This document shows, in pieces, positions 1 through 64,000 of a stretch of DNA of 64,000 nucleotides. How positions within the stretch are numbered: the first letter of the stretch is position 1; each line of letters opens with the position of its first letter. The notes under the pieces were generated by a model. The model saw nothing but the letters and a program-made list of their open reading frames with translations, was not told the origin of the DNA and made no database searches. Location: contig NZ_AP019749.1 in assembly GCF_006740045.1 (NCBI RefSeq), positions 310,001 to 374,000 on the forward strand. The letters run 5' to 3'. Origin of the DNA: Comamonas terrigena NBRC 13299. GTDB lineage: Bacteria > Pseudomonadota > Gammaproteobacteria > Burkholderiales > Burkholderiaceae_C. Position numbers and translations under genes: made by a program.

Positions 1-9
1 GAAACTTTC

Positions 10-1395
10 ATGAGCATGCTTTTCAACGGACTGACCGGTGTGGTGGCCTCGCAGGTCGCCCTCAATACCGTCAGCCACAACCTGGCGAATGCCCTGACCC
101 CCAACTACACCCGCCAGGGCGTGGTGCTGACGGCCAAGGCGTCGGCCAACACCGCGCTGTCCGCTGGCGACGGGGTGGCCGTCACGTCGTTGATCCGCTA
201 TGCCGACAGCTACAAGACCCAGCAGATGTGGCGCGCTGCCAGCACCAAGGGGGAATACGAGGCAGCGCAGACCTACCTGCTGCAGCTGGAACAGGTGATG
301 GGCGATGCCGATGGCGGCATCAACGCCGCGCTGGACAAATTCTTCAGCGCCCTGAGCGCCACCAGCGTAGAGCCCACGTCCACGCCGCTGCGCCAGCAGA
401 TCATCGAAGCCGCCAAGGCGCTGGGCCAGACCATCAACAACATCGGCCAGATCGTGTCCAACCAGGCGCTGGCCGTGCGCCAGCAGCGTGCCGTGGCGGT
501 GGACCAGGTCAATTCCTATATCCACGAAATTGCCGCGCTGAACGACAAGATCACGCAGAGCGCCGGTGCCGGGCTGAATACCTCCTCGCTGCAGGACCAG
601 CGTGACGCCAAGGTCGACGAGCTGTCCAAGCTGGTGGGCCTGCAGACGACCACGCAGCCGGATGGCTCCATCAATCTGTCGCTGCGCGGCGGCCAGCCCC
701 TGGTGGTGGGCAACCGTGCCTCCACGGTCAGCGTGGATGCGGGTTCGCAGTTCCTGAGCGTGAGCTTCGGGACCGAGACGTTCCAGCTGGGCGCCGAGAA
801 CTGGGGCGGAACCCTGGGCGGCCTGGCAGCGCTGGAGAGCGATGTGCTGCAGCCCCTGGATGCGTCCATCCGCGGGCTGGCGCAGGTCATTGCCAGCGAA
901 ACCAATGCGGTGCTGCAGTCGGGCTATGGCACCAATGGTGCTGCAGGGACGGACCTGTTCGTGTTCGATGCCACCTCCACCTCGGCCATGCTGACGGTCA
1001 GCGCCGGCATCACCCCGGAACAGCTGGGCCTGTCGGGGGACCCCGCCAAGGTCGGCGACAGCACCAAGCTGCAGGAGCTGATTGCCTTGCAGAGCAAGGC
1101 CGTGAACATCTATGGCCCCGGAGGCACCGGCATGGTGGGCAGCTCCGTGCTGCTGGGGGATGTGTACACCCAGCTGGTGGGCAAGCTGGCCATGTACAGC
1201 CAGCAGAACAACGCTTCCTATGAAACGGCGCAGACGGTGCGCGACCAGTCGGAATCGAACTGGCGCTCCACCAGCGCGGTCAACACCGATGAAGAGGCGG
1301 TGAACCTGATGCAGTACCAGCAGATGTACCAGGCCAATATGAAGGTCATCACCGTGGCCAACGAGCTGTTCGACAGCCTGCTGGAAATGCGCTGA
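10..1395 (+). CDS. flgK: Flagellar hook-associated protein 1 (FlgK)
   Basis: FlgK joins the flagellar hook to the filament; it is exported by the flagellar type III system and lies at the distal end of the hook. The 461-residue product has the N-terminal rod/hook signature (residues about 5-35, containing VSHNLANALTPNYTRQG) and the typical C-terminal helix with EEAVNLMQYQQMYQANMKV (about 428-446) followed by ANELFDSLLEMR. The gene begins nine bases into the window, so its promoter and any upstream flgJ are not visible. It is followed 36 bases later by flgL, the usual order. The length is close to that of a FlgK with a reduced central region; many Burkholderiales relatives are longer. The identity is secure from both termini and the flgL neighbour. 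Confidence 0.93.
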   Translation: MSMLFNGLTGVVASQVALNTVSHNLANALTPNYTRQGVVLTAKASANTALSAGDGVAVTSLIRYADSYKTQQMWRAASTKGEYEAAQTYLLQLEQVMGDADGGINAALDKFFSALSATSVEPTSTPLRQQIIEAAKALGQTINNIGQIVSNQALAVRQQRAVAVDQVNSYIHEIAALNDKITQSAGAGLNTSSLQDQRDAKVDELSKLVGLQTTTQPDGSINLSLRGGQPLVVGNRASTVSVDAGSQFLSVSFGTETFQLGAENWGGTLGGLAALESDVLQPLDASIRGLAQVIASETNAVLQSGYGTNGAAGTDLFVFDATSTSAMLTVSAGITPEQLGLSGDPAKVGDSTKLQELIALQSKAVNIYGPGGTGMVGSSVLLGDVYTQLVGKLAMYSQQNNASYETAQTVRDQSESNWRSTSAVNTDEEAVNLMQYQQMYQANMKVITVANELFDSLLEMR

Positions 1396-1431
1396 GGCGC
1401 ACCACCCATTCACGGACAAGGATTTCAGGCC

Positions 1432-2346
1432 ATGCGCGTATCCAGCAACCAGTACCACATCACCGTCAACGCCTCGCTGCAGAACTCCAACACCCAGCTG
1501 GAGAAGCTGATGGGGCAGATGTCCAGCGGCAATCGCCTGACGCGGCCCAGCGACGACCCCATCGCCCATGTGCGCATTTCGCGCCTGCAGCGCGAGGAGG
1601 CCAGCATCGCGCAGTACAAGGACAACATCGGTGCGCTCTCCAACCGCATGACGCAGAGCGAGACCGTGCTCAGCAGCATCAACAGCGACCTGCTGAGCAC
1701 GCGCGATCTGCTGGTGTGGGCCCTGGATGGCGGCAACACCGGCGAGGACCTGAGCGCCATGGCCACGAACCTGGAGTCCTTGCGCGATGCCCTGTACGCC
1801 AGCGCGCTGACCAAGGACCAGGAAGGCTCCTACCTGTTCTCCGGCACCCTGTCCAAGACCGCAACCGTGGGCTTCAACGCCGCGGCGGCCGCCGGTACCC
1901 GCTACACGGTGGGCGGCAACAGCGAACAGCAGCAGGTGGTGGTGGGCAATGGCCTGACCCAGCCTGCGAACGTGACGCTGGGCGATGAAATGGCGGCCAT
2001 GCTCAACACGCTGGACCAGGCCATCGAGGCCATCAAGGGCGGCGGCACCACGGCCAACAACCCGGCCACCCGTGCCAGCCTGCAGGCGGCGCTGACGGGT
2101 GTGGACACCGGCATGGACCAGGTGTCCACCAAGATCTCCAAGCTGGGCGGGGCGCAGAACATCGTCAGCACGCTGGAAACCAACTGGGGCAACCTCAGCA
2201 CGGCCAACCAGACGGCGGTGCTGGACTACTCCCAGCTGAACTACGCGACCGCGGCCGTGCAGCTCAATACGCTGATGTCGGCCATCAAGGCCACGCAGTC
2301 GGCCTACGGCAAGGTCAGCCAGCTCAGCCTGTTTGACGCGCTGTGA
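1432..2346 (+). CDS. flgL: Flagellar hook-associated protein 3 (FlgL)
   Basis: FlgL is the second hook-filament junction protein and shares the flagellin-like fold. The 304-residue product begins MRVSSNQYHITVNASLQN and carries the flagellin-type N-terminal motif MGQMSSGNRLTRPSDDP (about 26-42), which matches the FliC D0/D1 region, and the C-terminal helix YSQLNYATAAVQLNTLMSAI. It lies directly after flgK with an AAGGA-type ribosome site before the ATG. Its TGA stop overlaps the GTG start of the next gene, so translation is probably coupled. Confidence rests on the conserved termini and on operon position. Confidence 0.94.
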   Translation: MRVSSNQYHITVNASLQNSNTQLEKLMGQMSSGNRLTRPSDDPIAHVRISRLQREEASIAQYKDNIGALSNRMTQSETVLSSINSDLLSTRDLLVWALDGGNTGEDLSAMATNLESLRDALYASALTKDQEGSYLFSGTLSKTATVGFNAAAAAGTRYTVGGNSEQQQVVVGNGLTQPANVTLGDEMAAMLNTLDQAIEAIKGGGTTANNPATRASLQAALTGVDTGMDQVSTKISKLGGAQNIVSTLETNWGNLSTANQTAVLDYSQLNYATAAVQLNTLMSAIKATQSAYGKVSQLSLFDAL

Positions 2347-3413
2347 GCAGCGCGCGCATTGGTGGCAACGCCTCGGCGGGGCGCATCGGCACCGCCGGTG
2401 CACCGCAACCTGGGGCGGCGGCGCCGGCCATGCCCACCAGCGCGGTGGGCACGCATCCCTTGCCGGCCATCCGCTACCACAGCACCTGGCCCCGGGGATG
2501 GATGGCTGCGGCCGTGCCGCAGCGGGTGCGTGAATTCCATGTGCAGATCAGCAAGGCGCAGATGGCGCTGGATTTTCTGGAGCAGCTGGAGCAGCAGCTG
2601 TCTGCATTGATCCAGGCCTGCCGCCACCAGCGCAAGCTCCCTTCCGATGCCGGTGCGGCACGCCTGCGCAGTGCATTGCAGGCGCTGCAGGCAGGGTGGG
2701 CGAAGCGCCTGCCGCGCACGCTGGACAGTCTGGATGAAGCGCTGCACTGGTCACCGGTGCAGCGCGCCCGCAAGCAGTTCACCCTGGCCGGCTGGAGCTG
2801 GGAGAGTCTGCAGGCCGAGCACGCGCGCGATACGGAACTGGTGGGCTTTTGCCTGCTGGGGCAGGAGGGCGCGCAGGGGGCCTGGCAGGCCCGCTGGGAG
2901 CGGGCACAAGGCGCCAGCCGGCAGGCGCTGGCCCATGCGCTGGCACCCCTGGGCATGCAGCTGAGCGGGCTGGAACAGCCGCTGCTGCTGTCGGTCGAAG
3001 AGCGCTGGTGGCCGGTGGTGGTGCAGCGCTTCATGGTCAAGGGCAATGGCAAGCGCTTTCCTGCCGGGCAGTGGGTGTCGCCGCGCTTGGTGTCATCCCC
3101 CCAGGCGCTGCGTGTGGACAGCTGGAGTGCGGCCGATGCGGCGGCCGTGCAGGCGCTGGCGGCCGAACTGCCCTCCGCCCGCGAGCGCGTGTTGCAGGCA
3201 CAGGCGGCGGTGCGGGCGTTTCAGCATGATGCAGGACAAAGTCTGGACGATGTGGGCGCACGTACCACAGCGGTGCAGGCATTTGCACAGGCGTTTGCGC
3301 AGGCCGGCCAGATGCCTGCCTATGATTGGATTTTGGCGGTGGTGCCTGCCGTGCGGGCCGTGTCGCGCCGGCGTGTGGCGCGGCTGTTGCAAAGTCGGGG
3401 TGCGTTGGCCTAG
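2343..3413 (+). CDS. Unrecognised protein translationally coupled to flgL
   Basis: I do not recognise a family. The reading frame encodes 356 residues. It starts at a GTG that shares four bases (GTGA) with the flgL stop, which suggests translational coupling and a flagellum-related or surface-related role; that role is only an inference from position. The first 45 or so residues are Ala/Gly/Pro-rich and low in complexity; from about residue 58 the protein becomes helical with coiled-coil character (QISKAQMALDFLEQLEQQL). The middle contains many Trp and Arg residues, and the C-terminus is basic (SRRRVARLLQSRGALA). No signal peptide or membrane segment is visible. The true start may lie further downstream, for example near MAAAVPQRVREF. 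Confidence 0.6.
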   Translation: MSSARIGGNASAGRIGTAGAPQPGAAAPAMPTSAVGTHPLPAIRYHSTWPRGWMAAAVPQRVREFHVQISKAQMALDFLEQLEQQLSALIQACRHQRKLPSDAGAARLRSALQALQAGWAKRLPRTLDSLDEALHWSPVQRARKQFTLAGWSWESLQAEHARDTELVGFCLLGQEGAQGAWQARWERAQGASRQALAHALAPLGMQLSGLEQPLLLSVEERWWPVVVQRFMVKGNGKRFPAGQWVSPRLVSSPQALRVDSWSAADAAAVQALAAELPSARERVLQAQAAVRAFQHDAGQSLDDVGARTTAVQAFAQAFAQAGQMPAYDWILAVVPAVRAVSRRRVARLLQSRGALA

Positions 3414-3464
3414 CCGTATCGCACCGAGCTTTTGAACCAGGCCCTGCGCAGGGCGGAATCCTCC

Positions 3465-4208
3465 ATGCAGTTGGAATCAGTTGCGGCTCCAGCCGCTGTC
3501 GATCTGTCGTATTACCGCTTGAGTACACCGGTTGCTGTGCAGCAGGTGCTGGAGTCATTGCAACGCCAGCAGGCGGTGATGACCTTGCTGGCCGATGTGC
3601 CCGATGCCTATGCGGTGCAGGATGCCGGGGGCCGGCCTTGCGGCATGGCCGTGCTGAGCCAGGTGGATGCGGAGCAGCAGCGCCTGGTGATGGAGGTGTC
3701 CGGTGCCTTGTTGCCCCTGCCCGCGGCGGTGCTGGTGGTGGCCCATTTGCCTGGCAGCGTGCGCACGCAGTGGGAGCTGCAGGCACAGTGGGCAGAGCTG
3801 TCGCATGGCCGCTGGCAGCTGCAGGCGCCCTGGCCAAACCAGGTCCTGCAGCACCAGCGCCGGCGCCACCCGCGGCTGCAGCTGCCGCTGGGCCAGCGTT
3901 ACGAAGCCAGCTTCATGTTCGGGCAGCGCCATTGCGTGCTGCACATGGATGACCTCAGCCAAGGCGGGGTGGCCTTGCGTGGCACGCGCAGCGAAACGTC
4001 CATGCTGTTCATGGGACGCAAGATCAGCAAGGTGGTGCTGGATCTGGGCAGCGGCGTGCAGGTGCAGGTGGATCTGACTGTGCGCTCGCGGCGCAGCTAC
4101 AAATCCTTTTTGCTGGGCGAGCAGGTCATGGTGGGCTGCAGCCTGGAAGGCATGACCGACGAGGTGCAGACCGCGCTGGCGCGCATCATGCAGGAGCGCG
4201 GGGTCTAG
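3465..4208 (+). CDS. PilZ-domain flagellar brake protein (YcgR-like)
   Basis: This is predicted to bind cyclic di-GMP and slow or bias the flagellar motor, as YcgR does in enterobacteria. The N-terminal half (about 1-110) resembles the YcgR N-domain with alternating beta strands. The PilZ domain follows with the two c-di-GMP contacts: an arginine motif RRRHPR (about 118-123) and DLSQGG (about 149-154). A TTG at 3432 would add 11 residues; the ATG at 3465 is preferred because the extra residues look like untranslated sequence. The gene sits 51 bases after the previous gene and converges on fliC with a shared terminator at 4255-4284. Family assignment is firm; the motor role is inferred from flagellar context. 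Confidence 0.8.
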   Translation: MQLESVAAPAAVDLSYYRLSTPVAVQQVLESLQRQQAVMTLLADVPDAYAVQDAGGRPCGMAVLSQVDAEQQRLVMEVSGALLPLPAAVLVVAHLPGSVRTQWELQAQWAELSHGRWQLQAPWPNQVLQHQRRRHPRLQLPLGQRYEASFMFGQRHCVLHMDDLSQGGVALRGTRSETSMLFMGRKISKVVLDLGSGVQVQVDLTVRSRRSYKSFLLGEQVMVGCSLEGMTDEVQTALARIMQERGV

Positions 4209-4254
4209 GGCTGCCAGGCTGCGGCATGGGTGCCGTGGCGCTGTATGCGCATGC

Positions 4255-4284
4255 AAAAAGCCAACCTTGCGGTTGGCTTTTTTT
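4255..4284. terminator. Bidirectional intrinsic terminator between PilZ gene and fliC
   Basis: The stem AAAAAGCCAACC / GGTTGGCTTTTT with a TTGC loop is followed by a T-run on the plus strand and begins with an A-run that becomes a T-run on the minus strand. It lies between two convergent genes and can stop transcription from both sides. Confidence 0.88.
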
Positions 4285-4325
4285 CGTGGCGCGCAAGGGC
4301 GCGGGCCCTTGCCGAACTGCGCAGC

Positions 4326-5159
4326 TTATTGCAGCAGCGAAGCCACCATCTGGCTCATGCTGGAGGATTGCTTCAGCATGGCGGTGGAAGCTTGCATCAG
4401 CATTTGCTTGCTGGTCATGTTCGAGGTTTCGGTGGCGTAGTCCACGTCCATGATGCGGCCCTTGGAGGCTTCGGTGTTCTGGATCATGTTGCCCAGGTTG
4501 TTGTACACGTGTTCCAGGCGGTTGGCGGCGGCACCGAAGGAGGAGCGCAGCGTGCCCACGGCAGCCGAAGCGAGGTCAGCCAGGTTGATGGCGGCGTTGG
4601 CGGTGGTGCCGCTCACGGCGCCAGCCTTCAGGTTGGTGATGGCGGTGTTCAGTGCCGTCAGATCGGTCGAAGCGTTGAACGCATAGGTTTCGGAGTTCGA
4701 AGCGCCGATCTGGAAGGTCGAAGCGGCAGTGAAGGTGCCTGCAGCGGAGAACAGTGCCTGGCCACCGAACTTGGTGTTGGCCATGATGTTGTCGATTTCA
4801 GCGGACAGTGCCGTGAATTCAGCCTGCATGGCGGTCTTGTCGGCATCGGTGGAGGTGGCGTTGGCTGCCTCGGTGGCCAGATCCTTCATGCGCAGGATCA
4901 TGTTGTTGACTTCGGCCAGGGCGCCTTCACCGGTTTGGAGCAGGGAGATGCCGTTCTGGGTGTTCTTCTGGGCCACGGACATGCCGCGGGTTTGGGCTTC
5001 CAGGCGGGTTGCGATCTGCAGGCCGGCAGCGTCGTCCATGGCGGAGTTGACGCGGTAGCCGGTACCCAGGCGGGTCATGGAAGTGGACAGGGCCTTGTTG
5101 GTGTTGCCCAGGGAATTTTGGGTGCTCAGGGCAGCGGCGTTGGTGTGCAGGCTCAGCAT
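4326..5159 (-). CDS. fliC: Flagellin
   Basis: Flagellin is the filament subunit, exported and polymerised under the cap protein. The product is 277 residues, near the minimum for a flagellin: an N-terminal D0/D1 region (MLSLHTNAAALSTQNSLGN, then GTGYRVNSAMDDAAGLQIA at about 33-51), a short central variable part (about 140-200) rich in Ala and Thr, and the conserved C-terminal D1/D0 (NRLEHVYNNLGNMIQNTEAS and a final MSQMVASLLQ). This implies little or no D2/D3 surface domain. It is transcribed toward the flgKL operon and is its own unit. The 175-base upstream region should hold its promoter; flagellin genes are normally sigma-28 dependent. No fliD is visible next to it. Confidence 0.95.
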   Translation of the reverse strand: MLSLHTNAAALSTQNSLGNTNKALSTSMTRLGTGYRVNSAMDDAAGLQIATRLEAQTRGMSVAQKNTQNGISLLQTGEGALAEVNNMILRMKDLATEAANATSTDADKTAMQAEFTALSAEIDNIMANTKFGGQALFSAAGTFTAASTFQIGASNSETYAFNASTDLTALNTAITNLKAGAVSGTTANAAINLADLASAAVGTLRSSFGAAANRLEHVYNNLGNMIQNTEASKGRIMDVDYATETSNMTSKQMLMQASTAMLKQSSSMSQMVASLLQ

Positions 5160-5226
5160 GGAGGGGCTCCGTAAATCAATGTCGGTACGACGTTGCGAGC
5201 ACCACCATGGCGCTCTTGCCTGTACT

Positions 5227-5254
5227 AAGCGACGGCGCCGTGTGGGAACTTAAA
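5227..5254 (-). promoter_or_regulatory. Weak candidate sigma-28-type promoter for fliC
   Basis: Read on the minus strand, TTAAGTTC and GCCGTCGC resemble the sigma-28 elements TAAAGTTT and GCCGATAA, about 70-95 bases upstream of the fliC ATG. The spacing is 9 rather than the usual 11 bases, so this is only a candidate. Confidence 0.25.
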
Positions 5255-5334
5255 TGGCATCTGCAAAAAACTGCGGGCACGGGGCACTGGTGGGCACCGG
5301 CCAGGCGGAGGGCGGCGGCAGGTGCAGCCGCAGG

Positions 5335-5844
5335 CTAGGCGATGCTGGCCTTCAGATAATGGGCCCCGGCGATGGGGTTGTGGTAGTAGGGCGGAATGCT
5401 TTCAAAGCCGAGCTCGGTGTAGAGCGCGCGGGCGGATTCCATGTCGTCCAGGGTGTCCAGCAGCACATGGTCATAGCCCATCTGGCGCGCCGCATTGAGG
5501 GCGGCTTCGGCCAGTTCACGGCCCAGGCCAAAGCCGCGGAAGGCCTTGCGCACATACAGGCGCTTCATTTCGGCGGCGTTGGGGTAGTCGCTGGTATCGA
5601 GCGGGCGCAGTGCGCAGCAACCGGCCAGGGCGCCATCCACATGGGCCAGCAGCAAGCCCCCGCGGGGCGCAGCGTAGTCGCCGGGCAGGGTGGCGAGTTC
5701 GCGTTCGAAATCCTGGAATTCCAGGTCAATGCCCAGGCCGCCGGCATATTCCGCAAACAACAGGCGCACAGCCTCCAGATCGTGCGGGGATTCGGCCAGC
5801 AACAGGGCCACGGTGGGCTTGTCCACAGGCGGTAGGTGGCGCAC
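5335..5844 (-). CDS. GNAT-family N-acetyltransferase
   Basis: This is a probable acetyl-CoA-dependent N-acetyltransferase of unknown substrate. The 169-residue product has the GNAT core: an acidic start, the beta-strand block GGLLLAHVDGALAGCCALRP (about 62-81), and the acetyl-CoA pyrophosphate-binding motif RKAFRGFGLGRELAE (about 98-112), followed by the motif-B helix and YTELGFESIPPYYHNP, a common end in this subgroup. It is a single-gene unit on the minus strand between fliC and the cytochrome b561 gene. The substrate cannot be told from sequence; small-molecule or protein N-termini are both possible. Confidence 0.85.
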   Translation of the reverse strand: MRHLPPVDKPTVALLLAESPHDLEAVRLLFAEYAGGLGIDLEFQDFERELATLPGDYAAPRGGLLLAHVDGALAGCCALRPLDTSDYPNAAEMKRLYVRKAFRGFGLGRELAEAALNAARQMGYDHVLLDTLDDMESARALYTELGFESIPPYYHNPIAGAHYLKASIA

Positions 5845-5937
5845 AGGCGCCAGGGTTGACAGAGGTCCAGTGTAAACGGCGGCGCAAAGACCGCCTATCG
5901 GGGATGGACCCAGGCCGGTGATCCACGCCGCCGGGAA

Positions 5938-6615
5938 TCAGAAACCGGGTGTGCTGCCCAGGCCGTAGACCCACCAGGCCGCCGCGGCGCAGGCCGCGAT
6001 CAGCAGCAGGGCCAGCAGCCGGGCGGCCAATCCGTCGCGAGAAGCGGCGGTGCCGGCGGGGGCAGGCTGGTTGCCGTGCAGCATGGCCTGCACCAGGGGC
6101 TTGCGGCGCACCACGGCATAGAAAGCGACGGCGCACAGGTGCAGGGCCAGCAGGCCCAGCAGCAGCCACTGGCCCCAGTCCTTGTGCCAGCCGGTGGCCC
6201 AGGCGACGGTGTCGCCACCGACAAAGCGCGTCAGTGGTCCGGCAAAGGCAATTTCATCGTCGCTGAGCAGGCCGGTGCCCACCTGCAGCCCCAGCACCAG
6301 CAGCAGGGCCAGCACCGACAGCGCTCCCAGCGGGTTGTGGCCGACCGTGGTGTCGGCCGCCGCCTGGCGCAGGTAGCGCAGCAGGCGCGCGGGCCCGGGA
6401 ATGAAGGTGGCAAAGCGTGACCAGTGGCCGCCCACCACGCCCCAGAGGATGCGAAACACCAGCAGGGCCAGCACCACGTGGCCCAGGCGCAGGTGCCATT
6501 CCATGGCATTGCCGCCGACTTTGGCAGTGACCACCAGGGCGATCACGCAGGCCGCCAGCAGCCAGTGGAACAAGCGGGTGGGAAGGTCCCAGATGCGGGT
6601 GGTTGCATTGCTCAT
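5938..6615 (-). CDS. Cytochrome b561-type di-haem membrane protein
   Basis: This is an inner-membrane b-type cytochrome that passes electrons between the quinone pool and a periplasmic partner. The 225-residue protein has four main hydrophobic helices with histidines in or near them (RLFHWLLAACVIALVV, RLGHVVLALLVFRILWGVVGGHW, LGALSVLALLLVLGLQVGTG, WLLLGLLALHLCAVAFYA) plus a C-terminal helix. The motif IWDLPTRLFHW is characteristic of the family. The ATG at 6615 is preferred to longer readings because the upstream sequence is the divergent promoter region. It lies back-to-back with a cytochrome c' gene (147-base gap); this pairing recurs in proteobacteria and suggests that the two are electron partners. 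Confidence 0.88.
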   Translation of the reverse strand: MSNATTRIWDLPTRLFHWLLAACVIALVVTAKVGGNAMEWHLRLGHVVLALLVFRILWGVVGGHWSRFATFIPGPARLLRYLRQAAADTTVGHNPLGALSVLALLLVLGLQVGTGLLSDDEIAFAGPLTRFVGGDTVAWATGWHKDWGQWLLLGLLALHLCAVAFYAVVRRKPLVQAMLHGNQPAPAGTAASRDGLAARLLALLLIAACAAAAWWVYGLGSTPGF

Positions 6616-6762
6616 GGACTTCAATGTATGCGGATGCAGGCAGAGGCCGCAGGGAGTCCGCGCAAAAAAGTGCGGCTTTGCGTTGAACGGAGGCACTGCC
6701 ATACTGGGCCGCAGGCACCTGGTGCCGCGACTGCGTTTCCCCACAACCCAAGGAAAAAAACC

Positions 6763-7212
6763 ATGAAGAAGATCCTGCCTGCGCTGCTGGTGGCGGCCTC
6801 GGCGGCGCTGTTGGCTGCGCCTGCCTCGGCCCAGTTTGCCAAAAGCGAAGACGCCATCAAATACCGCCAGGGCGCTTTGTTCGTGATGAGCCAGCATTTC
6901 GGCCGCCTGGGCGCCATGGCGAACGGCAAAGCGCCTTTTGATGCGAAAGTGGCGCAAGAGAACGCCGCGGTGCTGGAAACCATGGTCAAGTTGCCGTGGG
7001 CGGCCTTCGGTGACGGCACGGAAGGCGGCAAGGCCAAGCCCGAGGTGTGGAAGGAGAAGGCCAAGTTCACGGAACATGCCGACAAGTTCCAGGCAGAAAG
7101 CGCCAAGCTGGTGGCTGCGGCCAAGACCGGGGATCTGGCGCAGCTGAAGAATGCCTTCGGCCCTGCCGCACAGTCCTGCAAGGCCTGCCACGACGCGTTC
7201 CGCAACCGTTGA
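6763..7212 (+). CDS. Cytochrome c' (class II c-type cytochrome)
   Basis: Cytochrome c' is a periplasmic four-helix-bundle haem protein known to bind NO and CO and thought to protect against nitric oxide. The 149-residue precursor has a Sec signal peptide (MKKILPALLVAASAALLAAPASA, cleavage about residue 23), and the single haem site CKACH lies at the C-terminus (139-143), the hallmark of class II. The start at 6763 is fixed by the signal peptide and by a purine-rich ribosome site (AAGGAAAA). It is divergent from the cytochrome b561 gene and converges on the TlpA-like gene with a shared terminator. The exact physiological role is inferred from the family. Confidence 0.92.
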   Translation: MKKILPALLVAASAALLAAPASAQFAKSEDAIKYRQGALFVMSQHFGRLGAMANGKAPFDAKVAQENAAVLETMVKLPWAAFGDGTEGGKAKPEVWKEKAKFTEHADKFQAESAKLVAAAKTGDLAQLKNAFGPAAQSCKACHDAFRNR

Positions 7213-7265
7213 GGCGGCGCGGCGGGTGCCAGGCGACTGGCGCCAGACCGCTGCCCTGCGCGCTC

Positions 7266-7294
7266 AAAAAAGCCAGCACGGGTGCTGGCTTTTT
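7266..7294. terminator. Bidirectional intrinsic terminator
   Basis: The hairpin AAAAAAGCCAGCAC / GTGCTGGCTTTTT lies between the convergent cytochrome c' and TlpA-like genes, with T-runs in both directions. Confidence 0.88.
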
Positions 7295-7348
7295 GCATGG
7301 CGGAAAGAACCGAGCGCGCGAAGACTGCGCGGCGCGGCTGGCGGGCCT

Positions 7349-7852
7349 TCAGGCCTCGGCCAGCAGCTTTTCGATCAGCTTGTGCAGCTCGGCAAAGTCG
7401 GGGGCGCCGACATAGGTCTTCACGATCTCGCCGCGCTTGTTGACGATGTAGGTGGTGGGCGTGATGCGGATATCGCCCCAGGCCTTGGCGGCGGCACCGG
7501 TGTTGTCCAGCGCCACCTTGAAGGGCAGCTGGCGCGACTGGACAAAGTTCACCACATAGCTGGGGGGGTCGTAGCTCATGGCCACGGCCAGGGTGTCGTA
7601 GCCCTTGTCCTTGTACTTGTCGTAGGTCTTGATGATCTCGGGCATTTCCGCCACGCAGGTGGTGCAACTGGTGGCCCAGAAGTTCACCAGCGTCACTTTG
7701 CCCTTGAGGTCTTCGGTGGTGCGGGTGCTACCGTCGAGCAGCACAAAGGACGACTGCGGCGCAGCCGCGCTGTGACCGCCCCAGAACACATAGGCCCCCA
7801 GGCCTGCGAATGCGGCAAGCGCCACGCCTGCCATCCAATGTTTGATTGCCAT
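7349..7852 (-). CDS. TlpA-like membrane-anchored thioredoxin-fold protein
   Basis: This is a probable periplasmic thiol-disulfide reductase tethered by an N-terminal signal anchor. The 167-residue protein starts with a short hydrophobic segment (about 6-25). A thioredoxin fold follows with the redox motif in FWATSCTTCVAEMP (Cys63 and Cys66, CTTC) and the cis-proline region RITPTTYIVNKRGEIV (about 127-142). ATG 7852 is chosen because it gives the signal anchor directly; longer frames run into non-coding sequence. TlpA/ResA-like proteins commonly reduce apocytochrome c or copper-chaperone thiols. Its place beside two cytochrome genes fits cytochrome c maturation, but that is inference. Confidence 0.88.
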   Translation of the reverse strand: MAIKHWMAGVALAAFAGLGAYVFWGGHSAAAPQSSFVLLDGSTRTTEDLKGKVTLVNFWATSCTTCVAEMPEIIKTYDKYKDKGYDTLAVAMSYDPPSYVVNFVQSRQLPFKVALDNTGAAAKAWGDIRITPTTYIVNKRGEIVKTYVGAPDFAELHKLIEKLLAEA

Positions 7853-8057
7853 GTTGTGATTGTGTACCAAGCGCCGGAACCGATGCCAGCGTGCAGGATT
7901 GGAGCGTGATGGCGGACAAAAGTTCTGCACAGGGGAAAGGCCCGGGCCTGTGTGCCCTGGCGCGGTGCCCACAGCACTTGGAAATACCTGACAAGCATCG
8001 GCTTTCTTGCGCGTTTGTGCGCGTACACAAAACGTGGGGGCTGCCGATAATGGGAGC

Positions 8058-8633
8058 ATGACCACATTCGCTGCCCGTTGCGCTTCTCTTTTTGCGGTGT
8101 GCGCTGCTGTTGCTGCGCTGTCGGCCTGTGACCACAAGCCGGAGCTGACCTGGCATGACGTGACGCTGCGCGATGCGGAACTGCATGCCCGTTTCCCCTG
8201 CGAGCCTGATGTGGCCCAGCAGAAAGTGGATTTCGGCATGGAGCAGGGCCCGGTGAATGTGACCATGATGGGCTGCGATGCCGTGGACGCCACCTATGCC
8301 GTCTCGCACTGGCTGCTGGACGATGTGCGCCAGGCCGACGATGCGCTGGCCTACTGGGAAGCCGCCGTGCTGACCAAGCTCAAGGCCGTGGACAGCAAGG
8401 AGGGCAAGAGCGGGGCGCCTTTTGTCCCGGTCGGTGCCATGAACCTGTCGCGTTCCATCCGTGCCACGGTGCAGGGCGAAGGGCCGTCGGGCTGGACTAT
8501 CACCACGCATGGCGTGTGGTTTGCCAAGCAGGAGGGCGACAAGGCCCGCATCTACCACGCGGTGATCTACGCGCCCAAGCCCCAGCACGAAGTGGCCAGC
8601 CAGTTCTTCCAGGCCTTGGAGCTGCAGAACTGA
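8058..8633 (+). CDS. Putative lipoprotein of unknown function
   Basis: No family was recognised. The 191-residue product has a lipoprotein signal: a hydrophobic stretch ending in the lipobox LSAC (Cys24), followed by DHKPE. The Asp at position +2 would favour inner-membrane retention under the enterobacterial rule. The mature part has cysteines in FPCEPDV and MGCDAVD, which may form a disulfide. The start at ATG 8058 is set by the signal sequence. It stands alone, divergent from the TlpA-like gene with about 205 bases between them. Function remains unknown. Confidence 0.75.
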   Translation: MTTFAARCASLFAVCAAVAALSACDHKPELTWHDVTLRDAELHARFPCEPDVAQQKVDFGMEQGPVNVTMMGCDAVDATYAVSHWLLDDVRQADDALAYWEAAVLTKLKAVDSKEGKSGAPFVPVGAMNLSRSIRATVQGEGPSGWTITTHGVWFAKQEGDKARIYHAVIYAPKPQHEVASQFFQALELQN

Positions 8634-8878
8634 AGGATTGGGGGCTGGAGGACATGGATGGCGCAGGGCAATCGCGTCACCGCCTGTGGACCTTCCTCGC
8701 CCAGGCGCTGTAGCTGCTGTGGCATACGCTGCCGCTGTTGGGCCTTGCCGCACGATGGTGTCCATGGGCTTTGTTGTCAGCACACCACGGACTGCACCTG
8801 TCGCGGCCCTGGCGGGCATGCCAGCACCAGCGAGCGGGCCGACCGGGCGCGCCATAATGGACGGAACAATCGCGCTCC

Positions 8879-9337
8879 ATGAAACCTGTTCGCATCCTCC
8901 TCATTGCCCACGCGCCGCTGGCGCACGCCTTGCGCGAAGCGGCACTGCATGTCTTCAATGACTGTGGTGGCGATGTGCTGGCGCTGGACGTGCAGGCGCA
9001 TGCCGAACCCGAAGACACCCTTCAGAAAGCGCGGGCCCTGCTGCCGGCGCAGTCCGAGGATGGACCCCTGCTGGTGCTGACCGACGTCTTTGGCGCCACC
9101 CCCAGCAATGTCGCCCTGCGCCTGGTGGAAGGCCGCAATGCACGCGTGGTGACCGGGGTGAACCTGCCCATGCTGCTGCGTGCCTGGTGCTATCGCGCGG
9201 AGTCTTTGGAAAACCTGGCCGCCCGTGCGCAAGCCGGCGGCACGCAAGGCATCATGCTGGCAGGTGGTGGCAGCGCGCCCCAAAACCAGCGTCCCCGTTT
9301 GCACCATGATTCAGACCACAGTCACCATCAGCAATAA
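8879..9337 (+). CDS. PTS EIIA component, mannose (EIIA-Man) family
   Basis: This is a phosphoacceptor of the phosphotransferase system, receiving phosphate from HPr-His15. The 152-residue product has the EIIA-Man start MKPVRILLIAHAPLA with the phosphorylated histidine at residue 11, and the block LLVLTDVFGATPSNVALRLVEG (about 64-85) typical of the family. No sugar-specific EIIB or EIIC follows, so this is likely a regulatory PTS as found in many Burkholderiales. The C-terminus (RLHHDSDHSHHQQ) is histidine-rich and is encoded by the 32 bases that overlap the start of ptsH in another frame. It is the first gene of an EIIA-HPr-EI operon. Confidence 0.93.
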   Translation: MKPVRILLIAHAPLAHALREAALHVFNDCGGDVLALDVQAHAEPEDTLQKARALLPAQSEDGPLLVLTDVFGATPSNVALRLVEGRNARVVTGVNLPMLLRAWCYRAESLENLAARAQAGGTQGIMLAGGGSAPQNQRPRLHHDSDHSHHQQ

Positions 9338-9575
9338 GTTGGGCCTGCACGCCCGAGCTTCCGCCAAGCTCACCAAACTGGCGGGCAGTTTCCCTTGCGA
9401 AGTCTGGCTCTCGCGCGGCGAGCGCCGTGTCAACGCCAAAAGCATCATGGGCGTGATGATGCTGGCCGCCGGTCTGGGGGCCGAGGTGGTGCTGGAAACC
9501 GATGGCGAGCAGGAGCAGCAGGCCTCGGACGCATTGCTGGCCTTGATCAACGACAAGTTCGGAGAAGGTCAGTAA
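9306..9575 (+). CDS. ptsH: Phosphocarrier protein HPr
   Basis: HPr carries phosphate from EI to EIIA proteins. The 89-residue protein has the active histidine His15 in NKLGLHARASAKL and the regulatory serine Ser46 in VNAKSIMGVMMLA, the site used by HPr kinase where that enzyme exists. The ATG at 9306 lies within the end of the EIIA gene (32-base overlap, shifted frame), so translation is probably coupled. The next gene, ptsI, is 180 bases downstream after a large palindrome at 9586-9614. Confidence 0.96.
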   Translation: MIQTTVTISNKLGLHARASAKLTKLAGSFPCEVWLSRGERRVNAKSIMGVMMLAAGLGAEVVLETDGEQEQQASDALLALINDKFGEGQ

Positions 9576-9585
9576 GTGCCTGCTT

Positions 9586-9614
9586 TTCATATTGCTGCGG
9601 TGCAGCAATATGAA
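9586..9614. repeat. 13-bp perfect inverted repeat between ptsH and ptsI
   Basis: TTCATATTGCTGC and GCAGCAATATGAA are separated by GGT only, giving a very stable hairpin ten bases after the ptsH stop. There is no T-run after it, so it is not a standard intrinsic terminator. It could be an mRNA stabiliser, a processing site or a protein-binding site that sets the HPr/EI ratio. Function unknown. Confidence 0.85.
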
Positions 9615-9755
9615 GAAGCGCATGCCAAAACTTGCCTTGCATCAAGAGAGGCCGACCCGGCGTCTGTGATGTAGGCTGGAATCGCTGGCGCTGGGCTGAC
9701 AATAGCGGCCTGCGCAACGCGCCTTGCAAGGCGCACCAGAAGAAGGATTGACCGC

Positions 9756-11564
9756 ATGACGTTCGCTATCCATGGCCTGGCCGTTTCCCGGGGAATTGCC
9801 ATTGGACGCGCCGTCGTGGTGGCCTCCAGCCGCATGGAGGTGCGGCACTATTTCATCCAGCCCGAGCAGGTGGAGAGCGAAATCGCCCGCACCCGCGCTG
9901 CGCGCAATGCGGTGGTCGCCGAGCTGTCGCGCCTGCTGGAGAGCATGCCGGTGGATGCCCCCGGTGAAGTGGCAGCCCTGCTGGAAGTGCACCTGATGCT
10001 GCTGCAGGACGAGCTGATGGTCAACGGCGTCAAGCAGTGGATCACCGAGCGCCTGTACAACGCCGAATGGGCGCTGACCACGCAGCTGGAGGTGATCTCG
10101 CGCCAGTTCGACGAGATGGAGGACGACTACCTGCGCGAGCGCAAGTCCGATATGGAGCAGGTGGTCGAGCGCATCCTGCGCCACATGCGCGGCGTGGCCA
10201 GCCCGGTCTCGCCCGAGGCCTGCGCCGCCAAACCCCGGCGTGCCCCCGATGCGCAGCAGACACTGTCCGACGACATGACCGATGCCCCGCTGGTGCTGGT
10301 GGCCCAGGATCTGTCGCCGGCCGACATGCTGCAGTTCAAGCGCAGCGTGTTCGAAGGCTTTGTGACCGCCGTGGGCGGCAAGACCAGCCACACCGCCATC
10401 GTGGCGCGCAGCATGGACATTCCCGCCGTGGTGGGCGCACGCGCCGCCAGCCAATTGGTGCGCCAGGACGACTGGGTCATCATCGACGGTGACGCCGGCA
10501 TCCTGATCGTCGATCCGTCGCCCATCGTGCTGGAGGAATACCAGTTCCGTCGCCGCCAGATGCTGCTGGAGCGCGAGCGCCTGACCCGTTTGCGGCACAC
10601 CCCGGCGCAGACGCTGGATGGCCAGACGATCGAGCTGCTGGCCAACATCGAGCAGCCCGAGGACAGCCCCGCCGTGGTCAAGGCCGGCGCCGTGGGCGTG
10701 GGGCTGTTTCGCAGCGAATTCCTGTTTATGGGCCGGGGCGGAAAGCTCCCCGGCGAAGAAGAGCAATACCAGGCCTACCGCGCCGCGCTGGAAGGGTTGG
10801 AAGGCATGCCGCTGACCATCCGCACCATCGATGTGGGGGCGGACAAGCCGCTCGAAGGCAAGATCAATGCCTCGCTCAACCCGGCGCTGGGCCTGCGCGC
10901 CATCCGCTGGAGCCTGGCCGAGCCGGTGATGTTCCGCACCCAGCTGCGTGCCATCCTGCGCGCAGCGGCCCATGGCAAGGTGAACATGCTGTTCCCCATG
11001 GTGGCGCACCGCAGCGAGATCACGCAGATCCTGGCCCAGCTGCGGCTGGCCCAGTCCGAGCTGGACGCGCGCGGTGTGGCCTACGGCAAGGTGGAGCTGG
11101 GCGCGATGATCGAGATCCCGGCGGCGGCGCTGATGGTGCGCACCTTTTTGCAGTACTTTGACTTTCTGTCCATCGGCACCAACGACCTGATCCAGTACAC
11201 GCTGGCCATCGACCGCGCCGACGAGGCCGTGGCCGAGCTGTACGACCCACTGCATCCGGCCGTGCTGCAACTGGTGGCCCAGGTGATCCGCGAGGCCAAT
11301 GCCGCCGGCAAAAGCGTCTGCGTGTGCGGCGAGATGGCGGGCGATGTGGCGTTCACCAAGCTGCTGCTGGGCCTGGGACTGCGCAGCTTTTCCATGCACC
11401 CGGCGCAGGTGCTGGCGGTCAAGCAGGAAGTGCTGCGCACCGACACCCGCAAGCTGCATGACTGGGCGCAGGCGGTGCTGGATGCCGACGATCCGACGGC
11501 GGCGCTGCAGCAGACCGCAGACAGTCTGACGTCGCTGGCGGCGGTGGTGCCGGCGATGCGCTGA
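9756..11564 (+). CDS. ptsI: Phosphoenolpyruvate-protein phosphotransferase (enzyme I)
   Basis: EI autophosphorylates from phosphoenolpyruvate and phosphorylates HPr. The 602-residue product has the N-terminal HPr-binding domain, the phosphohistidine swivel region with GGKTSHTAIVARSM (His212) and the PEP-binding TIM barrel with LFRSEFLFMGR, IRTIDVGADKP, ANAAGKSVCVCGEMAGD and GLGLRSFSMHP. It is slightly longer than the E. coli enzyme (575). ATG 9756 is preceded by AGAAGGATT, a good ribosome site. As the last gene of the EIIA-HPr-EI group without a permease, it probably serves signalling, for example carbon/nitrogen or storage-polymer control, rather than sugar uptake; that is inference from the missing EIIB/EIIC. 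Confidence 0.96.
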   Translation: MTFAIHGLAVSRGIAIGRAVVVASSRMEVRHYFIQPEQVESEIARTRAARNAVVAELSRLLESMPVDAPGEVAALLEVHLMLLQDELMVNGVKQWITERLYNAEWALTTQLEVISRQFDEMEDDYLRERKSDMEQVVERILRHMRGVASPVSPEACAAKPRRAPDAQQTLSDDMTDAPLVLVAQDLSPADMLQFKRSVFEGFVTAVGGKTSHTAIVARSMDIPAVVGARAASQLVRQDDWVIIDGDAGILIVDPSPIVLEEYQFRRRQMLLERERLTRLRHTPAQTLDGQTIELLANIEQPEDSPAVVKAGAVGVGLFRSEFLFMGRGGKLPGEEEQYQAYRAALEGLEGMPLTIRTIDVGADKPLEGKINASLNPALGLRAIRWSLAEPVMFRTQLRAILRAAAHGKVNMLFPMVAHRSEITQILAQLRLAQSELDARGVAYGKVELGAMIEIPAAALMVRTFLQYFDFLSIGTNDLIQYTLAIDRADEAVAELYDPLHPAVLQLVAQVIREANAAGKSVCVCGEMAGDVAFTKLLLGLGLRSFSMHPAQVLAVKQEVLRTDTRKLHDWAQAVLDADDPTAALQQTADSLTSLAAVVPAMR

Positions 11565-11674
11565 GGCCTGTCCCCGGTGTCTGTGCAAGATGCGCTGTGC
11601 GGGGTGTCAGGCAGGCATGCGGCGGGGTGTGGCGCAGGCGGTGGAAATAAAACACCCTTCAGATGAAAAAGTGA

Positions 11675-11704
11675 TTGAGATTAATTCGCATTCAATGTTA
11701 TAGT
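11675..11704 (+). promoter_or_regulatory. Sigma-70-type promoter overlapped by a Fur box
   Basis: The -35 TTGAGA (11675-11680) and -10 TATAGT (11699-11704) each match five of six consensus bases and are 18 bases apart. No protein gene follows on this strand; the predicted start near 11711 falls at the base of a strong hairpin, the beginning of the candidate RNA described below. Confidence 0.6.
11676..11690 (+). promoter_or_regulatory. Fur box (7-1-7 type)
   Basis: TGAGATTAATTCGCA matches 12 of 14 specified positions of the inverted repeat TGAGAAT-N-ATTCTCA seen in Fur boxes. It covers the -35 region of the promoter, the expected place for repression by iron-loaded Fur. Confidence 0.55.
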
Positions 11705-11710
11705 TCAGCC

Positions 11711-11818
11711 CATGGAAGCAGCCGACACCGTCCTGGTGGGAGCTTGAAGGTCGAGGCGGCTTCCCATGGTTTCATCGTGGGGCGACCTAAGGCCTGTAAA
11801 GCCTGAAAGTCGTTTTTT
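11711..11818 (+). ncRNA. Candidate iron-regulated small RNA (about 108 nt)
   Basis: This is an unannotated intergenic RNA candidate. A near-consensus promoter with a Fur box ends at 11704. The predicted transcript starts with a long imperfect stem between 11710-11723 (CCATGGAAGCAGCC) and 11755-11769 (GGCGGCTTCCCATGG). A single-stranded linker with TTTCATCGTGG (11770-11780) follows, then a 3' terminator hairpin and six T residues (11783-11818). Size and layout resemble Fur-repressed RNAs such as RyhB, PrrF and the Burkholderia BrrF, which lower iron-using protein levels when iron is scarce. Sequence relation to those RNAs has not been tested. The linker TTTCAT could pair with AUGAAA at start codons; that is speculation. 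An 11-codon frame from the ATG at 11712 is also present. Confidence 0.5.
11783..11818 (+). terminator. Intrinsic terminator of the candidate small RNA
   Basis: Outer stem CGAC (11783-11786) / GTCG (11809-11812) and inner stem AGGC (11790-11793) / GCCT (11801-11804) are followed by TTTTTT. Internal unpaired bases make it moderate in strength, which may allow read-through to the next terminator. Confidence 0.55.
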
Positions 11819-11892
11819 GCCAGCCAGCGGAATGCCCGGTTAGCCACGCAATTTTTTCACGCTGAAACCCGTGTGATCGAGAATTTTGACTG

Positions 11893-11929
11893 CGCCTTGC
11901 AGGCTGTTGCCGCAAGGCGTTTTTGTTTG
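11893..11929 (+). terminator. Second intrinsic terminator downstream of the small RNA
   Basis: CGCCTTGC (11893-11900) pairs with GCAAGGCG (11912-11919) and is followed by TTTTTGTTTG. It reads rightward on the plus strand, where no protein gene ends, so it supports a non-coding transcript of up to about 220 nt starting near 11711. From 11930 to 12086 I see only GC-rich sequence without a feature; between the end of ptsI (11565) and 11674 I see no supported element. Confidence 0.7.
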
Positions 11930-12086
11930 TGCAAGGCATTGGTGACGGTGGCGCGCAGCGCGCCGCAACCAGCGCCGCACGGCCGCAGCCCTGCAGGCAG
12001 TGCAAGCCTCTGGTGCGGCCATCTTCGTATGCCTTGGCGCGGTGCCGCGCGGCCAAGTGCTGCGGGCCTGTTGCCCGCTGCGGCCA

Positions 12087-12117
12087 TAAAAAAAGCCATT
12101 GCCCGCGGGCAATGGCT
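12087..12117 (-). terminator. Intrinsic terminator of the DUF493-lipB-lipA operon
   Basis: The perfect palindrome AGCCATTGCCCG / CGGGCAATGGCT is followed on the minus strand by a seven-T run, about 40 bases after the lipA stop. Confidence 0.88.
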
Positions 12118-12157
12118 GATTGGCAGATTGGTTGGACGCCGGGGCAGCGCCGCGGGC

Positions 12158-13138
12158 TTACACGCCGGCGGCGTGGGCCTGCTGGTCGGCGTGGTAGCTG
12201 GAGCGCACCATGGCGCCCACGGCGGCGTGCGTGAAGCCCATCTTGTAGGCCTCCTCCTCGAACATCTTGAAGGTGTCCGGGTGCACATAGCGGCGCACTG
12301 GCAGGTGGCTGTTGGTGGGCGCCAGGTACTGGCCGATGGTCAGCATGTCGATGTTGTGGGCGCGCATGTCGCGCATCACCTGCAGGATTTCCTCGTCCGT
12401 CTCGCCCAGGCCGACCATGATGCCGCTCTTGGTGGGCACCTTGGGGTGCAGCGCCTTGAACTTCTTGAGCAGGTTCAGGCTGAACTGGTAGTCCGAACCC
12501 GGGCGTGCTTCCTTGTACAGGCGGGGCGCGGTTTCCAGGTTGTGGTTCATCACATCGGGCGGTGCCGAGGTCAGGATTTCCAGCGCGCGGTCATCGCGGC
12601 CGCGGAAGTCGGGCACCAGGATTTCGATCTGCGTGGTGGGTGACAGGGCGCGGATGTTCTGGATGCATTCCACAAAGTGGCCCGAGCCGCCGTCGCGCAG
12701 GTCGTCGCGGTCCACGCTGGTGATCACCACATAGTTCAGCTTCAGGGCGGCAATGGTGCGCGCCAGGTTCAGCGGCTCGTCCTTGTCCAGCGGGTCGGGG
12801 CGGCCATGGCCCACGTCGCAGAACGGGCAGCGGCGGGTGCACTTGTCGCCCATGATCATGAAGGTGGCCGTGCCCTTGCCGAAGCATTCGCCGATATTGG
12901 GGCAACTGGCTTCCTCGCAGACCGTGTGCAGCTTGTTGCTGCGCAGAATGTCCTTGATCTCGTAGAAGCGCGTGGTCGGGCTGCCGGCCTTGACGCGGAT
13001 CCACTCGGGCTTCTTCAGCACTTCGGCCTGCTCCACCTTGACGGGGATGCGCGCCAGCTTGGCGGCCGCCTTCTGCTTGGCCAGCGGGTTGTAGTTTTCG
13101 GCGGACTGCGCTTCGCGCACGACTTCGTTGCTGCTCAT
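12158..13138 (-). CDS. lipA: Lipoyl synthase
   Basis: LipA is a radical SAM enzyme that inserts two sulfurs into protein-bound octanoyl chains to make lipoate on 2-oxoacid dehydrogenases and the glycine cleavage H protein. The 326-residue product has both iron-sulfur sites: the auxiliary cluster motif [12 protein letters not shown] and the radical SAM motif [13 protein letters not shown], with the substrate-site end ([14 protein letters not shown]) holding the conserved Ser that ligates the sacrificial cluster. It is the last gene of the DUF493-lipB-lipA operon, 13 bases after lipB, and ends at a strong terminator. Confidence 0.97.
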
Positions 13139-13151
13139 GGTGTGCGTTTTT

Positions 13152-13889
13152 TCAGGGGGCGAGGCGGGCGATCAGCTGGTGGCCGAGCACGTGGGCAACC
13201 TCGTCCCAGGTTGTCTGGATGCCTATTGTAGAAAGGTCCACTGTGGGCAGCCCTGCATAGCCGCAAGGGTTGATGCGGGAGTAGGGCTCCAGGTCCATGT
13301 CCACGTTCAGCGCCAGACCGTGGTAGCTGCAGTGGCGGCTGACCTTGATGCCCAGGGCGGCAATCTTGCCCAGGCCGGTGAAATCGGGTTCGGGCGCGGC
13401 GCTGCCGGGCGCGCGCAGCTGGGGGCGCTGTTCCAGCCGGGCGTGGCTGCGCGGGTCGTCCAGGCGCACATAGATACCGGGGGCGCCGGCCACACGGTGG
13501 CCGGTCACGCCGAAGTGGTCCAGCGTGCGGATGGCGGCCTCTTCCAGGCGGTAGACATATTCCTTGACGAAATAGCCCAGGCGCTGCAGATCCAGGAGCG
13601 GATAGGCCACGACCTGTCCCGGTCCGTGGTAGGTCACCTGGCCGCCGCGGTTGGTGGCCACCACCGGAATGTCGCCTGTATGCAACAGATGGTCGGATTT
13701 GCCGGCCAAACCCTGGGTGAAGGTGGCGGGATGCTCGCAGATCCAGAGCTGGTCAGGTGTGTGCGCAGTGCGTGTGCGCGTGAATTCCTGCATGGCCTGC
13801 ACCGTGGGTGCGTAGGCCGCCCGCCCGATCAGGCGGGCATCCAGCACCGGGGCGCAGGCCACGGCGGCCTGCGCCGTGGCGGTGGTCAC
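13152..13889 (-). CDS. lipB: Octanoyltransferase (LipB)
   Basis: LipB transfers octanoyl from acyl carrier protein to the lipoyl domains that LipA then modifies. The 245-residue product has [20 protein letters not shown] (about 102-121), the catalytic lysine in [17 protein letters not shown] and the catalytic cysteine in NPCGYAG (Cys209). Between [14 protein letters not shown] and [10 protein letters not shown] there is an extra Pro/Ala-rich stretch of about 20 residues relative to compact LipB enzymes. Its start overlaps the stop of the DUF493 gene by four bases, so the two are co-translated. Confidence 0.96.
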
Positions 13890-14182
13890 AGCACCACCTT
13901 GACCATGGGGTGGGAGGTCAGGGCGCGGTAGAGGTTGTCCAGCTGCTCGCGGCTGGTGGCCGTGACGGTGATGGTCACGCCCAGGTACTTGCCGGTGCTG
14001 CTCGGGCGCAGTTCCACGGTGGAGGCGTCGAACTGGGGGTCGAACTCTTCGGCCACCTTGGTGATGGCGTGAACGAGGCCGTCCGTCTTGATGCCCATCA
14101 CCTTGATGGGGAAAAGCGAGGGGTATTCGATCAGCGAATCCTTGCGCGGATCCTGTTCGTCTGGCGTGCTGTTGTCAGTCAT
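13886..14182 (-). CDS. DUF493 (YbeD-like) protein
   Basis: This is a small conserved protein of the YbeD family (98 residues) with a ferredoxin-like alpha/beta fold, often found next to lipB. The sequence has the family features [18 protein letters not shown] and [20 protein letters not shown]. Its biochemical role is not settled; the fold resembles regulatory ACT-like domains. It is the first gene of the lip operon, and its stop overlaps the lipB start. Confidence 0.9.
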
Positions 14183-14358
14183 AGTGCGTTATTCCCAGTT
14201 GTAAGCGGCGCAAGCACAGGGCTTTGCTTGGCTATGGGCGGCATTGTGCGGTATCGTTGCGCCCGTTTTCCGGGCAGGGTTGGCTTACAGCCGGCTGGCT
14301 GCACACAAATTCCCGAGTGCAAGAGGGTTCGCCCTAACGAATCGGACGGGTTTCTACT

Positions 14359-14364
14359 TATAAT
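14359..14364 (+). promoter_or_regulatory. Possible -10 element of the ATP synthase operon
   Basis: A perfect TATAAT lies 46 bases before the atpI ATG in the 227-base gap. No good -35 is seen at 16-18 bases, so this is a partial promoter assignment. Confidence 0.35.
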
Positions 14365-14409
14365 CAGAGGCTTTGTGAAAAAGTTTAGGTCTGCTGCGGG
14401 CGCTCCACG

Positions 14410-15767
<1,358 letters not shown>

Positions 15768-15801
15768 CCCTTCCCCTTTCAACCTTTCAACTTTCCTTTA
15801 A

Positions 15802-16065
<264 letters not shown>

Positions 16066-16100
16066 GCTCCGATCAACGCCCTAGATAGAAAGGTGTTGCC

Positions 16101-16571
16101 GTGAGTATCAACGCGACCCTGTTCGTTCAGGCCATTGTTTTCCTGATCCTGGTGCTGTTCACGATGAAGTTCGTGTGGCCCCCGATCGCGAAGGCACTGG
16201 ATGAGCGAGCCCAGAAAATCGCCGATGGCCTCGCTGCTGCCGACAAGGCCAAGTCCGAACTGACCGCTGTGAACAAGCGCGTCGAGCAGGAACTGAGCCA
16301 GACGCGCAACGAGACAGCATCGCGGCTTGCGGACGCCGAACGCCGCGCCCAGGCCATCATTGAAGAGGCCAAGGCCCGCGCGACAGAAGAAGGCAACAAG
16401 ATTGTTGCCGCTGCCCGCGCCGAAGCTGAGCAGCAAGCCGTTGCCGCCCGTGAAGCCCTGCGCGAGCAAGTGGCTGCATTGGCTGTGAAGGGTGCCGAGC
16501 AAATCCTCCGCAAGGAAGTGAACGCCGGCGTCCATGCTGATCTGCTGAACCGCCTGAAGACAGAGCTGTAA
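16101..16571 (+). CDS. atpF: F1Fo ATP synthase subunit b
   Basis: Subunit b is the peripheral stalk dimer. The 156-residue product has one N-terminal membrane helix ([20 protein letters not shown]) followed by a long, charged coiled coil that reaches F1. Gene position between atpE and atpH confirms it. Confidence 0.96.
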
Positions 16572-16581
16572 GGAAAGCAAA

Positions 16582-17121
16582 ATGGCAGAACTCGCCACCA
16601 TTGCCCGCCCTTACGCCGAAGCATTGTTCAAAGCCAGCGCCGACAAGGGCGCTGATTTGGGCAGCACTGTCGCTTGGGTGGAGGAATTGGCGGCGATTGC
16701 CGCCGATCCGCAATTGCGCCAACTGGCCGACAACCCCAACGTGTCGAAGACGCAAGTGTTCGATCTGATCGCGGGTGTGGCCAAGTCGGCATTGCCCGAG
16801 GCCGCACGCAACTTTCTGCGTGTGGTCCTCGAAAACGGCCGTCTGGACGCGCTGCCCGAAGCGGCAGCACAGTTCCGCAGCCTCGTGAACAGCAAGAGCG
16901 GCTCTTCGGACGCCGTGGTGTTCAGCGCTTTCCCCATTGCGGATGCAGCGCTGGCCGAGCTGGGCGCTTCGCTGGAAAAGCGCTTTGGCCGCAAGCTGAA
17001 TCTCACTGTGAAGCCGGATGACTCGCTGATCGGTGGCGTTCGCGTCGTGGTGGGCGACGAGGTGCTGGACACCTCCGTCAAAGCCCGTCTGGAACAAATG
17101 AAAGCGGCCCTCATCGCGTAA
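16582..17121 (+). CDS. atpH: F1Fo ATP synthase subunit delta
   Basis: Delta (OSCP-type) joins the peripheral stalk to the top of F1. The 179-residue product begins [16 protein letters not shown], the family start, and ends with the conserved [20 protein letters not shown] region. It lies ten bases after atpF. Confidence 0.96.
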
Positions 17122-17167
17122 TGCGCGCTTGAGGTCTCGGCTAAACACAAGAAAGAAGGAAAGAGTC

Positions 17168-18727
17168 ATGCAACTCAATCCCGCAGAAATTTCTGAATTG
17201 ATCAAGAGCCGCATCGAAGGTCTGGCTGCGAGCACCGACGTCCGTAACCAAGGCACCGTGGTGTCGGTGACCGACGGTATCGTGCGCGTGCACGGCCTGT
17301 CCGACGTGATGGCTGGCGAAATGCTGGAATTCCCCGCTGGCGCCGATGGTCAGGCTTCGTTCGGCCTGGCGCTGAACCTGGAACGCGACTCCGTGGGCGC
17401 CGTGATTCTGGGTGCTTACGAGCACATCAAGGAAGGCGACGTCGTCAAGTGCACGGGTCGTATTCTGGAAGTGCCCGTGGGCCCCGAACTGGTCGGCCGC
17501 GTGGTGAACGCCCTGGGTCAGCCTATCGATGGCAAGGGCCCCATCAACGCCAAGATGACCGACGTGATCGAAAAGGTTGCGCCTGGTGTGATCGCACGTC
17601 AATCCGTGGACCAGCCGCTGCAAACCGGTATCAAGTCCATCGACTCGATGGTGCCCGTGGGCCGTGGCCAGCGTGAACTGATCATTGGTGACCGTCAGAC
17701 CGGCAAGACCGCCGTTGCCATCGACGCGATCATCAACCAAAAGGGTCAAGGCGTTACCTGCATCTACGTGGCAATTGGTCAGAAGGCTTCTTCGATCAAG
17801 AACGTGGTGCGTGCCCTGGAACAAGCTGGCGCGATGGAATACACCATCGTGGTGGCTGCGACCGCTTCCGAATCCGCTGCCATGCAGTACGTGTCGGCCT
17901 ACTCCGGCTGCACGATGGGCGAATACTTCCGCGACCGCGGTGAAGACGCCCTGATCGTTTATGACGATCTGTCCAAGCAAGCTGTGGCTTACCGCCAAGT
18001 GTCGCTGCTGCTGCGCCGTCCCCCAGGACGTGAAGCTTTCCCTGGCGACGTGTTCTATCTCCACTCGCGTCTGCTGGAGCGTGCCGCTCGCGTGAACGCC
18101 GACTACGTCGAAGCTTTCACCAAGGGTGAAGTGAAGGGCAAGACCGGTTCTCTGACCGCTCTGCCTATCATCGAAACCCAAGCCGGTGACGTGTCCGCCT
18201 TCGTGCCTACCAACGTGATCTCGATCACGGACGGCCAGATCTTCCTGGAAACCAACCTGTTCAACGCTGGTATCCGTCCCGCTATCAACGCCGGTATCTC
18301 GGTGTCCCGCGTGGGTGGTTCTGCACAGACCAAGCTGGTGAAGGGCCTGTCCGGCGGTATCCGTACCGACCTGGCACAGTACCGTGAACTGGCTGCGTTC
18401 GCGCAGTTCGCTTCCGACCTGGACGAAGCCACCCGCAAGCAGCTGGACCGCGGTGCCCGCGTGACCGAACTGCTGAAGCAAGCCCAGTACAGCCCGCTGT
18501 CCACTGCGCTGATGGGTGTGTCGCTGTTTGCCGTGAACAAGGGTTTCATGGACGACATCGAAGTCAAGCAAGTGCTGCCTTTCGAAGCTGGTCTGCACCA
18601 GTTCCTGAAGTCCAGCCACGCTGCCCTGCTGGACCGTCTGAACGAAAAGCGTGCTTTCGACAAGGAAGGCAAGGACGAGGCCGAATTGACCGCTGCCGTC
18701 GCTGCGTTCAAGAAGTCGTTCGCTTAA
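17168..18727 (+). CDS. atpA: F1Fo ATP synthase subunit alpha
   Basis: Alpha is the non-catalytic nucleotide-binding subunit of the F1 hexamer. The 519-residue protein has the start [19 protein letters not shown], the P-loop GDRQTGKT (about 174-181) and the block [19 protein letters not shown] with the arginine finger. ATG 17168 is preferred over an upstream ATG at 17129 because GAAAGAGTC precedes it and the family start matches. Confidence 0.98.
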
Positions 18728-18745
18728 ACCGGACGAGGAGCCATC

Positions 18746-19612
18746 ATGGCAGCAGGTAAGGAAATACGCGGCAAGATCAAATCGGTGGAAAACACCAAGA
18801 AGATCACCAAAGCCATGGAAATGGTGGCTGCATCCAAAATGCGCAAGGCGCAGGACCGGATGCTGGCTGCCCGTCCATACAGCGAAAAAATCCGCAACAT
18901 TGCAGCCAACCTTGGTCAAGCCAACCCTGAGTACGTGCATCCGTTCATGCAAGTGAACGATGCCAAGAAGGTCGGCGTCATCGTGGTGACGACCGACAAG
19001 GGCCTGTGCGGCGGCATGAACACCAACGTGTTGCGTGCCGTCACGACCAAGCTGCGTGAACTGCAGGATGCGGGTATTACGACAGAAGCAGTGGCCATTG
19101 GCGGCAAGGGACTGGGTTTCCTGAACCGTGTCGGTGCCAAGGTGGTTTCCCACGCTACAGGCCTGGGTGACACGCCGCATCTCGACAAGCTCATCGGGCC
19201 TGTCAAGGTGCTGCTGGACCAATATGCTGAAGGCAAGCTGAGCGCGGTGTACGTGGCGTACACCAAGTTCATCAACACCATGAAGCAAGAGTCGGTGGTG
19301 GAGCAGCTGCTTCCCCTGTCGTCCGAAAAAATGCAAGCCGAGAAGACGGGTGCATCGTGGGAATACATCTACGAACCTGACGCCCAGAGCGTCATCGACG
19401 AACTGCTGGTTCGTTACGTGGAATCCCTCGTGTACCAGGCGGTGGCGGAAAACATGGCGTCCGAGCAATCGGCGCGCATGGTGGCCATGAAGGCCGCAAC
19501 CGACAATGCCGGCAACGTCATCAGCGAGTTGAAGCTGGTCTACAACAAGACGCGTCAGGCAGCGATTACGACCGAGTTGTCGGAAATCGTGGCAGGCGCC
19601 GCCGCTGTGTAA
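18746..19612 (+). CDS. atpG: F1Fo ATP synthase subunit gamma
   Basis: Gamma is the central rotary shaft. The 288-residue protein has the N-terminal coiled-coil helix ([20 protein letters not shown]), the block [18 protein letters not shown] and the C-terminal helix [20 protein letters not shown], which insert into the alpha-beta hexamer. A GAGGAG ribosome site precedes its start. Confidence 0.97.
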
Positions 19613-19622
19613 ACGGCTTTAA

Positions 19623-21056
<1,434 letters not shown>

Positions 21057-21139
21057 GGTGAACTGCGGGCACGGGACGCGTCAGCGTCTCCTGCCTGTTC
21101 ACCCCAAGCCCAGATTCCCACCTTTTCCTAGGAGCAAAG

Positions 21140-21556
21140 ATGAACACCATCCACGTTGATGTGGTCAGTGCCGAAGAGTCCATCTTCTCCGGTGAAGCGC
21201 GCTTTGTCGCCTTGCCCGGTGAAGCGGGCGAGTTGGGCATTTATCCCCGCCACACACCGCTGATCACCCGCATCAAGCCGGGTTCGGTGCGCATCGAAAT
21301 GCCGGACGGCAGCGAAGAATTCGTCTTCGTGGCCGGCGGCATTTTGGAAGTGCAACCCAACTGCGTGACCGTGCTGTCCGACACCGCGATCCGCGGCAAG
21401 GATCTGGACGACGAGAAGGCTCAGAAGGCCAAGGCTGCTGCCGAGGAAGCCCTGAAGAACGCCAAGAGCGAGCTGGACCTGGCCAAGGCCCAGTCCGAGC
21501 TGGCTGTCATGGCGGCCCAGATCGCTGCCCTGCGCAAGTTCCGCCAAAAGCGCTGA
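21140..21556 (+). CDS. atpC: F1Fo ATP synthase subunit epsilon
   Basis: Epsilon couples gamma to the c-ring and inhibits ATP hydrolysis. The 138-residue protein has the beta-sandwich ([33 protein letters not shown]) and the C-terminal two-helix part ([20 protein letters not shown]). It is the last gene of the operon, followed by a strong terminator. Confidence 0.97.
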
Positions 21557-21578
21557 TCTCCCGCGGGAGTTCTGCATG

Positions 21579-21603
21579 AAAGCCACCGCAAGGTGGCTTT
21601 TTT
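21579..21603 (+). terminator. Intrinsic terminator of the atp operon
   Basis: AAAGCCACC / GGTGGCTTT with a GCAA loop runs into six T residues, 22 bases after the atpC stop. Confidence 0.9.
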
Positions 21604-21768
21604 ATTGCCGTGGCGTGGTGCCGGTGGACAACAGGTGCTCCGGCCTGACTGAAACGGGCTTTTCAGCGCCGGCGTGCGGCTGCGCAGTGCAGTCGCAGTT
21701 CCGGGTGGGGTGCGTTGCGGCAGTTGAAAAACTATTTTCTTTCCGGGCCCGGCCCCAAGGATGTGGAT

Positions 21769-22446
21769 ATGCGGTGCAGCGGTCGTCTGGTGCAATGGAA
21801 TGAGGCCCGGGGTTTTGGCTTGGTGCAGATCGATGGCAGCGGCGAGCGGGTGTTTGTGCACATCAGCGCCTGGCAGCCCCGGCCCGCTGCACAGCAGCGC
21901 CCGCAGGTCGGCATGCCGCTGACCTTTGCGCTGGGCATGGTGCAGGGCAAGCCGCGGGCCCTGGCCGTGGCATGGCAGGAGCCCCATCGGCGCGCGCCGG
22001 TGCAGGGTCGGGCCCGGGCGGCAGGCGCCACGGCGGTACCGGGGCAGGTGCGGCGATCGCAAGGGGCACGCACGCCAGCCCTCCACCGTGGCGCTTCTAA
22101 GCCGTTGCTGGTCTTGGTCCTGTGGTGGGTGGCGGTCGCAGCGGTGTGGGGTGTGTCCGAATGGGTGGTGTTGGCCTATGCGGGGCTGAGCCTGTGGTGT
22201 TTCGGCACCTACTGGCATGACAAGCACCAGGCGCAGTCGGGAGGCTGGCGTACGCCCGAAGCCACCTTGCATGCCCTGGCGCTGCTGGGAGGCTGGCCGG
22301 GCGCTTTGCTGGCCCAGCAGTGGTTGCGGCACAAGTCGAGCAAACCGGAATTCCGTCAGGCGTTCTGGGCCACGGTGGTGCTGAACATGCTGGCATTCAC
22401 CGGCTTGCATGTCCCCGCAGTGCAGGCGTGGCTGCTGCATCGCTGA
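21769..22446 (+). CDS. Cold-shock domain - DUF1294 membrane protein
   Basis: This is a two-part protein of 225 residues. The N-terminal part (about 1-65) is a cold-shock/S1-like OB fold with GRLVQWNEARGFGLVQID and RVFVHISAW, the RNP1/RNP2-like strands that bind single-stranded nucleic acid. After a basic Ala/Pro/Arg linker (about 66-108) comes a membrane part with hydrophobic helices and the DUF1294 signature YWHDKHQAQSGGWRTPE...LHALALLGGWPGALLAQQWLRHKS. ATG 21769 is chosen because the OB fold starts there; a TTG at 21715 would add 18 residues. Its role is unknown; similar fusions are common in proteobacteria. Confidence 0.85.
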   Translation: MRCSGRLVQWNEARGFGLVQIDGSGERVFVHISAWQPRPAAQQRPQVGMPLTFALGMVQGKPRALAVAWQEPHRRAPVQGRARAAGATAVPGQVRRSQGARTPALHRGASKPLLVLVLWWVAVAAVWGVSEWVVLAYAGLSLWCFGTYWHDKHQAQSGGWRTPEATLHALALLGGWPGALLAQQWLRHKSSKPEFRQAFWATVVLNMLAFTGLHVPAVQAWLLHR

Positions 22447-22521
22447 GGTGCAGCAGCGCAGCGCGTGACAGATCCGGCGTCGGGCCGAAGGTAGGTGGCG
22501 GCTAGGGCGCGGTGTGACCGC

Positions 22522-23064
22522 TTACAGATCCTTGAAAAACCGGCCTTGGACCACCGGCGTATCGGGCAGGCTGGCGTCATGGCCGGTGTGGTGTGCGGCG
22601 TCGGCGGGGAAGTGCGCCGCCAGCAGGTCGGAGACGCGCAGCAAGGCGGTTTCCATTCCTTGCGCATAGGCATCGCGGCGGAAATCCTGCTGCATGCCCT
22701 CCAGCACGGCCTGCCAGCTGGCGGCCGGCACGGCGCGGTGCAGTGCGCGGTCGGCCACGATCTCGATGGCGTGGTCTGCCATCAGCAGGTAGATCAGCAC
22801 GCCGTTGTTCTGCTCGGTGTCCCACACGCGCAGCTTGCCGAACAGCGCCACGCCCCGCTCGCGCGCCGTCGCGTCGCGCCAGATATAGCTATAGGGCAGG
22901 CCGCCTTCCACGCACAGGCGCACCTGGCCGCTGTGGCGCGCTTCGCTGGCGGCCACCTGGCGCTCCAGGCGCAGCAGGACTTCGGGCGGGAAGGCGCGGC
23001 GAACCTGGCCCTCGGTCCAGCGGTGGTGCAGCAGGCGCTGCAAACGGTTCCACAAGCCTGCCAT
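22522..23064 (-). CDS. TPM-domain protein (cytoplasmic-type)
   Basis: This 180-residue protein contains a TPM domain without a signal peptide. Family markers include EARHSGQVRLCVEGGLPYSY and VWDTEQNNGVLIYLLMADH...IEIVADRALHRAV. It is the third gene of a lemA-TPM-TPM group; its start lies one base before the stop of the preceding TPM gene, so the two are probably co-translated. Plant TPM domains have phosphatase activity; the bacterial role is not known. Confidence 0.85.
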   Translation of the reverse strand: MAGLWNRLQRLLHHRWTEGQVRRAFPPEVLLRLERQVAASEARHSGQVRLCVEGGLPYSYIWRDATARERGVALFGKLRVWDTEQNNGVLIYLLMADHAIEIVADRALHRAVPAASWQAVLEGMQQDFRRDAYAQGMETALLRVSDLLAAHFPADAAHHTGHDASLPDTPVVQGRFFKDL

Positions 23065-23065
23065 G

Positions 23066-23971
23066 TCACCAACTCCCCGAGGCGCCGCCGCCCCCAAAAC
23101 TGCCACCACCGCCGGAGCTGAACCCTCCGCCGCCACCGAAACCGCCACCGCCGCCAGAGCCTCCGCCCCAACCGCCGCCACCGATGAAGGGGCCGCCTCC
23201 ACCGCCCCCGCCCCCGCGGCTGTTGGACAACAGGGTGAACAACAGGGCCAGCACGCCGGCACCGCCAGCCAGCAGCAGGCTGGTGGTCAGCACATAGGCC
23301 AGGAAGCCAGTGCCGCCACCCATGATGGCGGCCCCCAGTTTGTTGCCGAAGATGCCGCGCACGATGGGGCCCGCCACCATCACCCCGAAGAACAGGAAGA
23401 TGGCCAACTCTTCCAGGTCCCAGCCCCGGTCTTGCTGGCGTGCGGGTTGGCTGGGGGCCGGGAGGGCTTCACCGGCGATGCGCGCAGCGACCTGGTCCAG
23501 CGCGGCCAGAATGCCGCCGGCGTAGTCGTTCTGGCGGAAATGCGGGGCCATCTGCTGGTCGATGATGCGGGCCGCCGCCAGATCGGGGATGGCGCCTTCC
23601 AGGGCCCGCGCTACCTCCATGCGCATGCGCCGGTCGTTCTTGGCGACCACGACCAGCAGGCCATCGCCCACGTCCTTGCGACCGATCTTCCAGCTGTCGG
23701 CCACGCGCCAGGCGTAGGCCGCAATGTCTTCCGGTGCCGTGGTGGGCACCATCAGCACGACCACCTGGGAGCCGGATTTTTCCTCGATGCCCCGCAGCCG
23801 GTTTTCCACGGCCAGGGCCTGCTCGGCCGACAGGGTCTGGGTCTGGTCCATCAGCCGTGCCGTCAGGGCGGGCACGGGCTGCAGCGGCTGCGCGACGGCA
23901 GGCTGCCACAGCAGTGCAAAGACGAGGAGGAAGAGAGCGCCCAGCGCGCGCCTGCGGTGCGTCAGAGGCAT
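23066..23971 (-). CDS. Secreted/membrane TPM-domain protein with Gly-rich tail (YgcG-like)
   Basis: The 301-residue precursor has an N-terminal signal (basic MPLTHRRRALG then a hydrophobic stretch to AVAQ), a TPM domain (about 32-165, with GSQVVVLMVPTTAPEDI and GDGLLVVVAKNDRRMRMEVA), two transmembrane segments (about 187-250) and a C-terminal tail of Gly/Ser repeats ending GGGGASGSW. TPM proteins of this layout usually follow lemA, as here. ATG 23971 is preferred to the GTG at 23998, which abuts the lemA stop, because it starts the signal peptide and has a GGAG site. Function is unproven; envelope maintenance is a common guess. Confidence 0.87.
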   Translation of the reverse strand: MPLTHRRRALGALFLLVFALLWQPAVAQPLQPVPALTARLMDQTQTLSAEQALAVENRLRGIEEKSGSQVVVLMVPTTAPEDIAAYAWRVADSWKIGRKDVGDGLLVVVAKNDRRMRMEVARALEGAIPDLAAARIIDQQMAPHFRQNDYAGGILAALDQVAARIAGEALPAPSQPARQQDRGWDLEELAIFLFFGVMVAGPIVRGIFGNKLGAAIMGGGTGFLAYVLTTSLLLAGGAGVLALLFTLLSNSRGGGGGGGGPFIGGGGWGGGSGGGGGFGGGGGFSSGGGGSFGGGGASGSW

Positions 23972-23998
23972 GGTGGATCCCGCTCCGGACGGCTGCAC

Positions 23999-24592
23999 TT
24001 ACTTTTTGCCGCTGGAGAAGTCCACCGTGGGAGGACGCGAGATTTCGGCCTCGTTCTGCACCGTGAAGTTGGGCTTTGGCTTGTAGCCAAACACCATGCC
24101 GGTCAGGTTGGTGGGGAAGCTGCGCGCCAGCACGTTGTAGTCCTGCACGGTCTTGATGTACTGGTTGCGGGCCACGGTGATCCGGTTTTCCGTGCCTTCC
24201 AGCGTGACGCGCAGGTCACGGAAGCCCTGGTTGGCCTGCAGCTTGGGGTATTGCTCGGCCACCACCATCAGGCGCGACAGCGCGCCGGACAGCTCGCCCT
24301 GGGCCTGCTGGAATTTGTTGAAGGCCTCGGGGTCGTTGATCAGCTCGGGCGTGGCCTGGATGGAGGTGGCCTTGGCACGGGCCTCGATCACCTTGGTGAG
24401 CGTGTCCTGCTCGAAGCTGGCTTCACCCTTGACCGAGGCCACGATGTTGGGCACCAGGTCGGCGCGGCGCTGGTACTGGTTCAGCACCTCGCTCCAGGCG
24501 GATTTGGTCTGCTCGTCCAAACGCTGGAAATCGTTGTAGCCGCAGCCGCTGAGGCCAAGGGCAAGGGCGAGAATGGCAAGCAGACGTTTCAT
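23999..24592 (-). CDS. lemA: LemA-family lipoprotein
   Basis: LemA proteins are small, helical, membrane-attached proteins of unknown biochemistry. The 197-residue precursor has a lipobox (LGLSGC, Cys17) and the family core QTKSAWSEVLNQYQRRADLVPN and VKGEASFEQDTLTKVIEARAKA. A start six codons upstream is possible. It leads the lemA-TPM-TPM operon, a conserved neighbourhood in bacteria. Attachment to the membrane is indicated by the lipobox; the role is inferred only from the pairing with TPM proteins. Confidence 0.93.
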   Translation of the reverse strand: MKRLLAILALALGLSGCGYNDFQRLDEQTKSAWSEVLNQYQRRADLVPNIVASVKGEASFEQDTLTKVIEARAKATSIQATPELINDPEAFNKFQQAQGELSGALSRLMVVAEQYPKLQANQGFRDLRVTLEGTENRITVARNQYIKTVQDYNVLARSFPTNLTGMVFGYKPKPNFTVQNEAEISRPPTVDFSSGKK

Positions 24593-24852
24593 GGCAGACC
24601 TCGTAGGCAATGTTCAGCAAAAGGCGCAAAGAAGCACAAATTGTGCAACAGAGCGACCGTTGGTCGGTGTAGGGCAGCAGGCACAGCGTGCGAGAGCACA
24701 GCGGCGTAGGGCCCTGCACAAAATCCCTGGGTTCTGGTGCACGGGTATGCTCCCCACATGCAGGCGCCCACTATCATGACGCATTCAGGCTGCTTGTTGG
24801 TTGCGCAGAGGTGTGCGGGGCCGGGGTAAACGGAAGAAGGAAGCGTTGCGCT

Positions 24853-25398
24853 ATGGATGACATCGTGAAGCAGGCCCTGGCTAAATGGCCCAACGTGCCC
24901 GATTGCTACGGTTGGCTGGCCCTGGACGCGCGCGGGCGCTGGTTCCTGCGTGACCAGGCCACCCAGGCATGCGGCTTTTTCCCCAGCAGCAAGGGATCGC
25001 TGCTGCAGCATGGAAAGCTGATCGACTTCATCGGCCGCAATTACGAGGTGGATGCGCGGGGCTGCTGGTATTTCCAGAACGGGCCGCAGCGCGTGTATGT
25101 GGAGCTGGAAGACACCCCGGTGGTGTGGCGGGTGGACGAGGATGGCAGCGTGCGCACCCACACCGGTCGGTCGGTCCAGCCGCAGCGCTGCCTGGTGGAC
25201 GAGCAGGGCCATGTCTATCTGGTGGCCGACGGTGTGCTGGGCCTGGTGCACACGCAGGATGTGATGCGCATGGCGGCATTGATCGAAGCCGGGCGCTGGG
25301 AGCCGCACGAGGTGTGCAGTGCAGCCCTGGAGGCCCAGTTCCGGTTTGTGCGCAGCCCGCAGCAGCTGGTGGCCGACGCACCCGCCGCAGCGGCCTGA
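24853..25398 (+). CDS. DUF2946-like conserved protein
   Basis: This is a 181-residue soluble protein of a type common in Comamonadaceae, which I recall as DUF2946-annotated, though the domain number is from memory. It starts MDDIVKQALAKWPNVPDCYGWL and has a repeated beta-strand pattern: LALDARGRWFLRD, EVDARGCWYFQNGPQRVYVEL and CLVDEQGHVYLVADG. There is no signal or membrane segment. It stands alone, preceded by a 260-base gap without visible features and followed by a terminator shared with the cytochrome gene. Function unknown. Confidence 0.75.
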   Translation: MDDIVKQALAKWPNVPDCYGWLALDARGRWFLRDQATQACGFFPSSKGSLLQHGKLIDFIGRNYEVDARGCWYFQNGPQRVYVELEDTPVVWRVDEDGSVRTHTGRSVQPQRCLVDEQGHVYLVADGVLGLVHTQDVMRMAALIEAGRWEPHEVCSAALEAQFRFVRSPQQLVADAPAAAA

Positions 25399-25461
25399 TC
25401 CACCCAGTGGGCGCCCAAGAGCGTGCGCCCGGGCGGGCAGACCGGAGTGCGCCGGAGCAAC

Positions 25462-25490
25462 AAAAAAGGACCGCAGCGCGGTCCTTTTTT
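25462..25490. terminator. Bidirectional intrinsic terminator
   Basis: The hairpin AAAAAAGGACCGC / GCGGTCCTTTTTT with an AGC loop lies between the convergent DUF2946-like and cytochrome c5 genes. Confidence 0.9.
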
Positions 25491-25511
25491 GATGGGCGGA
25501 GCACAGAGGGC

Positions 25512-26039
25512 TTACTTGGCCTCGGCGGTCTCTGCCGCTGCAGCGGGAGGCTGGGGCTCGTCGAACTTGCCGCCGCCGGCATTGGCCATGAACGCCACGC
25601 CGCGTGCAATTTCCAGGTCATTGAAATCACCGCCACCTTGCGGTGCCATGGCGCCCTTGCCCTTCAGTGCCGACTGGACCAGGGTCTCAAAGCCCTGGGC
25701 CAGACGAGGGCCCCAGGCGCCGGCATCGCCGAACTTGGGCGCGCCCGAAACGCCGGTGGCGTGGCAGGCTGCGCACTGGCCCTTGTACACATCTTCACCG
25801 CCGCGCAGGGGACGGTTGGCATCGCGGATCTCGACGGAGCCGATCTTCTGGATGCGCATGGCCTGGGCCATATCGTGGTTGCCTGCCCCCGGGCCGGTCT
25901 TGTTGGAAGAACTCACGAATTGCACCAGACCGATGATGACGAACACCGGGATGACAAACGAGAAAAAGACCGCGATCAGCAATTGCTTGGGATTTTTGAC
26001 CGGGCCCGTATGGGCTTCTTCGTGGGAGGTGGCGCTCAT
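25512..26039 (-). CDS. Membrane-anchored cytochrome c5-type protein
   Basis: This is a c-type cytochrome with one N-terminal membrane anchor (about 20-42, LLIAVFFSFVIPVFVIIGLVQFV) and a periplasmic haem domain. The haem site is CAACH (89-93), and the distal methionine is probably in GKGAMAPQGGG (about 137). It probably carries electrons between the respiratory chain and a periplasmic acceptor. The tail is Pro/Ala/Glu-rich. It is a single-gene unit on the minus strand. Confidence 0.9.
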   Translation of the reverse strand: MSATSHEEAHTGPVKNPKQLLIAVFFSFVIPVFVIIGLVQFVSSSNKTGPGAGNHDMAQAMRIQKIGSVEIRDANRPLRGGEDVYKGQCAACHATGVSGAPKFGDAGAWGPRLAQGFETLVQSALKGKGAMAPQGGGDFNDLEIARGVAFMANAGGGKFDEPQPPAAAAETAEAK

Positions 26040-26177
26040 GAAGACCTCAATTTTTGTGTGGGCTTAAAGGAACTGCGGATTATATCGACCGCCTGTGCGC
26101 TAGCCACTGGCAACGCCACGGGTTGACGCGGTGGCCGCACTTGTCGTGAGGTAGATCAAGAAGCCGGCATCTGGGCC

Positions 26178-26214
26178 ATAAAACAACAAGGCCCTGGCGG
26201 GTGCCAGGGCCTTG
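26178..26214 (-). terminator. Intrinsic terminator of the efflux operon
   Basis: On the minus strand, CAAGGCCCTGGC / GCCAGGGCCTTG is followed by TTGTTTTATGG, about 45 bases after the stop of the outer-membrane channel gene. Confidence 0.8.
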
Positions 26215-26259
26215 TCGGGGCCTGCCTGCGGGCAGGCTGTGGAGCGGCGCTGCTGCGCG

Positions 26260-27696
26260 TTATTGCGCCGGTGCTGCAGCGGCGGGGGCTGCTGCCGTCT
26301 GGGTGGTTTCGGTCCAGCCGCCGCCCAGCGCCTTGTAGAGCAACACCTGGTTCTGCAGCTGTGCCAGTCGCACCTGCACCACAGCCTGCTCCAGCGTGAA
26401 CAGGGAGCGCTGGGCATCCAGCAGATCCAGGTAGCTGGCCACCCCGTTGGTGTAGCGCAGATTGGACAGATTCAGGCGCGAGGACTCGGCTTCCAGCTGG
26501 GCTTGTTGGGCGCGCAGCTGTTCCACCAGGGATTCGCGGCTGACCAGGGCATCCGAGACTTCGCGGAAAGCGGTCTGGATGGCCTTTTCATACTGCGCCG
26601 CTGCAATCTTCTTGCTGGTTTCCGCCACCTCCAGATTGGCCTGGTTGCGGCCTGCCGTGAAGATCGGCAGGTAGATGGACGGCGCAATGCTGAACGTGGT
26701 GGAGCCGGACTTGAACAGGTCGGACAGCTCGGTGTTGGCAAAGCCGGCGGCGGCGGTCAGCGACACGTTCGGGAAGAACAGTGCGCGGGCCGCACCGATG
26801 CTGGCGTTGGCGGCCACCATGCTCTGTTCGGCCTGGCGAATGTCGGGGCGGCGCAGCAGCAGATCGGAAGGCAGCCCCTCAGGCACATCGGCCAGTGCAG
26901 GCAGATCGGCCAGCCGCTTGCCTTGCAGGCTGGCCAGCAGCTCGGCAGGCACCTGCTGCCCCACCAGCAAGGTCAGCGCGTTGATGTCCAGATCGCGCTG
27001 GCGGGTCTGCTGGGCCAGCGTGGCGCGGGCGTTCTCGGTCAGCGAGCGGGCTTGCTGGAAGTCCAGTTCCGACGAGGCGCCCGCATCGAAGCGCAGCTTG
27101 GCCAGGCGCACCGATTCTTCGCGCGTCTGCAGCGTGCGCTGCGAGATGGCGCGCAGTTCCTCGTCGGCCTGCAGCCCCAGCCAGGCGTTGGCGACCGCGG
27201 CCACCAGGCTGATCTGGGTCGACTTGCGGCCTTCTTCCGTGGCCAGGTACTGGGCCAGGGATTGCTCCTTGAGGCTGCGGATGCGGCCCCAGAAGTCAAT
27301 CTCCCAGCTGGGCATGGACAGGCCCACCATGTAGGTGTTGACGTAGCCGGAACCGTCGGTGCTGGCAGCACGGGACCCCTGGGCGGCCACCCCCAGCTCC
27401 GGAAACTGCGCGGCGCGCTGGATCTGGTACTGGGCGCGGGCCTGCTCGATATTGAGCACGGCCACGCGCAGGTCGCGGTTGTTGTCCAGCGCCAGGGTGA
27501 TCAGCTGCTGCAGACGGGCGTCCGCGAAGAAGTTCTGCCACGGAATGTCGGCAGCGGCCTTGCTGGTGCTGGCGGCGTTGGCGGCCGGGTAGCTGGCCGC
27601 CACGGGCGCCGCCGGGCGCTCCAGTTGCGGGATGAAGGAGCAGCCGGAGGCCAGCAGCGCGCTGACCAGCAGGGTGGGAACAAGTCGCTTAGTCAT
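26260..27696 (-). CDS. RND efflux outer-membrane channel (NodT/OprM family lipoprotein)
   Basis: This is the TolC-like outer-membrane channel of a tripartite drug efflux pump. The 478-residue precursor has a lipobox (LLASGC, Cys19) and the two OEP repeats; markers include LDNNRDLRVAVLNIEQARAQ (about 70-89), the GAARALFFPNVSLTAAAGFA block and TNGVASYLDLLDAQRSLFTL near the C-terminus, which match OprM/CmeC-type channels. Its ATG overlaps the restored end of the pump gene by eight bases, so the three genes form an adaptor-pump-channel operon. Substrates cannot be read from sequence; OprM-family partners usually serve hydrophobic antibiotics, detergents and solvents. Confidence 0.93.
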   Translation of the reverse strand: MTKRLVPTLLVSALLASGCSFIPQLERPAAPVAASYPAANAASTSKAAADIPWQNFFADARLQQLITLALDNNRDLRVAVLNIEQARAQYQIQRAAQFPELGVAAQGSRAASTDGSGYVNTYMVGLSMPSWEIDFWGRIRSLKEQSLAQYLATEEGRKSTQISLVAAVANAWLGLQADEELRAISQRTLQTREESVRLAKLRFDAGASSELDFQQARSLTENARATLAQQTRQRDLDINALTLLVGQQVPAELLASLQGKRLADLPALADVPEGLPSDLLLRRPDIRQAEQSMVAANASIGAARALFFPNVSLTAAAGFANTELSDLFKSGSTTFSIAPSIYLPIFTAGRNQANLEVAETSKKIAAAQYEKAIQTAFREVSDALVSRESLVEQLRAQQAQLEAESSRLNLSNLRYTNGVASYLDLLDAQRSLFTLEQAVVQVRLAQLQNQVLLYKALGGGWTETTQTAAAPAAAAPAQ

Positions 27697-27840
27697 GGTG
27701 AGAGCCTCCGTCAGTCACCGCAGCGGTGGATGCGGGAGGGGTCTTGTCTTGGTCGAGCTTCTGGCCAAACAGCTTGAAGACGCCGATGAAGAAGATGGGC
27801 ACCAGGAAGATCGACAGCGGCGTGCCGATCACCATGCCCA
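27689..27840 (-). other. Out-of-frame 3' end of the RND pump gene after a frameshift
   Basis: Reading on in the next frame past the premature TGA at 27829-27831 gives the expected C-terminal part of an AcrB-type pump (GMVIGTPLSIFLVPIFFIGV, then a charged tail ending SHHD) with a stop at 27689-27691 that overlaps the channel gene start. One base is missing in or near the three-G run at 27837-27839 (minus strand). Restoring it would give a 1058-residue protein. Confidence 0.85.
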
Positions 27841-30800
27841 GAACACGCCGGTACCGATTTCGCGCTGGCTGGCCGCGCTTGCGCCGGAGGCGATGTACAG
27901 CGGCACCACGCCCAGAATGAATGCCAGGGACGTCATCAGAATGGGGCGGAAGCGCAGATGGGCTGCCTCCAGTGCCGCGTCATAGGCACTCATGCCCTGG
28001 GCGTGCAGGTCCTTCGCAAATTCCACGATCAAGATCGCGTTCTTGGCGGACAGACCGATCACGGTGATCAGCGCCACCTGGAAGTAGATGTCGTTGGGCA
28101 TGCCGCGGATGAACATCCCGGCCAGCGCGCCCAGCACGCCCAGGGGCACCACCAGCATCACGGACAGCGGAATGCTCCAGCTTTCATACAGCGCAGCCAG
28201 GCACAGGAACACGGCCAGGATGGAGAAGGCGTACAGCAGCATGGCCGAGGAGCCGGACTTCTTTTCGTCCAGCGACTGGCCGGTCCACTCGTAGCCAAAA
28301 CCTTCGGGCAGGTCCAGGGCGAGCTTTTCCATCTCGGCCATGGCCTGGCCACTGGTGTAGCCGGGCTTGGCGGAGCCGGTGATGCTCATGGAGGGGTAGC
28401 CGTTGTAGCGGGTCACCTGCATGGGGCCGGAGATCCACTTGGCGCTCACCATGGTGGAGAGCTCCACCAGCTTGCCATCCGCATTGGGCACGGTCAGACG
28501 CATCACGTCTTCCGGCTGCATGCGGCGGTGGGCATCGGCCTGGATGGTCACGCGCTGCATATAGCCCTGGTTGGGGAAGTCGGTGGAGTTCGACGAACCC
28601 AGGGCCGTGGCCAGCGTGGACGCCAGATCTCCCATGCTGACGCGCTGTGCATACACGGCGTCGCGGTTGATGTTGACCTGCCACTGTGGCGCATCGTCCA
28701 CGCCGTCAAAGCGCACACCGGTCAGGATGGGGCTCTGGTTGGCCTTGCCCATCAGCATGTTGCGCGCTTCCAGCAGGGCCGCGTGGCCCTTGGCGCCACG
28801 GTCCAGCAGGCGGAACGTGAAACCATCGCTGTTGCCCAGTTCCGGAATCGACGGCGGCACCAGGGTGTAGATGAAGCCGTCGCGCAGCGCCATCATGGCA
28901 CCCATGGTGCGGCCGGCAAACGATTGCGCATCCGAGCCCGCACCACTGCGCTGCGACCAGTCCTTGAGGGTGGTGAACGCCAGACCCATGTTCTGTCCCT
29001 GGCCGGAGAAGCTGAAGCCCAGAATGCTCACGATGTGGTCGGTTTCGGGCTGGCTCAGCACAAACTTTTCCAGCTCGGCCACGGCGTCACCGGTACGGTC
29101 CAGCGTGGCGCCGGGCGGCAGCTGTGCCAGCGAGATCACATAGCCCTGGTCTTCCGTCGGCAGGAAGGCGCTGGGCAGCTTCATGAACATGAAGGCCACA
29201 CCGGCGATCACCAGCAGATAGACCACCACGGCCTGGAACGAGCGCTTGACCACGGAGTTCAATGCACCGTGGTAGCGCTTGGTGCCGGCGTCAAATTTGC
29301 GGTTGAACCAGTTGTAGAAGGGGCCCAGCGGGCCGGTCTTCTTGTCATGCGCATGGCCCTTGGGGATGGGCTTGAGCATGGTCGCGCACAGCGCGGGGGT
29401 CAGCGTCAGCGCAAAGAAGCCGGAGAAGAAGATGGAGATGGCCATCACCAGCGAGAACTGGCGGTAGATGTTGCCGGTGGCGCCGGAGAACATGGCCAGC
29501 GGCAGGAACACGGTGACCAGAATCACCGTGATGCCGACCACGGCGCCCTGGATCTGGCCCATGGCCTTGATCGTGGCTTCCTTGGGCGGTATGCCTTCCT
29601 CGGCCATGATGCGCTCGACGTTCTCCACCACCACGATGGCATCGTCCACCACGATACCGATCACCAGCACCATGGCGAACATGGCCAGGATGTTGATGGT
29701 CAGCCCCGCAGCCAGCATGACGCCGAAGGTCCCCAGCAGGGCGATGGGCACCACGATGGTCGGGATCAGTGTGTAGCGGATGTTCTGCAGGAAGACCAGC
29801 ATCACGATGAACACCAGCACGATGGCTTCGAGCAGGGTGTGCACCACTTTCTCGATCGAGATCTTGACGAACTTCGAGGTGTCGTACGGCGCGGACCAGT
29901 TCACGCCCGGGGGCAGGAAGGGCGCCAGCGTGTCCATCTTTTCATAGACCAGCTTGGCCGTGGCCATGGCGTTGGCGGTGGAGGTCAGCTGCACCGCCAT
30001 GGCGACGGCAGGCTTGCCGTCCAGGCGGGAGTTGAAGGCATAGGACTCGGTGCCCAGCTCCACGCGGGCCACGTCCTTGATGCGCACGGTCGAGCCGTCG
30101 GCGTTGGAGCGCAGCACCACGTTGCCGAATTGCTCGGGCGTCGTGAGCTGGCCGGGGACCACGATACTGGCGCTCATGGTCGTGCCGGGGACGTTGGGGG
30201 TGTCACCCAGTGCACCGCCGGAGATCTGCTGGTTCTGTGCGGCGATCGCGGCATTCACCGAGGCAATGGGCAGGCCATAGCCTTGCAGCTTGATGGGGTC
30301 GACCCAGATGCGCATGGCGCGGCCGGCCGCGAACAGCTGGGCCTTGCCCACGCCTTCCAGGCGCTGGACTTCGGGCAGCACGTTGCGGTTGACGTAGTCG
30401 GCAATGTCGTCGCGCGACGTTTCCCCGGACTCGGCCTGGAAGGCCAGAATCATCAGGAAGTTGCTCATCGCCTTGTCGACCTTCACCCCCAGTGCCTGCA
30501 CCACGCTGGGCAGACGGGGCTCGGCCCGCGCCAGGCGGTTCTGCACGTCCACCTGGGCCAGGTCGGCATTGGTGCCGGGCTTGAAGGTGAGGGTCAGGGT
30601 GCCCTGGCCCCCGGCGGGGGCCTTGCTTTCCATGTACATCAGGCCGGCGGCACCGTTCATCTCACGTTCAATGAGCTGAAGCACCGAATCGGTCATGGTC
30701 TCGGAGGTGGCTCCGGGGTAGGTGGCCGTGACTGTGATCGTGGGCGGTGCCACGGACGGGAACTGCGCCACTGGCAGCTGGGTGATCGAGATGATGCCAG

Positions 30801-30864
30801 CCAGCACCACAAAGATCGCAATCACCCACGCAAAGATAGGGCGGTGGATAAAAAACTTCGACAT
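27829..30864 (-). CDS. RND efflux pump permease (HAE1/AcrB type), frameshifted near the 3' end
   Basis: This is an inner-membrane proton-driven drug pump. The 1011-residue frame has the AcrB layout: TM1 (HRPIFAWVIAIFVVLAGII), a large periplasmic loop, the central TM block with the proton-relay aspartates VVDDAIVVVENVERIM, a second periplasmic loop and TM8-11 ending GTGVFWAW. It stops early: the last helix and tail are in another frame (27689-27840), because of a missing base near 27838. A pump lacking TM12 is unlikely to work, so this is either a real inactivation, a programmed event or a sequence error. It lies 15 bases after the adaptor gene and is read from the same promoter. Confidence 0.93.
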   Translation of the reverse strand: MSKFFIHRPIFAWVIAIFVVLAGIISITQLPVAQFPSVAPPTITVTATYPGATSETMTDSVLQLIEREMNGAAGLMYMESKAPAGGQGTLTLTFKPGTNADLAQVDVQNRLARAEPRLPSVVQALGVKVDKAMSNFLMILAFQAESGETSRDDIADYVNRNVLPEVQRLEGVGKAQLFAAGRAMRIWVDPIKLQGYGLPIASVNAAIAAQNQQISGGALGDTPNVPGTTMSASIVVPGQLTTPEQFGNVVLRSNADGSTVRIKDVARVELGTESYAFNSRLDGKPAVAMAVQLTSTANAMATAKLVYEKMDTLAPFLPPGVNWSAPYDTSKFVKISIEKVVHTLLEAIVLVFIVMLVFLQNIRYTLIPTIVVPIALLGTFGVMLAAGLTINILAMFAMVLVIGIVVDDAIVVVENVERIMAEEGIPPKEATIKAMGQIQGAVVGITVILVTVFLPLAMFSGATGNIYRQFSLVMAISIFFSGFFALTLTPALCATMLKPIPKGHAHDKKTGPLGPFYNWFNRKFDAGTKRYHGALNSVVKRSFQAVVVYLLVIAGVAFMFMKLPSAFLPTEDQGYVISLAQLPPGATLDRTGDAVAELEKFVLSQPETDHIVSILGFSFSGQGQNMGLAFTTLKDWSQRSGAGSDAQSFAGRTMGAMMALRDGFIYTLVPPSIPELGNSDGFTFRLLDRGAKGHAALLEARNMLMGKANQSPILTGVRFDGVDDAPQWQVNINRDAVYAQRVSMGDLASTLATALGSSNSTDFPNQGYMQRVTIQADAHRRMQPEDVMRLTVPNADGKLVELSTMVSAKWISGPMQVTRYNGYPSMSITGSAKPGYTSGQAMAEMEKLALDLPEGFGYEWTGQSLDEKKSGSSAMLLYAFSILAVFLCLAALYESWSIPLSVMLVVPLGVLGALAGMFIRGMPNDIYFQVALITVIGLSAKNAILIVEFAKDLHAQGMSAYDAALEAAHLRFRPILMTSLAFILGVVPLYIASGASAASQREIGTGVFWAW

Positions 30865-30879
30865 AGAAATCTGTCCCGT

Positions 30880-32187
30880 TTATTGGGCCGCCGCAGGCTT
30901 GGCGTCTGCGGCAGCTTCCGGCTTGGCGGCGGGGGCTTTGTCTGCGGCCGGAGCGGCTGCTGCGGGAGCGGCCTTGGCGTCGGCTTGCCATGGCACCGGG
31001 GTCACTTTCTTGGCACCCATGCCGACCTTGATCACGCCGTCCACCATGACTTTTTCGCCCTCCTTGAGGCCACCCGTCACGATCCAGTTGTTGCCTTGTG
31101 AACCATTGATCTGCACGGGACGCGGGGCCACGGTGCCGTCTTCCGCCACCACCAGCACGAAGTTACCCTTTTCATTGCGGGTCACGGACTGCTGGGGAAT
31201 GACAGCGGCGTTGTCCACCTGGGCCTGTTCCAGCTGCACGCGCACATACATGCCGGGCAGCAGCAGACCATTCGGGTTGGGCAGCTCGGCACGGACGCTG
31301 ACCTGGCCGGTGTTCTCGTCCACGGTCAGATCGGTGAACAGCATGCGGCCGGTGTGGCCGTATTCCTTGCCGTCTTCGGTGAAGACATGGACCTTGGCGG
31401 CGTTCGCGCCGTCACGGGTGAGCTTGCCGGCGGCCAGCGCTTCCTTGAGCCGCAGGATGTCGGTCGAAGACTGCGTCAGGTTGACGTACAGCGGATGGAT
31501 CTGCTGGATGGTGGCCAGCTGGGTGGCTTCGCCCTGGCCGACCAGCGCGCCCTCGGTCACCATGGCGCGGCCAATGCGGCCGGCGATGGGGGCGGTGACT
31601 GTGGCATAGCCCAGGTTGACATTGGCGTTGGTCACACCGGCCTTGCCGGCGGCCACCTGGGCCAGTGCCGCTTTTTCGGCCGCGATCGCGGCGTCGTAGT
31701 CCTGCTTGCTGATGGCATTGGCTTCCACCAGGGGCTTGTAGCGGCGTGCGGTGGCGGCCGCCTGCACCAGGCTGGCTTCGGCCTGGGCCAGGGTGGCTTG
31801 CGCGCTTTGCAGATTGGCCTGGTAGGGCGTGCTGTCGATCTGGAAGAGTTTCTGGCCGACCTTGACGTCCGAGCCTTCCTGGAACAGGCGCTTTTGCAGG
31901 ATGCCGGCCGCGCGTGCGCGGACCTGGGCGGTGCGGAAGGCTTCCAGGCGACCGGGCAGATCGGTCACCAGGGGAACGCTGCCCAGCTTCACGGTCACCA
32001 CACCGACTTCCGGAGGCTTGGCCTGTGCGGCTGCTTGCGCATTCTGCGCACCGTCATTTTTGTCGCCACATGCAGCCAGGCTCAAGGCCGACACCACTGC
32101 CACGCCCAGGGCGATGGCGCGCAAACGGGCGTGGGGGGCGAAGAGGGGGGCCTTGGCCGCACGGCTTGCTTCATACACGGGATGCAT
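30880..32187 (-). CDS. RND efflux periplasmic adaptor (MexA/AcrA family)
   Basis: This is a membrane-fusion protein that bridges the pump and the outer-membrane channel. The 435-residue precursor has a lipobox (SLAAC, Cys40) after an unusually long basic start, so a later start is possible. Lipoyl and hairpin segments follow (TDLPGRLEAFRTAQVRARAAG, LFQIDSTPYQANLQSAQATL), then beta-barrel blocks (TVTAPIAGRIGRAMVTEGAL, LLPGMYVRVQLEQAQVDNA). The C-terminus is an Ala/Pro/Lys-rich tail. It is the first gene of the operon, divergent from the TetR regulator, with an operator-like palindrome between them. Confidence 0.95.
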   Translation of the reverse strand: MHPVYEASRAAKAPLFAPHARLRAIALGVAVVSALSLAACGDKNDGAQNAQAAAQAKPPEVGVVTVKLGSVPLVTDLPGRLEAFRTAQVRARAAGILQKRLFQEGSDVKVGQKLFQIDSTPYQANLQSAQATLAQAEASLVQAAATARRYKPLVEANAISKQDYDAAIAAEKAALAQVAAGKAGVTNANVNLGYATVTAPIAGRIGRAMVTEGALVGQGEATQLATIQQIHPLYVNLTQSSTDILRLKEALAAGKLTRDGANAAKVHVFTEDGKEYGHTGRMLFTDLTVDENTGQVSVRAELPNPNGLLLPGMYVRVQLEQAQVDNAAVIPQQSVTRNEKGNFVLVVAEDGTVAPRPVQINGSQGNNWIVTGGLKEGEKVMVDGVIKVGMGAKKVTPVPWQADAKAAPAAAAPAADKAPAAKPEAAADAKPAAAQ

Positions 32188-32288
32188 GAAAGTCCTTCCG
32201 GTAGTTTGTTGGATGCAAAAAAGGGCGCGATGCCTGTGCGTCGCGCCAAAAACAGAGTCTCATGCCCTGGAAATCGATGTCGCAATTA

Positions 32289-32312
32289 TACATACATCCA
32301 TGAATGTATAAT
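32289..32312. promoter_or_regulatory. AcrR-like operator in the divergent efflux promoter region
   Basis: Half-sites TACATACAT (32289-32297) and TGAATGTAT (32301-32309) match those reported for the E. coli AcrR operator, with the same spacing of three bases. A wider palindrome ATTATACAT / ATGTATAAT spans 32285-32312. It lies midway between the adaptor gene and the TetR gene, so the repressor can control both directions. Confidence 0.8.
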
Positions 32313-32387
32313 GACACTTGAGGCTGCTGACAGCATCCTCCGAGTCTGTGGGATGAATGTCAAACCCTGTGTGGGAAGGAGTGCAGC

Positions 32388-33017
32388 GTGGCGCGTCGGA
32401 CAAAGGAAGATGCTTGCGCGACCCGCAACAGTCTGCTGGATGCGGCGGAGCAGGTGTTCTATGAGCAAGGGGTGGCGCGCGCCTCGCTCAATGAAATAGC
32501 GCAGCGCGCGGGGGCCACGCGGGGCGCGGTCTATTGGCACTTCAAGGACAAGCTGGATCTGTTCTACGCCATGCTGGAGCGGGTCACGCTGCCGCTGGAG
32601 CAGGCCGCCTATGGCGAGGATGTGGGTGGCGCCCGGCTGGAAGGCCTGGCGCGGGTGCGGCATGTGATTGCGTCCGTCTTTGTGCGGCTGGAAGAGGATT
32701 CGCAGACCCGCAAGGTGTTCGAGGTGCTGCTGCACAAGGTGGAATACGTAGGGGAGCTGGTGTCCGTGCAGGAGCGCAATGTACAGGCGATGGCAGAGTT
32801 CGGCGCCAAGCTGGAAGCCGCGCTGGTGCATGCGCAGGGCGAGCAGCAGATCGAGCTGCCGGTCAGTGCGGGCGAGGCGGCGCTGGCTTTGCGCTGTCTG
32901 TTTGATGGGGTGATCCAGAGCTGGCTGCTTTCGCGCGGCGGTTTTGGGCTCTCGGCAGTGGGCATGCGCGCCGTGGATGCGTACCTGCGGGGTCTGGGGT
33001 TTGCCTTGGCTGCGTGA
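32388..33017 (+). CDS. TetR-family repressor of the efflux operon (AcrR/TtgR type)
   Basis: This is a ligand-released DNA-binding repressor of 209 residues. The N-terminal helix-turn-helix (about 12-60) has the AcrR-type sequence SLNEIAQRAGATRGAVYWHF followed by KDKLDLFYAM; the C-terminal ligand-binding part is alpha-helical (about 80-205). The start is a GTG with a strong GAAGGAG site seven bases upstream; the product MARRTKEDA matches the usual AcrR opening. It is transcribed away from the pump genes across an AcrR-like operator, the classical layout for local auto-regulated repression of an efflux pump. Confidence 0.94.
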   Translation: MARRTKEDACATRNSLLDAAEQVFYEQGVARASLNEIAQRAGATRGAVYWHFKDKLDLFYAMLERVTLPLEQAAYGEDVGGARLEGLARVRHVIASVFVRLEEDSQTRKVFEVLLHKVEYVGELVSVQERNVQAMAEFGAKLEAALVHAQGEQQIELPVSAGEAALALRCLFDGVIQSWLLSRGGFGLSAVGMRAVDAYLRGLGFALAA

Positions 33018-33084
33018 TGCTGCGCTGACTGCGTGGGAAAGTCATGCCACAATAGCGGGCTTGAGACGTTGAATTGTGTCTGTA

Positions 33085-33160
33085 GCGGCTGTAGCTCAGT
33101 GGATAGAGTATTGGCCTCCGAAGCCAAGGGTCGTGGGTTCGATCCCCGCCAGCCGCGCCA
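33085..33160 (+). tRNA. tRNA-Arg (anticodon CCG)
   Basis: A full cloverleaf: acceptor GCGGCTG/CAGCCGC, anticodon loop CTCCGAA within TTGGC/GCCAA, T-loop TTCGATC and encoded CCA end. It lies 88 bases before the tRNA-Tyr gene and may be a separate unit. Confidence 0.96.
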
Positions 33161-33248
33161 TCTTCTGCTGCACTTTGTGTGGAGGAGGAAGAAAAAATCA
33201 CCGATTTCTTTTTGCGAGAAAAAACGGTGCTACAATTCAAATCTCTTC

Positions 33249-33334
33249 GGAGGGGTGCCCGAGTGGCTAAAGGGGGCAGACTGTAAATCTGTTGGCTTAC
33301 GCCTACACTGGTTCGAATCCAGTCCCCTCCACCA
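33249..33334 (+). tRNA. tRNA-Tyr (anticodon GTA)
   Basis: A class II tRNA with a long variable arm: acceptor GGAGGGG/CCCCTCC, anticodon loop CTGTAAA, T-loop TTCGAAT and encoded CCA. It is the first of the Tyr-Gly-Thr cluster before tuf, the order known from E. coli tufB. Confidence 0.97.
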
Positions 33335-33388
33335 GTAATGGTTGCAAGAGATGTGTCGCCTAGGGCGATGCGCGCAAACGCAAGGTTT

Positions 33389-33462
33389 GCGGGAGTAGTT
33401 CAATGGTAGAACCCTAGCCTTCCAAGCTAATGACGCGGGTTCGATTCCCGTCTCCCGCTCCA
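33389..33462 (+). tRNA. tRNA-Gly (anticodon TCC)
   Basis: Acceptor GCGGGAG/CTCCCGC, anticodon loop CTTCCAA, T-loop TTCGATT and encoded CCA. It lies between tRNA-Tyr and tRNA-Thr. Confidence 0.97.
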
Positions 33463-33502
33463 GGTTTGAAATTCCAACATTGCGCATTCGTGCGTGGTGT
33501 TT

Positions 33503-33577
<75 letters not shown>

Positions 33578-33651
33578 TCTTTCTGGTGCTTCTTTCAGAT
33601 GGTAGCGCCCAGAGCAAGTTAGAGCATTTGATTTTTTTCGGAGTCGAAAAA

Positions 33652-34842
<1,191 letters not shown>

Positions 34843-34855
34843 AATTTAAGGGTTT

Positions 34856-34931
34856 AGGGGTATAGCTCAATTGGCAGAGCGTCGGTCTCCAAAACCGAAG
34901 GTTGTAGGTTCGATTCCTACTGCCCCTGCCA
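34856..34931 (+). tRNA. tRNA-Trp (anticodon CCA)
   Basis: Acceptor AGGGGTA/TGCCCCT, anticodon loop CTCCAAA, T-loop TTCGATT and encoded CCA. It sits between tuf and secE, a common place in betaproteobacteria. Confidence 0.97.
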
Positions 34932-35020
34932 CCTCTAGGTGGTAAAGATAAGCCCGCCAGACTCTGGCGGGCTTCAGTGTCTTGTGCTCGGCCATTGTGC
35001 TGTGCGAATGAAGATTAGGT

Positions 35021-35404
35021 ATGGCTACATCGCAAGTTGAAACAGTAAGCTCTGGCGCCGACAAGGCCAAGCTGGCTGCAGTGCTGGTTCTGGTGATTGC
35101 ATCCATCGCCGGCTTTTATTTTCTGGGCGCCCAAGGCCCTGTTGCGCAATGGGGCGTGCTGTTGGTCGGCCTGGTGGCCGCTGCGGCCGTGTTCCTGGTC
35201 TCCGAGCAAGGCAAGCAGTTGATTGCGTTTGCCAAGGATTCTTGGAAAGAAGTCAAAAAGGTTGTCTGGCCCTCGCGCAAAGAGACCTTGCAGATGACGC
35301 TTTATGTGTTCGCCTTTGTGGTGATCATGGCTTTGTTCCTCTGGTTGACCGACAAGACCGTGGAGTGGGTGTTGTATGACCTCATTCTGGGCTGGAGAAA
35401 ATAA
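35021..35404 (+). CDS. secE: Preprotein translocase subunit SecE
   Basis: SecE stabilises SecY in the inner-membrane translocon. The 127-residue protein has three hydrophobic helices, and before the last one the conserved amphipathic segment [20 protein letters not shown]. Its stop shares one base with the nusG start, so the two are translationally coupled, the usual secE-nusG pair. Confidence 0.96.
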
Positions 35405-36000
35405 TGACTGATGCGATGGACGCAGGTGCATCGGGCGCTCAAGTGGCGCCCGCTGCTGCAGTGAATCCTGATTTGCGCTGGTATATCGTGCATGCCTATT
35501 CGGGCATGGAAAAAGCGGTGGAGCGCAACATCACGGAGCGCATTCAGCGTTCTGGTATGCAGGAAAAATTCGGCCGTATCCTGGTTCCCACCGAAGAAGT
35601 GGTGGAAATGAAGAATGGCCAGCGCAAGACCACCGAGCGTCGCCTGTTCCCGGGTTATGTGTTCGTCGAGATGGTGATGGACGACGACACCTGGCACCTG
35701 GTCAAGCACACCAGCAAGGTGACCGGCTTTGTGGGCGGCGCCAAGAACCGCCCTGCACCGATCTCGGAAGAGGAAGTGCAGAAGATCGTGAGCCAGATGC
35801 AGGAAGGCTCCGACAAGCCGCGCCACAAGATCGAGTTCATGGTGGGCGAGCTGGTGCGTGTCAAGGAAGGTCCGTTCACGGACTTCAACGGCACGGTCGA
35901 AGAAGTCAATTACGAGAAGAACCGCCTGCGGGTGTCCGTGGCGATCTTCGGTCGCTCCACTCCGGTGGAACTGGAATTTGCGCAGGTCGAAAAGACCTGA
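35404..36000 (+). CDS. nusG: Transcription termination/antitermination protein NusG
   Basis: NusG binds RNA polymerase and links it to Rho and to the ribosome. The 198-residue protein has the NGN domain ([22 protein letters not shown], with [19 protein letters not shown]) and the C-terminal KOW domain ([30 protein letters not shown]). It follows secE with a one-base overlap and precedes rplK by 98 bases. Confidence 0.97.
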
Positions 36001-36098
36001 TGCCGATCGCACGTTGTGGGACTCGCGTGCTGAAATAAGAGTCCTTTAACACGGGGAGCCATGTACTGCATGGCGCTATACCCGTAAGGAGTAAATCC

Positions 36099-36530
36099 AT
36101 GGCGAAGAAAATCGTCGGTTTTATCAAGCTGCAAGTGCCAGCTGGTAAGGCCAATCCTTCCCCTCCCATCGGTCCTGCGCTGGGTCAGCGCGGCCTGAAC
36201 ATCATGGAATTCTGCAAGGCATTCAATGCGCAGACCCAAGGTGTTGAGCCCGGTCTGCCTCTGCCTGTGGTGATCACGGCCTTTGCTGACAAGAGCTTCA
36301 CGTTCGTCATCAAGACCCCTCCCGCCACCGTGCTGATCAAGAAGGCCATCAAGCTGGACAAGGGTTCTTCGAACCCTCTGAAGGCCAAGGTCGGCAAGAT
36401 CACCCGCGCTCAGCTGGAAGAGATCGCTCAGACCAAGCTGAAGGACATGAATGCCGCTAACGTTGACGCCGCCGTGCGCACGCTGGCTGGTTCTGCCCGT
36501 TCGATGGGCGTGATCGTGGAGGGTTTGTAA
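36099..36530 (+). CDS. rplK: 50S ribosomal protein L11
   Basis: L11 forms part of the GTPase-associated centre of the large subunit. The 143-residue protein begins [21 protein letters not shown], with the proline-rich [20 protein letters not shown] segment. It leads the rplKA pair; its stop lies one base before rplA. Confidence 0.98.
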
Positions 36531-36531
36531 A

Positions 36532-37227
36532 ATGGCCAAGTTGACCAAGAAGCAAAAAGCTCTCCAAGGCAAGGTGGACTCCACCAAGCTGTACGCCTTC
36601 GGCGAAGCCGTGGTGCTGGTGAAGGAAGCTGCAACCGCCAAGTTCGATGAATCCATCGATGTGGCCGTGCAACTGGGCGTGGATGCCAAGAAGTCGGACC
36701 AAGTGGTGCGCGGCGCTGTCGTGCTGCCTCACGGTACCGGCAAGACCACCCGTGTGGCCGTGTTCGCACAAGGCGCCAAGGCTGAAGAAGCCAAGGCCGC
36801 TGGTGCTGACATCGTCGGCATGGACGATCTGGCTGCCCAAGTCAAGGCTGGCGACATGCCCTTTGACGTGGTGATCGCTGCTCCCGACGCTATGCGTGTC
36901 GTGGGTCAGCTGGGTCAGATCCTGGGCCCACGTGGCCTGATGCCCAACCCCAAGGTGGGTACTGTGACTCCCGACGTCGCTACGGCCGTGAAGAACGCCA
37001 AGGCTGGTCAGGTGCAGTTCCGCGTGGACAAGGCTGGTATCGTGCACTCGACCATTGGCCGCCGCTCGTTCGACAACGACAAGCTGCAAGCCAACCTGGC
37101 CGCCCTGGTGGACGCGCTGAACAAGGCCAAGCCTGCTTCCAGCAAGGGTCTGTACCTGCGCAAGGTGGCGGTTTCCTCTACGATGGGTGTGGGTGTTCGC
37201 GTCGAGCCCCAATCCATCGCAGCGTAA
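36532..37227 (+). CDS. rplA: 50S ribosomal protein L1
   Basis: L1 forms the mobile stalk near the E site and, in bacteria, represses its own operon by binding the rplK leader. The 231-residue protein contains the family block [20 protein letters not shown] and the C-terminal [11 protein letters not shown] segment. It starts one base after rplK. Confidence 0.98.
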
Positions 37228-37452
37228 TTCGCTAAAATCTTCTGCCCGGATTTGTCCGGGCTGATGTGGTGGGCTGTCCATGTGCGCATGGACAGGTCAT
37301 CCAAGACCGCTGGTGTGGCTTGCCACTTAATTGCATAGCCAGCGCAGATGGCGATCCCGCTGCAGATGGATGAATGTCCTCTAACAGTTGGTCGCTGCAA
37401 CAAGAGCGCGCACAAGGGGCTTGCCCTGCGTGCGCATTTGAAGGAGTAGACC
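37228..37452 (+). promoter_or_regulatory. Leader region of rplJL (probable L10 autoregulatory leader)
   Basis: A 225-base untranslated region precedes rplJ. It starts with a hairpin GCCCGGA/TCCGGGC (37244-37261) after rplA and ends with a long stem built from GCGCGCAC and GTGCGC near 37410-37436, just before the ribosome site. In other bacteria L10-(L7/L12)4 binds such a leader to shut down rplJL translation; the binding motif itself was not confirmed here. Confidence 0.45.
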
Positions 37453-37980
37453 TTGAGTCTTAATCGCAGTGAGAAAGAAGCGGTCATCAACGAAGTGACC
37501 AGCCTCGCCGCTAAAGCTCAAACGCTTGTGATCGCGGAATACCGTGGCATCACGGTCGCCGACATGACCAAACTGCGTAGCGAAGCGCGCAGCAAGGGTG
37601 TGAGCCTGAGCGTGTTGAAGAACACCCTGGCCCGCCGTGCTGTCGCCGGTAGCGCGTTTGAAGTGGTGGCTGACCAGATGACTGGTCCCCTGATCTATGG
37701 CTTCTCTGAAGACGCAGTGGCTGCCGCCAAGGTGGTGGCCGACTTCGCGAAGACCAACGACAAGTTGGTGATTCGCGGTGGCGCGTTTTCGGGCAAGGCC
37801 CTGGACGTGAACGGCGTGAAGCAGCTGGCAAGCATCCCCTCGAAGGAAGTGCTGCTGGCCCAAGTGTGTGGCTTGCTCATGTCGCCTATGTCGCGTACAG
37901 CCGTTGTGCTGGGTGCGCTGGCGGCAAAGAAGAGCGAAGGCGCAGAGCAACCTGCCGCCGAAGAAGCCGCTGCAGCTTAA
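37453..37980 (+). CDS. rplJ: 50S ribosomal protein L10
   Basis: L10 anchors the L7/L12 dimers on the ribosomal stalk. The 175-residue protein starts at a TTG with AAGGAG eight bases upstream ([19 protein letters not shown]), has [19 protein letters not shown] and ends with an Ala/Glu-rich tail that binds L12. It is followed by rplL 40 bases later. The long leader suggests autoregulation. Confidence 0.97.
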
Positions 37981-38020
37981 TTGCGGCAACAAACAACCAA
38001 CAAATTGTTAGGAAATTAAC

Positions 38021-38395
38021 ATGGCATTCGATAAAGACGCATTCTTGACCGCCCTGGACAGCATGACTGTTCTGGAACTGAACGACCTGGTCAAGGCAAT
38101 TGAAGAAAAGTTTGGCGTGAGCGCTGCCGCTATGGCTGCTCCTGCTGCTGCTGGCGGCGGTGCTGCTGCTGCTGCTGAAGAAAAGACCGAGTTCAACGTG
38201 GTGCTGGCTGAAGCCGGTTCCAACAAGGTTGCCGTGATCAAGGCCGTGCGCGAAATCACCGGCCTGGGTCTGAAGGAAGCCAAGGACCTGGTCGACGGCG
38301 CTCCCAAGAACGTGAAGGAAGGCGTGGCCAAGGCCGACGCTGAAGCCGCAGTGAAGAAGCTGACCGAAGCTGGTGCTAAGGCTGAACTCAAGTAA
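38021..38395 (+). CDS. rplL: 50S ribosomal protein L7/L12
   Basis: L7/L12 is the multi-copy stalk protein that recruits translation GTPases. The 124-residue protein has the N-terminal dimerisation part ([20 protein letters not shown]), an Ala/Gly-rich hinge and the C-terminal domain ([20 protein letters not shown] type: here [19 protein letters not shown]). Confidence 0.98.
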
Positions 38396-38410
38396 TTGAG
38401 TCCAATCCTG

Positions 38411-38443
38411 AGGCTGGAGTGCTCGCAAGGGCCTCCAGCCTTT
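38411..38443 (+). terminator. Possible attenuator between rplL and rpoB
   Basis: The hairpin AGGCTGGAG / CTCCAGCCT is followed by a weak TTTGG. In E. coli a partial terminator lies at this place and lowers rpoBC transcription relative to rplJL; the weak T-run fits partial read-through. The rest of the 280-base rplL-rpoB gap shows no other supported element. Confidence 0.5.
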
Positions 38444-38675
38444 GGTGCTTGTGGAACTGGCTTCCAGAGCACACCAGAAAACGGGCAAATCGCCTTTTTT
38501 CTAGTGTCTTCTGACAACCCGACAGCAGAAGATGCCTTGGTTCGGGCGATGTGCAACGCATCGCCGTCCGCCATGGTTGGTAGTGGCCAACCGCCAAGCC
38601 GGCAAAAGGAGCGCGCCCTTCTTGCCGGACAGTGTCGTCGCAGACCCAGGACTCAAGTCTTTGCCCGGAGATCTC

Positions 38676-42788
<4,113 letters not shown>

Positions 42789-42829
42789 GACCTTGTAAAA
42801 AACGTGAGCGCCTTCTGCGCATGAACAAA

Positions 42830-42868
42830 GGATCTGCATCGATCGAATTGAGGATTCGATGCAGATCC
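42830..42868. repeat. 13-bp inverted repeat in the rpoB-rpoC gap
   Basis: GGATCTGCATCGA (42830-42842) and TCGATGCAGATCC (42856-42868) can form a strong hairpin with a 13-base loop, 42 bases before the rpoC start. There is no T-run, so it is not a normal terminator. It could be an mRNA processing or stabilising element. Confidence 0.85.
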
Positions 42869-42909
42869 CGCAGAGGCAGCTATTAATTTGGATGAAAGGG
42901 AAAGAGTCT

Positions 42910-47127
<4,218 letters not shown>

Positions 47128-47152
47128 GCGCGCGCTCTTGCGTCACTGACCA

Positions 47153-47191
47153 CGCTCCCCGCTTGCTGCAAGGCAGGTGGGGAGCGTTTTT
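47153..47191 (+). terminator. Intrinsic terminator after rpoC
   Basis: CGCTCCCC (47153-47160) pairs with GGGGAGCG (47179-47186) and runs into TTTTTATTT. It ends the long secE-rpoC block. Confidence 0.88.
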
Positions 47192-47242
47192 ATTTGGGCG
47201 GCGCTGGCAGGGGCCGGCGCCGTACACATGGCGTGTAATTTC

Positions 47243-48607
47243 ATGACGACTTCATCTGCTTCCCGCGCTGCTGGAAAACCGGCGCAGCCCGTGGCCTTGT
47301 CACGGCTGCTGGACCAGGTGGCGCAGGCCCTGCAGGCCATCCGCGCCGGACAATCGGGCACCGGCCTGCTGCAGGCCGTGCCGGCCGCGCTGCGCCCGGG
47401 TGTCCAGGCGCTGCTGTTCCAGGTGCTGCGCAATCTGGGCCGAGCCCAGGCCTTGCGCGCCCAGCTGGCGCCCAAGGCCCCGGCCCCCAAGGTGGATGCC
47501 TTGCTGTGCACGGCACTGGCCCTGGCGTGGAATGAAGCCCAGGCACCGTATGCGCCCTTCACGCTGGTCAACCAGGCCGTGGAAGCGGCCAAGCGCGGCC
47601 CCGCTGCACGACAGGCCGGCTTCATCAATGCCTGCCTGCGCCGTTTTCTGCGCGAGCGGGATGCGCTGGTGGCGCTGACCGACGCGGACCCCCAGGCCCG
47701 CTGGAACCACCCCCGCTGGTGGATCGAGCGCCTGCAGCGCGAATACCCCGCGCAGTGGCAGCAGATTCTGGAAGCCAACAACGCCCATGCGCCGATGGCG
47801 CTGCGGGTGCATGCCCGGAAATCGACGCCTGCGCAGTACCTGAGCGCACTGCAAGCCGTCCACCTGGAGGCGACGGTGTTCGGCGCGCATGGCGTGCAGC
47901 TGGCCAAGCCCCAGCCGGTCGATGCCTTGCCCGGCTTTGCCGAGGGCGTGGTGTCGGTGCAGGACGGTGCCGCTCAGCTGGCTGCGCCCCTGCTGCTGCA
48001 CGGTCTGGAACTGTCCCGGCCCTTGCAGGTGCTGGATGCCTGCGCCGCGCCGGGGGGCAAGACGGCCCACCTGCTGGAGCTGGGGGGCGAGGCCCTGCAG
48101 GTCACCGCCCTGGAAGTCGATGCGCAGCGTGCCGAACGCATTCACCACACGCTGGCGCGGGTGGGCGCGCAGGCCAAGGTGCTGGTGGCCGATGCCGGCC
48201 AGCCCGCACAGTGGTGGCAGCAGGCCAATGGAGGCCAGAAGTTCGACGCCATCTTGCTGGACGCCCCGTGCACCGCATCGGGCATCGTGCGGCGCCACCC
48301 GGACGTGCGCTGGCTGCGCCGCGAAAGCGATGTGGCGCAGCTTGCGGCTATCCAGACGCAGCTGCTGGACACCCTGTGGCCCTTGGTGCAACCCGGTGGA
48401 CGGCTGCTGTATTGCACCTGCTCGGTGTTCAAGGCCGAGGGGGATGCGCAGGTCAAAGCGTTTCTTGCACGCAACACTGATGCCACACATCAGCCATCGC
48501 CTGGGCATTTAATTCCCGGAACCACACCGATCCGCGATGCACTCCCGGACAATGGTGCAGGTGACCATGACGGCTTTTTCTACGCCCTGTTTACCAAGGC
48601 GCTCTGA
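47243..48607 (+). CDS. rsmB: 16S rRNA (cytosine-967) methyltransferase (RsmB)
   Basis: RsmB adds a methyl group to C5 of cytosine 967 of 16S rRNA. The 454-residue protein has an N-terminal NusB-like RNA-binding helical domain and a C-terminal SAM-dependent methylase with DACAAPGGKTAHLLEL (motif I), LLDAPCTASGIVRRHPD (motif IV with one catalytic cysteine) and LLYCTCSVFKAEGD (motif VI with the second). An ATG at 47228 is also possible. Its end overlaps the start of the DUF4390 gene by 41 bases, the first step of a rsmB-DUF4390-ntrY-ntrX-like operon. Confidence 0.95.
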   Translation: MTTSSASRAAGKPAQPVALSRLLDQVAQALQAIRAGQSGTGLLQAVPAALRPGVQALLFQVLRNLGRAQALRAQLAPKAPAPKVDALLCTALALAWNEAQAPYAPFTLVNQAVEAAKRGPAARQAGFINACLRRFLRERDALVALTDADPQARWNHPRWWIERLQREYPAQWQQILEANNAHAPMALRVHARKSTPAQYLSALQAVHLEATVFGAHGVQLAKPQPVDALPGFAEGVVSVQDGAAQLAAPLLLHGLELSRPLQVLDACAAPGGKTAHLLELGGEALQVTALEVDAQRAERIHHTLARVGAQAKVLVADAGQPAQWWQQANGGQKFDAILLDAPCTASGIVRRHPDVRWLRRESDVAQLAAIQTQLLDTLWPLVQPGGRLLYCTCSVFKAEGDAQVKAFLARNTDATHQPSPGHLIPGTTPIRDALPDNGAGDHDGFFYALFTKAL

Positions 48608-49268
48608 CCTTGTCGCCGCGCTGCAGCTGTGCGGTGCACTGCTGCTGGCGTTGGCCCTGTTCTGGGCGTTGCCCGGCGCGCAGGCCCAGACACTGGCCAG
48701 TGCGACCAGTACCGAGTTGCTGCTGGAGCCCGCGGCCGACACGGCCGTGCCGGTGGATGGGCTGTTGCTGCGCCCGGCGGGCGACAAGCTGCAGCTCAGC
48801 GCATCCCTGCATTTCGAGCTGCCTTCCCTGGTGGAAGACGCCTTGTACAAAGGCATTCCGGTGCACTTTGTGCAGGAAGTGCGCATGGTCAGCGAGCGCT
48901 GGTACTGGAGCGACAAGGTGGTGGCCGAGGTGGAGCGCCACATGCGACTGAGCTACCAGCCGCTGACGCGCCGCTGGCGCCTGTACACCGGTGCATCCCC
49001 GTTGAGCGAGCGGGGGCAAGGCGGTGTCTCCCTGGGTGTGACCTTTGATACGCTGGAAGACGCGATGTCGGCGCTGCGGCGCATTACCCGCTGGAATGTG
49101 GCCGAGCTGTCGCAGCTGCCTTCCAGCGGTGAGCTGCAACTGGAGCTGCAGATGCGCATCGACACGGCGCAGCTGCCTCGGCCGCTGCAGATCGGCAATC
49201 TCGGGCGCTCCGGCTGGAGCATGCTGGTATCCCGCAGCAAGCGTGTGGACGCGCATGAATGGCGATGA
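48567..49268 (+). CDS. DUF4390 exported protein
   Basis: This 233-residue protein has an N-terminal hydrophobic signal (about 20-40, ending LPGAQAQ) and a beta-rich domain of the DUF4390 type (SLHFELPSLVEDALYKGIPV, RWYWSDKVVAEVERHMRLSYQ, then YQPLTRRWRLYTG). Its place between rsmB and an NtrY-like kinase is conserved in betaproteobacteria. The start at 48567 has an AGGTG site and overlaps rsmB by 41 bases; its stop overlaps the kinase start by ten bases. Function unknown, possibly linked to envelope sensing by the kinase. Confidence 0.85.
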   Translation: MTAFSTPCLPRRSDLVAALQLCGALLLALALFWALPGAQAQTLASATSTELLLEPAADTAVPVDGLLLRPAGDKLQLSASLHFELPSLVEDALYKGIPVHFVQEVRMVSERWYWSDKVVAEVERHMRLSYQPLTRRWRLYTGASPLSERGQGGVSLGVTFDTLEDAMSALRRITRWNVAELSQLPSSGELQLELQMRIDTAQLPRPLQIGNLGRSGWSMLVSRSKRVDAHEWR

Positions 49269-51619
49269 CGACTGAATCCGGTGCGCCGGCGGCCCTGCCG
49301 GCCGGCAAGCATGCCCCCAGCGCCCGTACCGTGCGCTGGACCGTGGGAATTGTGGCCGCCGTCATGTGCGCCATCGGCATGGTGCTGCTGTTCCTGCTGA
49401 CGCTGGCCACCAACAACCGGGTGCTCTACGAGCGCCACTACCAGTGGCTGTTCGGCCTGAACGTGCTGGTGGCGGGCATCCTGCTGTGCGTGCTGCTGTG
49501 GATGGCGGTGCGCCTGCTGGTGCGCTGGCGGCAGAAGAAATTCGGCAGCCGGCTGCTGCTCAAGCTGGCGGCGGTCTTCGGCATTGCAGGCCTGGTGCCG
49601 GGCCTGCTGATCTATGTGGTGTCCTACCAGTTCGTCTCACGCTCCATCGAGAGCTGGTTTGACGTCAAGGTGGAAGGGGCTCTGTCCGCGGGCGTCAGCC
49701 TGGCCAGCGTGACGCTGGAGACGGTGGCCCAGGACATGGCCAACAACACGCGCACGGCCAGTGCGCAGCTGGTCCAGGTGCCGGATGCGGCGGCGGGGCT
49801 GATCCTGGAGCGCATCCGCGACCAGCTGGGGGCCAGCGATGTAGTGCTGTGGAACAGCAACGGCAAGGCCGTGGGCACGGCAGGGCAGTCCTTGTTTGCG
49901 CTGCAGCCCGAGCGGCCCAGCAGCCAGCAGCTGCGGACCGTGCGCAGCCAGCGGCCGCTGGCCACCATCGAAGGCCTGGACGATATCAACCCCAACGATG
50001 CCCAGGCGGTGCAGCAGGTGCGGGTGCGCACGCTGGCGCTGGTGAGCAACCCCAGCGTGGGCCTGCTGGAAGAGCCCCGCTATCTGCAGGTGGTGCTGCC
50101 CTTGCCCCAGGCCCTGGTGACCAATGCACTGGCCGTGCAGGGGGCCAACCGGGAATACCAGGAGCGTGCGCTGGCCCGTGAAGGCCTGCGCAGCATGTAC
50201 ATCGGCACCCTGACGCTGTCGCTGTTCCTGGCCGTGTTCGGCACGGTGGTGCTGGCGGTGCTGCTGGGCAACCAGCTGGCCCGTCCGCTGCTGCTGCTGG
50301 CCCAGGGCGTGCGCGATGTGACGCAGGGCGATCTGCGGCCCAAGGCCGTGCTGCAGACCAATGACGAGCTGGGGGGACTGACCCGCTCGTTTGCGCTGAT
50401 GACGCAGCAACTGGCCGATGCCCGCACGGCGGTGGACAAAAGCATGGTGGAGGTGCAGTCCGCGCGCACCAACCTGCAGACCATTCTGGACAATCTGACG
50501 TCCGGGGTGCTGGTGCTGGATGCGCAGGGCCGCGTGCTGTCGACCAACCCGGGGGCGACCCGGATCCTGCGCCTGCCGATGGCGGCGCACCTGGGGGATG
50601 CGCTGAGCGAGCTGCCGGGGCTGCAGGGCTTTGCGGCCATGGTGCAGGAACAGTTTGCGCTGTTCCTGGGCGAGCAGGGCGCCTCCATGGGGCGCGAGCG
50701 CTGGCAACTGGTGTTCGAGCTGGGCGCTGGCGACCAGGCCGATGGCCCGCGTGCCGGCGAAGTGCTGCACGACAAGACCAGCCTGGTGGTGCGTGGGGCC
50801 GAGCTGCCCGGCCAGCGCCGGCTGCTGGTGTTCGACGATATTTCCGAAATCGTCTCGGCCCAGCGTTCCCAGGCCTGGGGCGAAGTGGCCCGGCGCGTGG
50901 CGCACGAGATCAAGAATCCGCTGACCCCGATCCAGCTGTCGGCGGAACGCCTGGACATGAAGCTGTCGGGAAAGCTGCCGGAAGCCGAGCAGGCGCTGCT
51001 GCAGAAATCGGTGCGCACCATCGTTGAACAGGTGGGCGCGATGAAGCGGCTGGTCAATGAATTCCGCGACTATGCGCGCCTGCCCGCGGCCGAGCTGCAG
51101 GCGCTGGACCTGAACGGCCTGGTGCAGGATGTGATGCACCTGTACGGCGAAGAAAATGCCCGCGTCCCGGTGAAGGTGGAGCTGGACCCCCAGTGCCCGC
51201 GCATTGCCGGCGATGCGCAGCAGCTGCGCCAGGTCATCCACAACCTGTTGCAAAACGCCCAGGACGCGACCGAGCAGCACGCCCAGAATCTGGGCGTGGC
51301 ACCACCGCCGGTGCGCATCAGCACCCAGTGGCTGGAAACCGCACGCCGGGTGCGGTTGACCATCAGCGACAGCGGCGGGGGCTTTCCTCCCCATATCCTG
51401 CAGCGTGCCTTCGAGCCCTATGTGACGACCAAGGCTCGGGGTACGGGTTTGGGCTTGGCCGTGGTCAAGAAAATTGCAGATGAGCATGGGGCTCGCATCG
51501 ATTTGGCCAACCGCACCGAAGAGGGCGTGGCGCAAGGTGCACAAGTGTCGCTATCATTCGTCCCTGAAAACAACGCTGCGGCGTCAGAAGGGATGGCGAC
51601 CGCGCACCGCAGTACATAG
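49259..51619 (+). CDS. NtrY-like sensor histidine kinase
   Basis: This is a membrane histidine kinase, 786 residues, of the NtrY family. There are three membrane helices near the N-terminus (about 26-50, 63-87, 98-121), a periplasmic region to about 310, and a fourth helix (about 313-337) leading to a HAMP domain with ARPLLLLAQGVRDVTQGDLRP. Then come a PAS region, the HisKA site RRVAHEIKNPLTPIQLSAERL (His about 551) and the ATPase part with NLLQNAQDA and GTGLGLAVVKKIADEHG. NtrY types often sense redox or nitrogen state. The regulator gene follows 12 bases later. Confidence 0.93.
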   Translation: MAMTTESGAPAALPAGKHAPSARTVRWTVGIVAAVMCAIGMVLLFLLTLATNNRVLYERHYQWLFGLNVLVAGILLCVLLWMAVRLLVRWRQKKFGSRLLLKLAAVFGIAGLVPGLLIYVVSYQFVSRSIESWFDVKVEGALSAGVSLASVTLETVAQDMANNTRTASAQLVQVPDAAAGLILERIRDQLGASDVVLWNSNGKAVGTAGQSLFALQPERPSSQQLRTVRSQRPLATIEGLDDINPNDAQAVQQVRVRTLALVSNPSVGLLEEPRYLQVVLPLPQALVTNALAVQGANREYQERALAREGLRSMYIGTLTLSLFLAVFGTVVLAVLLGNQLARPLLLLAQGVRDVTQGDLRPKAVLQTNDELGGLTRSFALMTQQLADARTAVDKSMVEVQSARTNLQTILDNLTSGVLVLDAQGRVLSTNPGATRILRLPMAAHLGDALSELPGLQGFAAMVQEQFALFLGEQGASMGRERWQLVFELGAGDQADGPRAGEVLHDKTSLVVRGAELPGQRRLLVFDDISEIVSAQRSQAWGEVARRVAHEIKNPLTPIQLSAERLDMKLSGKLPEAEQALLQKSVRTIVEQVGAMKRLVNEFRDYARLPAAELQALDLNGLVQDVMHLYGEENARVPVKVELDPQCPRIAGDAQQLRQVIHNLLQNAQDATEQHAQNLGVAPPPVRISTQWLETARRVRLTISDSGGGFPPHILQRAFEPYVTTKARGTGLGLAVVKKIADEHGARIDLANRTEEGVAQGAQVSLSFVPENNAAASEGMATAHRST

Positions 51620-51631
51620 GCTTCAAGACAC

Positions 51632-52345
51632 ATGGCAAACATACTGGTGGTCGACGACGAACTGGGGATCCGCGATCTGTTGTCGGAAATCCTCAACGAC
51701 GAGGGTCACAGTGTGGACCTGGCGGAGAACGCGACCCAGGCCCGGGAGGCCCGCAACGCGAGTTCGTACGATCTGGTCCTGCTGGACATCTGGATGCCCG
51801 ATACCGATGGCGTTTCCCTCCTCAAGGAGTGGGCCACGGCCGGGCAGCTGACCATGCCCGTCATCATGATGAGTGGCCATGCCACCATCGATACGGCCGT
51901 GGAAGCCACGCGCATCGGGGCGCAGTCCTTCCTGGAAAAGCCCATCACCTTGCAGAAGCTGCTCAAGGCGGTCGAGCAGGGGCTTGCCAAGGCGGGCAGC
52001 GCGCCTGCGCCTGCCGCCTCGGCATCCACGGTGTATGTCGAACGCCGCGACATGGCCGGCAGCGACCTGCCGGCATCTGCCGCCGTGCCCAGCATGGTGG
52101 CGCCCTTGTCCAGCCGCGCCGGCCTGCATGACGCGGCACTCAGCGCGCACCAGGGCTTCGATCTGGACCGCCCCTTGCGTGAGGCGCGGGATGGTTTCGA
52201 GAAGGCCTATTTCGAGTTCCACCTGGCACGGGAAGGCGGCTCGATGACCCGTGTGGCCGAAAAGACCGGGCTGGAACGCACCCACCTCTACCGCAAGCTG
52301 CGCCAGCTGGGCGTGGACCTGGGCCGCAACAAGCGCAATGGTTGA
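51632..52345 (+). CDS. NtrX-like response regulator lacking the AAA+ domain
   Basis: This is a 237-residue regulator with an N-terminal receiver domain (VVDDELGIRDLLSEILNDEG, phospho-acceptor Asp52 in LLDIWMP, Lys in LEKPIT) and a C-terminal Fis-type helix-turn-helix (GGSMTRVAEKTGLERTHLYRKLRQLG, about 201-226). The AAA+ sigma-54 activation domain of true NtrX is absent; a Pro/Ala-rich linker (about 125-170) connects the two parts. It therefore cannot act as a standard sigma-54 activator and may instead repress or modulate sigma-70 promoters. This short form is probably normal in Burkholderiales. It is paired with the upstream kinase. Confidence 0.92.
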   Translation: MANILVVDDELGIRDLLSEILNDEGHSVDLAENATQAREARNASSYDLVLLDIWMPDTDGVSLLKEWATAGQLTMPVIMMSGHATIDTAVEATRIGAQSFLEKPITLQKLLKAVEQGLAKAGSAPAPAASASTVYVERRDMAGSDLPASAAVPSMVAPLSSRAGLHDAALSAHQGFDLDRPLREARDGFEKAYFEFHLAREGGSMTRVAEKTGLERTHLYRKLRQLGVDLGRNKRNG

Positions 52346-52403
52346 AGAATTTGGCGCAACTTTCCTGGTGGCCCCAAATTTGTGTATATAATCGAGAGCT
52401 TCA

Positions 52404-52479
52404 GGCCCGGTAGCTCAGTCGGTAGAGCAGAGGATTGAAAATCCTTGTGTCGGCGGTTCGATTCCGTCCCAGGCCACCA
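52404..52479 (+). tRNA. tRNA-Phe (anticodon GAA), copy 1
   Basis: Anticodon stem GAGGA/TCCTT with loop TTGAAAA, T-loop TTCGATT and encoded CCA. The acceptor GGCCCGG/CCAGGCC has a C-A mismatch at pair 5-68. A TATAAT lies 12 bases before it (52387-52392). It is identical over all 76 bases to copy 2. Confidence 0.95.
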
Positions 52480-52485
52480 AAATTG

Positions 52486-52518
52486 AAAAAGCGGACGGTG
52501 CAAACCTTCCGCTTTTTT
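52486..52518 (+). terminator. Intrinsic terminator between the two tRNA-Phe genes
   Basis: The stem GCGGA / TCCGC (extended by A-T pairs, AAAAAGCGGA / TTCCGCTTTTT) is followed by six T residues seven bases after the tRNA end, so the two copies are likely separate units. Confidence 0.8.
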
Positions 52519-52607
52519 CATGCCGAAGTCCGCGTTGCGCAGTCCTGTGCATTGCGCGGGAAACTGGCCGAAAAGGCCTTCGGCAGGCCCTATAATTGTC
52601 CAGATGC

Positions 52608-52683
52608 GGCCCGGTAGCTCAGTCGGTAGAGCAGAGGATTGAAAATCCTTGTGTCGGCGGTTCGATTCCGTCCCAGGCCACCA
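52608..52683 (+). tRNA. tRNA-Phe (anticodon GAA), copy 2
   Basis: Identical to copy 1, including the C-A acceptor mismatch. A TATAAT at 52591-52596 lies 12 bases upstream, in the same place as in copy 1. Confidence 0.95.
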
Positions 52684-52688
52684 GATAC

Positions 52689-52722
52689 AAAGCCCCAGAT
52701 CAGCCATGGTCTGGGGCTTTTT
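52689..52722 (+). terminator. Intrinsic terminator after tRNA-Phe copy 2
   Basis: AAGCCCCAGA / TCTGGGGCTT with a ten-base loop is followed by TTTTT. It separates the tRNA from the iron operon. From 52723 to 52828 I see no other supported element. Confidence 0.88.
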
Positions 52723-52828
52723 GCATGGCGCCTTCCGTGGCCCCGGACGGTGGCGGCCTCGTAAATCTCCGGTAAACGGTGTCGTATCGGTGCTGAAGCC
52801 GGGTGTGCCTCCAGGGGTAAATACTTAA

Positions 52829-52847
52829 AATAAGAATAATTATTATT
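52829..52847 (+). promoter_or_regulatory. Fur box upstream of the DUF3649-PepSY-DUF3325 operon
   Basis: AATAAGAATAATTATTATT matches 14 of 19 positions of the classical Fur box (repeats of NAT(A/T)AT). The A/T-rich site stands out sharply against the GC-rich surroundings. It indicates repression by iron-loaded Fur. Confidence 0.75.
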
Positions 52848-52862
52848 TGCAGTTTGTGAGGA

Positions 52863-52952
52863 ATGGTCGTGCAAGTGCAGCCACACCAGGGGGCCGGGTT
52901 GGGCCATCGAGGAATGACGGTGCCACGCCGGGTGCGCGGAGGCCTGCGGTGA
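52863..52952 (+). CDS. Possible 29-residue upstream reading frame before the DUF3649 gene
   Basis: A short frame (MVVQVQPHQGAGLGHRGMTV...) starts just after the Fur box, and its TGA overlaps the GTG start of the next gene in a GTGA. The upstream AGGA is too close to the ATG to be a good ribosome site. It could be a leader peptide for coupling, or chance. Confidence 0.25.
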   Translation: MVVQVQPHQGAGLGHRGMTVPRRVRGGLR

Positions 52953-53278
52953 GCGCCCCGGCCGGCAAGCAGGTGCCGCTGGCGCCGATGTGGCGCTACC
53001 GTGGGGAAGTGTTGCTGCGCGCGGTGTTCGCGCTGGGCGGGGGCTATGCCCTGAGCGCAGCCTGGGCCGCCGCAGCCGGTCTGGCTGCCGTGCAATGGCT
53101 GTCCATGTCCCGGATGGATGCCGTGATGTGGTCCACCGTGCTGTCGTTCGTGGTGTATGCCGTGGTGGTGCTGTGGGCGTTTGCCTGCGGCAGCACGCGC
53201 AAGGTGTGCGCCGCCATCGGCGGGGGCACCGCGCTGCTGGTGGCCGCCGCGTGGCTGCTGTCGGGAGGCCAGGCATGA
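52949..53278 (+). CDS. DUF3649 inner-membrane protein (iron-uptake cluster)
   Basis: This small membrane protein of 109 residues has three hydrophobic helices (about 20-45, 55-75, 82-105). DUF3649 genes commonly stand with PepSY and DUF3325 genes near siderophore systems. The start is a GTG with GGAGG six bases upstream (MSAPAGKQVPLAPMWRYRGE); longer frames starting in the Fur box are unlikely. Its stop overlaps the PepSY start (ATGA). Family assignment rests on helices, the YRGEVLLRAVFALGGGYALS segment and the neighbours. Confidence 0.8.
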   Translation: MSAPAGKQVPLAPMWRYRGEVLLRAVFALGGGYALSAAWAAAAGLAAVQWLSMSRMDAVMWSTVLSFVVYAVVVLWAFACGSTRKVCAAIGGGTALLVAAAWLLSGGQA

Positions 53279-54981
53279 GGCTGGACGGTAAACCCGAAGG
53301 ACTGCGCCAATCGATGTCGTGGTTCCATACCTGGAGCGGACTGCTGCTGGGCTGGTTGCTCTATGCGGTGTTCTTCACCGGCACCTTGAGCTACTTTGTG
53401 GACGAGGTGAACGACTGGATGCGCCCCGAGCTGCATGTGTCCGTGCCCCAGGCCGACACGGCGGAAAAGGCGCTGGCGGGCATGCAGAAGCTGGCGCCGG
53501 ATGCCAGCACCTGGACCATCAGCCTGCCCAGTGTGCGGCAGACGGCGGTGGCCGTGTCCTGGCGCCCGCAAGGGGCTCCGCAGGGGCGTGAAGGGCTGCA
53601 GCGGGCCTATCTGGATGCGGCCACGGGAGAGGTGATTCCCGTGCGCGAAACACGTGGCGGCAGCTTTCTGTACCGCTTCCATTTCGAGCTGTATGCCATG
53701 CCCCGGATCTGGGGGCGCTGGATTGTGGGCATCGCCACGTTCGTGATGCTGGTGGCCATCCTCAGCGGGGTGATCACGCACAAGAAGATCTTCACCGATT
53801 TCTTCACCTTCCGCCCGCGCAAAGGACAGCGCTCCTGGCTGGATGCGCACAATGCCACGGCCGTGCTGGCGCTGCCGTTTCACATCGTCATCACCTTCAG
53901 CGGCCTGCTGCTGCTGATGACCATGCTGATGCCCTGGGGCGTGCATGCCGTGTATGACGGCGATACCCAGCGCTTCAACGCGGAGCGGCGCGGCGTGGTG
54001 CAGAACGCCGCGCCACAAGGTGGCGCCCGCGAAGCCGGGCGTGAGGGACGCGAGGGCCGCGAAGGGCGTGCAGGACGTGCGGGGCAGGCGGACGCCGGTC
54101 CGGTCGCACTGGCGCCCCTGGGCCCCATGCTGCAGGCCGCACAGGCCCAGTGGCAGGGGCGCGGCGTGGCCGCCATCACGGTGCAAAACCCCCATACCGC
54201 CCGTGCCAGGGTGGAGCTGCGGGAAGAAGGTTCTTCCAGCCTGAGCAACCGCGGCAGCGGCCAGCGGCTGGTGTTCGACGGGGTGACCGGCCAGCTCCAG
54301 GAGGCGCCCGCGCCGCGCGTGCCCTCGGCCATCAACACTTTCATTGGCAGCGTGTCCGGGCTGCACCTGGGGCGCTTTGCCGACCCGGCCGTGCGCTGGC
54401 TGCTGTTTCTGTCCGGGGTGGTGGGCACGCTGATGGCGGCCACCGGCATGGTGCTGTGGGTGGTCAAACGCCTGCCGGAACGCCGCAAGCGCGGTTTCAC
54501 GCCCAGGGGCCATCGCCTGGTGGAGGTGCTGAACGTGGCCTCCATCGCCGGCCTGTCCGTGGCGGTGGCGGGCTACTTTGTGGCCAACCGCTGGGTGCCG
54601 GTCGGTATCGCCGAGCGTGCGGAAACCGAGATCCACTGGTTCTTCGGCATCTGGCTGGCCTGCCTGGTGCATGCGGCGCTGCGCCCCCACGCCAAGGCGT
54701 GGCTGGAACAGCTGGCGCTGGCGGCCGTGGCGTTTGCCGCACTGCCGCTGCTCAATGCCGCCACGGGCGGTGCGGGCCTGTGGCACACCCTTGCCCGCGG
54801 GCAGTGGAGCGTGGCCGGCTTTGATTTGATGATGTGGGCGCTGGCGCTGTTGCACGCCGCGGTGGTCTACCAGCTGTGGCGGCGCCAGCGCGCAGCGCAA
54901 CCGGCCAAGCCCGCAGCGGTGGCATCGGGTGGTTCGGCACTTCCCAAAACTGCGCTGCAGGCGCCGGAGCAGCAGCCATGA
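53275..54981 (+). CDS. PepSY-associated transmembrane protein (iron uptake, possible ferric reductase)
   Basis: A 568-residue inner-membrane protein of the PepSY_TM type. It begins MRLDGKPEGLRQSMSWFHTWSG with a conserved His, and has TM helices near 22-43, 150-172, 200-225, 382-405 and more toward the C-terminus (SIAGLSVAVAGYFVANRW, WFFGIWLACLVHAAL). Conserved His/Arg blocks around the helices (LDAHNATAVLALPFHIVITFSG) suggest haem or metal binding, and such proteins are proposed to reduce siderophore-bound iron. A Gly/Arg-rich segment of repeated GREG units lies at about 255-275. It is coupled to the genes on both sides by ATGA overlaps. Confidence 0.88.
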   Translation: MRLDGKPEGLRQSMSWFHTWSGLLLGWLLYAVFFTGTLSYFVDEVNDWMRPELHVSVPQADTAEKALAGMQKLAPDASTWTISLPSVRQTAVAVSWRPQGAPQGREGLQRAYLDAATGEVIPVRETRGGSFLYRFHFELYAMPRIWGRWIVGIATFVMLVAILSGVITHKKIFTDFFTFRPRKGQRSWLDAHNATAVLALPFHIVITFSGLLLLMTMLMPWGVHAVYDGDTQRFNAERRGVVQNAAPQGGAREAGREGREGREGRAGRAGQADAGPVALAPLGPMLQAAQAQWQGRGVAAITVQNPHTARARVELREEGSSSLSNRGSGQRLVFDGVTGQLQEAPAPRVPSAINTFIGSVSGLHLGRFADPAVRWLLFLSGVVGTLMAATGMVLWVVKRLPERRKRGFTPRGHRLVEVLNVASIAGLSVAVAGYFVANRWVPVGIAERAETEIHWFFGIWLACLVHAALRPHAKAWLEQLALAAVAFAALPLLNAATGGAGLWHTLARGQWSVAGFDLMMWALALLHAAVVYQLWRRQRAAQPAKPAAVASGGSALPKTALQAPEQQP

Positions 54982-55310
54982 ACACCTGGATTGCGTTGTT
55001 GTGGGGCGTGCCGGCGTTTGCGGCCCTGAGCCTGGCGATGGAGCGCCACCATGAGCAGATGGTGGGAGAAGAGCTCGGCATCCGCCGCATGTGGCTGTGG
55101 CGGGCGGTCGGTACCGCTTTGCTGCTGGGCTCGCTGCTGGTGTGTCTGCACGGCTGGGGCCTGTCGGTGGCGGTGGCCGCATGGCTGGGCGTGCTGACGT
55201 TCGCGGCCCTGTTCACCGGCCTGATGCTGACCTATGCACCGCGCCAGCTGCGCACCGTGGCCACGGTCTGCGCGGTGCTGGCCGTAGCGGGGCTGGGTCT
55301 GCTGCGCTGA
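54978..55310 (+). CDS. DUF3325 inner-membrane protein
   Basis: A 110-residue protein with three to four hydrophobic helices (MNTWIALLWGVPAFAALSLAM, RRMWLWRAVGTALLLGSLLV and others) and the conserved AMERHHEQM motif with two His residues. DUF3325 is the usual third gene in the DUF3649-PepSY-DUF3325 iron clusters. Its start overlaps the PepSY stop by four bases. No TonB-dependent receptor follows, which is unusual; the receptor may be elsewhere. Confidence 0.85.
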   Translation: MNTWIALLWGVPAFAALSLAMERHHEQMVGEELGIRRMWLWRAVGTALLLGSLLVCLHGWGLSVAVAAWLGVLTFAALFTGLMLTYAPRQLRTVATVCAVLAVAGLGLLR

Positions 55311-55437
55311 GGCGCTGCTGCGGGGCAGCGGCCGGGGGCGGTGCGCTGGCGCACCCGGCCCGGCCGGCGCGTGGGACACGGTAAGCTCTCGGCTTTGACC
55401 AGCAGGCAGGTGCCTGCCGGCATCTGCAGGAGAGCAT

Positions 55438-58400
55438 GTGGCAGCAGCGCAGCAAGCACCAGACACAGCATGGCAGCCGGGCCTGATTGCCCTGCACGGC
55501 AACCAGACCGAGGCCCTGGCCGATACGGTGCTGGCGTGGCTGGCGGCGCACCCGCTGCAGGCGCTGGAGCCCGAGACCGTGCTGGTGCAAAGCAATGGCA
55601 TGGCCGAGTGGTTCAAGATGCGCATGGCCGACACGCTGGGCGTCTGTGCCGCTGCGCGGGTCGAGCTGCCGGCACGCTTTGTCTGGCGCAGTTACCGGCA
55701 GATCCTGGGCAAGGATGCGGTGCCCCGTGAATCGCCGCTGGACAAGACACCGATGATCTGGCGGCTGATGCGCCTGCTGCCGCAGTGCCTGGCGCTGCCG
55801 GAATTCGCCCCCATTGCCAACTTTCTGCGCCCCGGCGAACCCCAGCGCCTGCTGCAGCTCGCCGAGCGCCTGGCCGATCTGTACGACCAGTACCAGATCT
55901 ACCGTGCCGACTGGCTGGAGGCCTGGGCTGCCGGGCAGGATGTGCTGCGCAACCCCGGCCGCCCGGATGTGCCCGTGCCCGCCGTGCAGCAATGGCAGCC
56001 GGCGCTGTGGCGTGCAGTGCTGGCAGAGCTGGAGCCACATGAACGTGCCGCCACCCGCCCGGCGCTGCTGGCGCGGGTGCTGGGCGCATTGCAATCCGGC
56101 CAGCCGCCGGTGAGTCCGCTGGCGCGCCGTGTGGTGGTGTTCGGCATGGGCCAGATGCCGCTGTCGCTGATGCAGTTCCTGAGCGGGATTGCGCAGCACA
56201 GCCAGGTGCTGATTGCGGTGCCCAATCCCTGCCGTTTTCACTGGGCCGATGCCATCGACGGGCGCGAGCTGCTGCGCCAGGAACGCCGTCGCCATGCGCA
56301 CAAGGGCGGGCGCGATCTGGCGCAGATCCCGCTGGAAGCCATGCACGCCCATGCCCATCCGCTGCTGGCCGCGTGGGCCCGGCAGAGCAGGGACTATGTG
56401 CGCCAGCTCGATGCCTTCGATACCACCAGCAGCACCGCCGCCCAATGGAACTGGCCGCGGGTGGATGTGTACGACGAAGCCGACGCCCAGGATCTGGCCC
56501 AGGCACCGCTGCTGACCCAGGTGCAGCAGCGCATCCGCGACCTGGTACCGCTGGCGGAGCACCCGCCGCTGGCGATTGCGGCCAGCGACCGCTCCATCGT
56601 GTTCCACACCGCGCACGGCCTGGTGCGGGAGCTGGAGGTGCTGCACGACCAGTTGCTGCAGCTGCTGGCCCAGCCGCCGGGTGCAGGCCAGGCCGCGCTG
56701 GCACCACGCGATGTGGTGGTCATGCTGCCGTCGATTGAAGAGGCCGCGCCGGCGGTGCGCGCCGTGTTCGGCCAGTACGGCCGCCACGATGCGCGCCATA
56801 TCCCGTTCGATATTGCCGATGTGGGGGCTCGCGCCAGCAGTCCGCTGGTCACGGCCCTGCAATGGCTGCTGCGCCTGCCACAGCAGCGCTGCCGTCTGAG
56901 CGAGCTGTGCGACCTGCTGGATGTGCCGGCCGTGGCCGACCGCATGGGGCTGGCGGCCGATGCACTGCCCCAGCTCACGCAGTGGATGGCCGGGGCGGGC
57001 ATCCGCTGGGGGCTGAACCATGCCCAGCGTGCCCAGCTGGGGCTGCAGGCCTGCGGTGACCCCAACAGTGCCTGGTTTGGCCTGCAGCGCATGCTGCTGG
57101 GTTACGCCAGCGGCGGGGCCATGGATGTACCGGCCCAGGCATTCTCCGGGATCGAGCCCTACGATGAAGTGGGGGGGCTGAGCGCCGAGCTGGCCGGCAG
57201 CCTGGCCAGCCTGCTGCAGCGCATGCTGCAATGGTGGCAGACGGCGCAGCAACCCGCCGCGCCGGCGGTGTGGGCCCAGCGCTTTCGCATGCTGCTGGAG
57301 GACTTCTTCCGCAGCCGCAGCGATGAAGACCAGGCCTTGCTGGCCGCGCTGGACCAGGCCCTGGTGCGCTGGCAGACCGCGTGCGAGCAGGCCGGATTCG
57401 AGGCCGACCTGCCGCTGGTGGTGGCGCAGGAGGCCTGGCTGCAGGCGCTGTCCGAGCCGGCGCTGGAGCAGCGCTTTCGCGCCGGTGGCGTCACCTTCTG
57501 CACGCTGATGCCGATGCGCGCCATCCCGTTCGAGGTGGTGTGCCTGCTGGGCATGAACGACGGCGACTATCCGCGCCGCGCCAGCCGGTCCGATTTCGAC
57601 CTGATGGCCCAGTCCCAGCAGCAACGCCCGGGCGACCGCGCCCGGCGCGACGACGACCGCCAGCTGATGCTGGATGCACTGCTGTCCGCACGCCGCATGC
57701 TGTACATCAGCTGGGCCGGGCGCCATGTGCGCGACAACAGCGAGCAGCCGCCGTCGGTGCTGGTATCCCAGCTGCGGGACTACCTGGCACAGGGCTGGCA
57801 GGGCGATGCCGCGGCGCAAGGGGATTTGCTGGCGCAGCGCACCCGGCAGCACCCGTTGCAGCCGTTCAGCCGCCGCTATTTCGAGGATGGCTCGCCGCTG
57901 CACACCTATGCCCGGGAATGGCATGCGGCCCATGCCGCGGACAGTGCCGCCACGGCACCCGGCATGCCGCCGCTGGAGCTGGACCCGGACGTGCCCTTGA
58001 ATCTGGCGCGCCTGGCGGACTTTCTGCGCCACCCCGCCCGGGCGTTTCTGCGCCACCGGTTGCTGGTGCGCTTTGAGCAGGAAGACGAGGTGGTGGTGGA
58101 CGACGAGCTGTTCCAGGTGGGTGGCCTGACCGCCTACCAGCTGGTGCAGCAGCTGCAGCAGGATGTGGTGGCCCTGATGGCCGGTGCTGCACCGGTGGAT
58201 GTGCCGCAGCAGGTGGCCCTGCAGGTGCAGCGGCTGGCGCGCGCCGGCCGCCTGCCGCTGGCGGGCGTAGGTGCGCGGGAGGCCGAGGCACTGCAGCAGC
58301 AGGTTGTCCCCTCGCTGCGCTGCTGGCAGGCGGTGATGCAGGACTGGCCGCAGACCGCGCCCCGGCAGCGGGTGCTGCTGCGCGAAGGCGAGGTGGTGCT

Positions 58401-58986
58401 GGACGACTGGCTGGACGGCCTGCGGCAACGGCCCGATGCCATCTCCCTCGGGGACGGCGAACGGGGCGGGCATTTCGACCAGGCCTGGTTTGCCATGGAC
58501 CCGCGCACGCTGCTGGACAAAGAGGGGGCGGTGCGGCCCGACAAGCTGCTGGGCTTTTATGTGCGCAGTCTGGCGCTGTCGGCCACGGGCAGCCCGGCGC
58601 TGGGCTGTGTGGTGGCCCGCGACACGGTGCTGTGGGCGCTGCCCATGGCCCAGGCCGACGCCCAGGCCCGGCTGCAGCAGCTGATGCAGCTGTGGCTGCA
58701 AGGCCAGAACGCCCCGCTGCCCTTGCCCCTGCGCACCGCCATGGCGGTGGCCGCCGGCGATCTGCAGGCGGCCGAGCAGGCCTATGCCGGCAGCCATGTG
58801 CTGGACGGCGAATGCCAGGACCCGAGCTGGGCGCGCTGCTACCCGGGCTGGGACGAGCTGCTGGCCAGCGGGGCGCTGGACACCCTGGCGCTGGCCGCCT
58901 ATGGGCCGCTGCTGGACTGGAGCAGCACCTGCCTGTGGGTTGATAGAGGCACACATGGCGTGCACGCTGGGGAGCCGTCCGCATGA
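55438..58986 (+). CDS. recC: Exodeoxyribonuclease V subunit gamma (RecC)
   Basis: RecC holds the Chi-recognition tunnel and scaffold of RecBCD, the helicase-nuclease for double-strand break repair. The 1182-residue protein starts at a GTG with a GGAGAG site eight bases upstream (then PGLIALHGNQTEALADTVLAW) and has QSNGMAEWFKMRMAD (inactive helicase-like fold), the MPMRAIPFEVVCLLGMNDGDYPR block and RDDDRQLMLDALLSARRMLY. The stop overlaps the recB start by four bases. Confidence 0.96.
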   Translation: MAAAQQAPDTAWQPGLIALHGNQTEALADTVLAWLAAHPLQALEPETVLVQSNGMAEWFKMRMADTLGVCAAARVELPARFVWRSYRQILGKDAVPRESPLDKTPMIWRLMRLLPQCLALPEFAPIANFLRPGEPQRLLQLAERLADLYDQYQIYRADWLEAWAAGQDVLRNPGRPDVPVPAVQQWQPALWRAVLAELEPHERAATRPALLARVLGALQSGQPPVSPLARRVVVFGMGQMPLSLMQFLSGIAQHSQVLIAVPNPCRFHWADAIDGRELLRQERRRHAHKGGRDLAQIPLEAMHAHAHPLLAAWARQSRDYVRQLDAFDTTSSTAAQWNWPRVDVYDEADAQDLAQAPLLTQVQQRIRDLVPLAEHPPLAIAASDRSIVFHTAHGLVRELEVLHDQLLQLLAQPPGAGQAALAPRDVVVMLPSIEEAAPAVRAVFGQYGRHDARHIPFDIADVGARASSPLVTALQWLLRLPQQRCRLSELCDLLDVPAVADRMGLAADALPQLTQWMAGAGIRWGLNHAQRAQLGLQACGDPNSAWFGLQRMLLGYASGGAMDVPAQAFSGIEPYDEVGGLSAELAGSLASLLQRMLQWWQTAQQPAAPAVWAQRFRMLLEDFFRSRSDEDQALLAALDQALVRWQTACEQAGFEADLPLVVAQEAWLQALSEPALEQRFRAGGVTFCTLMPMRAIPFEVVCLLGMNDGDYPRRASRSDFDLMAQSQQQRPGDRARRDDDRQLMLDALLSARRMLYISWAGRHVRDNSEQPPSVLVSQLRDYLAQGWQGDAAAQGDLLAQRTRQHPLQPFSRRYFEDGSPLHTYAREWHAAHAADSAATAPGMPPLELDPDVPLNLARLADFLRHPARAFLRHRLLVRFEQEDEVVVDDELFQVGGLTAYQLVQQLQQDVVALMAGAAPVDVPQQVALQVQRLARAGRLPLAGVGAREAEALQQQVVPSLRCWQAVMQDWPQTAPRQRVLLREGEVVLDDWLDGLRQRPDAISLGDGERGGHFDQAWFAMDPRTLLDKEGAVRPDKLLGFYVRSLALSATGSPALGCVVARDTVLWALPMAQADAQARLQQLMQLWLQGQNAPLPLPLRTAMAVAAGDLQAAEQAYAGSHVLDGECQDPSWARCYPGWDELLASGALDTLALAAYGPLLDWSSTCLWVDRGTHGVHAGEPSA

Positions 58987-61900
58987 GCACCGTGAACGCC
59001 TCTTACACGTCCAGCGGCCATGTGCTGGACGCCATCCGCTTTCCGCTGTGGGGCTCGCGCCTGATCGAGGCCAGCGCCGGCACCGGCAAGACCTGGACCA
59101 TTGCCGCGCTGTATCTGCGCCTGGTGCTGGGCCATGGCGGAGAGCAGGGCTTTGTGCGGCCGCTGATGCCGCCCGACATTCTGGTGATGACCTTCACCCG
59201 GGCGGCCACGCGCGAGCTGTCGGACCGCATCCGGGCGCGCCTGATCGAGGCCGTGCAGTGCTTCCGCGGCGAGGCCGAACCGGCAGCGCACGACCAGTTC
59301 CTGCGGGAGCTGCGCGACGCCTATCCGCAAGGGGCCGTGCGCGAGCAGGCGGCCTGGCGGCTGGACATGGCGGCGCAGTGCATGGATGACGCGGCCATCC
59401 ACACCATCGATGCCTGGTGCCAGCGCATGCTGCGCGAACACGCGTTCGACAGCGGCAATCTGTTCGATGAGGTGCTGGAGCCGGATGAAAGCCAGCGCCA
59501 GATCGAAGCCGCCCAGGACTACTGGCGCCAGCAGTGCTACCCGCTGTCGGGCGAGTTGCTGGAACAGGCCCTGGCCGTGTGGCCCCATGTCGGCGCACTG
59601 GTGGCCGATATGCAGGCCTTGCTGCGCGTGCCCGTGCCACCGGCGGCCGGGGCGGGCACGCTGGCGGCCTGCATTGCCGCTGCCCAGGCGCAGCAGACAC
59701 AGACCTTGCAGGCCCTGGCCGCCGGCTGGGAGCAAAAGGCACAGGACCTGGAGGACTGGCTGGACGGCCAGCTGGCCCACCACAAAACCGCCTGGAACGG
59801 GCTGAAGCTCAAGCCGGCCAACTACAAGGGCTGGCTGCAGACCGTGCGCCGCTGGGCTGCCGCGCCCCACCCGGATCTGGCGGCGCAGCTGAAAACCGGG
59901 GCCACCCGGCTGGTGCCCGCCGGTCTGGAGGAGGCGCGCAAGGGCGGTGCGCCGGTGGATCTGCCGCCGGCATCGCAGGAACTGGCCGAGGTGCTGCAGG
60001 CCCTGGCGCAGCTGCCCAGCCTGCGCAGCAGCTTGCGCCTGCATGCGGCGGCCCAGGTGCAGCTGCGCCTGCAATGGCTCAAGCAGCAGGCTGGCACCTT
60101 CGGCTTTGCCGACATGCTGCAGCGCCTGGACACGGCACTGGCCGGCGACAACGGCCCGGCGCTGCGCGCCAGCATCCAGGCCCAGTACCCGGTGGCGCTG
60201 ATCGACGAGTTCCAGGACACCTCGCCGCTGCAGTACCGGTTGTTCGACCAGATCTACCGCACCCGGGACAACAGCACCGACAGTGCGCTGCTGCTGATTG
60301 GCGATCCCAAGCAGTCCATCTACGGTTTTCGCGGTGCCGACATCTACAGCTACCTGCAGGCGCGGCAGGCCACGGCCGGGCGGCACTATGTGCTGGGCAC
60401 CAACTACCGCTCCACCCAGGCGCTGGTGCAGGCCATCAACCACTGGTTTGCCGGTGCGGAGCAGCGCCCGGGCGAGGGTGCTTTCATGTTCCGCACCAGC
60501 AGCGCGCAGAACCCGCTGCCGTTCGAGCCGGTGGCCGCCCAGGGCCGGCGCGAAGTGCTGATGGAAGGCGCTACCTCGATGCCCGCGCTGACCGTGGTCT
60601 GGGATGGCGAGGTCAGCGCGGAGCCGCTGAGCAGCGATGCCATTCGCCGGCGTTTTGCCGTGCATTGCGCCGACCAGATCGTGCGCTGGCTGATGGATGC
60701 CTCCACCGGCTATGCCGAGGACGGTCAGCCTTTGCAGCGCCTGCGCCCGGCCGATATTGCGGTGCTGGTGCGCACTGGCAAAGAGGCGGCGGCCGTGCGC
60801 CGTGCACTGGCGCAGCGCGCCGTGGCCTCGGTCTATCTGTCGGACCAGGATTCGGTGTTTGCCAGCGATGAGGCACAGGACCTGCTGTACTGGCTGCGTG
60901 CCGTGGCTGCCCCACTGGATGCCCTGGCCGTGCGCGCCGGCCTGGCCACCCGGCTGATGGGCTGGTCGCTGGAAGCCCTGGCCCAGCTGGCTGCCGATGA
61001 AGAGGCTTTCGACGCCCACAGCGAACAGCTCAAGGAGCTGCATGGCATCTGGCTGCGCCAGGGGGTGCTGGCCATGCTGCGGCAGACGCTGTACCGCTTC
61101 CAGCTGCCGGCCCGCTGGCTGGCCAGCATCGGGGGCGAGCGCCGGCTGACCAACTACCTGCACCTGGCCGAGCTGCTGCAGACGGCCAGCGCCCAGCTGG
61201 AAGGCGAGCAGGCCCTGATCCGCTGGCTGGCCACCGAGGTCGACAGCCCGGGCGGCGGCGGTGAGGCGCAGATCGTGCGCCTGGAAAGCGATGCCGACCT
61301 GGTCAAGGTGGTGACCGTGCACAAGAGCAAGGGGCTGGAGTATCCAGTGGTCTGCCTGCCGTTCGCGGGCAGCTTCCGTGCGGTGGAAAAGCGGGGCACG
61401 GCCTATCTGTCGCTGCCGGTGCAGGGCGAAGCCGGGCCGGCGCGGGAACTGGTGCTGGACTTTGACAGCACCCAGCTGGCCCGTGCCGACAGGGAGCGCC
61501 TGCGCGAAGACCTGCGTCTGCTGTACGTGGCGCTGACCCGGCCACGCCATGCGCTGTGGATGGGCATGGCGCCGATGAAACGCGGCAATGGCAAGGCCTG
61601 CGTCAACGAACAGGGGGCGGCCGGCTATGTGCTTGCCGGCGATGCCGTGCATTCCGTGCAAGGCTGGCGTGCCCAGCTGCAGGCCCTGGCACAGGGCTGC
61701 CCGGAGATCCGCGTGGTGGATGCCCCGGCCGAGCTGCCGGCGGTGCAGCGCTGGCAGCCTCCAGCGGCTGCGCCGGCCTTGCGCCCGGCGCAGCCGTATG
61801 CGGCGGAATTCGACCGCCGCTGGGGCATTGGCAGCTTTTCGGCGCTGACCCGTGCCATGGCGGCCGTCAGCGTGCCGGTGCTGCCGGTGGTGGCGCTGCA

Positions 61901-62771
61901 CCCGGCCGATGACGAAGTGCCGTCCACGGCCGGCGATGCCACGCCACCGCCATCCGACCTGGGGCTGGAGGGGCTGCCGTTGCCTTCCGCCGACACCGGT
62001 ACCGCCGCCGTATGGCACCGCTTCATGCGCGGCCCGGTGGTGGGAAATTTTCTGCACGACCAGCTGGAATGGCTGGCTGGCGAAGGTTTTGCCCTGCCGC
62101 CAGCGCCGCCTGACGAGGGCGCTGCGCCGGACGAGCTGGAAACCCGGCTGTTGCGCCGCTGTGAACGCGCCGGCCGCAAGGACCAGGGGCTGGATGTGCT
62201 GCGCTGGCTGCGTGCCGTTGTCCACCAGCCGCTGGTGCCGCTGTCGGTCAGCCTGGCGCAGCTGGGCCAGGAGGGGGCGGTGCTGGCCGAGATGGAGTTC
62301 TGGCTGCCCGTGCAGCAGCTGTCGGCGCCACGCATCGACGCCCTGTGCCGCCAGTTCATCCTGCCCGGGATGGAGCGCCCGGCGCTGCCGCAGCGGGAGC
62401 TGCACGGCATGCTGATGGGCTTTGCCGACCTGGTGTTCTGCCATGCGGGTCGTTACTGGGTGCTGGACTACAAAACCAACCACCTGGGGGCCGATGCCCG
62501 CGCCTACAGTGCCGAGGCCCTGGCGCAGGCCATGCTGGAGCACCGCTATGACGTGCAGGCTGCGCTCTACCTGCTGGCGCTGCACCGCTTGCTGCGCAGC
62601 CGCCTGGGCGATGCCTATGTGCCGGCGCAGCAGCTGGGCGGGGCCCTGTATTACTTTTTGCGCGGTATCGACGGCGTGACACAAGGCATGCAGGTGCTGC
62701 CGCAGTCCCCGGATCTGCTGCGCCTGCTGGATGCGCTGGATGCCCAGTTGGGCGAGGAGGTGCTGCCATGA
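58983..62771 (+). CDS. recB: Exodeoxyribonuclease V subunit beta (RecB)
   Basis: RecB is the 3'-5' helicase and the nuclease of RecBCD. The 1262-residue protein has the P-loop EASAGTGKTWT (about 28-38), superfamily 1 helicase motifs (VALIDEFQDTSPLQYRLFDQ, LLIGDPKQSIYGFRGADIYS, TVHKSKGLEYPVVCLPF, LLYVALTRPRHA) and the C-terminal RecB nuclease domain with LMGFADLVF and the catalytic VLDYKTNHLG (about 1159-1168). Its stop overlaps the recD start by four bases. Confidence 0.97.
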   Translation: MSTVNASYTSSGHVLDAIRFPLWGSRLIEASAGTGKTWTIAALYLRLVLGHGGEQGFVRPLMPPDILVMTFTRAATRELSDRIRARLIEAVQCFRGEAEPAAHDQFLRELRDAYPQGAVREQAAWRLDMAAQCMDDAAIHTIDAWCQRMLREHAFDSGNLFDEVLEPDESQRQIEAAQDYWRQQCYPLSGELLEQALAVWPHVGALVADMQALLRVPVPPAAGAGTLAACIAAAQAQQTQTLQALAAGWEQKAQDLEDWLDGQLAHHKTAWNGLKLKPANYKGWLQTVRRWAAAPHPDLAAQLKTGATRLVPAGLEEARKGGAPVDLPPASQELAEVLQALAQLPSLRSSLRLHAAAQVQLRLQWLKQQAGTFGFADMLQRLDTALAGDNGPALRASIQAQYPVALIDEFQDTSPLQYRLFDQIYRTRDNSTDSALLLIGDPKQSIYGFRGADIYSYLQARQATAGRHYVLGTNYRSTQALVQAINHWFAGAEQRPGEGAFMFRTSSAQNPLPFEPVAAQGRREVLMEGATSMPALTVVWDGEVSAEPLSSDAIRRRFAVHCADQIVRWLMDASTGYAEDGQPLQRLRPADIAVLVRTGKEAAAVRRALAQRAVASVYLSDQDSVFASDEAQDLLYWLRAVAAPLDALAVRAGLATRLMGWSLEALAQLAADEEAFDAHSEQLKELHGIWLRQGVLAMLRQTLYRFQLPARWLASIGGERRLTNYLHLAELLQTASAQLEGEQALIRWLATEVDSPGGGGEAQIVRLESDADLVKVVTVHKSKGLEYPVVCLPFAGSFRAVEKRGTAYLSLPVQGEAGPARELVLDFDSTQLARADRERLREDLRLLYVALTRPRHALWMGMAPMKRGNGKACVNEQGAAGYVLAGDAVHSVQGWRAQLQALAQGCPEIRVVDAPAELPAVQRWQPPAAAPALRPAQPYAAEFDRRWGIGSFSALTRAMAAVSVPVLPVVALHPADDEVPSTAGDATPPPSDLGLEGLPLPSADTGTAAVWHRFMRGPVVGNFLHDQLEWLAGEGFALPPAPPDEGAAPDELETRLLRRCERAGRKDQGLDVLRWLRAVVHQPLVPLSVSLAQLGQEGAVLAEMEFWLPVQQLSAPRIDALCRQFILPGMERPALPQRELHGMLMGFADLVFCHAGRYWVLDYKTNHLGADARAYSAEALAQAMLEHRYDVQAALYLLALHRLLRSRLGDAYVPAQQLGGALYYFLRGIDGVTQGMQVLPQSPDLLRLLDALDAQLGEEVLP

Positions 62772-64000
62772 AGGCCAAACGCGTGCGCGATGTGCAGACC
62801 CTGGACCTGTTTGCGGCGCCGGAACTGAGCGTGGCCGACAGCCTGACGGTGCTGGACCGTTTCAGCGATGCCGGCCTGCTGCGCCGGCTGGATACGGCCC
62901 TGGCCCGCTTTGTGCACAGCCAGGATGCAGCGGCCGAGCCGGCCTTGCTGGTGGCGGCCGCCGTGCTGGCGCAGATGGAAGGACGCGGTCACAGCTGCCT
63001 GCCGCTGCAGGCGCTGGTGCAGGCCCCCAACAGCGTGCTGGCCTGGCCGGCCGAGGCACTGGCGGCGCAGCAGGCGCTGTGGGCCCAGCTGCCCTCGGAT
63101 GTGGCGCCGTGGCTGGCGACGCTGGCGCGCAGCCCGGTGGTGCGCGTGGTGGGGCGCGACGCCGATGCCGGCCAGCCCCTGGTGCTGCTGCCCGGCGCCG
63201 AACCGCTGCTGTATCTGCGCCGCTACTGGGATTACGAACGCACCGTGGCCGAGCACCTGGCCCGCCGCACGACGGTGGAGGGCCAGGCCGTGGACGATGC
63301 GGCCGTGCGCCACTGGCTGGACCGGCTGTTCGGGCCGCCGCAGCCGCAGGCGCCCCTGGACTGGCAGAAACTGGCCTGTGCGCTGGCGCTGCGCGGGCGG
63401 CTGTCGGTCATCACCGGGGGGCCGGGCACGGGCAAGACCTATACCGCCGCGCGCCTGCTGGCGCTGCTGTTTGCCACGGCGCCCGATGCGCAGCAGCTGC
63501 GCGTGGCGCTGGCGGCGCCCACGGGCAAGGCGGCCGCGCGGCTCAAGCAGTCCATCGATGCGGCACTGCTGCAGTTGCACGACGCGGTGCAGCCCGGACT
63601 GGACCTGAAGACGCTGGTGCAGCGCATGGGCGCCGCCCGCACCTTGCACGCGCTGCTGGGCGCACGGCCGGACACCCGGCATTTCCGCCACCATGCAGGC
63701 CATCCGCTGGATGTGGACGTGCTCATCGTCGATGAGGCATCCATGGTGCACCTGGAAATGATGGCGGCGGTGCTGCAGGCGCTGCCGCCCACCGCGCGGC
63801 TGGTGCTGCTGGGCGACAAGGACCAGCTGGCCTCGGTGGAGGCCGGCGCCGTGCTGGGCGACCTGTGCCGTGGCGCGCAGGACGGCGGCTACCTGCCCGA
63901 CACCGTGGCCTATGCGCAGCGCGTGGCGGGGCAGAGCATTGCGCCCGCCTTCACCACGGCGCAGGCCGCCACGCCCCTGGCCCAGCACACCGTCATGCTG
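62768..64000 (+). CDS. recD: Exodeoxyribonuclease V subunit alpha (RecD), partial
   Basis: RecD is the 5'-3' helicase of RecBCD. The frame stays open to the window end; 411 residues are seen of the roughly 600-700 expected. It has the P-loop ITGGPGTGKTYTAARLLAL (about 214-232), the APTGKAAARLKQSI block (about 250) and Walker B VLIVDEASMVHLEMM (about 318-332) followed by LVLLGDKDQLASVEAGAVLG. The N-terminal 100 residues are the RecB-interaction part. The 3' end is cut by the window. Confidence 0.96.
   Translation, partial: MKAKRVRDVQTLDLFAAPELSVADSLTVLDRFSDAGLLRRLDTALARFVHSQDAAAEPALLVAAAVLAQMEGRGHSCLPLQALVQAPNSVLAWPAEALAAQQALWAQLPSDVAPWLATLARSPVVRVVGRDADAGQPLVLLPGAEPLLYLRRYWDYERTVAEHLARRTTVEGQAVDDAAVRHWLDRLFGPPQPQAPLDWQKLACALALRGRLSVITGGPGTGKTYTAARLLALLFATAPDAQQLRVALAAPTGKAAARLKQSIDAALLQLHDAVQPGLDLKTLVQRMGAARTLHALLGARPDTRHFRHHAGHPLDVDVLIVDEASMVHLEMMAAVLQALPPTARLVLLGDKDQLASVEAGAVLGDLCRGAQDGGYLPDTVAYAQRVAGQSIAPAFTTAQAATPLAQHTVML

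Follow-up and report, generated by a model that had tools for sequence, protein, structure and literature searches.

We propose that positions 11675-11857 of the window, the whole 64,000-nucleotide stretch of Comamonas terrigena NBRC 13299 DNA analysed here, form the gene for a trans-acting, Fur-repressed small RNA of the BrrF type, a reading to which we give a probability of roughly 0.8 as the best explanation, the following steps included. In low iron, Fur would leave its predicted box at 11671-11695, allowing synthesis of an RNA about 146 nt long. By base pairing through its G-rich segments (GUUUCAUCGUGGGGCGAC and the loop CCUGGUGGGAG), this RNA would reduce expression from mRNAs that encode iron-using proteins, in the manner of RyhB, PrrF and BrrF. 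A 3' domain with two AGCCA boxes would replace the ordinary terminator hairpin and, since this domain resembles the HmuP-responsive element (HPRE), HemP or another HPRE reader may bind the RNA and protect or deliver it. The family probably originated in the hemP 3' UTR, where many relatives still lie, and would have been copied from there to stand-alone loci with Fur promoters. Computation supports the existence of the family and its conservation, along with the Fur boxes and the structure.

Promoter, structure and predicted 3' end of the window copy

The element (Table 1) lies in the 593-base gap between ptsI, which ends at 11564, and the convergent lipA, which occupies 12158-13138 on the minus strand. 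As the original prediction had it, no plausible gene lies on the plus strand of this gap, where the open frames look spurious. The near-consensus promoter was likewise recovered: it matches at 10 of 12 positions, carries a TG ahead of the -10 and is the only promoter-like site between 11300 and 12300 (shuffle mean 0.1). Fur boxes were scored with a matrix derived from 54 of 81 hemP upstream regions, each included when its best 19-mer matched the E. coli consensus at 12 or more of 19 bases. With this matrix the Fur box foreseen over the -35 is again predicted, with scores of 14.8 at 11671-11689 and 13.5 at 11677-11695. These are the highest-scoring plus-strand 19-mers of the window, an AT-rich cluster at 52826-52850 aside, and 7 of 2000 random 120-nt segments drawn from the window scored as high as 14.8. 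The cluster at 52826-52850 holds a strong Fur-like site ahead of genes located at roughly 53.0-55.3 kb, which by eye resemble iron-uptake membrane proteins.

Table 1. Coordinates of the features of the window copy
Feature	Position	Strand	Basis or remark
Promoter TTGAGA-18-TATAGT	11675..11704	+	-35 at 11675-11680, -10 at 11699-11704; other stand-alone copies similar in layout
Predicted Fur box, two overlapping 19-mers covering the -35	11671..11695	+	Matrix from hemP promoters
5' hairpin with G-rich loop CCTGGTGGGAG at 11732-11742	11710..11770	+	Folds; covariation in nine same-genus relatives
Presumed base-pairing seed GTTTCATCGTGGGGCGAC, nearly invariant	11769..11786	+	Alignment of 74 rows
Conserved hairpin GCGAC...GTCG, then T6 at 11813-11818	11782..11812	+	Covariation
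HPRE-like domain, GCCAGCCA at 11819-11826 and AGCCACGC at 11842-11849	11819..11849	+	Two-box matrix score 17.1
U-run, predicted 3' end of the RNA	11852..11857	+	T4 at most 2 bases after AGCCAnGC in 72 of 74 rows
Hairpin with T-run, possible primary terminator before trimming	11892..11924	+	Fold

The predicted 5' hairpin folds as claimed over 11710-11769, with a stability that is unremarkable against shuffles (z -1.57; 13 of 200 shuffles equally stable). The 111-nt span first put forward for the RNA shows no unusual stability (z -0.73), and single-sequence folds were unexceptional (z -0.73, 0.68 and -1.26). In nine same-genus relatives, the window copy excluded, 91.7% of the cells of the 5' stem are paired; the covariation score of this stem was matched by 7 of 500 shuffles, and 113 of 500 had at least as many pairs with both bases altered.

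We built a covariance model, R1, from 34 copies of the element and fitted 74 members to it, 72 of them distinct. In this alignment three helices, the third consisting of two pairs, hold 54 double-changed cells compared with 17.6 in shuffles, a value as high as which was seen in none of 500 shuffles; the covariation drops when the helices are slid. Among the aligned rows, which were picked by a model already containing the seed, the seed is identical over 18 nt in 66 of 74 and its core ATCGTGGGGCG is present in all 74. The first AGCCA box occurs in every row and the second in 73 of 74.

An intrinsic terminator with six T residues had been expected to end the RNA about 108 bases past its start. 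The hairpin and its T6 are present (11782-11818), and conservation extends beyond them to AGCCACGCAATTTTTT (11842-11857); just 61 of the 74 aligned relatives retain GTCG with four or more T behind it, and a terminator scan reported neither this hairpin nor the one at 11892-11924. The T6 at 11813-11818 is probably not the end of the RNA. Because conservation passes this T6 and AGCCAnGC with its T4 is kept in 72 of the 74 rows, we place the end at 11852-11857; the earlier length is probably wrong, and the expected RNA spans about 11711-11857 (~146 nt). Directly after the U-run, CACGCTGAAACC at 11858-11869 is complementary, with one mismatch, to GGTTTCATCGTG in the seed region, and in some relatives CGATGAAAC stands in place of CACGCTGAAACC; a read-through transcript might therefore have a masked seed.

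Copies of the element and their genomic settings

In a DNA search of 41 genomes with 11655-11830, the 3' half of this segment proved to recur: a second copy lies at C1:2734247 of the genome to which the window belongs, and several genomes of the same genus carry it at up to four places. The copies share one order of parts: a Fur-box promoter or hemP, GTTTCATCGTGGGGCGAC, a hairpin, GCCAGCCA, a variable stretch, AGCCAnGC and a U-run. Within the window organism's family, R1 matched 79 of 299 genomes and 40 of 141 genera (E <=0.01, strict filters). In an order-wide set it matched 8 of 200 genomes at E <=0.1, five from the same family and three weakly (0.013-0.092); one weak match (L056) is by eye itself a AGCCAGCC pair.

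An exact-pattern scan of named genomes yielded at least 80 loci. Among the matches listed there were 82 exact seeds, 75 of them with both AGCCA boxes, and the named carriers comprised Comamonas, Delftia, Acidovorax, Paracidovorax, Variovorax, Hydrogenophaga, Polaromonas, Ramlibacter, Xylophilus and others, together with a few records labelled otherwise or vaguely (a Pantoea, a Gammaproteobacteria MAG). The seven seeds without boxes among the matches listed belong to three Variovorax, one Novosphingobium and three MAGs.

We selected 81 distinct elements by their core sequence, of which 36 follow hemP at a distance of at most 330 nt (15 of these starting at most 2 nt from the hemP stop) and 45 are not behind hemP. 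Box-bearing named copies among the matches listed were hemP-linked in 56 cases and unlinked in 19, and a Fur box was found for 17 of the 18 unlinked ones with sufficient upstream sequence. With a Fur box called at scores above the 99.99th percentile of window 19-mers, 44 of the 45 copies without hemP upstream have one (lowest score 8.4), against 13 of 2000 random stretches, many of the 45 being close relatives, so that the 44 are not independent cases. By eye, the lone exception (L363) resembles a hemP remnant. Conservation of promoter and stems between genera had been set beforehand as one point on which the prediction could fail; it is borne out by this Fur box count and by the three covarying helices in 72 distinct rows.

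Both copies found in the window's own genome are stand-alone, and its hemP (L081, C1:3013169, plus strand) has no element behind it. PtsI lies at most 700 nt upstream in 11 of the 45 copies without hemP, an antisense LipA at most 1500 nt downstream in 13, and both in 9; the copy at the ptsI-lipA site is retained in several same-genus genomes.

Several dispersed copies per genome, some with the complementary ends GTTTCATCG and CGATGAAAC, might also be expected of a mobile or REP-like DNA repeat that came to lie near Fur-controlled promoters by chance. We consider this very improbable in view of the Fur boxes in 44 of the 45 copies without hemP, a strand that is fixed relative to promoters or hemP, the compensatory changes in the helices, and the retention of the ptsI-lipA site in diverged genomes. 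It would be similarly surprising if activity were limited to hemP-linked copies and the window copy were transcribed and functionless. Such a view could draw on the hemP of this genome, which lacks the element behind it, so that the hemP-linked arrangement is missing here; the seed, boxes, hairpin and promoter of the window copy are nevertheless intact, and same-genus genomes have kept the ptsI-lipA copy. Least credible to us is that the segment is the leader of a small-protein gene and not an RNA gene. An 11-codon ATG frame does begin at 11712, and frames that cross the seed start at most 75 nt before it in 44 of 45 copies, but these frames measure anywhere from 13 to 547 codons, so no single frame is conserved, and the stems covary.

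A search for HemP on plasmids returned one named Comamonadaceae case, Variovorax paradoxus (CP063167.1, L191), in which hemP, the RNA element and an annotated transcriptional repressor, Fur-like by eye, stand in a row on a 2.5-Mb replicon. Tandem pairs of elements or exact seeds occur at three loci: L365, where both elements lie behind hemP, L426 (Corticibacter) and L439 (Lampropedia). A degenerate copy (L049, G005:C21:100156-100242) has three successive TTTCATCGTGG repeats, and variants downstream of hemP at L075/L055 and L162, which may be intermediates, have GAATCGTGGGGC instead of the usual seed.

Relation to BrrF and other Fur-repressed RNAs

RyhB, PrrF and NrrF are Fur-repressed small RNAs that follow an iron-sparing logic. 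A Fur-repressed RNA encoded in the window would by analogy share this logic; unlike these RNAs, it has no terminator stem at its predicted 3' end. Of the six Rfam matches at E <=10 on 11560-12160, none was to these families, so that the comparison with their covariance models did not bear out a kinship with them, and an Rfam search of the entire window found no related family.

BrrF of B. cenocepacia is described in parts of PMC7377471 as a 126-nt RNA, induced by low iron and cut from the 3' end of the Fur-boxed hemP mRNA, that starts with GUAUU and ends at Us without a stem, a separate terminator lying downstream. According to the same parts, brrF is always downstream of hemP, and acnA, fumA, sdhA, sdhC, sodB and katB are down in low iron in the wild type and not in the brrF deletion; the main text of that paper contains neither "Acidovorax" nor "Comamonad", and neither HmuP nor HPRE. 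BTH_s39 of B. thailandensis is the counterpart of BrrF, or ncS63, of Burkholderia cenocepacia. Excerpts of PMC4035088 print a BTH_s39 primer, GTATTGTGGGGACCACCTCT, and a probe containing AGCCAGCC, and ncS63/BrrF is also treated in portions of PMC5688073 and PMC10987360.

In a Burkholderia-like family (f32; genomes of 6.8-7.8 Mb), we found an RNA with GTGGGGACC behind hemP at four of five loci (L192-L195); the locus from a 2.1-Mb genome (L196) is without one. The first 20 bases match the BTH_s39 primer at 20 positions in L192 and at 19 each in L194 and L195, and these three RNAs measure 127-129 nt to the U-run, the start of L193 being different. At E 0.01, R1 matched none of the three. Unfiltered, it aligned with the whole BrrF-like RNA at the right place in L195 (E 0.75) and L192 (E 1.5) and overlapped the 3' part in L194 (E 0.79) and L193 (E 0.97); its best unfiltered match was to an unrelated site in L194 (E 0.043). 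We regard the window RNA as probably related to BrrF and probably working like it, though not as a proven member of its family.

The window RNA has in common with BrrF/BTH_s39 a GUGGGG segment with a hairpin directly after it, AGCCA boxes, a predicted stemless U-run end and a possible separate terminator downstream. Linkage to hemP with a Fur box is shared by other members of its family, and the lengths are comparable (126-130 nt vs ~146 nt predicted for the window RNA). In contrast to BrrF/BTH_s39, the window copy is not behind hemP and has its own predicted Fur promoter, an extra 5' hairpin and the seed flank AUCGUGGGGCGAC instead of UUGUGGGGACC; its family is multicopy, and the covariance-model match is not significant. 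The link to known Fur-repressed RNAs drawn in the original prediction thus holds for BrrF as far as architecture and hemP linkage go, but not as a significant R1 match.

The HPRE-like 3' domain, target search and biological meaning

Amarelle 2019 is said to be the primary HPRE paper, and Sato 2017 is reportedly the paper on HemP of B. multivorans. Outside the window RNA's family, a GCCAGC pair lies at most 200 nt after hemP at 34 of 53 hemP loci, and at 33 of these 34 an ATG frame 60 or more codons long begins 12-81 nt after the pair; this arrangement resembles HPRE. In the portions of PMC9131926 used here, HPRE is described in E. meliloti and also before chuR and vbuA of C. violaceum, and ChuP, a HemP homologue, is a post-transcriptional activator that did not bind the DNA probes tried. 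Elsewhere HemP has been reported as a DNA-binding activator or as a negative regulator (PMC9241770, in part).

We trained a two-box matrix on 26 of the 34 HPRE-like pairs (eight left out), all from outside the window RNA's family. The score of the window RNA was reached by 1 of 500 shuffles, and its boxes are 24 nt apart vs 20-37 nt in training; the second copy in the same genome scored 10.8 (16 of 500 shuffles as high). Three BrrF-like RNAs scored 19.4-26.4 (0, 0 and 1 of 500 shuffles) with boxes 53-67 nt apart. Of the 81 elements, 62 exceeded the 99th percentile of 3738 background pieces and 23 the background maximum. The window RNA thus has HPRE-like direct repeats of the AGCCAGCC type at a spacing within the training range. 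It differs from HPRE in that its boxes stand at the small RNA's 3' end and no gene follows on the plus strand, and in that the second box is degenerate (AGCCAnGC). The HPRE site in the 5' UTR of a heme or siderophore receptor gene has no parallel here, the downstream lipA being convergent. From the likeness of the boxes, we infer that HemP may bind these RNAs.

The exact 12-base seed complement, CCCCACGATGAA, had no site in the window's own genome beyond the two RNA copies, and one exact site was found in G009 (C2:39985). Considered as a means of masking start codons, one-mismatch sites numbered 40 vs 8 for a backward-read control in the own genome, 30 vs 7 in G002 and 33 vs 8 in G009, but many of the sites lie within long open frames, and we did not count them as target evidence. 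In a pairing test against 255 background gene starts, covering sdhC (14 of 24 loci), FeSOD (16 of 30 Sod loci) and fumA (17 of 25 loci), fumA starts paired modestly better than background (median percentile 11%; 10% of shuffled seeds equal), and sdhC and FeSOD starts no better (60% and 46%); the organism's own FeSOD paired at -17.6 vs a background mean of -18.8. We claim no mRNA as a target of the window RNA.

These weak target predictions, the AGCCA boxes in 74 and 73 of 74 rows and the description of HPRE and HemP as a regulatory pair (PMC9131926, in part) would also suit an RNA that is mainly a HemP decoy, its boxes titrating HemP from heme-receptor mRNAs and its G-rich segment merely shaping or protecting it. 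We hold this to be unlikely: the G-rich segment is conserved at least as well as the boxes, and iron-enzyme mRNAs are under the control of BrrF, whose GUGGGG segment is related (PMC7377471, in part). For the preferred Fur-repressed, BrrF-type RNA, we infer transcription, 3' end, targets, HemP binding and origin.

Among the papers listed by our literature searches, with most subscription journals outside their coverage, there was no Fur-controlled small RNA of the Comamonadaceae and no paper joining an HPRE to a small RNA. As a tentative extension, HemP/HmuP might be an RNA-binding protein dedicated to a whole family of Fur-controlled small RNAs, with HPRE serving as a small-RNA 3' end and the RNA having left the hemP message and multiplied in the Comamonadaceae. 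If so, one heme-binding protein would activate heme uptake through receptor mRNAs and also stabilise or deliver iron-sparing RNAs of the BrrF type. The family suggests an identity for the 3' part of BrrF/BTH_s39, and the AGCCA boxes shared by receptor leaders and these small RNAs make the question of whether HmuP/HemP acts on DNA or RNA a simple binding test. For the Comamonadaceae, which include many bacteria of soil, water and plants, the element offers a candidate counterpart to RyhB.
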